Positions 1 through 47,229 of a stretch of DNA of 47,229 nucleotides are shown here, one piece after another. The notes beneath the pieces were generated by a model. That model had not been told where the DNA came from. It searched no databases and saw only the letters and a list, made by a program, of their open reading frames with translations. The stretch spans positions 1 to 47,229 of IMG/VR virus record IMGVR_UViG_3300049927_000053; one strand, given 5' to 3'. Made by a program: the position numbers and the translations under genes. Each line of letters opens with the position of its first letter. Positions within the stretch are counted from its first letter, which is position 1. The DNA comes from a virus.

Positions 1-181
1 AGAGCGCCCCATTGACCCGGCCATTTCCCAGGCCACCCGCCCTTTTCCGCGAAGGGGGGGGGCGCGGCCTATCCCCAGCCTGGCACGCTGCTTGCCCTCG
101 CCAGCCTGAGCGCCTGCTCACCCGTGGATCTACCCCGATGCGATGGGCGATGCGTGCCCTAACCCCATGTGCTCGTGTGCG
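1..181. repeat. Direct terminal repeat, left copy
   Basis: These bases recur at the right end of the window. The only difference I find is a G run of nine here (54-62) against eight in the other copy. This means either true direct terminal repeats or the overlap of a circular assembly. The unit lies between the large- and small-terminase genes on the late strand, a usual place for a packaging site. It contains the inverted repeat TGAGC-GCCT-GCTCA at 107-120 and two CCAGCCTG copies (75-82, 101-108). I see no gene in it. Confidence 0.9.
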
Positions 182-358
182 TTGCGTGCTCACGACCAAG
201 GGACTGATGAGCCCTACCCCTATACCCCTCCCCCCTATACATGATCGCGCGTGCGATGGGCCGAGGTCGGCGCCCCTCTCAACCTGGCTACCAGCCCCCG
301 AGCCATCCCCACAGCCGAAGGAACAGGAGGCCGAGGCGCGGGTGACGCAGCATCCAGC
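182..358. other. Non-coding stretch next to the terminal repeat
   Basis: No convincing gene is seen. On the minus strand, directly after the small gene that ends at 359, a 24-codon GTG-started frame overlaps that gene's stop, but nothing supports it beyond the overlap. The stretch is pyrimidine-rich on the plus strand around 205-240 and may be part of the packaging region. Confidence 0.4.
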
Positions 359-451
359 TCACTCCATCCACTCGTCTCCGCCCTCGCCCGCCGGGGGCCA
401 GATGACGAAGCGGGCGAGCAAGCAGCAGCCCAGTATCACGAGGGCGGACAT
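359..451 (-). CDS. Possible 30-residue membrane peptide
   Basis: An ATG-started frame of 30 codons begins 23 bases after the stop of the zinc-ribbon gene, on the late strand. The peptide starts MSALVILGCCLLARFVIW, a run long and hydrophobic enough for one membrane segment, and ends with an acidic tail. No strong Shine-Dalgarno sequence is visible (only a G run before the ATG). It fits the pattern of tiny membrane genes elsewhere in this genome. It could equally be a chance frame, and no function is offered. Confidence 0.3.
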   Translation of the reverse strand: MSALVILGCCLLARFVIWPPAGEGGDEWME

Positions 452-473
452 GCCCCCGTGGAACAGGATGACA

Positions 474-656
474 TCACGCATCGGTCACCGTCTCGATCAG
501 GCCGTGCTGCTCCTCGTCGAGCCAGCCCTCGACGAGGGCGCAGTCAGGACACCAGCTCGTGCCGCCATCCGAGGCGGAGACATCCACGTCACCACAGCAC
601 TCGCACCAGCCGGGCCGCTGCTTGAAGTCGGAGGCGCGCAGCGTCAGCTCACTCAC
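474..656 (-). CDS. Small zinc-ribbon protein
   Basis: A 60-residue protein with two close cysteine pairs, CECC near residue 18 and CPDC near residue 36, the arrangement of a small zinc ribbon. The GTG start overlaps the stop of the small-terminase gene by 8 bases, which argues for translational coupling and for this start over upstream in-frame codons inside the terminase gene. The C-terminus is acidic. In late phage operons such proteins may assist DNA packaging or act as regulators; here the role is unknown. Confidence 0.7.
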   Translation of the reverse strand: MSELTLRASDFKQRPGWCECCGDVDVSASDGGTSWCPDCALVEGWLDEEQHGLIETVTDA

Positions 657-1170
657 TGACCGTCTCGAAATCAGGCCCGGCCGGAGGCAGCGTGGGCGCG
701 GTGCTCGCCACGATAGCGGCACGCGAGCGCAGCGCATCGAGGTGGAGCTGGCCCATGTTGAACTGGAGGTTGACCTGGGCGGCGTCGTTGCCGAACGTGG
801 CCCGGTCGTACTTGCTCGCCATCCACTGGCGCATATCGGCTTGGGCCTTGGCCTTCGCAATGGCGTCGCGGTCCTCATCGGCGCCGTCGATCAGCTCCAT
901 CGCCTGCTCGACCAAGATGGGCGCACTGTCCTTCCGAGCCTGGGCGAGCGCGGCCTTCCGCTTGGGATCCGACGCCATCCAGCCCGAGAGCACGTTGACC
1001 GAGAGGTTGATCTCGGCGGTCTTACTGAGCTGGCGGGCGATCTCGGTCATGGGCTCACCGGCGGCGACGAGCGCGCACACCACGTCCTCGGCGGTGGCGC
1101 CGTCTCCGGCTTCCGTGGCGCGCCGGTTCAGCTCGGCGAGCATGAGTCTCTTCATCGGGCTACCGGCCAT
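649..1170 (-). CDS. Terminase small subunit (TerS)
   Basis: A 173-residue protein at the head of the late strand. The N-terminal half contains a segment with helix-turn-helix character (about residues 25-65: a 'MTEIARQLSKT' helix, then a 'SVNVLSGWMAS' recognition-like helix). The C-terminal half carries the run AKAQADMRQWMASKYDRATF seen in small terminases of podovirus-like phages (W-x-A-S-K followed by the 'FG' element). It would recognise the packaging site and hand DNA to the large subunit. If the ends of the window are joined, it lies about 1.4 kb upstream of the large terminase on the same strand. The ATG start directly follows the TAA of a small upstream frame. The family call rests on pattern and context, not on a search. 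Confidence 0.75.
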   Translation of the reverse strand: MAGSPMKRLMLAELNRRATEAGDGATAEDVVCALVAAGEPMTEIARQLSKTAEINLSVNVLSGWMASDPKRKAALAQARKDSAPILVEQAMELIDGADEDRDAIAKAKAQADMRQWMASKYDRATFGNDAAQVNLQFNMGQLHLDALRSRAAIVASTAPTLPPAGPDFETVSE

Positions 1171-1299
1171 TTACATCCCGTTCCGGCGGCCGACCCATGC
1201 GAGCACGGCAATGGCGGCCAGGGCCACTCGCTCGAAGCGGAGCCCGGTCGTGGGGGTGGTGGGGAAGAGGAAGCCGAGGATCTTGGACTTGGGGCGGAT
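1171..1299 (-). CDS. Possible 42-residue membrane protein with an ATC start
   Basis: An open frame ends in TAA exactly abutting the TerS start. It contains a basic, proline-rich first half and a hydrophobic segment (about residues 24-36, 'RVALAAIAVLAWVGRR') like a single membrane helix. There is no ATG, GTG or TTG at a sensible place: the only GTG would leave 18 residues. However, a GCACCCC box lies upstream, followed after exactly 15 bases by the codon ATC, the same spacing that separates this box from the start codons at 10436, 30566 and 41499. A GAGGG Shine-Dalgarno-like run sits 7 bases before the ATC. Either the gene uses a rare ATC start, or the base is a sequencing error for ATG, or the frame is chance. 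Confidence 0.45.
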   Translation of the reverse strand: MRPKSKILGFLFPTTPTTGLRFERVALAAIAVLAWVGRRNGM

Positions 1300-1495
1300 G
1301 GGACAGTCCCTCGCGGGGTGCTGCCAGTAGGACTAGCTTGCGGAGGTGCTACCTGACTACGAGGGACGGCCTTGCGGAGCGAGGTATATCTCTATGTGCG
1401 GTTGGGCGGATTGGCCGATCTGTCGGTATATGGGGGTGCGGCGACTGCAGTCCTTCAAGATAACCCTTTCGGTCCCTCCAGGCCAGCCCCCTAAT

Positions 1496-1511
1496 GTGAG
1501 CATCTGCTCAC
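1496..1511. promoter_or_regulatory. Inverted repeat, operator-like (GTGAGCA-TC-TGCTCAC)
   Basis: Perfect 7-base arms around a 2-base centre. The core TGAGC-N4-GCTCA is also present in the terminal repeat at 107-120 with a different centre. The size and symmetry fit a dimeric DNA-binding protein site, with a plausible owner among the small HTH proteins encoded on the plus strand. Confidence 0.5.
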
Positions 1512-1521
1512 GAAGGCCAGA

Positions 1522-1726
1522 CCTTCGGAACCCCCCGATCCAGCCCTTCGCGGCGTAAGTGCCGGTATTAGGGGGTGCCACTTAGCCCCTCTCTACCTAC
1601 CTAAAACTACCTCTCCGAAGGGTTAACATCTAATTATCAGCTACTCTTAAGAAATACTGTAGTATACATACTACATATACCCCTATAGCACCGTTGATGT
1701 GGCAAAGTGCCCTTCGGACCCTTCGG
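1522..1726. repeat. Cluster of CCTTCGG words
   Basis: CCTTCGG or its complement occurs at 1522-1528, 1615-1621 (complement), 1711-1717 and 1720-1726, the last two as a tandem CCCTTCGGA/CCCTTCGGC pair 9 bases apart. Partial forms (CCTTCG, CCCTTCAG) lie nearby at 1511, 1545, 1762, 1782 and 1866. Short iterated words beside an AT-rich patch resemble replication-origin or operator arrays, but the words are short and the assignment is uncertain. Confidence 0.4.
1659..1674. promoter_or_regulatory. Inverted repeat, operator-like (GTAGTAT-AC-ATACTAC)
   Basis: Perfect 7-base arms and a 2-base centre, the same geometry as the repeat at 1496-1511 but AT-rich and placed in the middle of the AT-rich patch. 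It overlaps TATACA/TATACT-like hexamers, so a bound protein could block promoter opening. Confidence 0.5.
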
Positions 1727-1825
1727 CTCAAGCTAACATCTTCGAGCGCGCGAACATAGCTCCTTCGCCCCCGCGATTTGACCCTTCAGCCAGCCCTACG
1801 GGGCCCGCCGGGGTTGCGCCCCGCC

Positions 1826-1855
1826 TTGCATTCCGTACGGTAGGTACGCTATCCT
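1826..1855 (+). promoter_or_regulatory. Candidate promoter for the first early gene
   Basis: TTGCAT, then 18 bases, then TATCCT, about 34 bases before the ATG of the next gene. The match to the sigma70 consensus is partial and it is not a member of the repeated TTGACT promoter family seen later. Confidence 0.35.
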
Positions 1856-1888
1856 CCCCGGCTCACCCTTCAGCGAAAGCGCCGAGCC

Positions 1889-2257
1889 ATGCCCCCAATC
1901 GACTACCCTGGCGCCCGCCAGCGCCTCTACGTTGTCCGTGAGCTGCAGGACCAGTCCGCCGACGACATGCTCGGCTCCGGCTTCGTCCGAGGCACCTTCC
2001 TCGGCATCTACCGCGACCACACCCCGGAGGCCGCCATCCTGACCGCCCAGCAGGACCACCAGAAGTCTTTCGCCCGTGGTCCGGTCATCTGCACCGACCT
2101 GAGCGCCTGGGCCCGCCTGGTGTCCTTCGAGACCAGCACCGCCGTATGGGTCGTGCTCCACCCGGACGGCCAGATGGAATACGGCGCCCTCACCCTGGGA
2201 TCGCCGGTCGTCACCGCCGCCCAGCGCGTCGTCCACCTCCGGCTCAAGACCGCCTAG
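1889..2257 (+). CDS. Hypothetical protein, 122 residues
   Basis: First gene of the plus-strand unit. I do not recognise the family. It is a compact soluble-looking protein of mixed beta/alpha character with no membrane segment, cysteine cluster or clear DNA-binding motif; hydrophobic strands such as 'TAVWVVLHPDG' alternate with charged loops. It stands alone, with 130 bases to the next gene, and is followed by a perfect 10-base inverted repeat. Being first after the control region it may act early on the host, but that is only position-based. Confidence 0.65.
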   Translation: MPPIDYPGARQRLYVVRELQDQSADDMLGSGFVRGTFLGIYRDHTPEAAILTAQQDHQKSFARGPVICTDLSAWARLVSFETSTAVWVVLHPDGQMEYGALTLGSPVVTAAQRVVHLRLKTA

Positions 2258-2304
2258 GCAATCTGCGAATCTAACCCCGCCGCGTTTCGCATCTCCCGTG
2301 AGTA

Positions 2305-2336
2305 AATGTCGGCACATCGCCGGATCTGCCGACATT
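2305..2336. promoter_or_regulatory. Inverted repeat with 10-base arms
   Basis: AATGTCGGCA and its exact complement flank a 12-base centre between two plus-strand genes. There is no T run after the second arm, so a bipartite operator is at least as likely as a terminator. Confidence 0.5.
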
Positions 2337-2389
2337 CGCTCCGGCACGCCCCCTGCCCTTCCCTCCGGTAACCATCACCCGGAGCCATC

Positions 2390-2644
2390 GTGTCTGAATC
2401 CGCACTGCGCTTGGTCCCCGACTATCTCCACCCGTTCGACCGTGCCACCGACAAGATCAAGCACCTCGGGCTAGAGGCCCAGCTCACGCTCCCCGAGGCG
2501 GCGGCGTTGCTCGATGTGTCGCCTTCCACGTTCGAGCGCCTCGCCATTCCTTGCACTCAATGGGCAGGCCGGTCACGCCGCTGGCGGTATGGCGCCATCT
2601 GCGAGCGGGCCCGCGACTTGGAGCGCGCCAAGCAGGGGGGTTGA
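2390..2644 (+). CDS. HTH DNA-binding protein (MerR/excisionase-like)
   Basis: An 84-residue protein with a GTG start preceded by a CGGAG Shine-Dalgarno site. Residues 33-68 (LTLPEAAALLDVSPSTFERL, then a W-RSRRWRYGAI wing-like stretch) fit the helix-turn-helix-17/excisionase type, where a sequence such as 'R-W-R' closes the domain. It may be an excisionase or a regulator of the control region; the integrase lies about 2.2 kb downstream on the same strand. The gene's TGA stop is embedded in the TTGACT -35 box of the next promoter, so its end and the next transcript are interlocked. Confidence 0.65.
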   Translation: MSESALRLVPDYLHPFDRATDKIKHLGLEAQLTLPEAAALLDVSPSTFERLAIPCTQWAGRSRRWRYGAICERARDLERAKQGG

Positions 2645-2669
2645 CTTCGGAGTCACCCCCTTGTAGTAT
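2641..2669 (+). promoter_or_regulatory. Early promoter P1 (TTGACT-17-TAGTAT)
   Basis: TTGACT and TAGTAT are separated by 17 bases and preceded by a run of G. It is one of five copies of the same promoter type (also 6543, 9907, 21864, 22150). The expected start is near 2676, about 33 bases before the ATG of the next gene, leaving room for the CGGAG ribosome site. Confidence 0.8.
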
Positions 2670-2708
2670 TGGGTCAGGCGTACTCGACCCCTCGACCCGG
2701 AGCCCCCG

Positions 2709-2954
2709 ATGACCGTCCGCATCCTCAAGGAAGGCGACCGCATCCACTACTCCGGCGACATGGCGAACGCCTCGGGCTGGTTCCGGCTGTACCCAACCCA
2801 GCAGGGCGTCGAGCTGATCGAGGAGTACGGGGACCGCCGGTTCACCATCACCCCCGCGCTGATCGGGGACGTGTACCAGGGCCATTGCTCGCCCCGGTTC
2901 GTCACCGAGGCCGCATACAACTGGTTCATGAACCATGAACGGGAGGCCAAGTGA
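2709..2954 (+). CDS. Hypothetical protein, 81 residues
   Basis: First gene behind promoter P1, with a CCGGAG Shine-Dalgarno site. The sequence alternates strands and turns (about residues 20-60 around 'GWFRLYPTQQGVELIEEYGD'), suggesting a small beta-rich domain, and ends in a helix 'YNWFMNHEREAK'. No catalytic or metal-binding motif is seen. Its stop overlaps the GTG of the next gene (GTGA), so the two are probably translated together. Confidence 0.75.
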   Translation: MTVRILKEGDRIHYSGDMANASGWFRLYPTQQGVELIEEYGDRRFTITPALIGDVYQGHCSPRFVTEAAYNWFMNHEREAK

Positions 2955-3595
2955 GCCGGACGACCCGAGGCGGAGCTGAGATCGAGCACCCCGAGGCATA
3001 TGCCCAGGCCATCAAGAACGCGATCCACGGCCGCGCCAGCGCCAAGCGCCTGCGCGAGTGGGACGCCGCGCACCCGGAGCTGGCGGCGTGGCTCACATGG
3101 ACCGGGTTCGACCCCGAAGGCTCGCAGGGCGACGAATACCCTCTGCCCACGTACACGAAGCATCCCCTCGGGACCGCGCCCACCTTCGCGCTCAGGGCGC
3201 GCGGCGAGTGGGGCTCGCTCTCCCCGAAGGCCACCGAGCTGCTTCAGAAAATCTACGACGAGCGCACCGCCAACCTCGCCAAGCGGGCCGAGCAGCGCGC
3301 CGCCGAAGCCGCGAGCGCCGAGGCGTGGCAGCCGGGCCGCCAGATCGTCGAGGGCGAGATCGTCAGCGTGAAATTCGTTGCCGGGTGGGGCTACCACGCA
3401 GCCGACGTGAAGAAGATCCTCGTCAAGCGCGCGGACGGCAGCCGGATCTACCTCACCTGCCCCGCGAGCATCGAGCAGGTCGAGCGCGGCGCCCGCGTCC
3501 GCATCACCGTCACCGTCGAGCCGAAGGAAGGCGAGCCGACGTTCGCGTTCGGGTCGCGCCCGGCCAAGTCCTCGATCATCGTGGAGGCCAAGTGA
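2951..3595 (+). CDS. Hypothetical protein with C-terminal OB-fold-like domain
   Basis: A 214-residue protein. The N-terminal two thirds are helical and charged. The last 80 residues (from 'EGEIVSVKF' through 'RVRITVTVEP' to 'FAFGSRPAKSS') resemble a small beta-barrel domain found at the end of several phage proteins, where a strand 'EG.IVSVK', a 'G..RV.....V' strand and a 'F.F.SRP' end are typical. That domain is plausibly OB-like and nucleic-acid binding, but I have no direct proof. GTG start coupled to the upstream gene; stop overlaps the next GTG. Confidence 0.7.
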   Translation: MSRTTRGGAEIEHPEAYAQAIKNAIHGRASAKRLREWDAAHPELAAWLTWTGFDPEGSQGDEYPLPTYTKHPLGTAPTFALRARGEWGSLSPKATELLQKIYDERTANLAKRAEQRAAEAASAEAWQPGRQIVEGEIVSVKFVAGWGYHAADVKKILVKRADGSRIYLTCPASIEQVERGARVRITVTVEPKEGEPTFAFGSRPAKSSIIVEAK

Positions 3596-3792
3596 GAATC
3601 ACCGACATCCTCGTCGAGAACCACGGCAGCGTCGTCCTCCTGAACCCGGTCAGCGACGAGGGGCGGACGTGGCTCGACAACAACGTAGCCGCCGAGGGCT
3701 GGCAGTGGATCGGCGACGCCCTGGCGTGCGAGCCCCGCATGGTGGGCGCGGTGGTCGAGGGCGCCCGTAACGATGGACTGGAGGTAGCATGA
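3592..3792 (+). CDS. Small conserved phage protein, 66 residues
   Basis: GTG start overlapping the previous stop. The pattern 'NHGSVVLLNPVSDEGRTWL' followed by 'ACEPRMVGAVVEGARNDGL' is that of a widespread small protein of phages and mobile elements, with strand-helix-strand-helix organisation and the 'E-x-R-x-V-x-x-x-V-x-G-A' helix. Its biochemical role is unknown to me. The ATGA junction places it firmly in the operon. Confidence 0.75.
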   Translation: MRITDILVENHGSVVLLNPVSDEGRTWLDNNVAAEGWQWIGDALACEPRMVGAVVEGARNDGLEVA

Positions 3793-4004
3793 TCGCGGCC
3801 CTGCTACTCCTCATCTTGCTCGTGCTCGTGTTCGGCCCCGGCGTGCTGCTGGTGCTGCTCGGGCTGGTCGTGCTCGGCTGCATCGGATACGGCTGGTTCT
3901 CCGCCGCTGTGGCTCTGTTTGATATTCTGAGCGGGCGCCGTGCGGCGCGCGAGGCGGAGATAGCTGCGGTGTGGGCTGAGTACGACGCCAAGAAGGCCAA
4001 GTGA
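3789..4004 (+). CDS. Membrane protein, 71 residues
   Basis: Residues 2-33 are almost wholly hydrophobic (MIAALLLLILLVLVFG, then VLLVLLGLVVLGCIGYGW), enough for one long or two short membrane helices. A charged cytoplasmic-looking tail (RRAAREAEIAA...YDAKKAK) follows. It starts with ATGA on the previous stop and is followed by another small membrane gene with a GTGA overlap. No family is recognised. Confidence 0.75.
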   Translation: MIAALLLLILLVLVFGPGVLLVLLGLVVLGCIGYGWFSAAVALFDILSGRRAAREAEIAAVWAEYDAKKAK

Positions 4005-4111
4005 GCGACCTCATTATGTTCGGCGTGCTCTTCTACCTCTTCGGGTGGGTCGGGCTCGCCGTCTGGCTCGGCCTCCTTCTCGCGGCGTGGTACCTTGAGG
4101 CCGCGCGATGA
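4001..4111 (+). CDS. Tiny membrane protein, 36 residues
   Basis: A GTG-started gene locked between two others by 4-base overlaps on both sides (GTGA at its start, ATGA at its end). The product begins with VSDLIMFGVLFYLFGW and continues hydrophobic through 'LAVWLGLLLAAWY', one membrane helix. The double overlap is the main support for such a short frame. Function unknown; it may pair with the membrane protein just upstream. Confidence 0.7.
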   Translation: MSDLIMFGVLFYLFGWVGLAVWLGLLLAAWYLEAAR

Positions 4112-4707
4112 GCGACCTCAAGCAGCGCGAGGAGTGGCTGAATAACGTCGCCATTCTCCTCCTGCCGGAATTCCAGAAGATCACGCCGGTCGAGGTGTAC
4201 CCGAAATTCCGGGTGAGCTGCGGCTTCCCCTCGACCGGCAAGCGGGGCCGCCGGATCGGCGAGTGCTGGTATCCCGCCGCAAGTGCCGACGCCGTGCACG
4301 AGCTGTTCATCCATCCCGGCCAGGCCGAGCCGCTCGAAGTCGCCGCCATCCTCGCGCACGAGCTGGCGCACGTCCTCGCGGGCCCCGAGGCGAAGCACGG
4401 GAGAGACTTCAAGAAGCTGGTGAAGCCGCTCGGGCTCGAAGGGCGCGCCTGCGCCACGGTGCCGGGCGAGGCGTTTAAACTGCTCGTCGCCCCCATCCTC
4501 GAAGCGGCGGGCGCTTACCCGCACGGCGCGCTGACGCCTGGCGGTATCAGCAGCCGAGGGCCGAAGCAGACCACGCGCATGATTAAGGTGACCTGCGCGA
4601 GCTGCGGCTACACGCTGCGCGCGGCGCGCTCGTGGATCGAGCTGGGCGTGCCACAGTGTCCGAACCCGGAGTGCGACGACCACGGCGATGAAATGAGGGT
4701 CGCATGA
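4108..4707 (+). CDS. SprT-like zinc metalloprotease
   Basis: A 199-residue protein with the SprT/Spartan layout: the motif H84-E85-L-A-H88, a third likely zinc ligand H97 (KHGRDF), and a C-terminal zinc ribbon with C163, C166, C184 and C189. In the family the HExxH histidines plus the third His hold the catalytic zinc. Cellular members cut proteins crosslinked to DNA; phage copies are common but mostly uncharacterised. ATGA coupling to the gene before and after. The length is normal and all expected residues are present, so it is likely active. Confidence 0.85.
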   Translation: MSDLKQREEWLNNVAILLLPEFQKITPVEVYPKFRVSCGFPSTGKRGRRIGECWYPAASADAVHELFIHPGQAEPLEVAAILAHELAHVLAGPEAKHGRDFKKLVKPLGLEGRACATVPGEAFKLLVAPILEAAGAYPHGALTPGGISSRGPKQTTRMIKVTCASCGYTLRAARSWIELGVPQCPNPECDDHGDEMRVA

Positions 4708-4862
4708 TCGACGTTAACGGGCACGAAGATATGGCGGAGCTGCGGCGCCGCTTCCTGCGCCTGGAGGAGGTAGTGCTGGCGCTGTGGCTGGGTACGGAAA
4801 CGCGCGGCGTCTCTGAGATCGCGAACGAGTATTTCCGCGACTACCCGGATGCCACCCAATGA
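4704..4862 (+). CDS. Hypothetical protein, 52 residues
   Basis: A short acidic, helical protein (a likely amphipathic helix around 'MAELRRRFLRLEEVVLALW') fixed by ATGA overlaps with the SprT gene before it and the integrase gene after it. No domain is recognised. Its place directly before the integrase makes a role in recombination control possible but unproven. Confidence 0.7.
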   Translation: MIDVNGHEDMAELRRRFLRLEEVVLALWLGTETRGVSEIANEYFRDYPDATQ

Positions 4863-5929
4863 CCATCTACGCTGACGGGCGCGGCGGCACCCTGATAATC
4901 GAACGCAGATTGGAAGGGCGTCGCCTCCGGCGGACCACTGGTCTGCCGGATACGCCCAAGGGTCGGCACACCGCCGGGCTGTGGGACAAGATGCTCGACA
5001 CGCTCATTGAGGGCGGGCGCTCCGAGCTGGTCCGCGCCCTGGCCGATCCGAAAAGCGGCCTGTCCTTCACCGACGTATGGTCCCACTACCGCACCGGCGC
5101 CTGGAACCGGATCCCGAGCGCGGAGCACATGAAGCCGCTGTACGTGGCGGTGGCTGCCTGGCTGCCAGCGGCCCGCAAAGCGGGTGGGGCGCCCTTCTCC
5201 GCCTCGCACCGGGCGAGCGTCTCTCGGGCCTTCCTGGCGCTTGAGCGGCTGCGCCCCAAGGCCACGGTCGCCGACCTGCCCGCCGTGCTCCGCGACTACC
5301 GCGCGGACTGCGAGAAGCGCGGCATCGGCCGGACGTTCCGCAAGGCCAAGAACGCCGTGCAAGCGTTCCTCCGCGAGACGCAGGGCAAGCGGCGGTCGTT
5401 CCTGTGGGCCGAGTGCAGCGACATTGCGGACGTGCCGCACGAGCGCCACGTCACGGCGGCCCTCACCGTCACCCGCGCCCGCGAGATCGCCGACAAGCTG
5501 AGTGAGCCCCACCGGCGGATCTGGTGGTCGCTGTGCATCACCGGGATGATGCCTGACGAGCTGTGGGGCGGGAAGTGGAAGGTCGGCGAGGGCGTACGGA
5601 TCGGCGGCACGAAGACTGCGTTCCGTCGCCGTACGGTGCCCCTCATCGAGGCGCCGACCGCGCCCGAGCGCCAGTACAAGGCGTTTCGCGTCGCCCTCAA
5701 GGCGGTGGACGACAGCTTGACGCCGTACGTGGCCCGCCGGTGTTATGGTCACTGGCTGGAGGAGGCCGGGATCCACCCCACCCGCGTGCGGATCTACATG
5801 GGGCACGCCATCAAGGACACCACCGGGCTGTACACCGATCACGACGTGACCCCGCACCTAGCGCCCGACGCGGCGCTGCTGCAAGGTTACATCGGGTTCG
5901 AGGCCCCTCGACTGGAGGTAGTGGCGTGA
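4859..5929 (+). CDS. int: Tyrosine-recombinase-like integrase lacking Arg I
   Basis: A 356-residue protein with an N-terminal arm domain, a SAM-like core-binding region (about 70-190) and a catalytic-type domain (about 195-340). Recognisable active-site positions are K252 (GGTKT), R293 (YVARRCYGHW), H316 (YMGH) and the nucleophile Y325 (TGLYTDHD). The first catalytic arginine, normally in a TGxRxxE motif, reads T-G-M-M-P-D-E: M231 stands where Arg is expected, and Y290 replaces the box II His. The protein may be weakened or inactive, or use another residue. An attP-like tRNA fragment lies about 440 bases downstream, which supports a real integrase history. Confidence 0.8.
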   Translation: MTIYADGRGGTLIIERRLEGRRLRRTTGLPDTPKGRHTAGLWDKMLDTLIEGGRSELVRALADPKSGLSFTDVWSHYRTGAWNRIPSAEHMKPLYVAVAAWLPAARKAGGAPFSASHRASVSRAFLALERLRPKATVADLPAVLRDYRADCEKRGIGRTFRKAKNAVQAFLRETQGKRRSFLWAECSDIADVPHERHVTAALTVTRAREIADKLSEPHRRIWWSLCITGMMPDELWGGKWKVGEGVRIGGTKTAFRRRTVPLIEAPTAPERQYKAFRVALKAVDDSLTPYVARRCYGHWLEEAGIHPTRVRIYMGHAIKDTTGLYTDHDVTPHLAPDAALLQGYIGFEAPRLEVVA

Positions 5930-6099
5930 AGATCAAGAGAACCGCGCTCATGGCCGTCCTCGAACAGCAGATGCGCGACGGTGCCGACGAGGGCGAGGAC
6001 GCCGCGAGCTGGAGCATGGAGGAGGGCATACTGCTGACACGCCGCGAGGCCCGGTTCGTCGTCGAGGAGCTGCACCGGCTGGAGGGCTTGGAGAAATGA
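5926..6099 (+). CDS. Hypothetical protein, 57 residues
   Basis: GTG start overlapping the integrase stop (GTGA) and an ATGA junction to the next gene. The product has a basic N-terminus (VKIKRTALM) and a helical, acidic body ending 'FVVEELHRLEGLEK'. Small size and the position next to int recall excisionases or integrase accessory proteins, but no HTH is evident. Confidence 0.65.
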   Translation: MKIKRTALMAVLEQQMRDGADEGEDAASWSMEEGILLTRREARFVVEELHRLEGLEK

Positions 6100-6371
6100 C
6101 CTGGCTGCGGAAGCTGTGGCGGGACATCTGGCACCCCGAGGCCGAGATCGAGGGGCTGAAGACGCTGCTCGCGAAGCGGGTCGGCAGCTACGACACCGCC
6201 ACGATGCACGAGGTGCGGATCGACCGCGAGACCCTGCTGGGCGCGCGGCGCCTGAACGAGGTGTGCGGCGAGCTGGTGCAAAACGTCGATGGTTCGACGT
6301 GGCGACTGCCCCCGCGCTCCCCCGAGAATTCCCCCGAGGGCACCGAGCCGGAAACGCCTAAGTCGTTATGA
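6096..6371 (+). CDS. Hypothetical protein, 91 residues
   Basis: Starts on the previous stop (ATGA). The N-terminal half is helical and Trp-rich (MTWLRKLWRDIWHPEAEIE), the C-terminus proline-rich and low in complexity. The last codons run through the left TCCCCCGA repeat pair, and the TGA stop lies at the end of the tRNA-like attP core, so this gene's 3' end would be changed by integration. Confidence 0.65.
   Translation: MTWLRKLWRDIWHPEAEIEGLKTLLAKRVGSYDTATMHEVRIDRETLLGARRLNEVCGELVQNVDGSTWRLPPRSPENSPEGTEPETPKSL
6318..6340. repeat. Left TCCCCCGA pair (candidate integrase arm site)
   Basis: TCCCCCGA occurs at 6318-6325 and 6330-6337, 12 bases apart. The same 23-base unit, with two changes, lies at 6517-6539 on the other side of the tRNA-like core. 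Paired direct repeats on both flanks of a core are typical of arm-type sites bound by the N-terminal domain of tyrosine integrases. Confidence 0.6.
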
Positions 6372-6410
6372 GGGCGGTGGGACTCGAACCCACGACCTAG
6401 GGATTAAAAG
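6369..6410 (-). other. attP: attP core: 3' half of a tRNA gene (tRNA-Lys UUU-like)
   Basis: Read on the minus strand this is a tRNA from the anticodon loop to the discriminator: loop CTTTTAA (6404-6410), a 3' anticodon strand TCCCT, variable loop AGGTC, a perfect T arm (GTGGG-TTCGAGT-CCCAC), and a 7-base acceptor strand CGCCCTC plus A. The 5' half is missing: bases before the loop cannot pair with TCCCT. A cut-off tRNA starting at the anticodon loop beside an integrase is the classical signature of an attachment site that rebuilds the host tRNA after integration. The isotype rests on the loop alone. Confidence 0.75.
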
Positions 6411-6542
6411 GGCTGAGGCCGCGCGCACCAGGCGCGTTCGCAGCGCGTCACCCGAGGGAAACGGCCAGCCCCGCGCTGCGCGTCGTCCCACGGGGCCGCA
6501 GGGGATTGGGGCAACGTCCCCCGAGAAGTCCCCCGATGGGGG
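6411..6542. other. GC-rich stretch within the attP region
   Basis: No gene is seen between the tRNA-like core and promoter P2. The stretch holds GC-rich inverted words such as GCGCGTTCGCAGCGCG and the right TCCCCCGA pair. It probably belongs to the recombination site. Confidence 0.5.
6517..6539. repeat. Right TCCCCCGA pair (candidate integrase arm site)
   Basis: TCCCCCGA at 6517-6524 and 6529-6536, the same 12-base step as the left pair. It ends four bases before the TTGACT of promoter P2, so a protein bound here could also control that promoter. Confidence 0.6.
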
Positions 6543-6571
6543 TTGACTCCACAGTCATCCCATAGTATCTT
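6543..6571 (+). promoter_or_regulatory. Early promoter P2 (TTGACT-17-TATCTT)
   Basis: Second copy of the repeated promoter type, with the usual G run before TTGACT and a 17-base spacer. The start is expected near 6578, giving a leader of about 185 bases before the first gene, far longer than at the other copies. Confidence 0.8.
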
Positions 6572-6577
6572 GAAATC

Positions 6578-6761
6578 ACGTAGCACGGAGTCGTCCCGAC
6601 AGGGCGGCATCCAAGACGACGGAGCAGGGCGCCCGGTGCGATGTAAGGGACGACCGGGACTACCAACGCCGCGCCAGGTTCGGGCGCAAACCCCCTTGAA
6701 CATGACGGTCCCCCGCTAAGGCGCAACCCGCGCCTGTGGGAAACTTCAGAGAGGAGGACGT
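6578..6761 (+). promoter_or_regulatory. Long structured 5' leader
   Basis: About 185 bases without a normal gene between promoter P2 and the next start. GTCGTCCC (6590-6597) is exactly complementary to GGGACGAC (6647-6654), and further GC-rich arms follow, so the RNA should fold strongly. A five-codon frame (MTVPR) begins at 6700. A strong GAGGAGG ribosome site closes the leader. It may be a regulatory leader or a small RNA; no known riboswitch is recognised. Confidence 0.45.
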
Positions 6762-7076
6762 GTGTCCACGTCTAGCCCTGTCCCGGCCGCTTCGCAGCTC
6801 CGGGGAGAGATCGAGAATGTTCTCGCCCGCAAGATCGACGGCGTCACCGTCGCAGGCACTGTCACCTGGCTCACGACCGAGCTGGGCGGGTCCGGCAAGG
6901 GCGCGCTCGATGCGGTCGGCACCGAGCTGATTCGGATGCAGCAGGACGGTCTGGTCACCGTTCGCCAGCTCAAGAGCGGCGAGTGGCTGTGGAAGCTGAC
7001 CGACAAGCACTTCACGAAGTGGCAGGCTCTCGCAGGTCCGCAGGCCAACCTCAACCCCAGCCGCAGGAGCAACTAA
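6762..7076 (+). CDS. Winged-helix-like hypothetical protein, 104 residues
   Basis: GTG start four bases after the excellent Shine-Dalgarno GAGGAGG at 6751. Residues 15-75 (helices around 'LRGEIENVLARKIDGVTVAGTVTWL' and 'ALDAVGTELIRMQQDGLVTVRQL', then a 'SGEWLWKL' strand) look like a winged helix, with the last strand pair as the wing. It may be a small DNA-binding regulator. The TAA stop overlaps the next ATG by one base. Confidence 0.65.
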   Translation: MSTSSPVPAASQLRGEIENVLARKIDGVTVAGTVTWLTTELGGSGKGALDAVGTELIRMQQDGLVTVRQLKSGEWLWKLTDKHFTKWQALAGPQANLNPSRRSN

Positions 7077-7306
7077 TGCTCGTCGATCTCTACGAAGTTT
7101 CGCCGCTCACCCGGAAGCGTACCGGGCCGCCGGTCGGTGTGAACCCGGCCCACGTCGTGCTCGTGCGCCCCTACGTGAGCGCCAACGACGCCGATGCCCA
7201 GGCGTTCGCGACCGAGGTGACGCTCGCGGTCGGCGGCAAGCTGACCGTGGACGGCGCCGCCACCGAAATCAAGAAGCTGCTGAACGCCGCCGGAGGTGCT
7301 CGGTGA
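7076..7306 (+). CDS. Hypothetical protein, 76 residues
   Basis: The ATG shares a base with the TAA before it, and the TGA is overlapped by the next GTG. A beta-rich N-terminus (LVDLYEVSPLTRKRTG, then HVVLVRPYV) and an alanine-rich C-terminal helix are visible. No known motif. Confidence 0.7.
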   Translation: MLVDLYEVSPLTRKRTGPPVGVNPAHVVLVRPYVSANDADAQAFATEVTLAVGGKLTVDGAATEIKKLLNAAGGAR

Positions 7307-7641
7307 AGCCCGCCGCGCTCCAGTACACCCGCCCCGAAGCGTGGCGCGTCATCGCCGACGCTTACGAGCTGAAGATCGCGACCGGCGACGTGAGCCGGGC
7401 GGGGGATGGTCGCAGCCTCACAGGCTGCGGGCTCTGCTGGGCCGTCGCGCAGCTCGCAGTGCGCGGCCAGATCTCGGGCCGGACGTGGGCGACAATGGGA
7501 AGCCAGATCGACCGCCTGCTCGCCGAGCGGGACCAGTCGGATCTCGTCCGGCATGGCGCCGGTTTCCTCGCCGACTACGACGCCGAGGGCGACAGCCTGC
7601 GTGTCATGTTCGCAACGCTGCTCTCCGAGGTGCGCTACTAA
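7303..7641 (+). CDS. Paralogous small protein A, 112 residues
   Basis: GTG start overlapping the previous stop. The pattern AWRVIADAYELKIATG, then LTGCGLCWAVAQL, and at the end 'R...ATLLSEV' is repeated in the next gene, so the two form a tandem pair. Helical and soluble. Similar 'W..I..AY......GLC.A...L' proteins occur as small phage genes without known function. Confidence 0.75.
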   Translation: MKPAALQYTRPEAWRVIADAYELKIATGDVSRAGDGRSLTGCGLCWAVAQLAVRGQISGRTWATMGSQIDRLLAERDQSDLVRHGAGFLADYDAEGDSLRVMFATLLSEVRY

Positions 7642-7973
7642 TGCTCACCACCTCCCAAGCCTGGGCCAAGATCGCCGAGGCATACGAGCGGAAGATTTTC
7701 ACTGGCAAGAAGACCTCACTGACCGAGTACGGCCTCTGCCATGCGGTCGATGGTCTCCAGCGCGAGGGGGAGATCGAGTCGTTGGTGTCCCTCCAGATGG
7801 AGACGCAGATAGCGGAAGCGAAGGCCGACAAGATCGCGGGGATGGGGGAGGAGTGGAAGCCCTGGACGTTCGATGGCAGCGCGCATGACCCCGTGTACCT
7901 CTGGCCGTACAACGCCGAAGGGGACCAGAACCGCGCCATCCTCGCGCAGCTTTTCAGCGAGGTGACCGCGTAA
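7641..7973 (+). CDS. Paralogous small protein B, 110 residues
   Basis: TAATG junction with protein A. Shared positions are AWAKIAEAYERKIFTG, LTEYGLCHAVDGL and 'RAILAQLFSEV', aligned in the same order and spacing as in A. The middle part diverges and has an insertion around 'GMGEEWKPWTF'. This is a local duplication followed by divergence, so the two could form a heterodimer or act on different targets. Confidence 0.75.
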   Translation: MLTTSQAWAKIAEAYERKIFTGKKTSLTEYGLCHAVDGLQREGEIESLVSLQMETQIAEAKADKIAGMGEEWKPWTFDGSAHDPVYLWPYNAEGDQNRAILAQLFSEVTA

Positions 7974-8215
7974 TGCTCACCATCCAGATCATCGACACCG
8001 AGACGGGCGTCTCCGCCATCGCCGAGATCCCCGGCGCCCACGCCCCGGCGTTCCGCTCCGCCGTCACCGAGCAGCGCAACGAGCTGGGCGAGCGCCTGGC
8101 CGGGGCCCACAACTACGGCAAGGAAGACGCTCTCACGAAGGCCGCGTCGGCGTTCGGCATCTTCGCTGGTGCCCTCAACCGCGTCGTTCTCACGGAGGAT
8201 CGCGACTATGCGTAA
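7973..8215 (+). CDS. Hypothetical protein, 80 residues
   Basis: TAATG junction with paralog B. An N-terminal beta hairpin (MLTIQIIDTETGVSAIAEI) is followed by helices. The TAA stop lies 8 bases inside the next small gene. No family recognised. Confidence 0.7.
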   Translation: MLTIQIIDTETGVSAIAEIPGAHAPAFRSAVTEQRNELGERLAGAHNYGKEDALTKAASAFGIFAGALNRVVLTEDRDYA

Positions 8216-8309
8216 GGCCAAGCCGAAAGTGACCATCACCCTGACGTTCACTGGCAACCAGACGCAGGTCATCAAGGTGCTGCGCGCCATCTCGAAGGTG
8301 ACCGCATGA
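8208..8309 (+). CDS. Tiny basic protein, 33 residues
   Basis: ATG start inside the end of the previous gene, 12 bases after a GGAG site, and an ATGA junction to the next gene. The product is basic (MRKAKPKVTITLTFTGNQTQ, then VIKVLRAISKVTA) and looks like one strand pair plus a helix. Support comes mainly from coupling on both sides. Confidence 0.6.
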   Translation: MRKAKPKVTITLTFTGNQTQVIKVLRAISKVTA

Positions 8310-8722
8310 GCACCTCCGCCATGATCGTCGAGGCGAAGCGCGCCGGGTTCGTCGCCGGGGCGCAGGCCGCCACGAAGGGCCGGTGGAGCGTCGCCAAGCA
8401 GCGCGCCTCTGTGCTCCGCGCCATCGAGCTGTTCCCAATGCCGACCTTCGTGCGACCGCGCGTCATTCGCACGCCGAACAACAACCCCTCGACCCGCTCG
8501 CGCTTCTCGTGGGTCGAGCACCGGGTGCTCGATGGGAAGCTGGAGTACCGGATGCCGCCGCAGATGCAGGGCGGCGCCCACGCGCGCTACGGCTACGGGC
8601 AGAACGACCGGGTGGTGAGCTACGACAACGCCTGGAAGCCGCAGTGGAACACGACCGAGGAGTCGCTGCACGCCATGCTCGACCTGTTCGCCAACCCGAC
8701 CGAAACGGTGGAGGTGGCATGA
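8306..8722 (+). CDS. Hypothetical protein, 138 residues
   Basis: ATGA junctions on both sides. The first 45 residues are helical and basic, the middle is rich in Arg, Asn and Pro ('TPNNNPSTRSRFSWVEH'), and the end is an acidic helix. No recognised domain. The middle could be a flexible nucleic-acid-binding segment, but this is a guess from composition. Confidence 0.7.
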   Translation: MSTSAMIVEAKRAGFVAGAQAATKGRWSVAKQRASVLRAIELFPMPTFVRPRVIRTPNNNPSTRSRFSWVEHRVLDGKLEYRMPPQMQGGAHARYGYGQNDRVVSYDNAWKPQWNTTEESLHAMLDLFANPTETVEVA

Positions 8723-9075
8723 GCAGCTTCTTCTCCACCTCACAGGCCACGAGCCGGGGCAAGCGGGTCCGGCTCCCGGCCCACATCCCGAGCAACGACG
8801 TGGACACCAGCCAGGCGGCGGCGCGGTCGCTCGCGGGCGTCGCGGAGACCCTGACCGAGAAGGTGTACGCCTTCGTTGAGGCCCAAGGCGACGCAGGCGC
8901 GACCTGCGACGAGGTGGAGATCGCGCTCGGCCTTCGCCACCAGACCGCCTCGTCGCGGATGTGGGATCTCGAAGGCAAGGCTCGGCTACGGAAGACCACG
9001 GCGACGCGCGAGGCGCGCTCGGGCCGCCAGGTCCGCATCTACGTCGTAAATCGCCTGCCGGAGGCGGGCACCTGA
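8719..9075 (+). CDS. Winged-helix DNA-binding protein
   Basis: A 118-residue protein with a clear winged helix at about residues 45-110: helix 'LTEKVYAFVEAQGDAG', then TCDEVEIALGLRHQTASSRM as the helix-turn-helix, then 'WDLEGKARLRKTTATREARSG' and a 'RQVRIYVV' wing. Such small phage wHTH proteins are probable transcription regulators. ATGA start on the previous stop; the TGA stop shares its last A with the next ATG (TGATG). Confidence 0.75.
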   Translation: MSSFFSTSQATSRGKRVRLPAHIPSNDVDTSQAAARSLAGVAETLTEKVYAFVEAQGDAGATCDEVEIALGLRHQTASSRMWDLEGKARLRKTTATREARSGRQVRIYVVNRLPEAGT

Positions 9076-9704
9076 TGCCCATCACCTACACCGGCCGCCT
9101 GGTGGACATCGACGGCCCGGCGGCCCCGAGCCTCATCGACATCGCCATCGGCCTGTCGCGCCAGCCCCGCTTCGGCGGGCAGACCGGCCGATGGTGGAGC
9201 GTGCTCGACCACAGCCTGTTCTGCGACGAGCTGGTCCGCGCCATGCTGGCTGAGAAGGGCTACCCGCTGGTCCTCGGCGCCTACGACGACGAGGAGAGCC
9301 TGCGGCGCTGCCGCCTGGCGGTCCTGCTGCACGACGCGCACGAGGCCCTGACCGGAGACGTGCCCACGCCGCTCAAGACGCCCGACTTCAAGGTCATGCA
9401 GCAGCAGCTCGACGTGCGGATCTTCGACGCCTTCTTCCCCGGCGGCTACGGGTACTACAGCACCGACACCCACTTCGTCGTCAAGGACGTGGATCGGACG
9501 GCGCTGTCGGCGGAGGCGTGGACGTTCCTGCCCCACGGCACCGAGGTGATCTCCCGCCACTTCCGCGCCCCGACCGACGCGGCGATGAAGACCCTTGGGT
9601 GCTACCTCGACGAGGACTACGCCGCCAACCCGCCCATGTACGGCGAGCAGGAGGATCACGCCGGGGTGCAGGAGTACCTGCATCGGATGCTGGAGCTGCT
9701 GTGA
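9075..9704 (+). CDS. HD-domain phosphohydrolase (YfbR-type)
   Basis: A 209-residue HD-superfamily protein. Metal-binding positions are visible: H46 (WSVLDHS), H86-D87 (LLHDAHEALTGD) and a later Asp in 'KDVDRTAL'. The run 'LTGDVPTPLK' after the HD pair is typical of phage and YfbR-like deoxynucleotide hydrolases, which act on dNMPs or dNTPs to reshape nucleotide pools. DatZ-type dATP hydrolases of Z-genome phages belong to the same broad group, but no PurZ is present here, so that specific role is unsupported. TGATG junction upstream. Confidence 0.8.
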   Translation: MPITYTGRLVDIDGPAAPSLIDIAIGLSRQPRFGGQTGRWWSVLDHSLFCDELVRAMLAEKGYPLVLGAYDDEESLRRCRLAVLLHDAHEALTGDVPTPLKTPDFKVMQQQLDVRIFDAFFPGGYGYYSTDTHFVVKDVDRTALSAEAWTFLPHGTEVISRHFRAPTDAAMKTLGCYLDEDYAANPPMYGEQEDHAGVQEYLHRMLELL

Positions 9705-9910
9705 GCCGGGGCTGGTGGCACACCGCGCTGCCCCTGAGCCTGGCTCTGTGGCTCCTCGGGGCCCTGGCGGTCGCCTGCGGGCGGCCGGAGCCCGTGGTGG
9801 CCCGCTGGGAGCCCCGCGAGGCCCTTCCGATGACGGGAGGCACCAATTTCACCTACCCCGTATGGAGCTGGTGGAGGGACGAGCCCCGGCCGAAGCTGCT
9901 AGGGGGTTGA
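9701..9910 (+). CDS. Possible lipoprotein, 69 residues
   Basis: GTG start overlapping the HD gene's stop. The N-terminus has a short charged start, a hydrophobic stretch and a lipobox-like LGALAVAC at residues 19-26, after which a Pro/Trp-rich polar tail follows. If processed it would be a small lipoprotein anchored outside the inner membrane. Outer-membrane spanins are of this kind, but it is far from the lysis genes. The TGA stop is inside the TTGACT of promoter P3. Confidence 0.65.
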   Translation: MSRGWWHTALPLSLALWLLGALAVACGRPEPVVARWEPREALPMTGGTNFTYPVWSWWRDEPRPKLLGG

Positions 9911-9935
9911 CTCCTGCAGCAATTGGCACTATCTT
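9907..9935 (+). promoter_or_regulatory. Early promoter P3 (TTGACT-17-TATCTT)
   Basis: Third copy of the family, with the spacer word GCAATTGGC shared with the two copies near 22 kb. The start is expected near 9942. A short hairpin CGGGC-TAAC-GCCCG lies in the leader at about 9946-9959, before the HTH gene. Confidence 0.8.
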
Positions 9936-9992
9936 GAATAGCTCGGGCTAACGCCCGCCTCATTCACAGTAGTGCGAAATGCCGAGGAGCAC

Positions 9993-10205
9993 ATGGAAGT
10001 CAAGCTAGGGAAAGAGTACGTCCCCGACCTGCTGAAGCGCCTGAAGCGCGAGGACATCTCCCACAAGGGGCTGTCGCGAGAGATGGGCATCGACCCGGCG
10101 CAATTCAGCCGGTGGGCGAACGGCCACATCCAGCCGGACGTGAACAGCATCATCAAGATCGAGCGGACCATCGCGAAGATCCTCAAACGGCGGGGCCAAG
10201 CATGA
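9993..10205 (+). CDS. Cro/CI-like HTH regulator
   Basis: I choose the ATG preceded by GAGGAGC over an upstream GTG. The 70-residue product has a helix-turn-helix in 'HKGLSREMGIDPAQFSRWAN' (residues 28-47), followed by the 'G.I.PDV.SIIKIERTIAKI' helix of the HTH_3 class, and a basic tail. It lacks the second (dimerisation/cleavage) domain of CI-type repressors, so it is closer to Cro or an antirepressor-type regulator. Being the first gene after P3 it could control the TTGACT promoters. Confidence 0.75.
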   Translation: MEVKLGKEYVPDLLKRLKREDISHKGLSREMGIDPAQFSRWANGHIQPDVNSIIKIERTIAKILKRRGQA

Positions 10206-10209
10206 CCCC

Positions 10210-10401
10210 GTGAGCGACCACAGCATCCCGGCCCCTCGCCCGTCGTTCATCGCCTACGCCATCGTAGACGTGGCAACGACCCCGCCGACTCCGGTTGGCG
10301 TCAAGATGTCCCGCAGTGATGCCCGCACCGAAGTGAACGAGAGCCCGTTCCGCGATACGCTTCGCATCCGCCGCGCACGAGTCCAGCTCTATCAATCGTA
10401 G
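10210..10401 (+). CDS. Hypothetical protein, 63 residues
   Basis: GTG start 4 bases after the HTH gene's stop, with no strong ribosome site, so reinitiation is likely. The product is soluble with a strand 'SFIAYAIVDVA' and a basic second half. No recognised motif. The support is position and reading-frame continuity only. Confidence 0.55.
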   Translation: MSDHSIPAPRPSFIAYAIVDVATTPPTPVGVKMSRSDARTEVNESPFRDTLRIRRARVQLYQS

Positions 10402-10413
10402 TACCCACAGGCC

Positions 10414-10430
10414 GCACCCCATAAGGGGCT
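10414..10430 (+). promoter_or_regulatory. GCACCCC box with CCCC-ATAA-GGGG hairpin
   Basis: GCACCCC is followed after 15 bases by the GTG of the next gene, and the AAGGGG that closes the hairpin is also the likely ribosome site. The same box and spacing occur on the minus strand before 30566 and 41499 and, with an ATC codon, before 1299. A TAGTAC hexamer 9 bases upstream could be the -10 of a promoter. Confidence 0.5.
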
Positions 10431-10435
10431 CCATC

Positions 10436-10627
10436 GTGTTCACCCTCCTGTTCATCCTCATCGCCTTCGTCGGCGGCGTGGTCCTCGGCTCGGCCGTCGA
10501 GAAGCACGTCTCGGATGTGTTCGAGTACGGCGCCGACCGCGCGCTCTCGTTCGGCACCCACCTCTGGTCAACCGTCCGGCACTTCGCCGAGGATGTCTGG
10601 CACGTCTACACCGGCAAGGCGAGCTAA
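10436..10627 (+). CDS. Single-pass membrane protein, 63 residues
   Basis: GTG start set by the GCACCCC box and AAGGGG site. The first 22 residues (VFTLLFILIAFVGGVVLGSA) form a membrane helix, and the rest is a soluble amphipathic tail with several aromatic residues. No family recognised. Nearby genes at 11313 and 11818 also encode small membrane proteins. Confidence 0.7.
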   Translation: MFTLLFILIAFVGGVVLGSAVEKHVSDVFEYGADRALSFGTHLWSTVRHFAEDVWHVYTGKAS

Positions 10628-10629
10628 CG

Positions 10630-10797
10630 ATGTTCGCCTCCAAGGAAATCATCCTCGGCCGCTTCGCCTTCGCGGCCACGTTCAGCACCGACGACTGGCG
10701 CTTCCTGCCGAGCGGAATCTTCCGCAGGGGCTGGGGCGTGGTCGTCCTCTCCTTCGGCCCGTTCCACGTCTCCGTCGATTGGGTGGGGGGCTACTGA
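10630..10797 (+). CDS. Hypothetical protein, 55 residues
   Basis: ATG start two bases after the previous stop. The product begins MFASKEIILGRFAFAATF and contains paired beta-type segments ('WGVVVLSFGPFHVSVDW') rich in aromatic residues, like one small antiparallel sheet. The same style is seen in the protein at 11012 ('VEIHIYAGPFRLEMG'), so the two may be related. Confidence 0.65.
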   Translation: MFASKEIILGRFAFAATFSTDDWRFLPSGIFRRGWGVVVLSFGPFHVSVDWVGGY

Positions 10798-10799
10798 CC

Positions 10800-11015
10800 A
10801 TGTACCAAGTCGTCGCAGTCGGAGGCGGCATCGACCGCCAGCTCCTCACCTCGCTCCCGACGAAGATGCGCGCGAAGGACTACGCCCTCAACGTGAACGC
10901 CTATGAGACCGAGGTCGTCAACGACCACACCGGCCTGCTGGTCGGTCGCGTGGACGAGCACGGCACCTGGCACGAGCAGACCAAGCCCGCCCGGCGGGAG
11001 ATCATCATTCCATGA
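10800..11015 (+). CDS. Hypothetical protein, 71 residues
   Basis: ATG two bases after the previous stop; ATGA junction to the next gene. Strand-rich N-terminus (MYQVVAVGGGIDRQLL) and a second half 'GLLVGRVDEHGTWHEQ' suggest a small beta domain. No recognised motif. Confidence 0.65.
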   Translation: MYQVVAVGGGIDRQLLTSLPTKMRAKDYALNVNAYETEVVNDHTGLLVGRVDEHGTWHEQTKPARREIIIP

Positions 11016-11158
11016 TCTCCTTCGGCTGGAATTGGCAGATCCTCGCCACGCCGTCCGTTCATATCGGATGGCTCTGGCCCTCGCAGTGTGGCTGCGGCCA
11101 CGGCCACGTCGAGATCCACATCTACGCCGGGCCGTTCCGGCTGGAGATGGGGCTGTGA
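11012..11158 (+). CDS. Small His/Cys-containing protein, 48 residues
   Basis: Coupled by ATGA and GTGA overlaps on both sides. The centre carries 'SQCGCGHGHVEIHIY', a cluster of two cysteines and three histidines that could bind a metal, followed by strand-like 'AGPFRLEMGL'. Too short for a confident fold. Confidence 0.65.
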   Translation: MISFGWNWQILATPSVHIGWLWPSQCGCGHGHVEIHIYAGPFRLEMGL

Positions 11159-11316
11159 ACGGCGCCCGCAGGGCCGCTCTCGCTCGACTCTTCGAGAAGT
11201 ACGTCGCGCGGGCGTTCCCCGGCATCGGTGGCCTGGCGAACCCGCATCACGCCGCTGGCCGCAGCCGCACCGGCGGGATCCCGTGGGTCGGCCGGAAGCG
11301 GAAGGCATCGCGATGA
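11155..11316 (+). CDS. Small basic protein, 53 residues
   Basis: GTGA and ATGA overlaps tie it to both neighbours. It is strongly basic (Arg-rich at both ends, 'GWVGRKRKASR'-like tail: PWVGRKRKASR) with a helix 'ALARLFEKYVARAF'. A nucleic-acid-binding role is possible from charge alone. Confidence 0.6.
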   Translation: MNGARRAALARLFEKYVARAFPGIGGLANPHHAAGRSRTGGIPWVGRKRKASR

Positions 11317-11492
11317 CCGTCCCGCGCTCGCGCAAGCTGGCCCGGCGGCGGTCGCTGCCCTCGGTGCCGCTCCACTGGCAGATCGAGCTGGTCGGCGGGC
11401 TCTGCTTCCTCGCCTGGGCTCTCCTGGCCACCTACCTCGTCGCTGGCCTCTGCTACGCGCTCGCGCAGCTCACGCTGTGGGTGATGGCGTGA
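11313..11492 (+). CDS. Single-pass membrane protein, 59 residues
   Basis: A basic N-terminus (MTVPRSRKLARRR) is followed by a long hydrophobic stretch (about residues 24-57, 'LVGGLCFLAWALLATYLVAG...'), so it is inserted with the N-terminus inside. Coupled by overlaps on both sides. Function unknown; holin-like by size only, and not next to the lysozyme. Confidence 0.7.
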   Translation: MTVPRSRKLARRRSLPSVPLHWQIELVGGLCFLAWALLATYLVAGLCYALAQLTLWVMA

Positions 11493-11821
11493 GCGACCCC
11501 CGCCAGCTCGGCATCCCCGACCCCCGGCCGTTCGGCCCGCGCCCCCAGGTGCTGCGCGGTAACTGCTACGTCACGAGCGAGGCGCTATTCCACCTGCTCG
11601 GAGGCCGTGCAGCGGGCTGGAAGTCGATGAACGTCCGGCACGAGGGCGACTCCCATTGGTTCCTGCGCCACGACAGCGGCATCATCCTCGATGCGACGGC
11701 GGCGCAATTCAAGCGCACGCCGCCCTACGCCAAGGCAGTCGGTCGCGGCTTCCTCACCAGGCAGCCGTCGAAGCGGGCGAGCGCGCTCATGCAGGCGCTC
11801 GTCTGGCAGGCGGCAGCATGA
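11489..11821 (+). CDS. Conserved phage protein with Cys-His-Asp pattern
   Basis: A 110-residue protein with GTG start on the previous stop. The string 'GNCYVTSEALFHLLGG', then 'VRHEGDSHWFLR', then 'GIILDATAAQF' and 'GRGFLTRQPSKRA' matches a small protein family common in phages and mobile elements. The order Cys, then His on a strand, then Asp at the next strand is that of papain/transglutaminase-like enzymes, so a peptidase or amidase activity is conceivable. I infer this from the pattern only. Confidence 0.75.
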   Translation: MSDPRQLGIPDPRPFGPRPQVLRGNCYVTSEALFHLLGGRAAGWKSMNVRHEGDSHWFLRHDSGIILDATAAQFKRTPPYAKAVGRGFLTRQPSKRASALMQALVWQAAA

Positions 11822-11970
11822 AGCCGGAATACTACTTCATCGGCGTCATCATTGCCCTGCAGCTCGGCGCGTGCGGCGTCTACCTCGGCCGCCGCGAATG
11901 GGCTGACGCCCTCTCGTGGATCGCCATCGCGGTCGCGAACGCGGCGTGGGTCTGGAGGCGCTGGGCATGA
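11818..11970 (+). CDS. Two-helix membrane protein, 50 residues
   Basis: ATGA start on the previous stop and ATGA end into the HNH gene. Two hydrophobic stretches ('YYFIGVIIALQLGACGVYL' and 'ALSWIAIAVANAAWVW') separated by a short charged turn 'GRREWAD' give a hairpin in the membrane. No family recognised. Confidence 0.7.
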   Translation: MKPEYYFIGVIIALQLGACGVYLGRREWADALSWIAIAVANAAWVWRRWA

Positions 11971-12587
11971 GCCCCGAGGCCGCCGCGCTCCAGCTCCGCA
12001 AGTGGACCCCCGAGGAGAAGCAGAGCGTCATTGATCTGCGTGAGCAGGGACGCGGGCCGCTCGCCATCGCGAAGACGACCGGCATCCCGCTGGCCCAAGT
12101 GAAGTTTTGGGTCTACGGCCCCCGGATGAAGGCGACGAAGAAGCGGACGCAGAGCGCCAACAGCGCCGAGAATAGCAAGCGCGGCTACTACCGGACGAAG
12201 TACAACGACTGGTACTCGTGGAAGGCCAGCACGCTGCGCTCGGGGTTCTTGTCTCGCCTGCGGAAGCTGGAGCGTGCGACCAACGAGGTGCCCGCCACCT
12301 CCGAGATCAAGGCGTGGCTGGTCGAGCAGCCGATGGCGTGCGTCTACTGCGGGAAGGAAGTGACCGAGGCCACGGCGGGCGTCGATCACGCCATGCCCCT
12401 GAGCCGCGACGGGCACCCCGGCCTCGTCAATCTCCGACTCTGCTGCCGTGGGTGCAACATGGTCAAGGGCGCGCTCGATGAAGCGGAATATCGCGCGCTC
12501 CTCGGGCTCATCGCCGGATGGAACGACGGAGGCAAGTCCCTCCAGGCTCGTCTGAAGCGCGGCTTCATCGGGCGGGCGAGTGGCTAG
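11967..12587 (+). CDS. HNH endonuclease with N-terminal HTH
   Basis: A 206-residue protein. Residues 10-45 look like a small helix-turn-helix (KWTPEEKQSVIDLREQGRG, then 'AIAKTTGIPLAQVKFWVYGP'). The C-terminal half is an HNH domain: zinc pairs C125-x2-C128 and C160-x2-C163, catalytic-type H141 in 'GVDHAMPLSRDG', and N164 of the 'CN' end. This is the layout of free-standing homing or accessory HNH nucleases. It could be a mobile gene or serve packaging or host DNA attack. The stop lies 8 bases inside the next gene. Confidence 0.8.
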   Translation: MSPEAAALQLRKWTPEEKQSVIDLREQGRGPLAIAKTTGIPLAQVKFWVYGPRMKATKKRTQSANSAENSKRGYYRTKYNDWYSWKASTLRSGFLSRLRKLERATNEVPATSEIKAWLVEQPMACVYCGKEVTEATAGVDHAMPLSRDGHPGLVNLRLCCRGCNMVKGALDEAEYRALLGLIAGWNDGGKSLQARLKRGFIGRASG

Positions 12588-13005
12588 GACGAAGGCGCAG
12601 ATCGAGAAGGCCCAGGAGCGCGCGGACCTGCAGAAGGTCAGCATCATCTGGATCGGCATCGCCGCGACCGAGGCGAATCTCCAGCGGCTCGGCGCCCTGC
12701 TGCTGTTCGCCGACAGGGTCGAGATCAAGGCGCCGGTCGAGCTGGGTCCGCTCCCTTGGGAGGATCCGACCGACCCGCGCTATCAGCAGATCCCCGAGCT
12801 GGAGGTGGACTACGAGGTGGTGAAGCGCAGCATCGCGAAGCACCTGTCGGCTTACGTCAAGATTCACGGGGAGGAGCGCGCTCGCGCTGTCCTGAATTCG
12901 TTCGGCGCCCCGCGACTGTCCTCCGTCCCCCAGGAACAGCTCATCCCGCTCAACGCCGCGCTCGAAGCGGCGCTACAGGCTGAACCCAAGAGAGCAACCG
13001 AATGA
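12580..13005 (+). CDS. Hypothetical protein, 141 residues
   Basis: GTG start overlapping the HNH gene by 8 bases. Helical, with a basic N-terminus and, at the end, the stretch 'ARAVLNSFGAPRLSSVPQEQL', a short helix-hairpin seen at the end of many phage recombination or regulation proteins ('G...l..ip...'). The next gene ends with the same type of module (ARALLDKVGISQLGKATPEQL), so the two share a C-terminal domain. Confidence 0.7.
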   Translation: MARTKAQIEKAQERADLQKVSIIWIGIAATEANLQRLGALLLFADRVEIKAPVELGPLPWEDPTDPRYQQIPELEVDYEVVKRSIAKHLSAYVKIHGEERARAVLNSFGAPRLSSVPQEQLIPLNAALEAALQAEPKRATE

Positions 13006-13523
13006 AAGTGGAGCTGCGGATCAACGATGTAACCGAGATGGACCTGCTGCGGGAGTCGCTCGTGAAGATCGAGAACCTCCGCAAGGCTCGGCACGCGGCG
13101 GAGGCCGCGAAGTGGGATGCGGAGATCTACGCCGCGAACGGCGGCGCCGAGGAGACGAGCCCGACCAACGCTTTCGGCAACACTTACCCCCCGTTCACTC
13201 ACGGTGAATACATCATCGTCCCCACGGAAATCGTTACCGATCTCTCCGGCGCTCAGGTCGAGGTGGAGATCCATCCCGACGAGATCCGTGCCCGGCAGAC
13301 CGAGGCCACCATCATCGACTTCGCCGCGAAGCAGATGGCTGCGACCATCCGCGCCGACCAGGCGGCGGTGAAGCCGGAGACGATGGAGACCGCGCTCCGC
13401 GCCTACGCCCTGAAGCACGGCCTGGGCGGCGCCCGCGCGCTCCTCGACAAGGTCGGCATCTCGCAGCTCGGCAAGGCCACGCCGGAGCAGCTCGCGGCGC
13501 TGGCGGCGGAGATCGGGGCGTGA
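13002..13523 (+). CDS. Hypothetical protein, 173 residues
   Basis: ATGA junction to the previous gene. The N-terminal helix is followed by a strand-rich middle ('YIIVPTEIVTDLSGAQVEVEI') and a C-terminal helical module similar to that of its upstream neighbour ('A...Y...HG...AR.LL...G...L...T.EQ..AL'). Shared modules in adjacent genes suggest they act in one process, perhaps through the same partner. Function unknown. Confidence 0.7.
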   Translation: MKVELRINDVTEMDLLRESLVKIENLRKARHAAEAAKWDAEIYAANGGAEETSPTNAFGNTYPPFTHGEYIIVPTEIVTDLSGAQVEVEIHPDEIRARQTEATIIDFAAKQMAATIRADQAAVKPETMETALRAYALKHGLGGARALLDKVGISQLGKATPEQLAALAAEIGA

Positions 13524-13531
13524 GGCGGCCC

Positions 13532-13741
13532 ATGAAGTCCACGACCTTCGAGGCGGCCATGAGTGCGCTCCGGCGTGGCAAGCCGATTCGTCGGCGCGCG
13601 TGGCACCACGAGAGCCGGATCTTCCGCCTGGGGTCCGACGTGTTCGTGAAGCTGCCGAACAGCATGGAGCGCGGCCCCTCGGTGTGGCGCCCGTACCCGC
13701 AGGATTTCCTGGCGACCGATTGGATCGTGGCGCGCGCATGA
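13532..13741 (+). CDS. Tad2-like protein (DUF2829), candidate anti-Thoeris
   Basis: A 69-residue protein that follows the DUF2829 pattern: 'TFEAAMSALRRGKPIRRRAW' at the start (family: F-x-E-A-l-x-x-L-k-x-G-k-x-v-x-R-x-x-W) and 'WRPYPQDFLATDWIV' at the end (family: W-x-P-s-x-x-D-l-L-A-x-D-W). DUF2829 includes Tad2, a phage protein that sequesters the signal made by the Thoeris defence system. I choose the ATG with a GAGG site 6 bases upstream; a GTG at 13520 overlaps the preceding stop and is the alternative. Membership is a pattern match; activity is inference. Confidence 0.7.
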   Translation: MKSTTFEAAMSALRRGKPIRRRAWHHESRIFRLGSDVFVKLPNSMERGPSVWRPYPQDFLATDWIVARA

Positions 13742-13992
13742 GATTCCGCAAGCGGCCCGTCGTCATCGACGCCGAGCAATTCCTCGCCCCGCCGGGGTTC
13801 GTCCCCGAGGGCATGAAGCTGTGGCCCGACGAGCAGGGCAACGCGCCCCGCGATATGAGCTGGGGCTACATCGACACGCTCGAAGGTCGGATGCACGTCC
13901 AGCACGGCGACTGGATCATTACCGGCGTGAAGGGCGAGAAGTACCCCTGCAAGCCGGACATCTTCGCGCTGACCTACGAGCCAGCCGAATGA
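13738..13992 (+). CDS. Conserved phage protein, 84 residues
   Basis: ATGA junctions on both sides. The C-terminus, 'GDWIITGVKGEKYPCKPDIF' then ALTYEP, is the hallmark of a very common small protein of phages and prophages, typically with an N-terminal 'R.RPVVIDA.QF' strand as here. Its function is not established as far as I know. It often sits among early or nucleotide-related genes. Confidence 0.85.
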   Translation: MRFRKRPVVIDAEQFLAPPGFVPEGMKLWPDEQGNAPRDMSWGYIDTLEGRMHVQHGDWIITGVKGEKYPCKPDIFALTYEPAE

Positions 13993-15191
13993 GCAGCGTA
14001 CCCGAGAAGGCCCACAGCGAGCTAGGCGCCAGCGTGTCGTCGCGCTGGATGGCGTGCCCAGGTAGCGTCGCGCTCTCGCGCGGGCGGCCCAACTACGCCA
14101 CCGAGCACAGTCGCGCGGGCACGGCGGCTCACGCGGTCGGCGAGCTGGCGCTCCGCAAGGGGCTCGACCCGGATACGTGGATCGGCACCACGCTCGAAGG
14201 CGTGAAGGTGGACGAGGAGATGGCCGCAGCCGTCGCCGTTTACACGAGCTACTGCCAGAGCCTCATGCGGCAATCCACGCAGTGGTGGATCGAGCACCGC
14301 TTCACCCTGGCCGAGCTGAACCCGCCCGGCCCGATGTTCGGGACGTGCGACTTTGCGGCCTACGGCGCAGGCGCCCGCGAGCTGGAGATCGTGGACTACA
14401 AGAACGGCTCCGGCGTCGTGGTCGAGGTGAGGGGCAACAAGCAGCTAAGGTACTACGCCTTGGGAGCTGTGCTGTCCCTCGGCAAGGGCATTCAGATCGA
14501 CACCGTCAAGATGACCATCGTGCAGCCGCGCGCGAGTCACCCGGACGGGGTTGTTCGGAGCGAGACGATTGATTATCTTGATCTCCTCGCCTTCGCGGGT
14601 GAGCTGATGGAAGCCGCCCGCGCCACGCTCGACCCAGCAGCTCCGCTCCATCCCGGTTCTCATTGCAGGTTCTGCCCGGCCTCGGCCGTCTGTCCCGCGC
14701 AAGCGGCGCAGGCCCAGGCACTCGCCCAGGTCGCGTTCGCCGACCTGCCGGTCGAAGGGCCGCCTGCACCGGCGGCGCTCGACCCCGAGACGTTCGCCGA
14801 CATGCTCGGCAAGCTGCACATCCTCGAAGAATGGGCCGCCGCGATGCGCGCCCACGCCTTCAACGAGATGAAGGCAGGCCGCCCGATTCCCGGCTTCAAG
14901 CTGGTGGCCGGACGGCAGGGCAACCGGCAGTGGTCGAGTGAGAAGGAAGTCGAGAAGTGGCTGTGGGACGAGAAGGGCCTGCGCGAGGACGAGATGTACA
15001 AGCCGCGCACGCTGAAGAGTCCCGCGCAGATCGAGAAGTCGCTCGGCAAGGGCAAGGCGGGTCAGGCGGCGGTCGAGCCGTTCGTGAGCCGCAGCGAAGG
15101 TCAGCCGGTGATGGTGCGCGAGGATGACCCGCGACCCGGCCTGGCGCTCGCCGCAGGAGACGCCTTCGCGGCTCTGCCGTCAGGCGAGTAG
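13989..15191 (+). CDS. DUF2800 Cas4-like PD-(D/E)XK nuclease
   Basis: A 400-residue protein of the DUF2800 type. The nuclease core shows D121 (GTCDFAAYG) and E133-x-x-D136-x-K138 (ELEIVDYKNG). One cysteine near the N-terminus (C23, MACPGS) and three after the core (C226, C229, C235 in CRFCPASAVC) give the 1+3 pattern that holds an iron-sulfur cluster in Cas4 and AddB. Such phage proteins are thought to act as recombination or replication exonucleases beside an ssDNA-binding protein, and a DUF2815 gene follows directly. A helical C-terminal region of about 160 residues follows the cluster. Confidence 0.85.
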   Translation: MSSVPEKAHSELGASVSSRWMACPGSVALSRGRPNYATEHSRAGTAAHAVGELALRKGLDPDTWIGTTLEGVKVDEEMAAAVAVYTSYCQSLMRQSTQWWIEHRFTLAELNPPGPMFGTCDFAAYGAGARELEIVDYKNGSGVVVEVRGNKQLRYYALGAVLSLGKGIQIDTVKMTIVQPRASHPDGVVRSETIDYLDLLAFAGELMEAARATLDPAAPLHPGSHCRFCPASAVCPAQAAQAQALAQVAFADLPVEGPPAPAALDPETFADMLGKLHILEEWAAAMRAHAFNEMKAGRPIPGFKLVAGRQGNRQWSSEKEVEKWLWDEKGLREDEMYKPRTLKSPAQIEKSLGKGKAGQAAVEPFVSRSEGQPVMVREDDPRPGLALAAGDAFAALPSGE

Positions 15192-15395
15192 GACTGCTGC
15201 CCCTAGCCACTCCCGCCACAAACTTTTCGGAGGGCGGTGATGCGACGGTCATGGCGTTTCTAGGGCGACCATGAAAGGCACCGGCGGTTCCTAGTGCAAA
15301 GGGAACAAGCGCGGCACTCTGGTGAGCGCCCCGACCGCCACCCCCCCGCAGTACAAATCCCAAACAGGAAAGGCCCCGCGAAAGAGAACAACCGC
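15192..15395 (+). promoter_or_regulatory. Leader before the ssDNA-binding gene, with two 7-codon frames
   Basis: A 204-base gap in an otherwise tight operon. GGAGGGCGGTG precedes ATG at 15240, opening a frame of only seven codons (MRRSWRF). A second seven-codon frame (MKGTGGS) starts at 15271. Equal length, tandem placement and a good ribosome site for the first recall leader peptides of attenuators, but chance is possible. I see no TTGACT promoter here. Confidence 0.35.
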
Positions 15396-15977
15396 ATGAG
15401 CAAGGATGAGCTGCTGGTCGTCACCCCGAAGGCGATTCTGTCGTATCCGCACCTCGATGTTCCGCAGGCCCCGCACAACAACCAGCCCGGCAAGTCGAAG
15501 TACAGCGCGACCCTCGTCTTCCCCGAGGGCACGGACCTGTCCGCACTCCAGACCGCCGTGATGAAGGCGGGCGAGGAGAAGTGGCCGGGCAAGTTCACCG
15601 AGATGCTGCGCGTCGGCGCGGTGCGCTCGCCGTTCCGCAAGGACGCCGAGGCCAAGGGCTACGCCCCCGGCTCCGTCTTCCTGAACGTCCGCTCGGAGCA
15701 GAAGCCGGGCGTCGTGTACCTGCACGCGGGCGCCGACAAGAAGCCCGCCGTCGTGCCGGACGCGAAGATCAAGGAAGACCTGTATCCGGGCGCGTTCGTT
15801 CGCGCGCAGATCCGCGCCTTCTCGTACGACAGCAACGGGAACAAGGGCGTGTCGTTCGCCCTGAACAACATCCAGAAGCTGGCCGATGGCGACAGGCTCG
15901 ACAACCGCCAGGCCGCGACCGACGCTTTCGAGGCGGATCTCTCCGCAGCTCCCGCCGACATCTCCGCTCTCCTGTAG
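15396..15977 (+). CDS. DUF2815 single-stranded DNA-binding protein
   Basis: A 193-residue protein fitting DUF2815: 'VVTPKAILSYPHLDVPQAP', 'SKYSATLVFPEGTDLSAL', 'GYAPGSVFLNVRSEQKPGVV' and 'IKEDLYPGAFVRAQIRAFSY' are the family's usual blocks, followed by 'KGVSFALNNIQKL'. The family has a gp2.5-like OB fold and serves as phage SSB. The acidic C-terminus (DAFEADLS...DISALL) is where such proteins touch the replisome. Start at the ATG with AAAGAG upstream; an in-frame extension further 5' has no ribosome site. Confidence 0.85.
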   Translation: MSKDELLVVTPKAILSYPHLDVPQAPHNNQPGKSKYSATLVFPEGTDLSALQTAVMKAGEEKWPGKFTEMLRVGAVRSPFRKDAEAKGYAPGSVFLNVRSEQKPGVVYLHAGADKKPAVVPDAKIKEDLYPGAFVRAQIRAFSYDSNGNKGVSFALNNIQKLADGDRLDNRQAATDAFEADLSAAPADISALL

Positions 15978-16040
15978 TCCCTGCCGTCCCACAGTGGGGG
16001 CCGTCGATTCGTCGGCGGCTTCCAGCCGGAGGCGCAATGT

Positions 16041-16361
16041 TTGCCTGCTATCGGTTCCTCCCACCCCAAGACTCCTCGCGCTAAGACACGCCCGACCCCG
16101 AAGGATCTCGCCTGGGCGGCGGGGTTCCTCGAAGGTGAGGGACATTTCAGCGCATACAAACGCGCCAGCATCGAGGCCGGGCAGAAGCGGCCGGAGACGC
16201 TGCGGCACCTGCAGGCTCTCTTCGGAGGCCGGGTCACCAAGTGCAAGACGCGCGACCTGTATCTCTGGCGCGTCTACAGCACGCGAGCGCGGGGCGTAAT
16301 GCTCACGCTCTACGGGATGATGTCGCGCCGCCGCCAGGCGCAGATCCGCGCGGCGCTGTGA
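16041..16361 (+). CDS. Short LAGLIDADG-like homing endonuclease
   Basis: A 106-residue protein. Residues 23-37 read DLAWAAGFLEGEGHFS, the LAGLIDADG motif form 'WaAGFlEGEGhF', with the acidic catalytic position in place. It continues with 'RHLQALFGGRVTKCKTRDLYLWRVYS' as in single-motif enzymes that dimerise. I prefer a TTG start 8 bases after GGAGG. An ATG four bases earlier opens only a 15-codon frame. It sits between the SSB and DNA polymerase genes, a favoured niche of free-standing homing genes, and the polymerase GTG overlaps its stop. Confidence 0.7.
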   Translation: MPAIGSSHPKTPRAKTRPTPKDLAWAAGFLEGEGHFSAYKRASIEAGQKRPETLRHLQALFGGRVTKCKTRDLYLWRVYSTRARGVMLTLYGMMSRRRQAQIRAAL

Positions 16362-18343
16362 CCTCCCTCTCAATCGACTTCGAGACTCGCGCCACATTCG
16401 ACCTGCGCGCGGGCGGCGTCTACCCCTACGCCATGCACAAGGACACCGGCATCTGGTGCTTCGCCTGGGCGTTTGACGGCGAGGAGCCCGCAATCTGGAC
16501 GCCGGGCATGGCCCTTCCCGAGCGCATCATCGACCACATCGAAGCGGGCGGCGAGATGCGCGCGTGGAACGCAGCCTTCGAGCGCATCGTGTGGCGCTAC
16601 GTCCTGCCCCGCTACTTCGACGAGGGCTGGTTCATCCAGCCGAAGATGGAGCAGTGGGTATGCAGCGCGGCCGAGGCGGCGGCGATGTCCCTGCCGCGCT
16701 CGCTCGACCAGGCCGCCGCCGTCACCGGCGTCGCCGAGCAGAAGGACAAGAGCGGCTACGAGCTGATGATGCGGATGACGCGGCCCCGCAAGATCGTGGT
16801 CGAGCGCGAGAACGGGCGCATCGTCCACGAAGAGATCACTTGGTGGGACGTGCAGGACCGGAAGGACCGCCTCTTCGAGTATTGCAAGCAGGACGTGCGT
16901 ACCGAGCAGGCCATCGTGAAGGTGCTTCGGCGTCTCACCCCACGGGAGCGAGAGATTTATCTGCTCACCGAGCGGATGAACGACCGTGGGATCCGCGTAG
17001 ATAGACCGCTCGTGCTCGCGGCGAAGGAAGTCGCGGACGAAGGCATCCAGCGGGCGAACGGCGTGCTCCGCGAGATCACCGGCGGCGCGGTCACCGAGGT
17101 GACGAAGACCGGCCAGCTCAAGAAGTGGCTCGGGGAGCAGGGCGTCCCGAACCACAGCGTCGCCAAGGCGGCGGTGCGCGAGCTGTTGGAGAGCGACCTG
17201 TCCCCCGAGGTGCGAAAGGTCATCGAGCTGCGCGCCGACGCTGGGCGGTCGAGCCTGGCGAAGCTGGATTCGATCCTCGAATGCCTCTGCGAGGATGACT
17301 ACATCCGGGGCCTGCTCCTCTACCACGGCGCCGGGACCGGCCGGTGGACGGGCCGCCTGTTCCAGCCACACAACCTCCCCAAGCCGACGATCAAGCGGGC
17401 GGAGTCGTTCATCGACGCCGTGCTCCGCCACGCCTACGATGAGATCGACCTGTTCCACAATCCCATCGAAGTCATCATGGCGCTGCTGCGGCCGATGCTC
17501 ACTGCGAGCCCCGGCTGTCGCCTGCTGCGCGCGGACTACGCCACCATCGAGGTGCGCGTGCTGTCCGTGCTCGCGGGCCAGGACGACGACGTGCAGCGGT
17601 TCCTCCGGGGCGAGGATGTCTACAAAGCGATGGCGACGGCGCTCTACAACATCCAGCTCGCGGACGTGAACGGCGACCAGCGGCAGACCGGCAAGTTTGC
17701 GGTGCTCGGCTGCGGCTACGGCATGGGCGCGAAGAAGGCCGTGTCGGCGGCGAAGACGATGTATCAGCTCGATCTCTCCGACGACGAGGCGAAGCGCATC
17801 GTCACCCTCTACCGCACGACGCACGACAAGGTCGTGGACTTCTGGAACGAGAGCAACTCCGCCGCCATCGAGGCGGTCGAGAAACCTGGCGTGCCCGTCG
17901 TCTTCGGCGCGCTCCGCAACCTCACGTTCCTCTGCGCGGGTTCGTACCTGTACCTCATCCTGCCCGCCAAGCGCCCGCTGGTCTACCCGGCGCCGAGGAT
18001 CGTCGAGCGGAACACGCCGTGGGGCGGCACTGCGCCCGGCGTCGAATTCAGCGGGGTCAACCCCGTCACCCGGCAATGGGACCGCAGCACGCTCTACGGC
18101 GGATTGATTGTCGAAAATATCGTGCAGGCCGTGTCGAGAGATCTCATGGCCGACGCGAAGCTGGCGCTCGAAGCGGCGGGCTACCCCGTCAACCTGAGCG
18201 TTCACGACGAAATCGTGGCGGATGTTCCGCTCGGGTTCGGCAGCATCGAAGAATTCAAGCGGATCATTGAGACCCCCCGCGCGTGGGCACAGGGTTGGCC
18301 GATCAAGGCCGAACCCGTCGAGGGCCCACGCTATGGGAAGTGA
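16358..18343 (+). CDS. polA: Family A DNA polymerase with 3'-5' exonuclease
   Basis: A 661-residue replicative polymerase. The DnaQ-like exonuclease has D7-x-E9 (SIDFETR) and a late 'YCKQDVRTEQ' motif, so proofreading should work. Polymerase motif A is D393 in RADYATIEVR, motif B R442-x3-K446-x3-L450-G-x2-Y454, and motif C H616-D617-E618 (SVHDEIVADV). No 5'-3' exonuclease domain is present, as usual in phages. L450 stands at the position of E. coli Phe762, a substitution associated in virus surveys with slower or temperate phages. GTG start overlapping the previous stop. Confidence 0.92.
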   Translation: MTSLSIDFETRATFDLRAGGVYPYAMHKDTGIWCFAWAFDGEEPAIWTPGMALPERIIDHIEAGGEMRAWNAAFERIVWRYVLPRYFDEGWFIQPKMEQWVCSAAEAAAMSLPRSLDQAAAVTGVAEQKDKSGYELMMRMTRPRKIVVERENGRIVHEEITWWDVQDRKDRLFEYCKQDVRTEQAIVKVLRRLTPREREIYLLTERMNDRGIRVDRPLVLAAKEVADEGIQRANGVLREITGGAVTEVTKTGQLKKWLGEQGVPNHSVAKAAVRELLESDLSPEVRKVIELRADAGRSSLAKLDSILECLCEDDYIRGLLLYHGAGTGRWTGRLFQPHNLPKPTIKRAESFIDAVLRHAYDEIDLFHNPIEVIMALLRPMLTASPGCRLLRADYATIEVRVLSVLAGQDDDVQRFLRGEDVYKAMATALYNIQLADVNGDQRQTGKFAVLGCGYGMGAKKAVSAAKTMYQLDLSDDEAKRIVTLYRTTHDKVVDFWNESNSAAIEAVEKPGVPVVFGALRNLTFLCAGSYLYLILPAKRPLVYPAPRIVERNTPWGGTAPGVEFSGVNPVTRQWDRSTLYGGLIVENIVQAVSRDLMADAKLALEAAGYPVNLSVHDEIVADVPLGFGSIEEFKRIIETPRAWAQGWPIKAEPVEGPRYGK

Positions 18344-19022
18344 GCCGCGTAAGCACTTCCCGATAGCCCCGGTAGAGCGACAAGAGGAGAACGGAGACCC
18401 GCACGTGTGCCGCCGGGGGCACAATCAGTGGCGCTACGTCCAGCGTACTCGCGGCAACGCTTTCGAGTGCTACGAGTGCCATCTCGTCAAAGACAAGCTG
18501 CGGCACCAGGGGCTGCGCGCGGCCGAGCTAGAGGCGGCAGTTGAAGCGCATTTCTCCGCCCTGTCCGCGCCGCCAGAGGTGGAGCCGCCGCAGGTTTCGC
18601 AGCAGGCGGCGCCGGAGGATACGCACAAGGTACGCGACGGAGTGAAGGCTCGGGGAAGTTGGCAAGCGGTCTTTCGTGAGGAGCTGGGCGCGCTATGGGG
18701 ATACGAGGACGCCATCCTCGGCGGCGGCATCCCCTGGGAAATGATGACGGCGAGCCACACCAAGCCGGTGAAGTTTTGCTCCCCCGCCGAGGCGGTGAAC
18801 ATCTACAACGGGCTTCCGCTCACGAAGCACCTCGACCATATGCTCAACGATGGTTGGCTGACGATCCTCCCTGATTGGAGCGTGATTATCTGCCCGCATT
18901 TCGGGGCCACCGCAGTTAAGAAATTGGGCCTCGCGCCAGGAATGCGGCTTCGTCGCGTCTTCCCTGAAAGCGCGCCGTTCTTCGCCTATCACCGGGAGTA
19001 CATCTATAAGGGGACGCTGTGA
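18333..19022 (+). CDS. HNH_2-like nuclease with N-terminal zinc finger
   Basis: A 229-residue protein whose ATG lies 8 bases before the polymerase stop codon. The N-terminus has a 'CRRGHNQWRYVQR...FECYECH' cluster like a small zinc finger. The C-terminal half resembles HNH_2 domains: 'MMTASHTKPVKF', then 'VNIYNGLPLTKHLDHMLNDG' (the N-x-x-N-G-L-x-L...D-x-x-x-x-x-G core) and a 'WLTILPDWSVI' end. The His in ASHTKP and the Asn/His of the second helix are the probable metal ligands. Wedged between polymerase and primase, it may be a mobile or a replication nuclease. Confidence 0.65.
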   Translation: MGSEPRKHFPIAPVERQEENGDPHVCRRGHNQWRYVQRTRGNAFECYECHLVKDKLRHQGLRAAELEAAVEAHFSALSAPPEVEPPQVSQQAAPEDTHKVRDGVKARGSWQAVFREELGALWGYEDAILGGGIPWEMMTASHTKPVKFCSPAEAVNIYNGLPLTKHLDHMLNDGWLTILPDWSVIICPHFGATAVKKLGLAPGMRLRRVFPESAPFFAYHREYIYKGTL

Positions 19023-21421
19023 GCAACGCCGAACGCCTCTTCAATGCCGGGTTCCACGATCTTATCCCCGTAATTCCCCCAGGCGCTCCGCTCGCGCCGA
19101 CCAGCAAAATCTCGGTGGCGTCGCTCGGCAAGACGCCCGGCCGTCGCCTCGACAACGGTCTGTGGGTCGGGCTGAATTGGCGGGCACTCCAGGCCACCGC
19201 CGAGGACGTGAAGCTATGGGGCCAGTGGGGCGCGAACGTCGGGCTCAAGGCCGCCCGCTTCCCCGGCGTGGACATCGACTGCGCCGACGAGGGGCTTGCT
19301 GTGATGATCGAACAGGCCGCCTTCGCACAGCTCGGGCAGGCGCCCGTGCGGATCGGCAACCCGCCGAAGCGGCTGCTGCCCTACCGGCTCGCAGGCGAGC
19401 CGTTTACACGGATGCGCCTGGTGCTGAAGCGCGGCGACAAGCAGTACCTCGTCGAGATTCTCGCGGCGGGGCAGCAGTATCTCGTAGCGGGCGTCCACCC
19501 GACCACGATGCTGCCCTATTCGTGGAGCTGGGATCCCGCCGACATCGGAGTGGAGGAGGGGCTCGGCGCAATCACCCGCGCGCAGGCGGCGCAGTTTCTT
19601 GACTACCTCGCCGAGACGCTGGGGATGCTCGGCTACGACTGCACGCGCATCGGCGATGGTTCGCCGGAGACCCGCACGGCGCGCTCGAATCAAGGCAACC
19701 TCGAAGCGCCGAGCATCGAGGAGCTGCGCGCGGCGATGGAGCTGATCCCGAACGACGACCTGTTCCCCGGCTACCCGGAATTCATAAAGATGCTGCACGC
19801 CGTACGGGCGGCGGCGGGCGCCGAGGAGGAGGACGGGTACGAGATCATGGCGGCGTGGGCGCAGAAGCGGAACAACGGGGAGGGCCCCTCGGTGAAGGGG
19901 GAGAGCGTTCGGAGCCTCTGGCGGCGAACCACGGGCCCGTTCTCGGTCGGCTGGAGCTGGATCGCTGAGTTGGCGCGTCCGCACGGCTTCAACGACGCGC
20001 CCTTCGGCACCGAGGGCGAGGCGCCGTCCACCAGCCCCACGTTCGCCGAGGCGAACGACGCGGCGGTCTACCTCTCCGATCAATGGCTGGCGCTGCGCGT
20101 CGTCGAGGCCGCAAGCGGCGTCCTCCGGTACGTGCCCGCGCAAGGGCGCTGGCTCGTGTGGGAAGGTGGGCGCTGGAGGCCCGATACCGGGCTCTTGGCC
20201 GAGGACACCGTGAAGCGCGAGCTGCGGAAGATCGCGGCGAAGATCGCCTGCATGGGCGCCACCAACAAAGAGAAGGAGGCGTTCATCGGGGCGGCGAAGG
20301 GTATCTGCTCGGGCGCCAAGGCGGCGGCGGTGCGCGTGCTCGTGCAGAGCGACCGGCGGATCGCCGTCGCGGTCGAGGCGCTCGACCATGACAAGTGGAC
20401 CCTCAACACCCCGGCCGGGATGGTGGATTTGAAGACCGGCGCCGTCATGCCCGCGCACCCCAACGCCCTCTGCACCAAGAGCACGTCGGTGGCGCCCGAC
20501 TCCACCGCGACCCCGGCCCTGTGGCTCCGGTTCCTGCACGAGGCCACCGGCGGCGATGTCGAGCTGGTGGCGTACCTGCAGCGCCTCGCGGGCTACTGCC
20601 TCACGGGCTCGACCGAGGAGCAGGTCTTCGCCTTCCTGTATGGGCCGGGCGGCAATGGCAAGGGCGTGTTCCTCAAGACGCTCCTGCGGATCCTCGCCGA
20701 CTACGGCTACAGCGCGCCGATGACCACGTTCGTGGCGTCGTCGATGGAGAAGCACCCGACCGAGATGGCGGCCATGTGCGGCGCGCGGATGGTGACGGCG
20801 AGCGAGACGCAGGCCGGGCGGCGCTGGGACGAGGCGCGGGTGAAGGGCCTGGTTGGCGGCGACCCGGTCACCGCGCACTTCATGCGCCAGGATGACTTCA
20901 CGTACTACCCCACGTTCAAGCTGCTGTTCGCGGGCAACCACAAGCCGGAGGTGCGGGATCTCGACGCGGCGATGCGGCGGCGGATCCACCTCGTGCCGTT
21001 CGTCGTCACGCCGAAGGTCATCAACAAGCGGCTGGAGGATGAGCTGGAGAGCGAATGGCCCGCCATCCTCGCGTGGATGGTGCAGGGCTGCCTCGCGTGG
21101 CAGAACGGCGGTCTGGCGGCGCCCGCGAGCGTGCTCGCCGCCACCGCGACCTACTTCGAGGAAGCCGACCCGGTCGGACAGTGGCTCAACGAGAACACCG
21201 ACCCGGCGCCCGGCGAGTGGATCGAGATCACGGCACTGTACGACTCGTGGAAGGAATGGGCGAATCGGCGCGAGGAGTACGTCGGCAAGGTCGCGCGGCT
21301 CGGCCAGATACTCGTGGCGCAGAAATACCCGAAGCGGAAGCACCCCACCAACCGCCGCTCGGAGATCGGCGGCCTCAAGATCGTCAAACGGGAAGACCCC
21401 TTGAAAGGGATGACAGCCTAA
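19019..21421 (+). CDS. Primase-polymerase / D5-like superfamily 3 helicase
   Basis: An 800-residue P4-type replication protein. The N-terminus is a prim-pol domain with D85-x-D87 in GVDIDCAD and a later 'YLVAGVHPTT' strand. A PriCT-like helical linker follows (about 240-330, 'DDLFPGYPEFIKMLHAVRAA'). The C-terminal half is a D5/SF3 helicase: Walker A GPGGNGKG (542-549), a 'RMVTASETQAGRRW' segment as B-type motif, 'FAGNHKPEV' as motif C and 'RRRIHLVPF' as the arginine end. It should prime and unwind for the PolA. GTG start overlaps the upstream stop; TAATG to the next gene. Confidence 0.9.
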   Translation: MSNAERLFNAGFHDLIPVIPPGAPLAPTSKISVASLGKTPGRRLDNGLWVGLNWRALQATAEDVKLWGQWGANVGLKAARFPGVDIDCADEGLAVMIEQAAFAQLGQAPVRIGNPPKRLLPYRLAGEPFTRMRLVLKRGDKQYLVEILAAGQQYLVAGVHPTTMLPYSWSWDPADIGVEEGLGAITRAQAAQFLDYLAETLGMLGYDCTRIGDGSPETRTARSNQGNLEAPSIEELRAAMELIPNDDLFPGYPEFIKMLHAVRAAAGAEEEDGYEIMAAWAQKRNNGEGPSVKGESVRSLWRRTTGPFSVGWSWIAELARPHGFNDAPFGTEGEAPSTSPTFAEANDAAVYLSDQWLALRVVEAASGVLRYVPAQGRWLVWEGGRWRPDTGLLAEDTVKRELRKIAAKIACMGATNKEKEAFIGAAKGICSGAKAAAVRVLVQSDRRIAVAVEALDHDKWTLNTPAGMVDLKTGAVMPAHPNALCTKSTSVAPDSTATPALWLRFLHEATGGDVELVAYLQRLAGYCLTGSTEEQVFAFLYGPGGNGKGVFLKTLLRILADYGYSAPMTTFVASSMEKHPTEMAAMCGARMVTASETQAGRRWDEARVKGLVGGDPVTAHFMRQDDFTYYPTFKLLFAGNHKPEVRDLDAAMRRRIHLVPFVVTPKVINKRLEDELESEWPAILAWMVQGCLAWQNGGLAAPASVLAATATYFEEADPVGQWLNENTDPAPGEWIEITALYDSWKEWANRREEYVGKVARLGQILVAQKYPKRKHPTNRRSEIGGLKIVKREDPLKGMTA

Positions 21422-21867
21422 TGTTCGACGCAAATAAATTCGGAAGCCTGGGGATGGGCGGCATGATCGCCCCGCCGCACGAGACCTTCCCGCAGATCGT
21501 CGTCAACACCCCGATGCCGAGCCCGCTGCCGTCCGGCAAGCAGGACCGCAAGAACCTCCCGATGGCGGCCGGGCTGCTCGACTACTTCCCGGCGGCCCTC
21601 GCGGCGGTGGCTCACGTCTCGAAGATCGGGAACGACCAGCACAACCCCGGCCAGCCGATGCACCACGCGCGGGGCAAGTCGATGGATCACGCCGACTGCA
21701 TCATTCGCCACCTCATCGAGCGCGGCACCGTGGACGACGCCGGGACGCCCCAGGAGGCGCTGCACAGCGCCAAGCTGGCCTGGCGCGCCCTGGCGCTCCT
21801 GCAGGAGGAGCTGGAGGCCGCCGGGGCCCCGCTGGCCCGAGGCGCGCGGATCTACCTAGGGGGTTGA
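21421..21867 (+). CDS. DUF5664-like dATP/dGTP diphosphohydrolase-type protein
   Basis: A 148-residue protein with the DUF5664 pattern: 'DRKNLPMAAGLLDYFPAAL', 'VSKIGNDQHNPGQPMHHAR', 'DHADCIIRHLIERGTVDD' and 'HSAKLAWRALALLQEELE'. Members are all-alpha, MazG-like, and some hydrolyse dATP/dGTP or act as MazZ. Here it could cleanse or bias nucleotide pools together with the HD protein. The TGA stop overlaps the TTGACT of promoter P4. Coupled to the primase gene by TAATG. Confidence 0.75.
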   Translation: MFDANKFGSLGMGGMIAPPHETFPQIVVNTPMPSPLPSGKQDRKNLPMAAGLLDYFPAALAAVAHVSKIGNDQHNPGQPMHHARGKSMDHADCIIRHLIERGTVDDAGTPQEALHSAKLAWRALALLQEELEAAGAPLARGARIYLGG

Positions 21868-21892
21868 CTCCTCCGGCAATTGACGCTATTAT
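21864..21892 (+). promoter_or_regulatory. Early promoter P4 (TTGACT-17-TATTAT)
   Basis: Best match of the family to the sigma70 consensus. Spacer word CCTCCGGCAATTG is shared exactly with P5. Expected start near 21899, directly at the first arm of a hairpin that can cover the ribosome site of the following gene. Confidence 0.85.
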
Positions 21893-21897
21893 CAACA

Positions 21898-21947
21898 CTC
21901 CTAGCGGGGGCGCCCCTGCGTAGTCCTACCGCAGGTCTTGCTAGGAG
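21898..21947 (+). promoter_or_regulatory. Leader hairpin that can hide the ribosome site
   Basis: CTCCTAGC at 21898-21905 is exactly complementary to GCTAGGAG at 21940-21947, and the latter contains the AGGAGG ribosome site of the next gene. Inside lies a second stem (CCTGCG/CGCAGG) and a GGGGCGCCCC word. Because the transcript should begin at the first arm, the whole leader is a compact fold able to block translation unless opened. Confidence 0.55.
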
Positions 21948-21955
21948 GGTGCAAG

Positions 21956-22126
21956 ATGGTGCGTAATCGGAAGGGATTGGCAGTCCTGGCTCTGATATGG
22001 CCCCTGTGGGTCACGTTGGCGCTGATCGCCGGTACCCTCATCGAGTTCGGGGCGATGTTCTACGATCTCGCCGTGTGTCACGACTGTGGGGGGTTCGCAG
22101 GGAACGGTGACGGGGGCCGGTTCTAG
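21956..22126 (+). CDS. Membrane protein, 56 residues
   Basis: The ATG follows AGGAGGG by 7 bases. A basic start (MVRNRKG) precedes a long hydrophobic segment (LAVLALIWPLWVTLALIAG, then 'TLIEFGAMFYDLAV'), and the tail has a 'CHDCGG' pair. Expressed from P4 alone as a single gene. No family recognised. Confidence 0.7.
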   Translation: MVRNRKGLAVLALIWPLWVTLALIAGTLIEFGAMFYDLAVCHDCGGFAGNGDGGRF

Positions 22127-22149
22127 GCTAGGCCAGTTGCCGGGGGGGG

Positions 22150-22178
22150 TTGACTCCTCCGGCAATTGGCGTTATACT
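22150..22178 (+). promoter_or_regulatory. Early promoter P5 (TTGACT-17-TATACT)
   Basis: Fifth copy, with the same CCTCCGGCAATTG spacer word as P4. The start is expected at about 22185, practically on the ATG of the next gene (22186), which also lacks a ribosome site. The transcript is therefore probably leaderless. Confidence 0.85.
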
Positions 22179-22185
22179 CAATGCC

Positions 22186-22410
22186 ATGAAGACACCCTAC
22201 GCAGTCATCGTCCCGTTCCACGAAGGCACCTACGCTACCGTGCGGTCGCTCCACAAGACCCCGGCGAAGGCCCTAGCGGCGGCGCAGGAGATCAACCAGG
22301 CCCTCGATGCCGGGGGCCGGTACTTCGCGGTCGAGCTGGATGCCCCGGCTCGCGTGGGCGACACGATCCGCTGGCGGCTGCACCTCACCCTCATTCGGGA
22401 GGCACAGTGA
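22186..22410 (+). CDS. Hypothetical protein from a probable leaderless mRNA, 74 residues
   Basis: Begins 8 bases after the TATACT of P5 with no purine-rich sequence between. The product has strands 'PYAVIVPFHEG' and 'YFAVELDAPARVGDTIRWRL' around a helix 'ALAAAQEINQAL', like a small two-layer fold. No function known. An earlier ATG at 22181 opens only two codons. GTGA overlap to the next gene. Confidence 0.75.
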   Translation: MKTPYAVIVPFHEGTYATVRSLHKTPAKALAAAQEINQALDAGGRYFAVELDAPARVGDTIRWRLHLTLIREAQ

Positions 22411-22517
22411 TCGACCCCGAGCTGTTCCGCGCCTACGCCGACCTGGGCTTCACCCTCGCGTTGGAGGCCGCCGCGCTGGGCCTCCTGGCGCTCTACTTCC
22501 GCCGGAGACCCGCATGA
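22407..22517 (+). CDS. Tiny membrane protein, 36 residues
   Basis: Locked by GTGA at its start and ATGA at its end. One membrane helix (about 14-31, 'FTLALEAAALGLLALYF') with an RRR tail after it, so the C-terminus should be inside. Support is the double coupling and the composition. Confidence 0.65.
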   Translation: MIDPELFRAYADLGFTLALEAAALGLLALYFRRRPA

Positions 22518-22729
22518 CTGACGAGAAGAAGATCGAGCCCGAGCTGAAGGACGAGCTGTGGGACAATCTGGCCGCGCACTTCTACATCGCCGTCCAGTCC
22601 ATCGTGGAGAGCCGGAAGCCGGTCGCCGAGAAGCGCGAGACCCTGGCTGGCATCGTGAAGCTGGCGTACCAGTCGGGCCTTGACCGTGGCTACGACATGG
22701 GCCACAAGGTCTTCGGAGACGGCGAATGA
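22514..22729 (+). CDS. Hypothetical helical protein, 71 residues
   Basis: ATGA on both sides. A soluble, nearly all-helical protein with an acidic, lysine-rich start (MTDEKKIEPELKDELW) and a Gly/Asp/Glu end. No recognised motif. Same operon as the P5 leaderless gene. Confidence 0.7.
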   Translation: MTDEKKIEPELKDELWDNLAAHFYIAVQSIVESRKPVAEKRETLAGIVKLAYQSGLDRGYDMGHKVFGDGE

Positions 22730-22941
22730 AGATCTCGACCCTGGAGCCCGGCGCCCGCTTCCGGCTGCCGGACAGCGGCAAGACTGGCGTGCTGGTGTCG
22801 GTCGGCGACAGCGGCGCGCGGGTGAAGTACGACGCCTCCGCCCGCCAGGTCGAGATCACGCAGGACGGCGAGATCACGTCGTTCGAGTCGCCGGGCAAGG
22901 CCGTCAGCATCTCCTCGGGAACCGAAGTGGAGGTGCTGTGA
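22726..22941 (+). CDS. Small beta-barrel-like protein, 71 residues
   Basis: Sequence alternates short strands ('GARFRLPDSGKTGVLVSVG', 'GARVKYDASARQVEI', 'GEITSFESPGKAVSIS') with glycine turns, as in small SH3-like barrels. Several phage proteins with a 'l.pG..F......' start share this form, and their role is unknown. ATGA from the previous gene; TGATG to the next. Confidence 0.7.
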   Translation: MKISTLEPGARFRLPDSGKTGVLVSVGDSGARVKYDASARQVEITQDGEITSFESPGKAVSISSGTEVEVL

Positions 22942-23102
22942 TGCACGTCATCGTAGCTCTGTCGAACGTAGTCGAGGCCCTGAAGGCAGAAGCGGCCGGT
23001 GCCTCCGGCACCGAGCGCCTGCACCTCGAAAGCCTGGCGACGGCGAACGAGGCCGAGCTGCGGATTCAGGTGAAGCAGAGGCAGGTCGCAGTAGCGGCGT
23101 AG
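22941..23102 (+). CDS. Hypothetical protein, 53 residues
   Basis: The ATG overlaps the preceding TGA by one base (TGATG). Helical throughout with an alanine-rich middle and a basic end (RIQVKQRQVAVAA). Last gene of the P5 operon before the gap that carries a GCACCCC box. Confidence 0.65.
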   Translation: MHVIVALSNVVEALKAEAAGASGTERLHLESLATANEAELRIQVKQRQVAVAA

Positions 23103-23144
23103 TCCCCCCTATTTCCACAGGAAGCACCCCATGAAAGAATGTCA

Positions 23145-23708
23145 ATGCGCTTCGCGCTCCTCGCGCTCCTCGCGCTCCTGGCCGCCGCCCCGCTCCAGGC
23201 GCAGACCGGCCTCTTGTCCCCCCTCTCAGCCCCCGGCTTTCCGATACATCAGCGGCCGGGCATAGACCTGGATGGCCCCGTCGCGATGATCGACGAGGAC
23301 TCGCTTCAGCCAATGACGCAGATCGAATATCCGGCGCGAGCGTGGCTCGAAGCGGAATTCTGTCTGGAGCAGCAAGGAGTGCCGGTGGATTTCCAGGCGC
23401 CGCAGCCTCCCCTTTTCGTGGTGGACAGTCTGGCGGCTGCGATCCGGGTGCACGATATTACCCTCGACAGCCTCGATGGCCCGTCAGGGTTCAGCTACCC
23501 GACCGACGCCTATACGCTGGCGCATTCTGGCAGAGTGATCGTGGTCAAGCGCTACGCGCACAACATCCCGCTGCTGCGACACGAGGCCATTCACTGGATT
23601 CTCTGGCACGCGAAGTGGTCCCGGCAGGGAGAGACCTACGGCCACCCGCCGGAATACTTCATACCTTGTGACCGCTATTACGAGGAGAGGAAAGAGGCCC
23701 AGCGGTAG
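23145..23708 (+). CDS. Secreted HExxH-type putative zinc peptidase
   Basis: A 187-residue protein with a clear type I signal peptide (MRFALLALLALLAAAPLQAQ, cleavage after the AxA-like end). Near the C-terminus lies H-E-A-I-H (LLRHEAIHWILWH), with a later 'GHPPEYF' that offers a third ligand, so a zinc peptidase acting outside the cytoplasm is likely. I choose the ATG 14 bases after a GCACCCC box; two codons upstream another ATG (23139) is possible. Just after the start CTCCTCGCG is repeated in tandem. It may modify the envelope or host surface. Confidence 0.7.
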   Translation: MRFALLALLALLAAAPLQAQTGLLSPLSAPGFPIHQRPGIDLDGPVAMIDEDSLQPMTQIEYPARAWLEAEFCLEQQGVPVDFQAPQPPLFVVDSLAAAIRVHDITLDSLDGPSGFSYPTDAYTLAHSGRVIVVKRYAHNIPLLRHEAIHWILWHAKWSRQGETYGHPPEYFIPCDRYYEERKEAQR

Positions 23709-23717
23709 GCAGACGGC

Positions 23718-23791
23718 GCGCCTCTAGCTCAACTGGTTAGAGCAGCCGACTCTTAATCGGCAGGTTCTCGGTTCGACTCCGAGGGGGCGCA
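23718..23791 (+). tRNA. tRNA-Lys (anticodon CUU)
   Basis: A complete cloverleaf: acceptor GCGCCTC/GGGGCGC (one G-U pair), D arm GCTC/GAGC, anticodon stem GCCGA/TCGGC with loop CTCTTAA giving CUU, T arm CTCGG-TTCGACT-CCGAG, and A as discriminator. CCA is not encoded. It reads AAG, the preferred Lys codon of a GC-rich genome. Its 3' end supplies the GAGGGG ribosome site of the following gene. It differs from the tRNA-like half at the attP core. Confidence 0.95.
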
Positions 23792-23792
23792 T

Positions 23793-23948
23793 ATGACCAC
23801 CAAAGCGAAGTGCGCGCATTGCGAAGACCAGGACGATAGTCGCCGGGTGCGATGCCCGGCCTGCCGCGAGCTGATCTGCAAGCCGTGTCTGGAGGACAGC
23901 ACACCCACGGACTGCGGCCACCGCGCCGGGACCGGGCGAGAGCGATGA
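23793..23948 (+). CDS. Small zinc-finger protein, 51 residues
   Basis: The ATG lies one base after the tRNA discriminator, with the tRNA's GAGGGGG as the ribosome site. The product contains three Cys pairs (CAHC, CPAC, CKPC) and a final 'CGH', which fits a treble-clef or double zinc-ribbon. ATGA junction to the last gene. Function unknown. Confidence 0.7.
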   Translation: MTTKAKCAHCEDQDDSRRVRCPACRELICKPCLEDSTPTDCGHRAGTGRER

Positions 23949-24130
23949 CCACCTACGTGTACGTCCCGACTGACAGCGGCGCCCGGCTGCCCACCGCCGA
24001 GGAACAGCAGGCGGTGGATCGGTTCGTCGCTGCGTTCATGCTCAAAAAAGGCGTACCCCCGGCGAGCACTTGGCGCGTTCCGGGGGTTGGCTACTGCCTC
24101 TTCCTCAAGACTCCTCTCGACTTCTCCTAG
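23945..24130 (+). CDS. Hypothetical protein, 61 residues; last plus-strand gene
   Basis: ATGA on the zinc-finger stop. A strand 'TTYVYVPTDSGARLP', a helix 'EEQQAVDRFVAAFMLKKG', and a strand 'VGYCLFLKTPLDF' are visible. Its TAG stop overlaps by four bases the stop of the large minus-strand gene, so the two transcription units meet tail to tail with no terminator between them. Confidence 0.7.
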   Translation: MTTYVYVPTDSGARLPTAEEQQAVDRFVAAFMLKKGVPPASTWRVPGVGYCLFLKTPLDFS

Positions 24131-27100
24131 AACAGACGCCCCTGCCCGCTGTAGAGGCGCGACAGCGGGTTGTTGCCGTACACCGGCGCAGCGATGTCCT
24201 GGCCCTGCGCCAGGCGCTGCCACAGCCCCTGCAGCGAGCCGGGGTCGGTCGGCAGTCCGCGCACGAGCGCGGTGTGGAGGAGCACGTCCTCCAGCGTCTG
24301 CGTGAAGTCGCCGGTCGGCTGGCTCTTGAGTCCCGTCAGCTCCCCTCCCCCGATCCAGCGGCCCGCCTGCGCCTGCTGCGGCGACGCCAGGCCCATGCGG
24401 TCGGCGATGCGGCGGTAAGGCGACGACAGCGCCGTATAGTCGAGGCCGTTGACGATAGGCACGACATCGGCGCGCGGCCCCGCCACGTTCGTGAGGCCCA
24501 GCTCCTTCAGCAGCGGCTTGATCTTCCGGTCGGTCGCGGCGAGCTGTAGCAGGCGCCGCCCCTCGTGCTTGTCGATGGCGATGTCGGCGCCGGGCGCGCC
24601 GCCCTCGTTGCCCTGCGTGTACCACGGCACCTTTCGCTCGCCGGTGCCAGCCGAGGCGGGAATCTGCGCGTCGTTCGCGACAGCGCGCTTGTAGTTGGCG
24701 TACGTGCCCGCCGTGCCCCACAGGCCGGGCTCGTCGGGGTACATCGCCTGGTGCGCCGCCTTGATCTCGGCGAGGCTCTGCAGGCCCTGGCGGCGGCCGT
24801 AGAGCAGGCCGGTGGCGGTCGGGATCTCCAGATGCGTCGGAGACTGGATCGAGGCCGAGCCCCGCGCCAGGTTCCAGTCGTGGAAGCTGAACGGGCCGCC
24901 CATCTCGTCGATGGACGCCTTCACCGGCGCGCCTTCGTACCAACGGTCGCCGCCCAGCGGTAGTCCCTTCTCCACGTCGGCCTGCAGCCCACGCTCGACG
25001 ACCTTGCTGTCGGCGATGGCGCTCGCCAGCTCGCTCGGCTCGGCGCGCGGCATCCGTACGGCCATGCGCGGGTCGATGGGTGCGGTGCCCTGGATGGGCG
25101 CCACGCTGCGGTCGAAGACGCCGCGCGAAGTCGGATGCCACGGGCCGGGGATCGGGGGCTGGCCGAGCTGCCCGTTCGAGAAGTCCTCCGCCAGCATCCC
25201 GACGTTGTTCTGGTCTTTGATGCGCTCCGGCGTGACGCGGCTGGCCTTCAAGCTGTTGTTCGCTCGCGCGACTTCGACCGCTTCCTTCCGGGTGATGTGC
25301 GGCCGGGTCGAGGTGGAGAAGCCCATGTTCTCCTGCAGGAATCCCTCCTTCACCCCCGCCGCCTTTGCTTTATCCACGGCGTCGGCGTGGTTGATGCCGG
25401 AGTAGACCTTGCCAGTGGCCGGGTCACGGAACGTCGCTGCGGTGACCTTCTCCGGCGCGGCCGGGGCGTCGTTGTGCGCCGCGTTCCAGCTCTCGCTCCG
25501 CGCCTGGTCCTCGAACGACTGCAGGCGGTTCTGGTTGTTCCGCATCTGCGGCGCGCCAGGGCGGCCGGGGATGAGTCCGGTGTCCGGCGACGCGGCGACC
25601 TGGCCCCGGTAGGGGCGCGGCGCCTTGTACTCGGGGATCTCGTCGTAGGGGTGCACGGCGGGGACAGTGCGGCCCCGGTTGGTGATCGGGTTCCCGGCGG
25701 CGTCCATCGCGACGGCGCGCTCGCCCTCGGACGCCACGATGGGCGGCGAGGGCGGCAGCAGGTCGCGGACGGTGCGGCTGCGGTTCGTGATGGCGTTGCC
25801 CGCCGCATCGCGGCCGACGACCTGCTCACCCGGCGTGACGTTGTAATCGCCGAGGAGATGCTCGGGGAACAGCGCGGCCTTCTGCGTGGCGAAGGGCCGC
25901 TCGCTGGCGGGGAGGTGGGAGTTGGGGCCGAAGTTGACCCACGAATTCTGTCCGCGCGTCTCGGTCATGAGAGCAGGCAGCGCCTCGCGGGACAGCGTGG
26001 CGGCGTGCGCTCTGGCGGCATTCTCCTCGCCCACGGCGTTGAAGCCGTGGCCGCCGCCAGCGTGCGCGATGAAGTCGTGGACCGCGCGGAAGGCGGTGTT
26101 CTGGTCGGCCGTCATGTACGGGTGCGCGTCGCCGCCCTGAGTCTTGAAGACCTTCAGGGTTTTGTTGTCGCGCACGTCGTCCATCATTTCCTGGCTGGTC
26201 TTGTACGGATCGTGATCGACGTACTCGACCTTGTAGCCCGCCTTCTTGATCTGGTCGAGCTGGCCCGCGACTTCGTTGTTCAGCGCCTCGTAGGCACCCT
26301 TCGCGGCGGGGTCGTGCGCGGGCAGCTTCTCGTAGGCCGCCGCGAGCCGCTTGCCCTGGGCGGCGGGGATCTTCGAGACCGTCGCCATCGGCTCGTTGCG
26401 CTGCATCGACTGCGCGAGCGCGCGAGCGCCCGGCACCGGAGCACCCTTCACCCGGATGTCGCCCTGGTAGGCGCCGTCCGCGAGGTGGCCGATGGCCTTC
26501 TCGCCGCGCTGCTTGCCGAGGGCCTGGGCCTCGTGCTGGTGCGGCACCACGTCGGTGACGTTCAGCTCGGTGACGCCGGTCTGCGGATCGGTGTACTTGC
26601 CGTAATGCGCGCCCTCGGCCACGGCCTGCTTCACGTCCGGGCGAGCTAGGAACGCACGCATCTCTGCTTCCGAAGAGACGTGCGCGGTTAGCTCGGGACG
26701 TGCGACGGCGTAGCCAGAGCCCTTGAACGCCTCGCCCTTGGCGGTGAGCGTGGCACCGCCCTCGGCGCGCAGGGCCGTCATGAGGCGCCCGGCCTCGGTC
26801 AGCTTGGGGGCGACGGCGGTGACACCCGCCTCGGCGGCGTGACTCAGCTTGCCGTAGGGCAGGATCCAGGGGGCGACGGTCTTGCCCGCTTCGCGGTAGC
26901 CCGCATCGCTCGGCTGCGTCGGGGCGCCCGCGACCACGTCGCCCGCCTGCTTGAGCATCTGCTTGACGCTCTCGGGCAGATGCACCACGCCGCGCGGCGT
27001 GAGCGCGAGCGGGATGTCCCCGAGCGACTCGATGCCCCCACCGACCGCCTGACGCCCGGCGTGCCCCAGGTCGCCCGCGATGCCCTTGAGGGAGCGCAGC

Positions 27101-27228
27101 AGCGCGCCAGGGGCGGCGGGGGTGGCCCTGTTGACGGCGGTGCCATCGGTGGGCTGTGCGAATTGACCGGGGAGCGTCTGCTGGAGATGCGCGGCGAACC
27201 AACCGCGCTTCGGCTTCGGATCGGGCAC
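24127..27228 (-). CDS. Large internal/ejected virion protein, 1033 residues
   Basis: Last gene of the late strand and the second largest. No family is certain. Its size and place after two helical proteins suggest an internal protein ejected with the DNA, as in short-tailed phages. Two regions stand out. Around residues 375-450 is a domain 'RAVHDFIAHAGGGHGFNAVG', 'NAARAHAATLSREA', 'TETRGQNSWVNFGP' and 'ERPFATQKAALFPE', conserved in my memory among large phage polyproteins and rich in His, Glu and Thr. Around 760-890 'DRWYEGAPV' and 'GADIAIDKHEGRRLL' recall another phage module. GTG start. Confidence 0.75.
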   Translation of the reverse strand: MPDPKPKRGWFAAHLQQTLPGQFAQPTDGTAVNRATPAAPGALLRSLKGIAGDLGHAGRQAVGGGIESLGDIPLALTPRGVVHLPESVKQMLKQAGDVVAGAPTQPSDAGYREAGKTVAPWILPYGKLSHAAEAGVTAVAPKLTEAGRLMTALRAEGGATLTAKGEAFKGSGYAVARPELTAHVSSEAEMRAFLARPDVKQAVAEGAHYGKYTDPQTGVTELNVTDVVPHQHEAQALGKQRGEKAIGHLADGAYQGDIRVKGAPVPGARALAQSMQRNEPMATVSKIPAAQGKRLAAAYEKLPAHDPAAKGAYEALNNEVAGQLDQIKKAGYKVEYVDHDPYKTSQEMMDDVRDNKTLKVFKTQGGDAHPYMTADQNTAFRAVHDFIAHAGGGHGFNAVGEENAARAHAATLSREALPALMTETRGQNSWVNFGPNSHLPASERPFATQKAALFPEHLLGDYNVTPGEQVVGRDAAGNAITNRSRTVRDLLPPSPPIVASEGERAVAMDAAGNPITNRGRTVPAVHPYDEIPEYKAPRPYRGQVAASPDTGLIPGRPGAPQMRNNQNRLQSFEDQARSESWNAAHNDAPAAPEKVTAATFRDPATGKVYSGINHADAVDKAKAAGVKEGFLQENMGFSTSTRPHITRKEAVEVARANNSLKASRVTPERIKDQNNVGMLAEDFSNGQLGQPPIPGPWHPTSRGVFDRSVAPIQGTAPIDPRMAVRMPRAEPSELASAIADSKVVERGLQADVEKGLPLGGDRWYEGAPVKASIDEMGGPFSFHDWNLARGSASIQSPTHLEIPTATGLLYGRRQGLQSLAEIKAAHQAMYPDEPGLWGTAGTYANYKRAVANDAQIPASAGTGERKVPWYTQGNEGGAPGADIAIDKHEGRRLLQLAATDRKIKPLLKELGLTNVAGPRADVVPIVNGLDYTALSSPYRRIADRMGLASPQQAQAGRWIGGGELTGLKSQPTGDFTQTLEDVLLHTALVRGLPTDPGSLQGLWQRLAQGQDIAAPVYGNNPLSRLYSGQGRLF

Positions 27229-27262
27229 TTAGATCATTCTCGGGGCCCTTCCAGTGAGAGAG

Positions 27263-28651
27263 TTACTTCGGGAGGTTCCGCAGCAGCTCGCGGATGGCCT
27301 CGGAACCCTGCGTCGTGAAGTAGGGCTCAAGGATCTTGGCCTGCTTCGCCTGGTGAATCTTGGGCAGGAAGCGGTTGACAATGCCGGTGAGCGAAGGGCT
27401 CGCGGCGTGCTCGACTACGGCCTCTGCGGCGGCGTCCGATGCGCCGGACGCGAGACGACGAGCGGTGGCCGAACCTCCGACGTAGCCACCCATGCGGGAC
27501 ATCGCGCCCTCCTGGGCGAACCGCGTCACCGCCTGCTCGAACGCCTTTTGATTCCCGAAGACCACCTCTAGCTTCGCGGAAGTCTGCAGGTCGCGGGAGA
27601 GCATCTCATTTGCGAAGTTGCGGTTGGTCTTCGCGGTCTCTATGTCGCCCGCGTATCCGCCGAGGATGCCTTGCCGAAAGATCTTCAGCTCCTCGGGGCT
27701 CATGTTGGCGACTTCGTCCTTGAGCGTGCTGACGTGCATGTCGGACGAGCGCCAGGCGTCGCGGCCGGAGAGCAGCAGCTCCTGTTCGCGTGTAAACGCC
27801 CGGTACTTAGCGTTCACATCCTTGTAGCCCGACACCGCCGCTTCGAGCGTGGCGTCAAGCTGGTTGCGGGCCTCGGCGAGGCGGCGGGCCAGCGTGCCGT
27901 GGCCGTTCGCGAACCCGGCGCTGACGGCGTCGTCGAGTTGCTGCTTCAGGTCGTGCAGGGTCTCGAAGCTGGTCGGGGCGGCATTCGGCATCGGGCCGGT
28001 GATGCCCACCTCGTGCGCTTTCTGCCACATCGCCTTCAGCTTCGGCGACTGCGAGAATTCGAGCAGGCTTCGATTGAAGCGCGGGTCGATCTGCGGGTTG
28101 TTCGCGCGCAGACCCTCGTAGCCCTCGGGACCGGCGGCCCATTCCTGCTGCGCCTTCTTGACTTCCGCCGCCTTCGCGACCGGGTCCGTGACCGGGCCGG
28201 GCGCGAGCTGGTTCACGTCGCGTAGCAGGCGCTGCGGGACACCACGCTGGCGTTCGGCATGGATGTTGAGCAGGCGCGAGCGAGCCGCCTCGTTGTTGGT
28301 GGCGACGAAGTCAGCGCCCTGTTCTCCGAGAGGACGTGACAGGTCGCCGAGGGTGACGGCGCTACCGCGCCCCGAGGCGTCGTAGCCCTGCAGCTCGCGC
28401 AGGAGCTGGCCGACGCCGCCGGACTGCTGGACGGCGCTGTTGAGGCGGGCATTGGAGAATCCGCTCGGCAGTAGCCGACGAGTCAACGCCGCAGCTCCGC
28501 CAAGCGCGCTGGCGCCTGACACTCCCGCCCCCACGGCCGGGCCATACTGGAGAGCAGCGGCGGCGGCGGGGGTAGGGCCCTGCTGTGCGAGATGGGCCTG
28601 GATCTCCTCCTCGGAGAATCCGGCCGCGCGAAGCTGCGCTTCGGTATCCAT
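27263..28651 (-). CDS. Internal virion protein, 462 residues
   Basis: A helical protein with an N-terminal small domain ('AQLRAAGFSEEEIQAHLAQQG', a helix-hairpin of the 'G.s..EI' type) and a glycine-alanine stretch about 30-60 that could enter a membrane. The long middle is coiled-coil-like. It is the second of three adjacent large helical genes after the tail genes, as for ejection proteins. ATG start in a TAATG overlap with the gene before. Confidence 0.7.
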   Translation of the reverse strand: MDTEAQLRAAGFSEEEIQAHLAQQGPTPAAAAALQYGPAVGAGVSGASALGGAAALTRRLLPSGFSNARLNSAVQQSGGVGQLLRELQGYDASGRGSAVTLGDLSRPLGEQGADFVATNNEAARSRLLNIHAERQRGVPQRLLRDVNQLAPGPVTDPVAKAAEVKKAQQEWAAGPEGYEGLRANNPQIDPRFNRSLLEFSQSPKLKAMWQKAHEVGITGPMPNAAPTSFETLHDLKQQLDDAVSAGFANGHGTLARRLAEARNQLDATLEAAVSGYKDVNAKYRAFTREQELLLSGRDAWRSSDMHVSTLKDEVANMSPEELKIFRQGILGGYAGDIETAKTNRNFANEMLSRDLQTSAKLEVVFGNQKAFEQAVTRFAQEGAMSRMGGYVGGSATARRLASGASDAAAEAVVEHAASPSLTGIVNRFLPKIHQAKQAKILEPYFTTQGSEAIRELLRNLPK

Positions 28652-29841
28652 TACTGCCCGCCTCCGGTGCGCTGCAGGTATGCCGGGATCGTCTCGTTAG
28701 GCAGGCGCGGAGCGACTGCGGCGGGTGCGGCGCTGCCGCCGACCGAGCTGTCGCCCCACACGTTCGGCGTGGACGCCTCGATGTACTCACCGGGGAGCCC
28801 GAGGTGCTCGCCGCGCTTCATGATCGTGCCGCGCAGCTTGCCATACTGCTTCGCGTGCTCGGCGGCGAGCTGCTGGGCGTTGGCGACGATGGAGAGCGCC
28901 AGCTCCGGCGTCAGCTTGCCGTAGAGGCCCTGGTCGCGCCACAGCTTCAGCTTGTCGGCCCACGAGCCCAGCTTGTCCATCGTGATCCTGATGGTGCCCT
29001 GCCGCACGATGGCGCCGGGGTTGTTCAGCCGCGAGATGCCGTCGATGAGCTGGATGAGATCTTCCTTGCCGACCTGACCCGAGAGCGCCCGCGCGCGAAC
29101 CTGCTCCAGCGCGTTCCAGGCGTCGTGCGCCTTGACGTAGCCTGCCTGGTTCGCCTGCGTGCCGAATTGCGAGAGCGCGGTGTTCCACAGCCGCTCCTGC
29201 TGGACCGGCGTCATCTCGGTCGCGATCTTCAGCGTGCCGGGGCCCTGCCCATTCCGCTCCTCTTTGACGAGAGCGCCTGTCTGCGCGTCCGTCCACTGCG
29301 TGCGGTCGCCTAGGTTGGTCGTCTGCAGCGGGTGGGCTTTCGGCTCGATTGACTTCCGCACCTCGGCGAGCTGCGAGACGGTCTCGCGGTCGCCGATGCG
29401 AATGAACGCCGGGAGCACCCGGTCGATCCACTGCGCGAAGGTGGCGCTGTCGGCGGAGTCCGGCATCGGGTTGGCCTGGATGATCTGCTCGCGCATCTGC
29501 CGGATCTGCTGCAGGCGCGCCTGGTCCTGCTTCCCGGCGGCGAGATCCTGGCGTCCCGTGTCGAGACGGAGTTGGCCCAGGTCGTAGTTCTGGCTGGCGG
29601 CGGCGTGCGCCTGTGCGCGGTCGAGCGCCTGCTGGTAGGCCCCCTGACCGCCCTGGATGCCCTCCGCAAGGCGCTGATTGAGATTCTGGTAGTTGCCGCC
29701 GCCGCTGGCCGCCAGCAGGCCGCTGCCGAGGCCCATGAGGCCCTGGCGGCGTGCGTTGGCGTAGTCATCGGCCGTGAGGAGGCCCGTAGGCTGTGCGGCG
29801 GAAATGGGCGCGCCGAGCAGCCGGTCGAGGAGACCGGCCAT
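28651..29841 (-). CDS. Internal virion protein, 396 residues
   Basis: The N-terminus 'GLLDRLLGAPI...LLTADDY', with a glycine-rich 'QGLMGLGSGLLAASGGGNYQ', is usual in phage ejection-type proteins. A helical, Gln-rich section about 55-130 follows ('ALDRAQAHAAASQNYDLGQL'). TAATG junctions join it to both neighbours. I choose the ATG overlapping the previous stop over an upstream in-frame start. Confidence 0.7.
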   Translation of the reverse strand: MAGLLDRLLGAPISAAQPTGLLTADDYANARRQGLMGLGSGLLAASGGGNYQNLNQRLAEGIQGGQGAYQQALDRAQAHAAASQNYDLGQLRLDTGRQDLAAGKQDQARLQQIRQMREQIIQANPMPDSADSATFAQWIDRVLPAFIRIGDRETVSQLAEVRKSIEPKAHPLQTTNLGDRTQWTDAQTGALVKEERNGQGPGTLKIATEMTPVQQERLWNTALSQFGTQANQAGYVKAHDAWNALEQVRARALSGQVGKEDLIQLIDGISRLNNPGAIVRQGTIRITMDKLGSWADKLKLWRDQGLYGKLTPELALSIVANAQQLAAEHAKQYGKLRGTIMKRGEHLGLPGEYIEASTPNVWGDSSVGGSAAPAAVAPRLPNETIPAYLQRTGGGQ

Positions 29842-30566
29842 TAGATGCGCCACCCGTTGAGCGCGTCCTGCGACCCGTTCTGGCCCCACATGTTCGGAGC
29901 GGCCGGGATGCCGGGGCTGCCCTGCCCACCGCCGAGGATCCCGCCACCGAGCGCGCCGGTGATGAAGCGGCCTAGGCCGCCCCCGCTCTGCTGCTGCGTG
30001 CCACCGGGGAGCGCCCGAGAGTAGATGCTGGAGGGAAGGCCGAGAGCACTCAGGTATCCTTCATTGCCCTGGAGGCCGAGCCCGGCCGCCTGACCGGCGC
30101 GCTGCTGCGCGTCGTTGAATCCGCCATAGAGGAGCGAGCTGTTCATCTGCGCCCGCTGGGCCGCGAGATTAGCGGCTGCCGTACCTCCGGCGACCGCTGC
30201 CCGCGACCCACCGAATGCCCCGGCCTGCGTGAAGCGGTCGGCGACCTGGCCCTGCGCCTGGTTACCGAGCAGATCGAATTGCGAGTTCGACTGGTCGAGC
30301 ACGTTCTTCAGGTACGGGTTCATGAATTGGCCGAATGCCTGCTGGTCCCCGCCGAGCGCCTGCGCGCCCTGCAGTCCGAGCTGGCCGTAGCCCTGGTACT
30401 GCCCGAGCATATCCTTGTAGCCCTGGCTCCCCTTGAGCCCATTGGCCTGCTGGAAGATGGCGTCGCGGATGGCCTGCGTCTGCGCGTCGGGGGTCGTCTT
30501 GTTGCCGCCGAAGAGCGAGCCAAGGCCGCCCGCCGCCGCGCCGATGAGTGTGCCGATGCCGAACAT
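29841..30566 (-). CDS. DNA-ejection-type virion protein, 241 residues
   Basis: Starts MFGIGTLIGAAAGGLGSLFG, a glycine-rich membrane-active helix, then 'FMNPYLKNVLDQSNSQFDLL' and 'AGAFGGSRAAVAGGTAAANL'. The 'NPY...V' and 'GaFGGSR' words are the mark of a common phage internal virion protein placed after the tail genes. It may help form the channel through which DNA enters. The ATG follows the GCACCCC box by 15 bases. Confidence 0.75.
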   Translation of the reverse strand: MFGIGTLIGAAAGGLGSLFGGNKTTPDAQTQAIRDAIFQQANGLKGSQGYKDMLGQYQGYGQLGLQGAQALGGDQQAFGQFMNPYLKNVLDQSNSQFDLLGNQAQGQVADRFTQAGAFGGSRAAVAGGTAAANLAAQRAQMNSSLLYGGFNDAQQRAGQAAGLGLQGNEGYLSALGLPSSIYSRALPGGTQQQSGGGLGRFITGALGGGILGGGQGSPGIPAAPNMWGQNGSQDALNGWRI

Positions 30567-30720
30567 GGGAGAGCCCCTAATGGGGTGCTGCCTGTATAAC
30601 GCGGGGCGAGTCGGCGGGGGTGAGCCCCTAAAGGGGTTCGGGCCGGGTGCTCGGGGATTTTGTAGGGGAGTCGGGCCGGATCTGGCCCGCCCTAAATATA
30701 ACCGTTTGCGGTGGTGCGGG
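30567..30720 (-). promoter_or_regulatory. Intergenic hairpins and promoter-like element
   Basis: No gene. On the minus strand it holds CGGTTATATTTAGG (30704-30691), like elements at 37740 and 44175, then two copies of a CCCC-loop-GGGGCTC hairpin (about 30625-30642 and 30574-30585), the second being the GCACCCC box of the next gene. TTATAC lies just before that box. This looks like an internal late promoter and leader. Confidence 0.5.
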
Positions 30721-30870
30721 CTAGGCTACCTCGCCAGACCCGCTATCCTTGGGCTGCAACGCCTCCGCGATAATCTGCGCGCACTTCACGAGGTGCTCGT
30801 GGACCTGCCGATTTACGTTGAGCGAAGCGGCGGCGGCGTTCAATTCGTTGAGGGCCTGCATCGGGTCCAT
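30721..30870 (-). CDS. Small helical protein, 49 residues
   Basis: ATG with a TTGGAG ribosome site 7 bases upstream, 28 bases after the fibre gene. The product (MDPMQALNELNAAAASLNVN, then 'VHEHLVKCAQIIAEAL') is one or two helices with an acidic tail. Small helical proteins after fibre genes are common in phages with varied or unknown roles. Confidence 0.6.
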   Translation of the reverse strand: MDPMQALNELNAAAASLNVNRQVHEHLVKCAQIIAEALQPKDSGSGEVA

Positions 30871-30898
30871 GTGGGGCTCCAAGGGGACTGCCTGTTGG

Positions 30899-31915
30899 TT
30901 ACCAGAAGGGCATGTAGCGCGTGGTGCCATTGATCGAGACCGGCACCCAGCCCTGCGGCGCCCCGGCTGTGGAGCCAGTAGGCCCGGTGCTTCCCAGCGT
31001 GACCGCGACCGCCGCATTAACGGCGCTGCTGTCGTAGCGTAGCGCGGGAGCCGTGGCCTTAAGGCGCAACTGCCCGGCCTGGGTGAGCACCATCTGCTCA
31101 ACGGCGTTCACTTCAAAAACGATGGCGCCGTCATCGCCGGTCGGCGTGCCCGGCTGCCCGCACTGCAACAGGAATTGCCCTCTTCGACCCGCCCCGGCGC
31201 CATTACCGAATAGCTGGAACGACGACCCGTGCGTCTGCCCGAGCGCCGAGCCCCCGGCGAACGTCACTCGGTTGTTGTCGTTGGCGTGCAGGATCGACGG
31301 GATGCTCGCGGAGAGGATGATGTTGCGCGAGGAGTAGATGTCCCTCGGCCGGTGGGTCGCGTCTCCGATGTCGAGCGAGTTATCCGTGAACAGCAGATTG
31401 CCGGTGAGCGTCCCGCCTGTCAGAGCCAACCAGCGCGCATCGCCCAGGCTGTTGAAGTCGGTGATGCCGTACCCGGCAATCGTCGTCGGCTTGGACGCCA
31501 ACTGCGCGAAGGTGTAATCGTTCGCGGCAGCAACCACTGTTCCCGACCGGCCGAACACGGTATTGGTGAGCGTGTCCGTGATGCCGTAGCCGGAGATCGT
31601 CGTCGGCTTCGACGCCAACTGCGCGAAGGTGTAGTCGTTCGCGGCGGCGACCACCGCCCCCGAGCGGCCGAACACGGTATTGGTGAGCGTGTCCGTAATG
31701 CCGTAGCCCGAGATCGTCGTCGGCTTCCCCGTGAGCGACGCGAAGGTGTGCGTGTGCCCGAGCGGCGAGTAGAGGAGATCGGCTTGCGCCTTCGTGAAGG
31801 TTCCGGCGAGGCCCTGGATGCTCGTGAGGAAGGTTTCCAAGGACCGACGAAGTTCGGCCTGGTCTCGCTGGTTGTAGCTGGCCGGTGGCGCCGGGAGTCG
31901 AACAGTGCCGCTCAC
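30899..31915 (-). CDS. Tail fibre with 39-residue repeats
   Basis: A 338-residue fibre. After a short virion-binding N-terminus come three copies of a 39-residue repeat ending 'KPTTISGYGITD' with 'VFGRSGAVVAAANDYTFAQL' in the link, a typical phage fibre repeat that forms a triple beta structure. A receptor-type C-terminal half follows. The GTG start overlaps the upstream stop (GTGA), so it is coupled to the large tail protein. Repeat-number change would alter fibre length. Confidence 0.85.
   Translation of the reverse strand: MSGTVRLPAPPASYNQRDQAELRRSLETFLTSIQGLAGTFTKAQADLLYSPLGHTHTFASLTGKPTTISGYGITDTLTNTVFGRSGAVVAAANDYTFAQLASKPTTISGYGITDTLTNTVFGRSGTVVAAANDYTFAQLASKPTTIAGYGITDFNSLGDARWLALTGGTLTGNLLFTDNSLDIGDATHRPRDIYSSRNIILSASIPSILHANDNNRVTFAGGSALGQTHGSSFQLFGNGAGAGRRGQFLLQCGQPGTPTGDDGAIVFEVNAVEQMVLTQAGQLRLKATAPALRYDSSAVNAAVAVTLGSTGPTGSTAGAPQGWVPVSINGTTRYMPFW
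31458..31740 (-). repeat. 117-base coding repeats in the fibre gene
   Basis: The word for 'GYGITD' recurs with a 117-base step (forward-strand GTGATGCCGT at 31461 and 31578, GTAATGCCGT at 31695). The second and third units are nearly identical over most of their length, which suggests recent duplication or gene conversion. Confidence 0.85.
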
Positions 31916-34900
31916 CGGCGGCCCCCGAGGATCACGCCCAAGCGCACCGTGCCGACACGCCAGTCCGTCGCCCGCACCTCTTCGACCCGCATCCGCACCT
32001 GCCGCGCGGTGAAGCGCACGCCGGTCGGAGCAGTGAGGGTATAGGGGCCGCGCTCGACTTCGGTGTCAGTCGGGTTCAGCGCGGAGAAGAAGCGCATCGC
32101 CACATCACCGAGCGTCTTCTCGTCAGGAATGATTTGCTGCACGCGCATCACGTTATCGCCTTGGCCGATCTCGACGGGCCCGCTCTCAAGGAACGGGACG
32201 AGGATCTCCTCCCCCGTCGTGCCGCTCGCGGCGGTGTCGCCGTTGGTGTTGTTGGTGGTCGCATCGGCGCTGGCCTTAACGATGAAGACCCCCGTCACGA
32301 CCTTCGCGCCTGCGCTGACCGGAAGCACATGCAGCCCGGCCAACCCCGACGCCAACGTCGCGTCGGTCTTCTGCAGCATCTGAATGCCGTTGGCGAAGCC
32401 GGTGATCGTGGTGCCGTTCACGCGAATGGTGGCGACGATATTGGTGCCGAGCAGGTTCGAGGGAATCGGCGTCGTCACGTCCGCAAAGAGCGCGGTGCCC
32501 GCAGCATCTTTCCCGTAGATACGGAACGATGTCCCGTTCGGGGTGATGCCGAAGAAGTACCCGGTCTTCGCGGTGCCCCCGGCCATGCGGGCGCCGACCC
32601 CCGCAGCCGAGGGGGTGGACGCGGGCAACACGGCGGAAACCTCGTAGTCCGTCGCGCCAAGGTTCACGTTCGCGACATGGACGCCCTCGGTCGTGTCGGC
32701 GGCGGCCAGGCCGTTTGCCACGAGGACCAGGGCGCCGCCGGTCGTCTTCACCCAACTGAATGCGGTGGGAGAGTCCGGGGTATGGTTCACCAGGGTCGTG
32801 ACATCGGACACGTAGAAGTCGTCGATCTGCGCCTGCCGCCCCAACGTGGATCCGCCAGTGGCGTCACGCAGCCCGACGAATCCGGCGGCCGAGATCGTCC
32901 CGTCAGTGAAGGAGTCCACCACCAGGCCCGACACGAGCATTTCGAGCAAGGTGCCCGTCACCCGGAAGGAGCACGGCATGGGCGTCGTGCGCGGGTCGAT
33001 GCCGGTGTTGATGGCCGCGCCCGAGAGCGCAGTGAACGTCCCCGCCGCATCCATCTTCCCGCCCTGCAGGGTGTAGGTGGCGCCGTAATTGACGGACATC
33101 GCGTAGCAAACGTGGTCGGTCTTGTTGCCGCGCAGCTTGAGATAGATGACGTTGACGCCGACGTTGACGGCGTCCTTGTTCCTGAACGTCGCGCCCACTT
33201 CGTAGTCCGCCGACACTCGTCCCGTGGAGATCATGAGTGTGCCCGCCGCCCCGGCGGAGCCTTCCTCGGCGCGGTTGCTCTGGATGTCCATGGGAGCGGA
33301 GCCGAGCGTAAGTTCCCACGCCACCCCCGGCGCGGTGTGCGCCGTCATGGCGGTGCCATTGGCGTCCGTCATCGGGTCAACGAGATACGCACCCGCGCTC
33401 AACAGCGAGTCGGAGATCCGCGTCGCCAGGGGCACCGTCTTCTGTCCAGCGGCCACCTCGTGCGTAAAGATCGTCCCGAGCGAGTTGAACATCACCGGGT
33501 TCGGCATCGCGCCCCGGTCGAGGGCGGCGGTGCGCGCCAGCTTGCCCGTCGTCCAGTGGCTCTCTCGGTAGTTGTACACGACATAGCGGTCGGGCTCGGT
33601 CGCGCCGCCGCTCGGGTAGAACCACCAGATCTCGCCGAATTCCGAAATCGGCGTGGCGAAGATCTTCGACGCCTGCTGCGTGTTGAAGTCCCCGAATACG
33701 TAGTCATGGACCGAACACGGCACCGGCTTGACGAAGCCGTCGTATGAGAAGAAGTTGTCCCGGCCCATCCAGAAGGCGGCGGTGTCCACCACGGCGGCGG
33801 CCTGCGGCGAGACGATCCCGCAATTATCGCCCTCCTGCTTGAACGTGAACCCGATGTCAGACCCGACGAAATTCATCGAGTACATATCGGAGTCGGTCCA
33901 GATGAGCGTCTGCGCCTTCGTGCGACGCCCGCACATGATGCGGCCGTTGGTCGGCAGCGTGAAGTCGCCAGCGGCGTCGAAAGCAACGTCCGTCCGGTCC
34001 CACGTCGTGAGGGTCGCCTGCTTGGCCCAATACACCTTGCGGACATCGTTCTCCGAGCCGAGCGCCGTCACGTACCGCTCGGGCGTGATGACGACGCCCC
34101 GGTTCGTGGCCGGAGCATTCGTCGTCAGGATCGCCTTGGCGGCGGTGTCGCCGGTCCAGTTGTAAATGGCCCCGCCGTTGGTGTTCGTCGCGACCAGCAC
34201 GTCTCCGAAGGCGTCGAGCTGCCAGGTGTCGGAGTCGATGAGGTTGACGGCGATGATGTCCTTGCCGATTCCGTAGAGATCGGATCCGTAGAGACCCGAG
34301 TTATAGTCACCATTCCCGCCGGAGCCGCCCAGGAGCGTCGCGGCGGCGAAGGAGAGGTGGGCAGAAGTCTCGGTGGTCGCGAGCGAGTTACCGCCGGTCC
34401 CGGCCGTGCGCGCTTCCATCAGAAGGGTGGTGGCGGTGAGCGTCTTCGCGGCGACAGTCGGGTTGACGACGGTGAGGGAGCCGTAGTCGGTGCCCGGCAC
34501 GCCCGTGCGGTTGATCGCGGACTGTAGATTCGCGAGCGCCCCAGCGGCGGTCGTCGTGACCTTCACTTCGTTCGCGATGGTGGTCGGGGCCGCGCGGAAG
34601 GTGTACGTCACAGAGCCCACGGTGACGGTCTCGCCCGCCGTGGGGACCACGGTGTCGCTCGTCAGCAATCCCGTCGCCTTCACCCCGATGAACGCATCGG
34701 CGCCACTCCCGGCGAAGTCGGCCGGGGTGATGTCGTAGACAACGCCCGCCTTGACGATGTACAGCTTCAGGGAAGTGCCGACCGCGAGGAGGGGGATGCC
34801 CGTGGCCGAGCGCCAGGCGAGCGCGGTGCGCGGCACGCCCACGAGGGCCGCGAGCGGGAGGCCGTTCGCATCAGAAGCGACGCGCCAACCTTGAACCGGC

Positions 34901-35022
34901 CGGATCGCCTTCTCGTAGAACCGCACGAGGTTGGCGTCATACCAGCGGCCCTTGGCCTGGTAGCGAGTGCCGTTGCGGAAGAGGCCGGGCGGCAGCTCCA
35001 GAGGCAACCGTGATTCAATCAC
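31912..35022 (-). CDS. Large tail protein (nozzle/hub-like), 1036 residues
   Basis: I choose a GTG (VIESRLPLELPPGLFRNGTR) five bases after the preceding stop; upstream in-frame codons lie in the neighbour. The first half has repeated 'Y-x-W', 'LYGSDLYGIG' and 'WFYPSGG' type blades, suggesting a beta-propeller like tail hubs or nozzles of podoviruses. Residues about 130-250 hold a module shared with the protein at 36088. Residues about 590-900 hold two jelly-roll, concanavalin-like domains (such as 'YEVGATFRNKDAVNVGVNVI'). The family call is by pattern. Confidence 0.7.
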   Translation of the reverse strand: MIESRLPLELPPGLFRNGTRYQAKGRWYDANLVRFYEKAIRPVQGWRVASDANGLPLAALVGVPRTALAWRSATGIPLLAVGTSLKLYIVKAGVVYDITPADFAGSGADAFIGVKATGLLTSDTVVPTAGETVTVGSVTYTFRAAPTTIANEVKVTTTAAGALANLQSAINRTGVPGTDYGSLTVVNPTVAAKTLTATTLLMEARTAGTGGNSLATTETSAHLSFAAATLLGGSGGNGDYNSGLYGSDLYGIGKDIIAVNLIDSDTWQLDAFGDVLVATNTNGGAIYNWTGDTAAKAILTTNAPATNRGVVITPERYVTALGSENDVRKVYWAKQATLTTWDRTDVAFDAAGDFTLPTNGRIMCGRRTKAQTLIWTDSDMYSMNFVGSDIGFTFKQEGDNCGIVSPQAAAVVDTAAFWMGRDNFFSYDGFVKPVPCSVHDYVFGDFNTQQASKIFATPISEFGEIWWFYPSGGATEPDRYVVYNYRESHWTTGKLARTAALDRGAMPNPVMFNSLGTIFTHEVAAGQKTVPLATRISDSLLSAGAYLVDPMTDANGTAMTAHTAPGVAWELTLGSAPMDIQSNRAEEGSAGAAGTLMISTGRVSADYEVGATFRNKDAVNVGVNVIYLKLRGNKTDHVCYAMSVNYGATYTLQGGKMDAAGTFTALSGAAINTGIDPRTTPMPCSFRVTGTLLEMLVSGLVVDSFTDGTISAAGFVGLRDATGGSTLGRQAQIDDFYVSDVTTLVNHTPDSPTAFSWVKTTGGALVLVANGLAAADTTEGVHVANVNLGATDYEVSAVLPASTPSAAGVGARMAGGTAKTGYFFGITPNGTSFRIYGKDAAGTALFADVTTPIPSNLLGTNIVATIRVNGTTITGFANGIQMLQKTDATLASGLAGLHVLPVSAGAKVVTGVFIVKASADATTNNTNGDTAASGTTGEEILVPFLESGPVEIGQGDNVMRVQQIIPDEKTLGDVAMRFFSALNPTDTEVERGPYTLTAPTGVRFTARQVRMRVEEVRATDWRVGTVRLGVILGGRR

Positions 35023-35027
35023 GGGAG

Positions 35028-35612
35028 TTACTGGAGCCTGTTTGCGGCGAAGGACAGCCCGACGACCGTACCACTGCCGTTGATCGTCGCAGTGATCTCG
35101 TAATAGTCGTTGTTCGCGCACAGGTCTTCGTATTCGAGGCGTGTGGAGACCGGACTGCCGTTGCCTGGGCTCGTGGCCGTCGCGGTGACGAGCACCGTGC
35201 CGCCGTTCTTTCGCAGGCTGAAGGTCACGGTGCTATTCGAGAGGGCGGCCGTACTCTCGATTTGCACGCGAGCGGACAGCGCGAGCGGCCCGCCGATGAT
35301 AGAGGCGATGGAGATCCGACTCGGGTTCACGGCGTTGCTGTGAAGGTCCGCGCGGGTCTTGTACGTCTCAGCGGTCCAGGCGAGCACCCCGGCCGAGATC
35401 GCGCCCGTGGTGCATTTCACGGCGGCGGTGATCGAGGTGTTGACCGTTTGCAGCGCCGTGACCGAGGCGGCGACAGCAACGCCGGCATCAGAGACGACCT
35501 TTACGCTCGCATCGACGGCGTCGAAGAGCGCGTTCAGGATCGTGCCCCAGGCGTTGTTAGATCCGCCAACTACAGGAGTGACCCATCCGTAATTCGTTGT
35601 AGGGTTCGGCAT
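35028..35612 (-). CDS. Tail fibre-like structural protein, 194 residues
   Basis: The N-terminus 'TNYGWVTPVVGGSNNAWGTILN' is typical of phage tail or collar proteins that sit on the virion, followed by a helical 'AVDASVKVV' part and a beta-rich C-terminal domain ('STVTFSLRKNGGTVLVTATA'). Could be an adaptor or short fibre. ATG start four bases after the lysozyme gene. Confidence 0.7.
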   Translation of the reverse strand: MPNPTTNYGWVTPVVGGSNNAWGTILNALFDAVDASVKVVSDAGVAVAASVTALQTVNTSITAAVKCTTGAISAGVLAWTAETYKTRADLHSNAVNPSRISIASIIGGPLALSARVQIESTAALSNSTVTFSLRKNGGTVLVTATATSPGNGSPVSTRLEYEDLCANNDYYEITATINGSGTVVGLSFAANRLQ

Positions 35613-35615
35613 GTG

Positions 35616-36086
35616 TTAGGGCCTCTCCAGCCATCCTGCTGTGATTGCGCGGCGGCTCACCAGGCCCGCCAGTTTCTCCATGTCGCGCTTCGGGCCGGGA
35701 TCGGCGTCGTAGTACACCCACTGCCGCATCTCGGCGGCAGCGGCGGCCCATTTGCTCTCGTTCACCCGCTTGCGGAGATGCGAGGTAGCGTACTCCCCCT
35801 CCCCGACGTTGAAGCAGAAGTCGATGATGGCGGCGAGGCGCGGCGCCGGTTCGTTGGCGAGGCCGGGGGAGAGCGACAATGCGTTCCACCGCTTCCGGCG
35901 GACATCCTCCATCAGCCACGCCTCGCCCTGCGCCAGAGTGATCTCCGGGTGGTCGAGCGTGGGTATGCGGTGGCCGTACCCGATGGTCGGTTTCCCGGCC
36001 GGGCAGAGGTACGGCTTGGAGCGCCAACCCTCTTCCTTGCGGATGAGGGCCAGCAGCTCCGGGGTGATGCCGAACGACTCGGTCAC
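35616..36086 (-). CDS. Endolysin, GH24 lysozyme with E-C-T triad
   Basis: A 156-residue muramidase of the T4/P22 type. The motif reads E-G-W-R-S-K-P-Y-L-C, then five residues, then T-I-G-Y-G-H: the catalytic Glu, a Cys where T4 has Asp20, and Thr26, with the normal spacing (E-8-C-5-T). The Cys form is a known natural variant. There is no signal peptide, so it needs a holin, and two membrane genes lie just upstream. The GTG start sits one base after the stop of the preceding gene; an in-frame ATG further up lies inside that gene. Confidence 0.88.
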   Translation of the reverse strand: MTESFGITPELLALIRKEEGWRSKPYLCPAGKPTIGYGHRIPTLDHPEITLAQGEAWLMEDVRRKRWNALSLSPGLANEPAPRLAAIIDFCFNVGEGEYATSHLRKRVNESKWAAAAAEMRQWVYYDADPGPKRDMEKLAGLVSRRAITAGWLERP

Positions 36087-36087
36087 G

Positions 36088-36570
36088 TTAGCCGAGGTTG
36101 ATGCGGGCGCTGATGTCGATGATGTCCTGCGCGGCGGAAGCGTTGAGCTGATTCGACGCGAGGATCTGACTGATCGCCAGGTCGGTATCGCCTGCGCCCG
36201 AAGCCAGAGTCGCGGCGCCCCACGCCCAATTCGTCTGCGTCTCGGTGGAGGGGATGTTGTTACCGATGGTGCCGCCAACTGCGGCAGTCACGACCAGGGT
36301 GGTGGCGGCAACAGCGGTCGCCCGGACCTGCTTGTTCTTCGTCATCGAGAGGGCGTACTGCGTGCCGGGGGTGCCGGTCAGGTTGATCGCGTCGAACAGG
36401 TTCTGCAGCGTCGCGGCGGCGTTCGCGCCCATGAGGACGTTGCCGTCCACATCCGTCAGAGCGGCCTGTGTGGTGTAGGTCTTACCTCCGACTACAACGG
36501 TCTGCGTGTCAACGGCGACACCCGACGAGGTGAGCGTGCCGATGGCGGGAACAATGGCGGTGAAGGACAT
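36088..36570 (-). CDS. Beta-rich virion protein, 160 residues
   Basis: Residues 15-75 ('VAVDTQTVVVGGKTYTT' then 'LQNLFDAINLTGTPGTQY') follow the same pattern as residues about 130-190 of the large tail protein ('GETVTVGSVTYTFR' then 'LANLQSAINRTGVPGTDYG'). Such modules occur in phage tail and head-decoration proteins. The rest is helix. TAA-ATG abutment with the preceding gene. A structural role is likely, though it sits between lysis genes. Confidence 0.7.
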   Translation of the reverse strand: MSFTAIVPAIGTLTSSGVAVDTQTVVVGGKTYTTQAALTDVDGNVLMGANAAATLQNLFDAINLTGTPGTQYALSMTKNKQVRATAVAATTLVVTAAVGGTIGNNIPSTETQTNWAWGAATLASGAGDTDLAISQILASNQLNASAAQDIIDISARINLG

Positions 36571-36828
36571 TTACTGTGAGTCTCCGGGGGTGATGCCTGT
36601 GGATTCGGGGTCGGCCCCCGGTGTGCGTCGCATCGAGGCGACGTATTTGAAAATGCGGGGTCCGCCAGCCCATCCGATGAGGGCGAGGGAGATCTCGGTA
36701 AGGGATCTCCAGACTTCGTCGGTGCGGTCAGGGCCGTGTAGCGCGAGCCAGAGGATCGAGGCGAGGGTGGCCCACATCGCGCAGCGCGAGGAGCTGACTT
36801 TGCCCTGCTCGTCGCGGAGCAGACTCAC
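36571..36828 (-). CDS. Holin-like membrane protein, 85 residues
   Basis: Two hydrophobic stretches ('CAMWATLASILWLALHG' and 'ISLALIGWAGGPRIFKYV') with short loops, GTG start overlapping the XhlA-like stop. Two-helix proteins next to a signal-less endolysin are usually holins. The polar C-terminus is proline and threonine rich. Confidence 0.7.
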   Translation of the reverse strand: MSLLRDEQGKVSSSRCAMWATLASILWLALHGPDRTDEVWRSLTEISLALIGWAGGPRIFKYVASMRRTPGADPESTGITPGDSQ

Positions 36829-37031
36829 TTGATGAACAGCTTCGCCAGTACAGTGACGAGGAGCGATCCGAACCCACCGGCGGCGGTCGCGACATAGGCG
36901 ATGGTCCGGCGTTCGCCCTTGCGCTCGGAGAGCGTCAGGATCACGGTGTCCAGTTTCGTCTCGATCCGCTCGGTACGGTCGGTGAGCGCCTGGATCTGCG
37001 CCTCGTGGCGCCCCAGCTCGAAATCGGTCAT
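36825..37031 (-). CDS. XhlA-like holin-associated protein, 68 residues
   Basis: A coiled-coil N-terminus ('QIQALTDRTERIETKLDTVI') is followed by a C-terminal membrane helix 'AAGGFGSLLVTVLAKLF', the arrangement of hemolysin XhlA. XhlA proteins work with a holin and lysozyme in cell lysis. ATGA junction to the adaptor gene. Confidence 0.75.
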   Translation of the reverse strand: MTDFELGRHEAQIQALTDRTERIETKLDTVILTLSERKGERRTIAYVATAAGGFGSLLVTVLAKLFIK

Positions 37032-37645
37032 CCGAACGTCACCGGGAGACGGGGCGTTCCGGCCGCGCCAAGTTGCTCGCGCTCGCGCTTGTTGTTCAGG
37101 TTGTCGATGGCGCCGCTCGCCTTGGCGGCCCACACCTGCGACCGCTCATCGTGTTCGAGGTACAGCTCGGCCTGGGCGAGGGCGGAGAAGAGGTAGACGT
37201 TCGGCGCGGAGACGAGCGTGTTGTTCGTGGGGTTGGCGTCACTCAGAGGAACGAGCGCCTGGAAGTAGATGATCTCTCCGACGAAGGCCGAGGACGGCGG
37301 CGGGGCCAGCAGCAGCACGCCATTCACGACCGCGCCGCGCAGGGGGACGCTTGTGGCGGTGCCGTTGGGCCGGAAGTCGGCGAGATCCTCGGGCGTCCCG
37401 ATCTTGATGACGTGGTTGTAGGTATCGGTGTCGAGTCGGACAGAGCGCAGCTCGGCCAGGTCGGCGGGGAGGGTCACCGCGTCGGAGTCGAGCGTGAGGG
37501 GGGCGCGCAGCACCTTCTGCCGGAGCAGGGGCGCAAATTCCAGCTCGGCGAACGCGATGAAGTCCGCGACCTGGGCGGTTAGCTCGGGGCGAGCGCACCA
37601 GTCCAGTACGGCGGCCTTCAGGGTCGTGTAATCGGTGATTGCCAC
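37028..37645 (-). CDS. Head-tail adaptor protein, 205 residues
   Basis: A helical protein with 'YTTLKAAVLDWCARPELTAQ' at its start and 'LYLFSALAQAELYLEHDERS' toward the end, the SU10-type adaptor/gp6-like pattern (early 'F...A...W', late 'Y...A.....'). It would join portal and tail. GTG start after a GGGCTCCCC run; a promoter-like TAGGTAGATTTAAG lies about 95 bases upstream. Confidence 0.7.
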   Translation of the reverse strand: MAITDYTTLKAAVLDWCARPELTAQVADFIAFAELEFAPLLRQKVLRAPLTLDSDAVTLPADLAELRSVRLDTDTYNHVIKIGTPEDLADFRPNGTATSVPLRGAVVNGVLLLAPPPSSAFVGEIIYFQALVPLSDANPTNNTLVSAPNVYLFSALAQAELYLEHDERSQVWAAKASGAIDNLNNKREREQLGAAGTPRLPVTFG

Positions 37646-37737
37646 GGGGAGCCCAGGGACGAGCCATTCTGCCTACGGCGGGCGGGGAGCCCGAGAGTCG
37701 CTCGCCTGGGCGGCGAGGATTTAGCCCTTAAATCTAC
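37646..37737 (-). promoter_or_regulatory. Promoter-like gap before the adaptor gene
   Basis: Right after the TAG of the glycosyltransferase-like gene the minus strand reads GTAGATTTAAGGGCTAAATC, similar to the elements at 44175 and 30704. A GC-rich hairpin (CCGCCCAGGCG type) follows. No gene in it; an in-frame ATG of another phase is not supported. Confidence 0.4.
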
Positions 37738-38442
37738 CTATTCGGAGGCTTTCGCGCCAGCGTCGGCCGCCAGGTCGCGGGCCACCAGGGCATCCGCCAT
37801 CGTGTACTCGTACGAGCCGATGTGCTTGACTTCGTGGGTCAGGTCGTGGTCGATGAGGATCTGGAGCCCCAGCTCTCGGGCCTTCAAGCAGAACCAGACA
37901 TCCTCTCCCTGGTAGCTCTGAGACGCCTCCACCCACGCAAGGCTGAACCAGGGCTCTTCAAGCGCCCGGAACACGTCGAGATCCACCAGCATGACGCCCA
38001 TGCCGGTGCTCGCCACCGGCTCCAGGCCGGTATCGCTCGGCTCGGTATAGACCCGGTCGGTTGGATCGGTGTCATTGCGGAAAGTGATCGGCTGGCAATC
38101 GTGGCGACGAGTCACGTAGTTGGCGGCCACGATGGGCTGCCCGTGGGAGAGCAGCCGAAGCAGCGTGTTCCGGGGGAAACGCATGTCGGAGTCGAGGAAC
38201 AGAATGTGAGTGCAGCCGCCCTTGAGCGACATCCGCACCAGATCCTGCCGACTCTTCGGGATCAACGTGCCCTGCACGCTCACCAGCCGAATGTCGATGT
38301 CCTGGCGGGCGGCGATGGTCGCGCCGACCATCTGCGCCAGGTCGAACGCGAAGCCCATGTGAACCATGTCGCCCGAGGGGATGCCGAGGGCGACGCGAAT
38401 CGCGGGGCCCGTGGGCTGCCCGTCTTGATCGAGGATGGTCAT
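37738..38442 (-). CDS. Glycosyltransferase-like protein (GT-A fold)
   Basis: A 234-residue protein with the string 'ILFLDSDMRFPRNTLLRLL', the D-x-D-type sugar-nucleotide/metal motif of GT-A enzymes, after an 'AARQDIDIRLVSV' strand, and later 'STGMGVMLVDLDVFRAL', 'GEDVWFCLKARELGL' and 'DHDLTHEVKHIG', which fit acceptor-side motifs. Phages with this capsid type often carry such a gene among structural genes, perhaps to glycosylate virion proteins or lipopolysaccharide. No signal peptide. Confidence 0.8.
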   Translation of the reverse strand: MTILDQDGQPTGPAIRVALGIPSGDMVHMGFAFDLAQMVGATIAARQDIDIRLVSVQGTLIPKSRQDLVRMSLKGGCTHILFLDSDMRFPRNTLLRLLSHGQPIVAANYVTRRHDCQPITFRNDTDPTDRVYTEPSDTGLEPVASTGMGVMLVDLDVFRALEEPWFSLAWVEASQSYQGEDVWFCLKARELGLQILIDHDLTHEVKHIGSYEYTMADALVARDLAADAGAKASE

Positions 38443-38444
38443 GG

Positions 38445-38768
38445 TCAGACCCTCCCCGGCCGCGTACGGAACGCGGCGTGGTCGCGGTCATTGAGCCATT
38501 TCCTGAACGCCTTCGGATCCTCCGTGATGCCGTCCTTCACGAGCTGCTGGTAGATCACGAGCGGGATCGAGGCGACTTGGTGGAACCCGTCGCCTTTGTA
38601 GCCGGTGCGCTCGTCGAAGTGGCTCGCGCGGGCCTTGTTCAGCTCGACGATGGGCTCGGCGTCCTGCACGGTCTGGATGGTGTTCACGTCCCCGGTGTGG
38701 ATGTCGGGGTGGAAGATGGTGTGGATCCCGAGGAGGGAATCGCTGTCGAGGATGCGGCTGTCGCTCAC
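38445..38768 (-). CDS. Conserved phage structural-region protein, 107 residues
   Basis: GTG start overlapping the spanin-like stop (GTGA). Contains 'HTIFHPDIHTGDVNTIQTVQ' at its start and 'VASIPLVIYQQLVKDGI' then 'WLNDRDHAAFRTRPG' at its end, a pattern seen in a small protein family near capsid genes of many phages. Function not known to me. Confidence 0.75.
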   Translation of the reverse strand: MSDSRILDSDSLLGIHTIFHPDIHTGDVNTIQTVQDAEPIVELNKARASHFDERTGYKGDGFHQVASIPLVIYQQLVKDGITEDPKAFRKWLNDRDHAAFRTRPGRV

Positions 38769-39331
38769 AAGATCCTCCAGCCGAAGCCAACGCCGACGAC
38801 CTTCTTGATGCCCTGCTCGGGGTGCAGCGGGTCGATGCCGACCGTCGCGGTGATGCTCACGTCCGGCTTGAGCCGGGCGAGCCAGGATGGCTTGCTGGCC
38901 TTCACCAGGGACTCCGCAGCGTCGCTCAGGTGCTCCGTGGCGGCCACGAGGGGCACGGCGGCGGTTACGACCGTGTCGAGCCCGCTGCGTAGCTCCTGGG
39001 CGGCCTGGTGCTCGCTCTCGTAGGCGCTGTCGGCCTGGGCGAGGGCGATGACGGCGGGGGCGCAGGTATCGGGGAGCTGGGGGAGCGGGACGCGGGCGAG
39101 GACGATATGCCTGGCGGCCTTGGCCTCGGCGGCGTCGGCCTTCGCGGTCTGGATCTCGGCGTAGTCGAGCGCGACGGTCATCACATCGACGGCGAGCGCG
39201 GCGGTCTTGCGCGCAGCCTGGGTCTCGGCGCGGGCGACGGCCAGGTCGCGGTCGTGCTTGATTTGGAAGAAGGTGCCTGCGAGGACTGCGAGGACTGCGG
39301 TAACGACTGCGGAAAAGGGTCTCCACTGCAT
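38765..39331 (-). CDS. Inner-membrane spanin-like protein, 188 residues
   Basis: One membrane helix near the N-terminus ('SAVVTAVLAVLAGTFFQIK') followed by about 120 residues of alpha-helical coiled-coil character, as in Rz-type i-spanins. Unlike classic Rz it ends with beta-type segments ('DVSITATVGIDPL' and 'KKVVGVGFGWRIL'), which might touch the outer membrane, as in unimolecular spanin-like designs. I find no Rz1-type lipoprotein frame inside it. A role in outer-membrane disruption is inferred. Confidence 0.6.
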   Translation of the reverse strand: MQWRPFSAVVTAVLAVLAGTFFQIKHDRDLAVARAETQAARKTAALAVDVMTVALDYAEIQTAKADAAEAKAARHIVLARVPLPQLPDTCAPAVIALAQADSAYESEHQAAQELRSGLDTVVTAAVPLVAATEHLSDAAESLVKASKPSWLARLKPDVSITATVGIDPLHPEQGIKKVVGVGFGWRIL

Positions 39332-39395
39332 GGTTGAGGGTTTCCGGGGTTCAGCCGGTGAAGTACAGGAGGGGCCCGGCCGAGCCCCATCCCTT

Positions 39396-39437
39396 CTACA
39401 GCACGGGCATGAAGGCCCGGCATCCTACTTCCCACAC
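39396..39437 (-). CDS. Possible 13-residue gene behind a GCACCCT box
   Basis: Between capsid and spanin-like genes the minus strand has GCAGCACCCT, and exactly 15 bases later GTG opens a 13-codon frame (VWEVGCRAFMPVL). The box and spacing are those seen before three larger genes, but no ribosome site is visible. It is kept because of the spacing only. Confidence 0.25.
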   Translation of the reverse strand: MWEVGCRAFMPVL

Positions 39438-39506
39438 CGGCCGCAGCCGGATAGGGTGCTGCCCCGGCCCGGCCGCGCCCGAAGGCGCCGACCGGCGGGT
39501 TTCTGC

Positions 39507-40460
39507 TTACGTCAGGTCTACGGCCGAGGCGTGCGCGGCCTCGTTGTTCATCTTCACGCCCCACTCGACCAGCAGCAGCTTCTTCTCTGCGTCGCCGGTC
39601 TTCGCCAGATCCACCGTCTGGAACGGGCGGAGGTACATCACGCTCATGTACTCCGGGTCGATGATGTACACGTCGCGGGAACGATTCCAACGGCTCAGGA
39701 CGACCTTGATGATGCCGAAGTCGCTGACGTACACGTCGGCCGCTGCGATGATCGCGTTTCCGCTCTCCTTGACGACGTTGGTCTGGAAGGTCTTGGTGTA
39801 CTGACCCGTGAAGGCGCTGAAGAGAGCCTTCTGCGTCGCGCCCATGAAGGCGTTCGTCGGGACGCTACCGCTGGTGAACGCCTTGCTCAGGGCGCTCTTG
39901 AGAATCACTTCGGTGAACGCACGGGTAGTGCCGTCCGTCCGCGCCTGGTTCGGCAGGTTCGTGTACACGGGGTTCGCGGCGGCGCCGGTGCCCATGTCCA
40001 CGTTGCTGAACAGCCACGCGCCCAGGGTGCCGGTCTTGCGGGGATCGGAGCTGACTGCGGCCTGGTTGTCGAAGATCGTCGCTTCCATGTCCCGCTTCAG
40101 CTCGGCCGACCGCTTGGCGAGCTGGTACGCCAGTTCGGACTTCCGCCCGGCCTTGTCCACGACTTCCATCGTGCCCGAGATGACCACGGACTTGTCGGAA
40201 ATCTGGACGTAGTTGCCGACGCGCACCGTGGCGCCCGGCGTGGTGAAGGCGGTTTCGTTGCCTTCGGCCCTGGCGTTCGTGGTGATCGGGGCCGCCAGAG
40301 TGTCGGTCTGCCACTCGTGCAGAACGGCCTTGGCCTTGCTCTTCCCAATGAGGGACATCAGCGGGGTGGCGGTGGGAGCGATGTTGTAAATCATGTCCGT
40401 CAGGTCTTCACGGAGGCCCTTGCCGTCCGCGGCGACCATCGTGCCTGTGAACTTCGCCAT
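39507..40460 (-). CDS. Major capsid protein (SU10/DUF5309 type)
   Basis: A 317-residue HK97-fold capsid protein of the SU10 type: 'TDMIYNIAPTATPLMSLIGK' at the start, 'EWQTDTLAAP', 'NYVQISDKSVVISGTMEVVD', 'ELAYQLAKRSAELKRDMEAT', then 'DFGIIKVVLSRWNRSRDVYI' and 'PFQTVDLAKTGDAEKKLLLV'. These blocks are the usual ones for DUF5309. It forms the head shell and is followed upstream by the scaffold gene. I see no delta domain cleaved from the N-terminus. Confidence 0.92.
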   Translation of the reverse strand: MAKFTGTMVAADGKGLREDLTDMIYNIAPTATPLMSLIGKSKAKAVLHEWQTDTLAAPITTNARAEGNETAFTTPGATVRVGNYVQISDKSVVISGTMEVVDKAGRKSELAYQLAKRSAELKRDMEATIFDNQAAVSSDPRKTGTLGAWLFSNVDMGTGAAANPVYTNLPNQARTDGTTRAFTEVILKSALSKAFTSGSVPTNAFMGATQKALFSAFTGQYTKTFQTNVVKESGNAIIAAADVYVSDFGIIKVVLSRWNRSRDVYIIDPEYMSVMYLRPFQTVDLAKTGDAEKKLLLVEWGVKMNNEAAHASAVDLT

Positions 40461-40491
40461 GTGAGGGGGTCTCGGCTACCGAACGACTGTT

Positions 40492-41499
40492 TTAGTCGTC
40501 CAGCATTGCAAAAAATGCGGCTGCGGCGTCTTCCACCTTGCCGGTATTCGCGAGTCGCAAACGCGCCTTCGTTGTATCGCTCACCTTGGGCTTCGGCGTC
40601 GCCGCCGGGCCGGGGGTGGCCGTCCTGATCTTGTCGATGCGAGCCTGAATCACAGGCTTTTTCGCCTGGGACTCATCGTACAGCATCGCCTTGCGGAGCA
40701 GCAGCAGATTCCGGTGGTCGGTGACCTTGCCGAGATCCTCCTGCGTCCATCCCAGCTTGTCGGCGTAGGCCACCATCTTGGCCCGCTCCGTCGTCGCTAC
40801 CTTCTCGTCCTTCCAGTCGGGCAGCGCGGCGAGCAACTTCTCGTGCTCTCCCGCGATGTGCGTCTCCAGTGCCTTCTGCTGGTCGGCATTGACGGCGGCT
40901 ACGGCCCGATCCTTCTCGGCCTTGAGCTGCGTCATCTCGTCTGAATGGATCTGGTAGCGGGCGTACTCGGACGCGAATTCCTCGGGGGTTGCGGTCTGCT
41001 GCAACTTGGCCCAATCCGGTTCGGGTGCGCTGTTCTGCTGGATGGCCTGCTCCAACTGCGTCAGGTACGTCGCGTACTTCTGGCGCTCACCACGCACCGC
41101 AACCTGCTCGGTCTCGAACGCTTTGCGCTCGGCCGCTGCAGCCTGCGTCTTGCGGGTGTAATCCGCCGTCCGCGAATAGCCCTTCAGGGCCTCATCGAGG
41201 GTAACCTCGGTCTCGACGCCGTCGATCTTGACCTTGACCTTCAAGGTGGGATCGAGCGCGACGGACTCGGGGGTCTCTTCGACACCTTCGGGGGTCTCTT
41301 CAGCGGTTTCGGGGGTTTCGGCGGATTCGCCCTCGGTCTCGACCACCTCGGCGGCGGTCTCGACTTCTTTGGGCTCCGGGGCCTCGACTACGGCTTCCGG
41401 CTGCGTCTCGGGAACCGGCTCTGTATCCTCGTGGGAGAGCCACTTCTCGAAGCTGGGGACTGCGGATGAGACGGTGGAATGCTCCGTGCCGTCAACCAT
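40492..41499 (-). CDS. Capsid scaffold protein
   Basis: A 335-residue, acidic and helical protein directly before the capsid gene. The first 80 residues are low in complexity (Glu, Thr, Pro, Val). Then comes 'KVKIDGVETEVTLDEALKGY' and long coiled coils. This is the usual scaffold layout. The ATG has AAGGAG 9 bases upstream and lies 15 bases after a GCACCCC box. Confidence 0.8.
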   Translation of the reverse strand: MVDGTEHSTVSSAVPSFEKWLSHEDTEPVPETQPEAVVEAPEPKEVETAAEVVETEGESAETPETAEETPEGVEETPESVALDPTLKVKVKIDGVETEVTLDEALKGYSRTADYTRKTQAAAAERKAFETEQVAVRGERQKYATYLTQLEQAIQQNSAPEPDWAKLQQTATPEEFASEYARYQIHSDEMTQLKAEKDRAVAAVNADQQKALETHIAGEHEKLLAALPDWKDEKVATTERAKMVAYADKLGWTQEDLGKVTDHRNLLLLRKAMLYDESQAKKPVIQARIDKIRTATPGPAATPKPKVSDTTKARLRLANTGKVEDAAAAFFAMLDD

Positions 41500-41531
41500 A
41501 CAAGATAACTCCTTGGGGTGCTGCGCGCAAG

Positions 41532-41795
41532 TTACGGGCGCTGTGTTCGAGCGGCGGCCTGGTCGATCTTGGTCTGCTCGAAGGTGCCCGTATCTACGAT
41601 GGCCTGCAGTGCGGTCTTCAGGTCATCGAGGGCTCGCGCCTTGGCCCAGGACAGCTCGCGCTGCTCCGGGGTCGTCGCGGATTTGAATTCGGCGAAGTAA
41701 ATCTGGCCCAGCTCCTCGAACACGGCCTCGCCGGTCGTGCTCTTCAGGAACGCGGCGGTCGTGTGGCCGTGCTGGATCATCTCTTCGACGGTCAT
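41532..41795 (-). CDS. Hypothetical protein between portal and scaffold, 87 residues
   Basis: ATGA junction to the portal gene. A helical protein; the pattern 'GEAVFEELGQIYFAEFKSAT' then 'LSWAKARALDDLKTALQAIV' is seen in small proteins placed between portal and scaffold of such phages. Role unknown; perhaps a head-assembly aid. Confidence 0.75.
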   Translation of the reverse strand: MTVEEMIQHGHTTAAFLKSTTGEAVFEELGQIYFAEFKSATTPEQRELSWAKARALDDLKTALQAIVDTGTFEQTKIDQAAARTQRP

Positions 41796-44050
41796 GCGGT
41801 CTCCTCGCCCGTGGGGGCGTTGGTGTTGATGTCGTGGATGTCCACGGCGGCCTGCGTATGAGTGCGGGTGTGCTCGATCTGCGCGTCCACGTCGGCCTGG
41901 TTGATCTTGACGGCGTGCGCCGACTCGATCTCCATCCGGCGGAGGACGACTTCGGACGCCTGCTTGTCGCGAAGCCGGTCGTCTTCAAGGAACATGGCGT
42001 GGCGCTTCTGCTCGGTGTCGGCGAGGCGCGCGGAGTGCTCGCGCTCGGCCTTGTCCTCTTCGAGCTGGTGCTGGCGCGCGAGCCGCGCCTGTTCGAGCTG
42101 GATGTTCGACTGCGCGGTCGCCCGCTCCAGCTCCATCTTGGCCTGCGCCTTCTGCTGTTCGAGCTGGATCTGCGCCTGGGCGAGCATCATCTCGGGGCTC
42201 GGGGGCGGCGGATTCTGCGCGGCCTGCTCCTGCGCCTGCTTCATCTGCGCGACCTGCTGGTCGGTGATGACCTGCCAGTAACGCGACGCATCTTTCCGGC
42301 CGCGCAGCTCGGCGATCTCCGCCAGGGCGTCGCGGTATTGCTTGATCGTGACGAAGGGGTTGTTAAGCCCGAAGGTGGCGAATTGGAATTTCATCTCCTC
42401 GACGATCCCGGCGATGGTCGAAATCTTCTGTTCCACCAGGCCCGCGCCGAGCGCGACGTTCACGGTCACGTCCATCATGGCGTCCCACGAGCGCGGGTCC
42501 ACCTCGACCCACGAGCCGCGCAGCCGCGCAACCTGCTTGCGGGGCGAGTGCGCGACCATCGTCTTGAGCATCCCTCGGAACAGCGGCTTCAGCGTCAGCT
42601 CGGCGAAGATTCGCACGAGCAGCTCTTGCTGGGCCTGCGTCGCCGTGGTGGCGGCCTGGACCGCGCCCGGCGTGCTCGACTGTAGGGCATCGGCGTCCAT
42701 GCCGACCGCACCTTTGCTCTGGCCGGTGCGGCGCTCGATCACATCATCGCAGTAGGCGAGGATCGGGAACCCCTCGCGGCCGACGAAGTCCTGCTGGAAG
42801 GTTCCGACCGCGCCCGCGCCGGACTGCGTGCGGATCGGGGCGCCGATGGCAGTGTTGAGCACGTCGGCCAGGTTGGCGTCGCCGGTCTTATACCACGTCC
42901 GGGGGAAGATCGAGGCCGAGAAGCTGTCGAGCGTGGCGCGCAGCAGCGCCGACTTCATGAGCTGCATATCGGCGAGTAAGTCGTACCAGCTCTGGCCGGT
43001 GATAGTGTGCGGCTCGGGATCCGGGCACCACAGCGCGAAGGGCGCGTGATCGACAGGGTCGTTCTCGACGACATAGCGGCCGGGGCCGATGGTCGTGATG
43101 CGCCGCAGTTCGGCGATGCCGTCGCCGTCGTAGTCGATGCGGGCATATCCCTCGATGTAGGAGGTCTTGTCGTTCGCCTCCCCGGCGGGGGGATCTAGTC
43201 CGAGCGTGCTGACGTGCTCCGTCCGCGCGATGTATTCCGGGTTGGTCCGCAGTGTGGGCTCCGGGCCGCCATGTTCCTTCACGATCTTGGCGTCGATGCC
43301 CATCGCGATAAGATCGCCGTGGGTCTTCTCCGTGCGGTGCGCGATGAACAGCGCCTCTTCGACGCTCCGCGCCTCACGGTTGTAGATCATCTCTTCGGGC
43401 GGCAGCGCCCACAGCTTCAGGCTTCCGTCCTTCTCGTCGCGGGTGTATTCGACGGTGGACGTGCCATCCTCGGCGGTGACGATGCGCGTCAGCTCCACCT
43501 CGTCGTCGCTCGCGAGCTGTTCGAGCTGCTCCTGCGAGAGATTCTCGACCTTGTACGCGCACTTCACGTAGCTGGTGTCCCAGCCCCATTTGTAGGCGCC
43601 GATCTTCTTGACGAGGCCGTCCTTCAGCACGCTGTGCGTGTGGAGGAAGCCGTTGTTCATCTCGGAGAAGACATAGTTGATGAAGTCGGTCGCCTGCTCG
43701 GCGACGGCGACGGTCTCGGCGCTGCGCGGGCGGAATTCGACGACCCGCTCGGGGCCGAAGATGACACGGAGCATTCCTGGCATGACCGCGCGGACGCCGT
43801 CACGCACGTCGGTCGAGACGACCTGGCTGCGGCCGTCTTCCTCGTTGCCGAATTTCTTGCCCTGGTAGTATTCGGTGGCGGTCGCCCGGTTGCGCGACAG
43901 CTCGGTGTCGATGTAACTGGAGGCGGCTTCGATGAGCCCGGCGACGAGCGGCTGCAGCTCGCTGTCCGTCATGGGCCCACCATCGGGGCGGGAACCGGCG
44001 CTGGGGGTTTTCTTGACCGCGTCGGTGGTCGGCTGGTACACGTCGGCCAT
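41792..44050 (-). CDS. Portal protein
   Basis: A 752-residue portal, close in size to the P22 portal. The N-terminus has the 'LIEAASSYIDTELSRNRATA' helix and 'EYYQGKKFGNEEDGRSQVVS' loop, then 'FGPERVVEFRP' and 'EMNNGFLHTHSVLKDGLVKK'. The core reads 'QSWYDLLADMQLMKSALLRA', and the C-terminus is a long charged coiled coil (about 590-720), like the barrel of P22. It forms the 12-fold DNA gate. ATG start, with a terminator-like hairpin and a leader upstream. Confidence 0.9.
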   Translation of the reverse strand: MADVYQPTTDAVKKTPSAGSRPDGGPMTDSELQPLVAGLIEAASSYIDTELSRNRATATEYYQGKKFGNEEDGRSQVVSTDVRDGVRAVMPGMLRVIFGPERVVEFRPRSAETVAVAEQATDFINYVFSEMNNGFLHTHSVLKDGLVKKIGAYKWGWDTSYVKCAYKVENLSQEQLEQLASDDEVELTRIVTAEDGTSTVEYTRDEKDGSLKLWALPPEEMIYNREARSVEEALFIAHRTEKTHGDLIAMGIDAKIVKEHGGPEPTLRTNPEYIARTEHVSTLGLDPPAGEANDKTSYIEGYARIDYDGDGIAELRRITTIGPGRYVVENDPVDHAPFALWCPDPEPHTITGQSWYDLLADMQLMKSALLRATLDSFSASIFPRTWYKTGDANLADVLNTAIGAPIRTQSGAGAVGTFQQDFVGREGFPILAYCDDVIERRTGQSKGAVGMDADALQSSTPGAVQAATTATQAQQELLVRIFAELTLKPLFRGMLKTMVAHSPRKQVARLRGSWVEVDPRSWDAMMDVTVNVALGAGLVEQKISTIAGIVEEMKFQFATFGLNNPFVTIKQYRDALAEIAELRGRKDASRYWQVITDQQVAQMKQAQEQAAQNPPPPSPEMMLAQAQIQLEQQKAQAKMELERATAQSNIQLEQARLARQHQLEEDKAEREHSARLADTEQKRHAMFLEDDRLRDKQASEVVLRRMEIESAHAVKINQADVDAQIEHTRTHTQAAVDIHDINTNAPTGEETA

Positions 44051-44100
44051 TATGGGCTCATGGGGTGTGCCTTTGCTTGAGAGCGGGCCGGGGCCCGAGA

Positions 44101-44116
44101 GACCGCCGCAGCGGTC
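44101..44116. repeat. Inverted repeat GACCGC-CGCA-GCGGTC
   Basis: Perfect 6-base arms in the gap before the portal gene, directly beside the larger hairpin. Confidence 0.5.
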
Positions 44117-44118
44117 GA

Positions 44119-44146
44119 GATAAGAACCCCGCCGCGAGGCGGGGCC
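44119..44146 (-). terminator. Terminator-like hairpin after the SPFH-like gene
   Basis: On the minus strand CCCCGCC-TCGC-GGCGGGG is followed by TTCTTATC, a hairpin with a T-rich tail. It lies between the SPFH-like gene and the portal, so partial termination would lower portal and capsid messages relative to the terminase end unless an antiterminator acts or the promoter-like element at 44161-44175 restarts transcription upstream. Confidence 0.6.
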
Positions 44147-44160
44147 GTCCTACGAGGTGT

Positions 44161-44175
44161 CTAAATATACCTACC
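44161..44175 (-). promoter_or_regulatory. Late promoter-like element (GGTAGGTATATTTAG)
   Basis: A TATATT-centred, AT-rich word in a GC-rich setting, directly at the stop of the SPFH-like gene. Similar words occur in the same strand in the gaps at 37721-37740 and 30691-30704 and, less well, at 1601-1611. No -35-like hexamer is visible at proper distance, so a phage-modified polymerase or activator would be needed. Confidence 0.4.
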
Positions 44176-44710
44176 AGGGGGCAACGGCGCCACTTTCCTG
44201 CAGCAGCCGGAACGTCTTCGCGTTGACGACGAAGGTCGTAAATCGCAGGCGCTCGACCGTCACGCCGTAGATGTCGGTCTCCGCATTCACCCACTTCTTC
44301 AAGTCGCTCAGGAGCCTGCCTCGCTTGTCGGCAGTCACACGGGCGGCGTCCACCTCGGCCAGCTTCTCCGCCAGGACCGCCGCGATGTTCTCCTGCGCGG
44401 TCTGGTGGTACGCCTCAACTTCGAGGTACGCCTTCCGCAGATCCGTGATCCGCACGTTCGACGTGGTGGCGAAGGTCAGCATCTTGCCGTCCGTGAGCGT
44501 GATGTCCTGGCGCGGCGTCGAGATGAGCGCGAGTACCGTGCTCTCGGAGCGCACCTCGATGAACCACGGCAGCATGAGGTAGATCCCTGGCCCGACTTCC
44601 CGCACCCACCGGCCGCACACGATGTAGAGCCCGCGCTCCCAGGGCTGCACCCGGCGGATGGGCCACAGGAATTCGATGCTGTTCAGCGCGAGCTGGAGCA
44701 GCTCACCCAC
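44171..44710 (-). CDS. SPFH/Band 7-like protein
   Basis: A 179-residue protein with stomatin-type blocks: 'QPWERGLYIVCGRWVREVGP' then GIYLMLPWF, 'DITLTDGKMLTFATTSNVRI' and 'AYLEVEAYHQTAQENIAAVL', and a charged helix. In the family these strands form the SPFH domain, which in bacteria organises membrane patches. Here the gene lies between terminase and portal. I see no strong membrane helix. Its purpose in a phage is unclear, and virion membership is possible. Confidence 0.7.
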   Translation of the reverse strand: MGELLQLALNSIEFLWPIRRVQPWERGLYIVCGRWVREVGPGIYLMLPWFIEVRSESTVLALISTPRQDITLTDGKMLTFATTSNVRITDLRKAYLEVEAYHQTAQENIAAVLAEKLAEVDAARVTADKRGRLLSDLKKWVNAETDIYGVTVERLRFTTFVVNAKTFRLLQESGAVAPW

Positions 44711-44885
44711 GGGGCGTCCCGTTCAGGTGCATCTCGTACTCCGGCCCGATGACCGTCTGCATCTCGCTCCGGGGCACAAGCCACGCGCCCTCGAAGATCC
44801 ACTCCCACCACCGCGTCGAGCCCGGCCGCCACGACCGAGGCTCGTCCCACTCGTCGGGCTCCGGCGACTCCCAGGGCAGCTTCAT
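44703..44885 (-). CDS. Hypothetical Trp-rich protein, 60 residues
   Basis: ATGA start in the stop of the previous gene and 8-base overlap with the SPFH gene. Very acidic/Trp-rich ('PWESPEPDEWDEPRSW', 'RWWEWIFEGAWLVPRSEMQT'). No family recognised; its place before the SPFH gene suggests shared use. Confidence 0.65.
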   Translation of the reverse strand: MKLPWESPEPDEWDEPRSWRPGSTRWWEWIFEGAWLVPRSEMQTVIGPEYEMHLNGTPRG

Positions 44886-45073
44886 GGCGCCACCGGCGGC
44901 GTGGTGACGGCCTTCACGGCGTCGGCGTACGCCTCGCGGCCCTCGCGGGTGTCCATCGTCCATTCGAGGATGTAGAGCGCGTCCCACTCGGTCAGCTTGC
45001 GGTAGAAGTGGAACGTGCGCCGATATTCCTTCAGCACGAGGGCGTTCACTGCCTTGCTCTGCTCGGGGGTCAT
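44882..45073 (-). CDS. Hypothetical protein, 63 residues
   Basis: ATG one base after the large-terminase stop. Helical, basic in the first half ('VLKEYRRTFHFYRKLTEW') with an Ala/Pro tail. ATGA to the next gene. No motif recognised. Confidence 0.65.
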   Translation of the reverse strand: MTPEQSKAVNALVLKEYRRTFHFYRKLTEWDALYILEWTMDTREGREAYADAVKAVTTPPVAP

Positions 45074-45074
45074 C

Positions 45075-46589
45075 TTAGACTATGCCTTTGATGACTCGCT
45101 TCAGCGGCTGCTGCTGCGACAGTGGGACGGCGGGCTCACCGTTCGAGACGATGGCCTCGGAGGCGAGCGTGAGCAGAAATGCGTCGGCGCGGTTCGGCGA
45201 CTTCGTCTTGGTGCGCTTGATCGTGGCGCGCTTGCCCTCGACTTGAATCTTGCCGGTCGGCGTAGGCGCGTAGAGCGGCCGGGCCAGCTCGGCGCCCAGC
45301 TTCTCGTCCTTCCACCGGGTCTTGTCGGCGCGCTCGCCGCCGATGGTGCAGTCTTTCTTCTGGAACCACTCGCGGCCCTTCCACCACAGGTAGTCACGGA
45401 GCCGGGGGAATCCGTCCATCCCGGCGGTCTCGCTGACGTTGATGCAGCGGGCCGGGAGCCCCAGCTCCATGAGCCGATGCGCGACTCCGGCGCCCATGCC
45501 GATGGCGTCGAGATTGATGTCGTTCGGGCGCATCGAGGGCAGCGTCGCGTCCCACTTCGCCTTCACCCACGCCACGACCTTCATGAGATCGTCGTCCGCG
45601 CGGAATTCCTCGGTCTCCTCCTGCAGCACGTTGCCCTGGCGCTTCGCGATGCAGCTCGGATCCTGATTGAGCCCCACGTCCACGCCCCAAATCGGCCGGA
45701 CCATGAGCGGCTTCACTTCGCGTGTAAACGCGGCCTCGATCAGTTCCCAGGGGATGACGGTATTCGCTTCGCCCTTCGGGAATTCGCCGAGGACGCGAAC
45801 GCGGTAGGCGTTGCTGTCGATGCCGTAGGTGGCCTCAACCTGGCGCATGAAGTCGTCTGATACGTTGGGGTGCCCGACGCAGGACACATGAAGCCGGGTC
45901 CACATCGCCATGACTTCCGGCTTGTTGTGCGTGTCGAAGAACAGGCCGCTCGTCCGTACCGGGTTTCCGGCGAGGACCGTGCAGGCGTTGTGGCCCGACA
46001 TCGAGCCGACCGCCGCCTCGAACACCGCCTCGGGCACGCCGCTGGCTTCGTCCACGATGAGCAGCACCCAGGCGCTGTGCTTACCGGCGAGGGCCTCGGG
46101 ACGTTCGGCGCTCGATGTCGCGAAGCTGATGAACGACTCAGTCGGAGCGGAGCGCAGCTCGATGGACTCGGACTTGATCTCGTAGAGCGCGGCGAGGGTC
46201 GGCGGCAGCTTCTTGAACCACGTCACCGTTTCGGCGTAGAGGGCGTCAAAGAGCTGCTTGCTGGTGGGGGCTGTGCAAACGGCCTTCTGCGGGAACCGGC
46301 AGACGGCGTGATGGACGAGCAGCCAGGCCAGGCTCGTGGTCTTGCCGACGCCGTGGCCTGACCGCTTGGTGATCCGGCGCTCGCGGCGGGCGTAGGCGGC
46401 AATCAGCTCGGCTTGGTCAGGGTAGATTCCCTGGACCTGCATCCGCCAGCCCGCACGGGGGCCGTCCACGATCTGAACGAAAACGTCGTCTCCGACACCA
46501 AGCACCTCACGGATGAACCGATTCGGGTCATCAGCGTAGATGTCGAGGAATTCGTGCATCACGGTGGGCGCTGCGAGCTGGTCGGTCAC
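45075..46589 (-). CDS. Terminase large subunit (TerL)
   Basis: A 504-residue packaging motor. ATPase: Walker A SGHGVGKTT with K83, Walker B LLIVDE with D180-E181, and coupling motif AGNP (207-210). Nuclease: D304 (GVDVGLNQD), D361 (NLDAIGMG) and D469 (NRADAF) supply the metal-binding acids of the RNase H-like domain. It cuts and threads DNA with TerS and the portal. I choose the GTG overlapping the upstream stop (GTGA); an in-frame extension upstream lies over that gene and has unlike composition. Confidence 0.95.
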   Translation of the reverse strand: MTDQLAAPTVMHEFLDIYADDPNRFIREVLGVGDDVFVQIVDGPRAGWRMQVQGIYPDQAELIAAYARRERRITKRSGHGVGKTTSLAWLLVHHAVCRFPQKAVCTAPTSKQLFDALYAETVTWFKKLPPTLAALYEIKSESIELRSAPTESFISFATSSAERPEALAGKHSAWVLLIVDEASGVPEAVFEAAVGSMSGHNACTVLAGNPVRTSGLFFDTHNKPEVMAMWTRLHVSCVGHPNVSDDFMRQVEATYGIDSNAYRVRVLGEFPKGEANTVIPWELIEAAFTREVKPLMVRPIWGVDVGLNQDPSCIAKRQGNVLQEETEEFRADDDLMKVVAWVKAKWDATLPSMRPNDINLDAIGMGAGVAHRLMELGLPARCINVSETAGMDGFPRLRDYLWWKGREWFQKKDCTIGGERADKTRWKDEKLGAELARPLYAPTPTGKIQVEGKRATIKRTKTKSPNRADAFLLTLASEAIVSNGEPAVPLSQQQPLKRVIKGIV

Positions 46590-46852
46590 AGGACGAGCCC
46601 GGTCCCGTTGACGTGCCGGACGCCGTCGCGGTCGAACCACTCGACCTGGCCGGGCTCCAGCGGCATCTCGATCTGGCCGATGCGGCGGGCGGCTGCTTCT
46701 CGCGCGTCCTTCTTGCTCGGTGGAGGCCACGGATGGCGGCGGCCGGTAGGCGCCCGGCGACGCTCGGTCGAGCCGAAGATTGAGCGCCAATTCGCGTCGA
46801 ATTCCGCCTCGCTCACCTGGCTCGGGCGGCGGTCGTCTCCTTTGCCCGCCAC
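46586..46852 (-). CDS. Small conserved protein upstream of TerL, 88 residues
   Basis: The start 'AGKGDDRRPSQVSEAEFDAN' with WRSIFG is a very common phage pattern ('GKG..RRP..VS..EF..NW..IFG'), usually near early or packaging genes, and its role is not established. The C-terminus has 'GQVEWFDRDGVRHVNGTG'. GTG start sharing a base with the preceding TAG; GTGA into TerL. Confidence 0.8.
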   Translation of the reverse strand: MAGKGDDRRPSQVSEAEFDANWRSIFGSTERRRAPTGRRHPWPPPSKKDAREAAARRIGQIEMPLEPGQVEWFDRDGVRHVNGTGLVL

Positions 46853-47001
46853 TAGAACCCGATCTTACTGGCGCGCTTGTGTTTGGAGATCTCGACGGCG
46901 GCGAGCTGCTTCTGCGCTGCGGCTTTGGTCTTGACCTTCTTCGACAGCGGGCGACCGGCTTCGGACGTGGCCTTGTACCCGCCCGGCACCTTCTTCAGCA
47001 T
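46852..47001 (-). CDS. Small basic protein, 49 residues
   Basis: ATG with a GAGGTAGG ribosome site. Basic and helical ('[20 protein letters not shown]' then '[20 protein letters not shown]'), a pattern seen in tiny phage proteins ('G..L.KK.K.KA.A..Q..A..I.K'). It could bind nucleic acid. It starts just inside the terminal repeat. Confidence 0.7.
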
Positions 47002-47049
47002 CGACCTACCTCAAGTGGTTCTTCCTGTTGTGGTTGTAGGATTTTTTTC

Positions 47050-47229
47050 AGAGCGCCCCATTGACCCGGCCATTTCCCAGGCCACCCGCCCTTTTCCGCG
47101 AAGGGGGGGGCGCGGCCTATCCCCAGCCTGGCACGCTGCTTGCCCTCGCCAGCCTGAGCGCCTGCTCACCCGTGGATCTACCCCGATGCGATGGGCGATG
47201 CGTGCCCTAACCCCATGTGCTCGTGTGCG
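47050..47229. repeat. Direct terminal repeat, right copy
   Basis: Copy of the first 181 bases, with eight G (47103-47110) where the left copy has nine. It is preceded by a run of seven T. If this is a physical end, the duplicated unit lies between the terminase genes on the late strand. Confidence 0.9.

Follow-up and report, generated by a model that had tools for sequence, protein, structure and literature searches.

Genome organization and relatives

The window, i.e. the whole stretch of DNA analysed, was the 47,229-base uncultured bacterial virus record IMGVR_UViG_3300049927_000053. An identical direct repeat of 180 bp at the record ends (1-180 = 47050-47229) makes the record terminally complete or circular, with a unique circle of 47,049 bp. 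Rightward genes extended from 1889 to 23708 and leftward genes from 47001 down to ~24127, plus the gene of the terminase small subunit (TerS, 1170-649) across the ends, and the two operons diverged from 1300-1888. The gene starts were our own predictions, made by a caller that used no information on the sequence element described below. Two stop-free segments of coding-like composition, 11188-11304 (+) and 15298-15357 (+), were omitted by the caller and are possibly extra small genes or wrong starts. Where the two operons converged, a tRNA-Lys(CTT) was located (23718-23791, +), its DNA 86-88 % identical to mycobacteriophage tRNA-Lys, e.g., of Lolly9 and MiniLon; an Rfam search of the window revealed tRNA only. 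The gene 30899-31915 (-) contained three tandem repeat units of 117 bp at 117-bp spacing (31457-31749).

This virus shared ~38-49 % identity with its kin, phages of the phiM5 type that have an SU10-like portal. Terminase, SU10-type portal, scaffold and capsid modules were common to the window, Sinorhizobium phage phiM5 and the Manatee Spring phages (MF074189, MW202711, MW202496). Searches of viral contigs with TerL, capsid, portal, TerS and primase yielded distant kin or nothing, and no close relative. Genome contigs contained no match to TerS, nor to the element with its downstream bases as DNA; tblastn in phages gave no match to TerS or to the 42-residue peptide encoded ahead of it, for which the phage collection offered no known relative, and the DNA of 1100-1400 had no meaningful match among phages and plasmids.

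A 14-base word upstream of gene starts

The 14-base word ACAGGCAGCACCCC, hereafter the box, recurred on the sense strand just upstream of about a dozen gene starts (Table 1). In the form ACAGGMAGMACCCC it stood 11-16 nt before the starts of nine genes and 13-19 nt before those of three weaker ones. The earlier note had described a GCACCCC start box followed by a fixed step of 15 bases. The tie to gene starts held, the 7-mer did not, as the true word is the longer and looser 14-mer; nor is the step fixed, since the spacing varied from 11 to 16 nt (weak copies up to 19) with 15 as the modal value. GCACCCC did occur with 15 bases before GTG 10436, ATG 30566 and ATG 41499 and with 14 before 23145; full copies were present at 10436, 23145 and 30566, only a half copy at 41499. 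The short frame at 39437 (CACCCT, GTG, 13 codons) lacked the ACAGG half and is not preceded by a box. Six copies had been listed, and five had been missed, namely those before 36570, 13002, 39331, 30870 and 47001.

Table 1 Boxes, leader open reading frame and TerS gene in the window
Feature	Sequence	Position	Strand	Remark
TerS gene		649..1170	-	phrog_1482 1.4e-14; Pfam Sf6_terminase 2.3e-13
42-codon ORF, putative ATC start	IRPKSKILGFLFPTTPTTGLRFERVALAAIAVLAWVGRRNGM	1171..1299	-	in frame with TerS; TAA directly before TerS ATG
Ribosome-binding site	GAGGG	1308..1312	-	8 nt before ATC; anti-SD duplex -6.8 kcal/mol
Box	ACTGGCAGCACCCC	1315..1328	-	15 nt upstream of ATC 1299; 5th-best match genome-wide
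Box	ACAGGCCGCACCCC	10407..10420	+	15 nt before GTG 10436
Box	ACAGGCTGAACCCA	12975..12988	+	13 nt before ATG 13002; inside end of upstream gene
Weaker box	ACAGGAAAGGCCCC	15364..15377	+	18 nt before ATG 15396 (ssDNA-binding protein)
Weaker box	ACGGGAAGACCCCT	21388..21401	+	19 nt before ATG 21421
Box	ACAGGAAGCACCCC	23117..23130	+	14 nt before ATG 23145
Weaker box	ACTGGAAGGGCCCC	27242..27255	-	13 nt before GTG 27228
Box (consensus)	ACAGGCAGCACCCC	30582..30595	-	15 nt before ATG 30566
Box	ACAGGCAGTCCCCT	30882..30895	-	11 nt before ATG 30870; ribosome site TTGGAG abuts box
Box	ACAGGCATCACCCC	36587..36600	-	16 nt before ATG 36570; inside end of upstream gene
Box	ACCGGCTGAACCCC	39346..39359	-	14 nt before ATG 39331
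Half box	GCGCGCAGCACCCC	41515..41528	-	15 nt before ATG 41499 (head scaffolding protein)
Box	ACAGGAAGAACCAC	47015..47028	-	13 nt before ATG 47001

The short word GCACCCC was found 18 times on both strands versus 11.9 expected. The earlier note had named a step to start codons as common as chance as grounds against its claim, and the answer depended on the count. A start triplet of any kind at exactly +15 followed 3/18 copies (P=0.026), and 4/24 copies of GCACCC[CT] (P=0.010), weak values for a rule that had been picked post hoc; counted against predicted gene starts only, 3/18 corresponded to a P of about 5e-7. With up to three mismatches the 14-mer had 21 matches versus 7.07 expected, a number reached in 0/100 shuffles, and the copies with at most one mismatch were all (5/5) situated just upstream of a gene start, if the ATC is counted as one. 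An iterated weight matrix gave nine top sites, eight of which preceded predicted gene starts by 11-16 nt in sense orientation. The ninth, rank 5 genome-wide, was the site at 1328, the only one of the nine without a predicted gene start and the only top-ranked box (1328-1315) without ATG, GTG or TTG downstream; 15 nt downstream of it is an ATC.

The position of the box was reproduced across strands. A matrix built from six minus-strand sites ranked the three known plus-strand sites, among them the box of 13002, at the top; their distances to starts were 13-15 nt, and the allowed start zone made up 1.3 % of positions by chance. A matrix from these three plus-strand sites returned as its five best minus-strand matches four sites at 13-16 nt and the ATC site. 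Matches fell into eight start zones in sense orientation, compared with 0.09 for zones drawn at random (at most 2 in 2000), and into no antisense zone; this enrichment is partly circular because the same sites had built the matrix. In a search without seed, ACAGGCAGCACCCC was the most recurrent 14-mer across all upstream zones: eight others agreed with it in at least 11 of 14 positions, against no more than 5 after shuffling. Coding-internal control segments attained a recurrence of 8 in 4/40 trials, thus recurrence alone is moderate evidence and position the strong one. A general EM motif search, driven by codon bias, did not recover the box, and one high-scoring match, 31168 (+), was away from any start. 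Enrichment, position and the cross-strand hold-out support the view of the earlier note that the box is specific to the phage and linked to gene starts.

Genes behind a box were mostly not translationally coupled to the upstream gene: an upstream gap below 5 nt was present in 3/12 of them versus about 73 % of the other genes (Fisher P=0.002). Their ribosome sites tended to be weaker, a borderline difference (P 0.035-0.08) that is slightly biased by the ribosome-site bonus of the start caller. A CCCC-GGGG hairpin over the ribosome site was seen at 10436 and 30566 only; as a common feature it was rejected, no common fold being present around the boxes. Pairing of the box with the 16S rRNA outside the anti-SD was dropped as an explanation because box variants break the pairing.

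The open reading frame ahead of the TerS gene

On the minus strand, GCACCCC (1321-1315), 15 bases and ATC 1299 followed each other, and the 42-codon frame opened by this ATC ended with a TAA that adjoins the TerS ATG at 1170, both as previously described. The frame had an in-frame TAG 12 codons upstream of the ATC, and from there no ATG, GTG or TTG until GTG 1227. Its GC content by codon position (0.62/0.55/0.93) was close to that of the large genes (0.66/0.48/0.88). The codon score was 17.9 versus 18.5 (sd 6.5) in windows of real genes and was reached by 0/2426 wrong-frame windows, whereas the 11 codons before the ATC scored -1.1. CTG at 1306, the only near-cognate alternative in range, opened a strongly non-coding frame and was placed on the ribosome site. 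That site, GAGGG, was partly enclosed in a GGGA-CTG-TCCC hairpin. The peptide had been called membrane-helix-like, a weak likeness: its hydrophobic stretch comprised only ~13 residues, and the best 19-residue Kyte-Doolittle mean was 1.37.

In the simplest reading of these sequence features, 1299-1171 is a real small gene whose start codon would be ATC, or an ATG that was misread. Support for the non-standard ATC start which the earlier note had suggested comes from coding signal, ribosome site and box; the prediction is a gene that all standard gene callers would miss. Further upstream, at 1328-1380 (-), a 16-nt word occurred in two similar forms, CTCCGCAAGCTAGTCC and CTCCGCAAGGCCGTCC, and the 1328 box was preceded at a distance of 28 nt by a degenerate second one, TCAGGTAGCACCTC (1356-1343, -).

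Proposed role of the box and alternative explanations

From the sequence, orientation, position and enrichment of the box we infer a role in translation, and we lean slightly towards the view that it is a start-associated sequence acting in the mRNA, with a leader reading frame initiated at ATC and coupled to TerS. The box would stand directly 5' of the Shine-Dalgarno site in genes that start translation on their own, uncoupled from the upstream gene, and would mark or boost initiation there, by itself or through a bound phage or host protein. At the head of the leftward operon, box and GAGGG would serve the 42-codon leader. Its coding signal, ribosome site and abutting stop and start codons suggest that ATC is used, at a low level maintained by poor initiation on a codon of the type repressed by IF3, and that TerS may be translated largely via re-initiation at the adjoining TAA-ATG. 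Such a re-initiation is suggested by the moderate ribosome site of TerS itself (-4.6) together with the abutting codons. A more specific proposal has a modest chance of being right: the phage may recognise the starts of its uncoupled genes by a sequence of its own, the box, to which an RNA-binding factor of phage or host would attach, and may use it to drive a true AUC start; the poor efficiency of this start would then determine how much leader is made and, through re-initiation, how much TerS.

An ATG as the true start of the leader, with ATC 1299 as consensus error or assembly variant and all else as in the preferred mRNA reading, is rather unlikely. Every other strong box leads to ATG or GTG and the record is an environmental virus assembly; however, neither a second copy nor a relative showed an ATG, position 1299 is outside the terminal repeat, and ATC is known as the start of infC in Streptomyces (PMC5472188).

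The earlier note had read the box as a promoter with a fixed 5' end. On that account the box would be a phage-specific promoter or 5'-end element, used by a phage-modified or phage-activated RNA polymerase, and transcripts with a short leader would start in or just before it. The sense orientation, the near-constant distance to starts, a TATACA near the 30595 box and the putative SigA promoters in the extended start-associated sequences of cluster K phages (PMC11373665) are consistent with this, but the reading did not stand up well and is unlikely. The spacing varies over 11-19 nt, and a shared -10 element was lacking, the best matches being 3-4 of 6 at scattered positions. Boxes also occurred mid-operon on both strands, three of them inside or overlapping upstream genes. 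Since box and ribosome site are directly adjacent at 30895, a transcript carrying this ribosome site has to include at least the box end, which excludes a transcript start downstream of the box and favours an mRNA element acting at translation initiation. Finally, the sigma70-like promoters of the window belong to a separate repeat. This 37-bp repeat, GGGGGTTGACTCCTCCGGCAATTGACGCTATTATCAA, was present in four copies on the plus strand (6538-6574, 9902-9938, 21859-21895, 22145-22181) and carried TTGACT-17-TATTAT with a conserved spacer; judged by these motifs, the copies are likely sigma70-type promoters of the rightward operon.

It is distinctly improbable that translation of 1299-1171 does not begin at ATC, the frame being a 5' leader or contributing only its last 18 codons from GTG 1227. 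GTG 1227 is the sole canonical in-frame start and the hairpin covers part of the ATC ribosome site, but GTG 1227 lacked a box and had next to no ribosome site (-2.5 at 14 nt), and the codons 2-24 upstream of it scored as coding, their score of 11.1 being attained in 9/11181 wrong-frame windows and in 0/1971 intergenic ones. Least of all do we expect an operator or stoperator-like DNA site at which a phage regulator silences or times transcription at gene boundaries: the boxes share with L5-like stoperators that these are short asymmetric repeats of one orientation in small intergenic gaps, but their position is tight relative to start codons and no repressor was among the proteins searched, which covered part of the genes.

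Comparison with known systems

By analogy, the box is similar in kind to the start-associated sequences (SAS) of cluster K mycobacteriophages (Pope 2011, PMC3203893), a study that sets stoperators in contrast to SAS, but is not a member of them. Both are short asymmetric repeats of which a genome carries roughly twelve copies or more and which other phages lack; with few exceptions the copies point in the sense direction and lie at the starts of only some genes, and their conservation extends beyond Shine-Dalgarno pairing. In sequence they are unrelated: the 13-bp SAS consensus GGGATAGGAGCCC had no match with up to two mismatches in the window. SAS contain the Shine-Dalgarno core (AGGAG, 3-7 bp away) and lie 3-9 bp from the start codon, whereas the box is upstream of the ribosome site, at 11-16 nt (weak copies to 19); SAS are confined to the non-structural arm, whereas boxes occur in structural and non-structural operons, including the scaffold gene. 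The extended SAS (ESAS; PMC3203893, PMC11373665) resemble the box as conserved elements that precede the ribosome site in selected genes, but consist of a 17-bp inverted repeat with -35/-10 hexamers, neither of which was found with the box.

Outside the window the box did not form a comparable pattern. In 262 other loci (2.5 Mb) its matrix gave only one to three scattered matches in any locus and no multi-copy pattern at gene starts, and the box+ATG pattern was found in 98 stretches of viral contigs, with a single match each among the 80 listed. The three full relatives among the phiM5 and Manatee Spring phages had neither the box nor a comparable start-zone repeat.

For the ATC start, infC and sigR are the closest precedents: infC starts with ATT in E. 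coli and with ATC in Streptomyces, sigR with GTC, and IF3 represses such codons (PMC5472188). As in these genes, the leader is a coding frame without usable canonical start in a high-GC genome, with an ATC-type codon behind a good ribosome site, which fits a low, IF3-sensitive translation. An ATC start would make translation of the leader weak and IF3-sensitive, as for infC and sigR. In contrast to them, the putative start belongs to a phage leader reading frame abutting TerS. SAS have been described mainly for one group of mycobacteriophages, where their role is still unexplained; the occurrence of an unrelated example with another placement, in a phiM5-like phage, suggests that start codes arise repeatedly.
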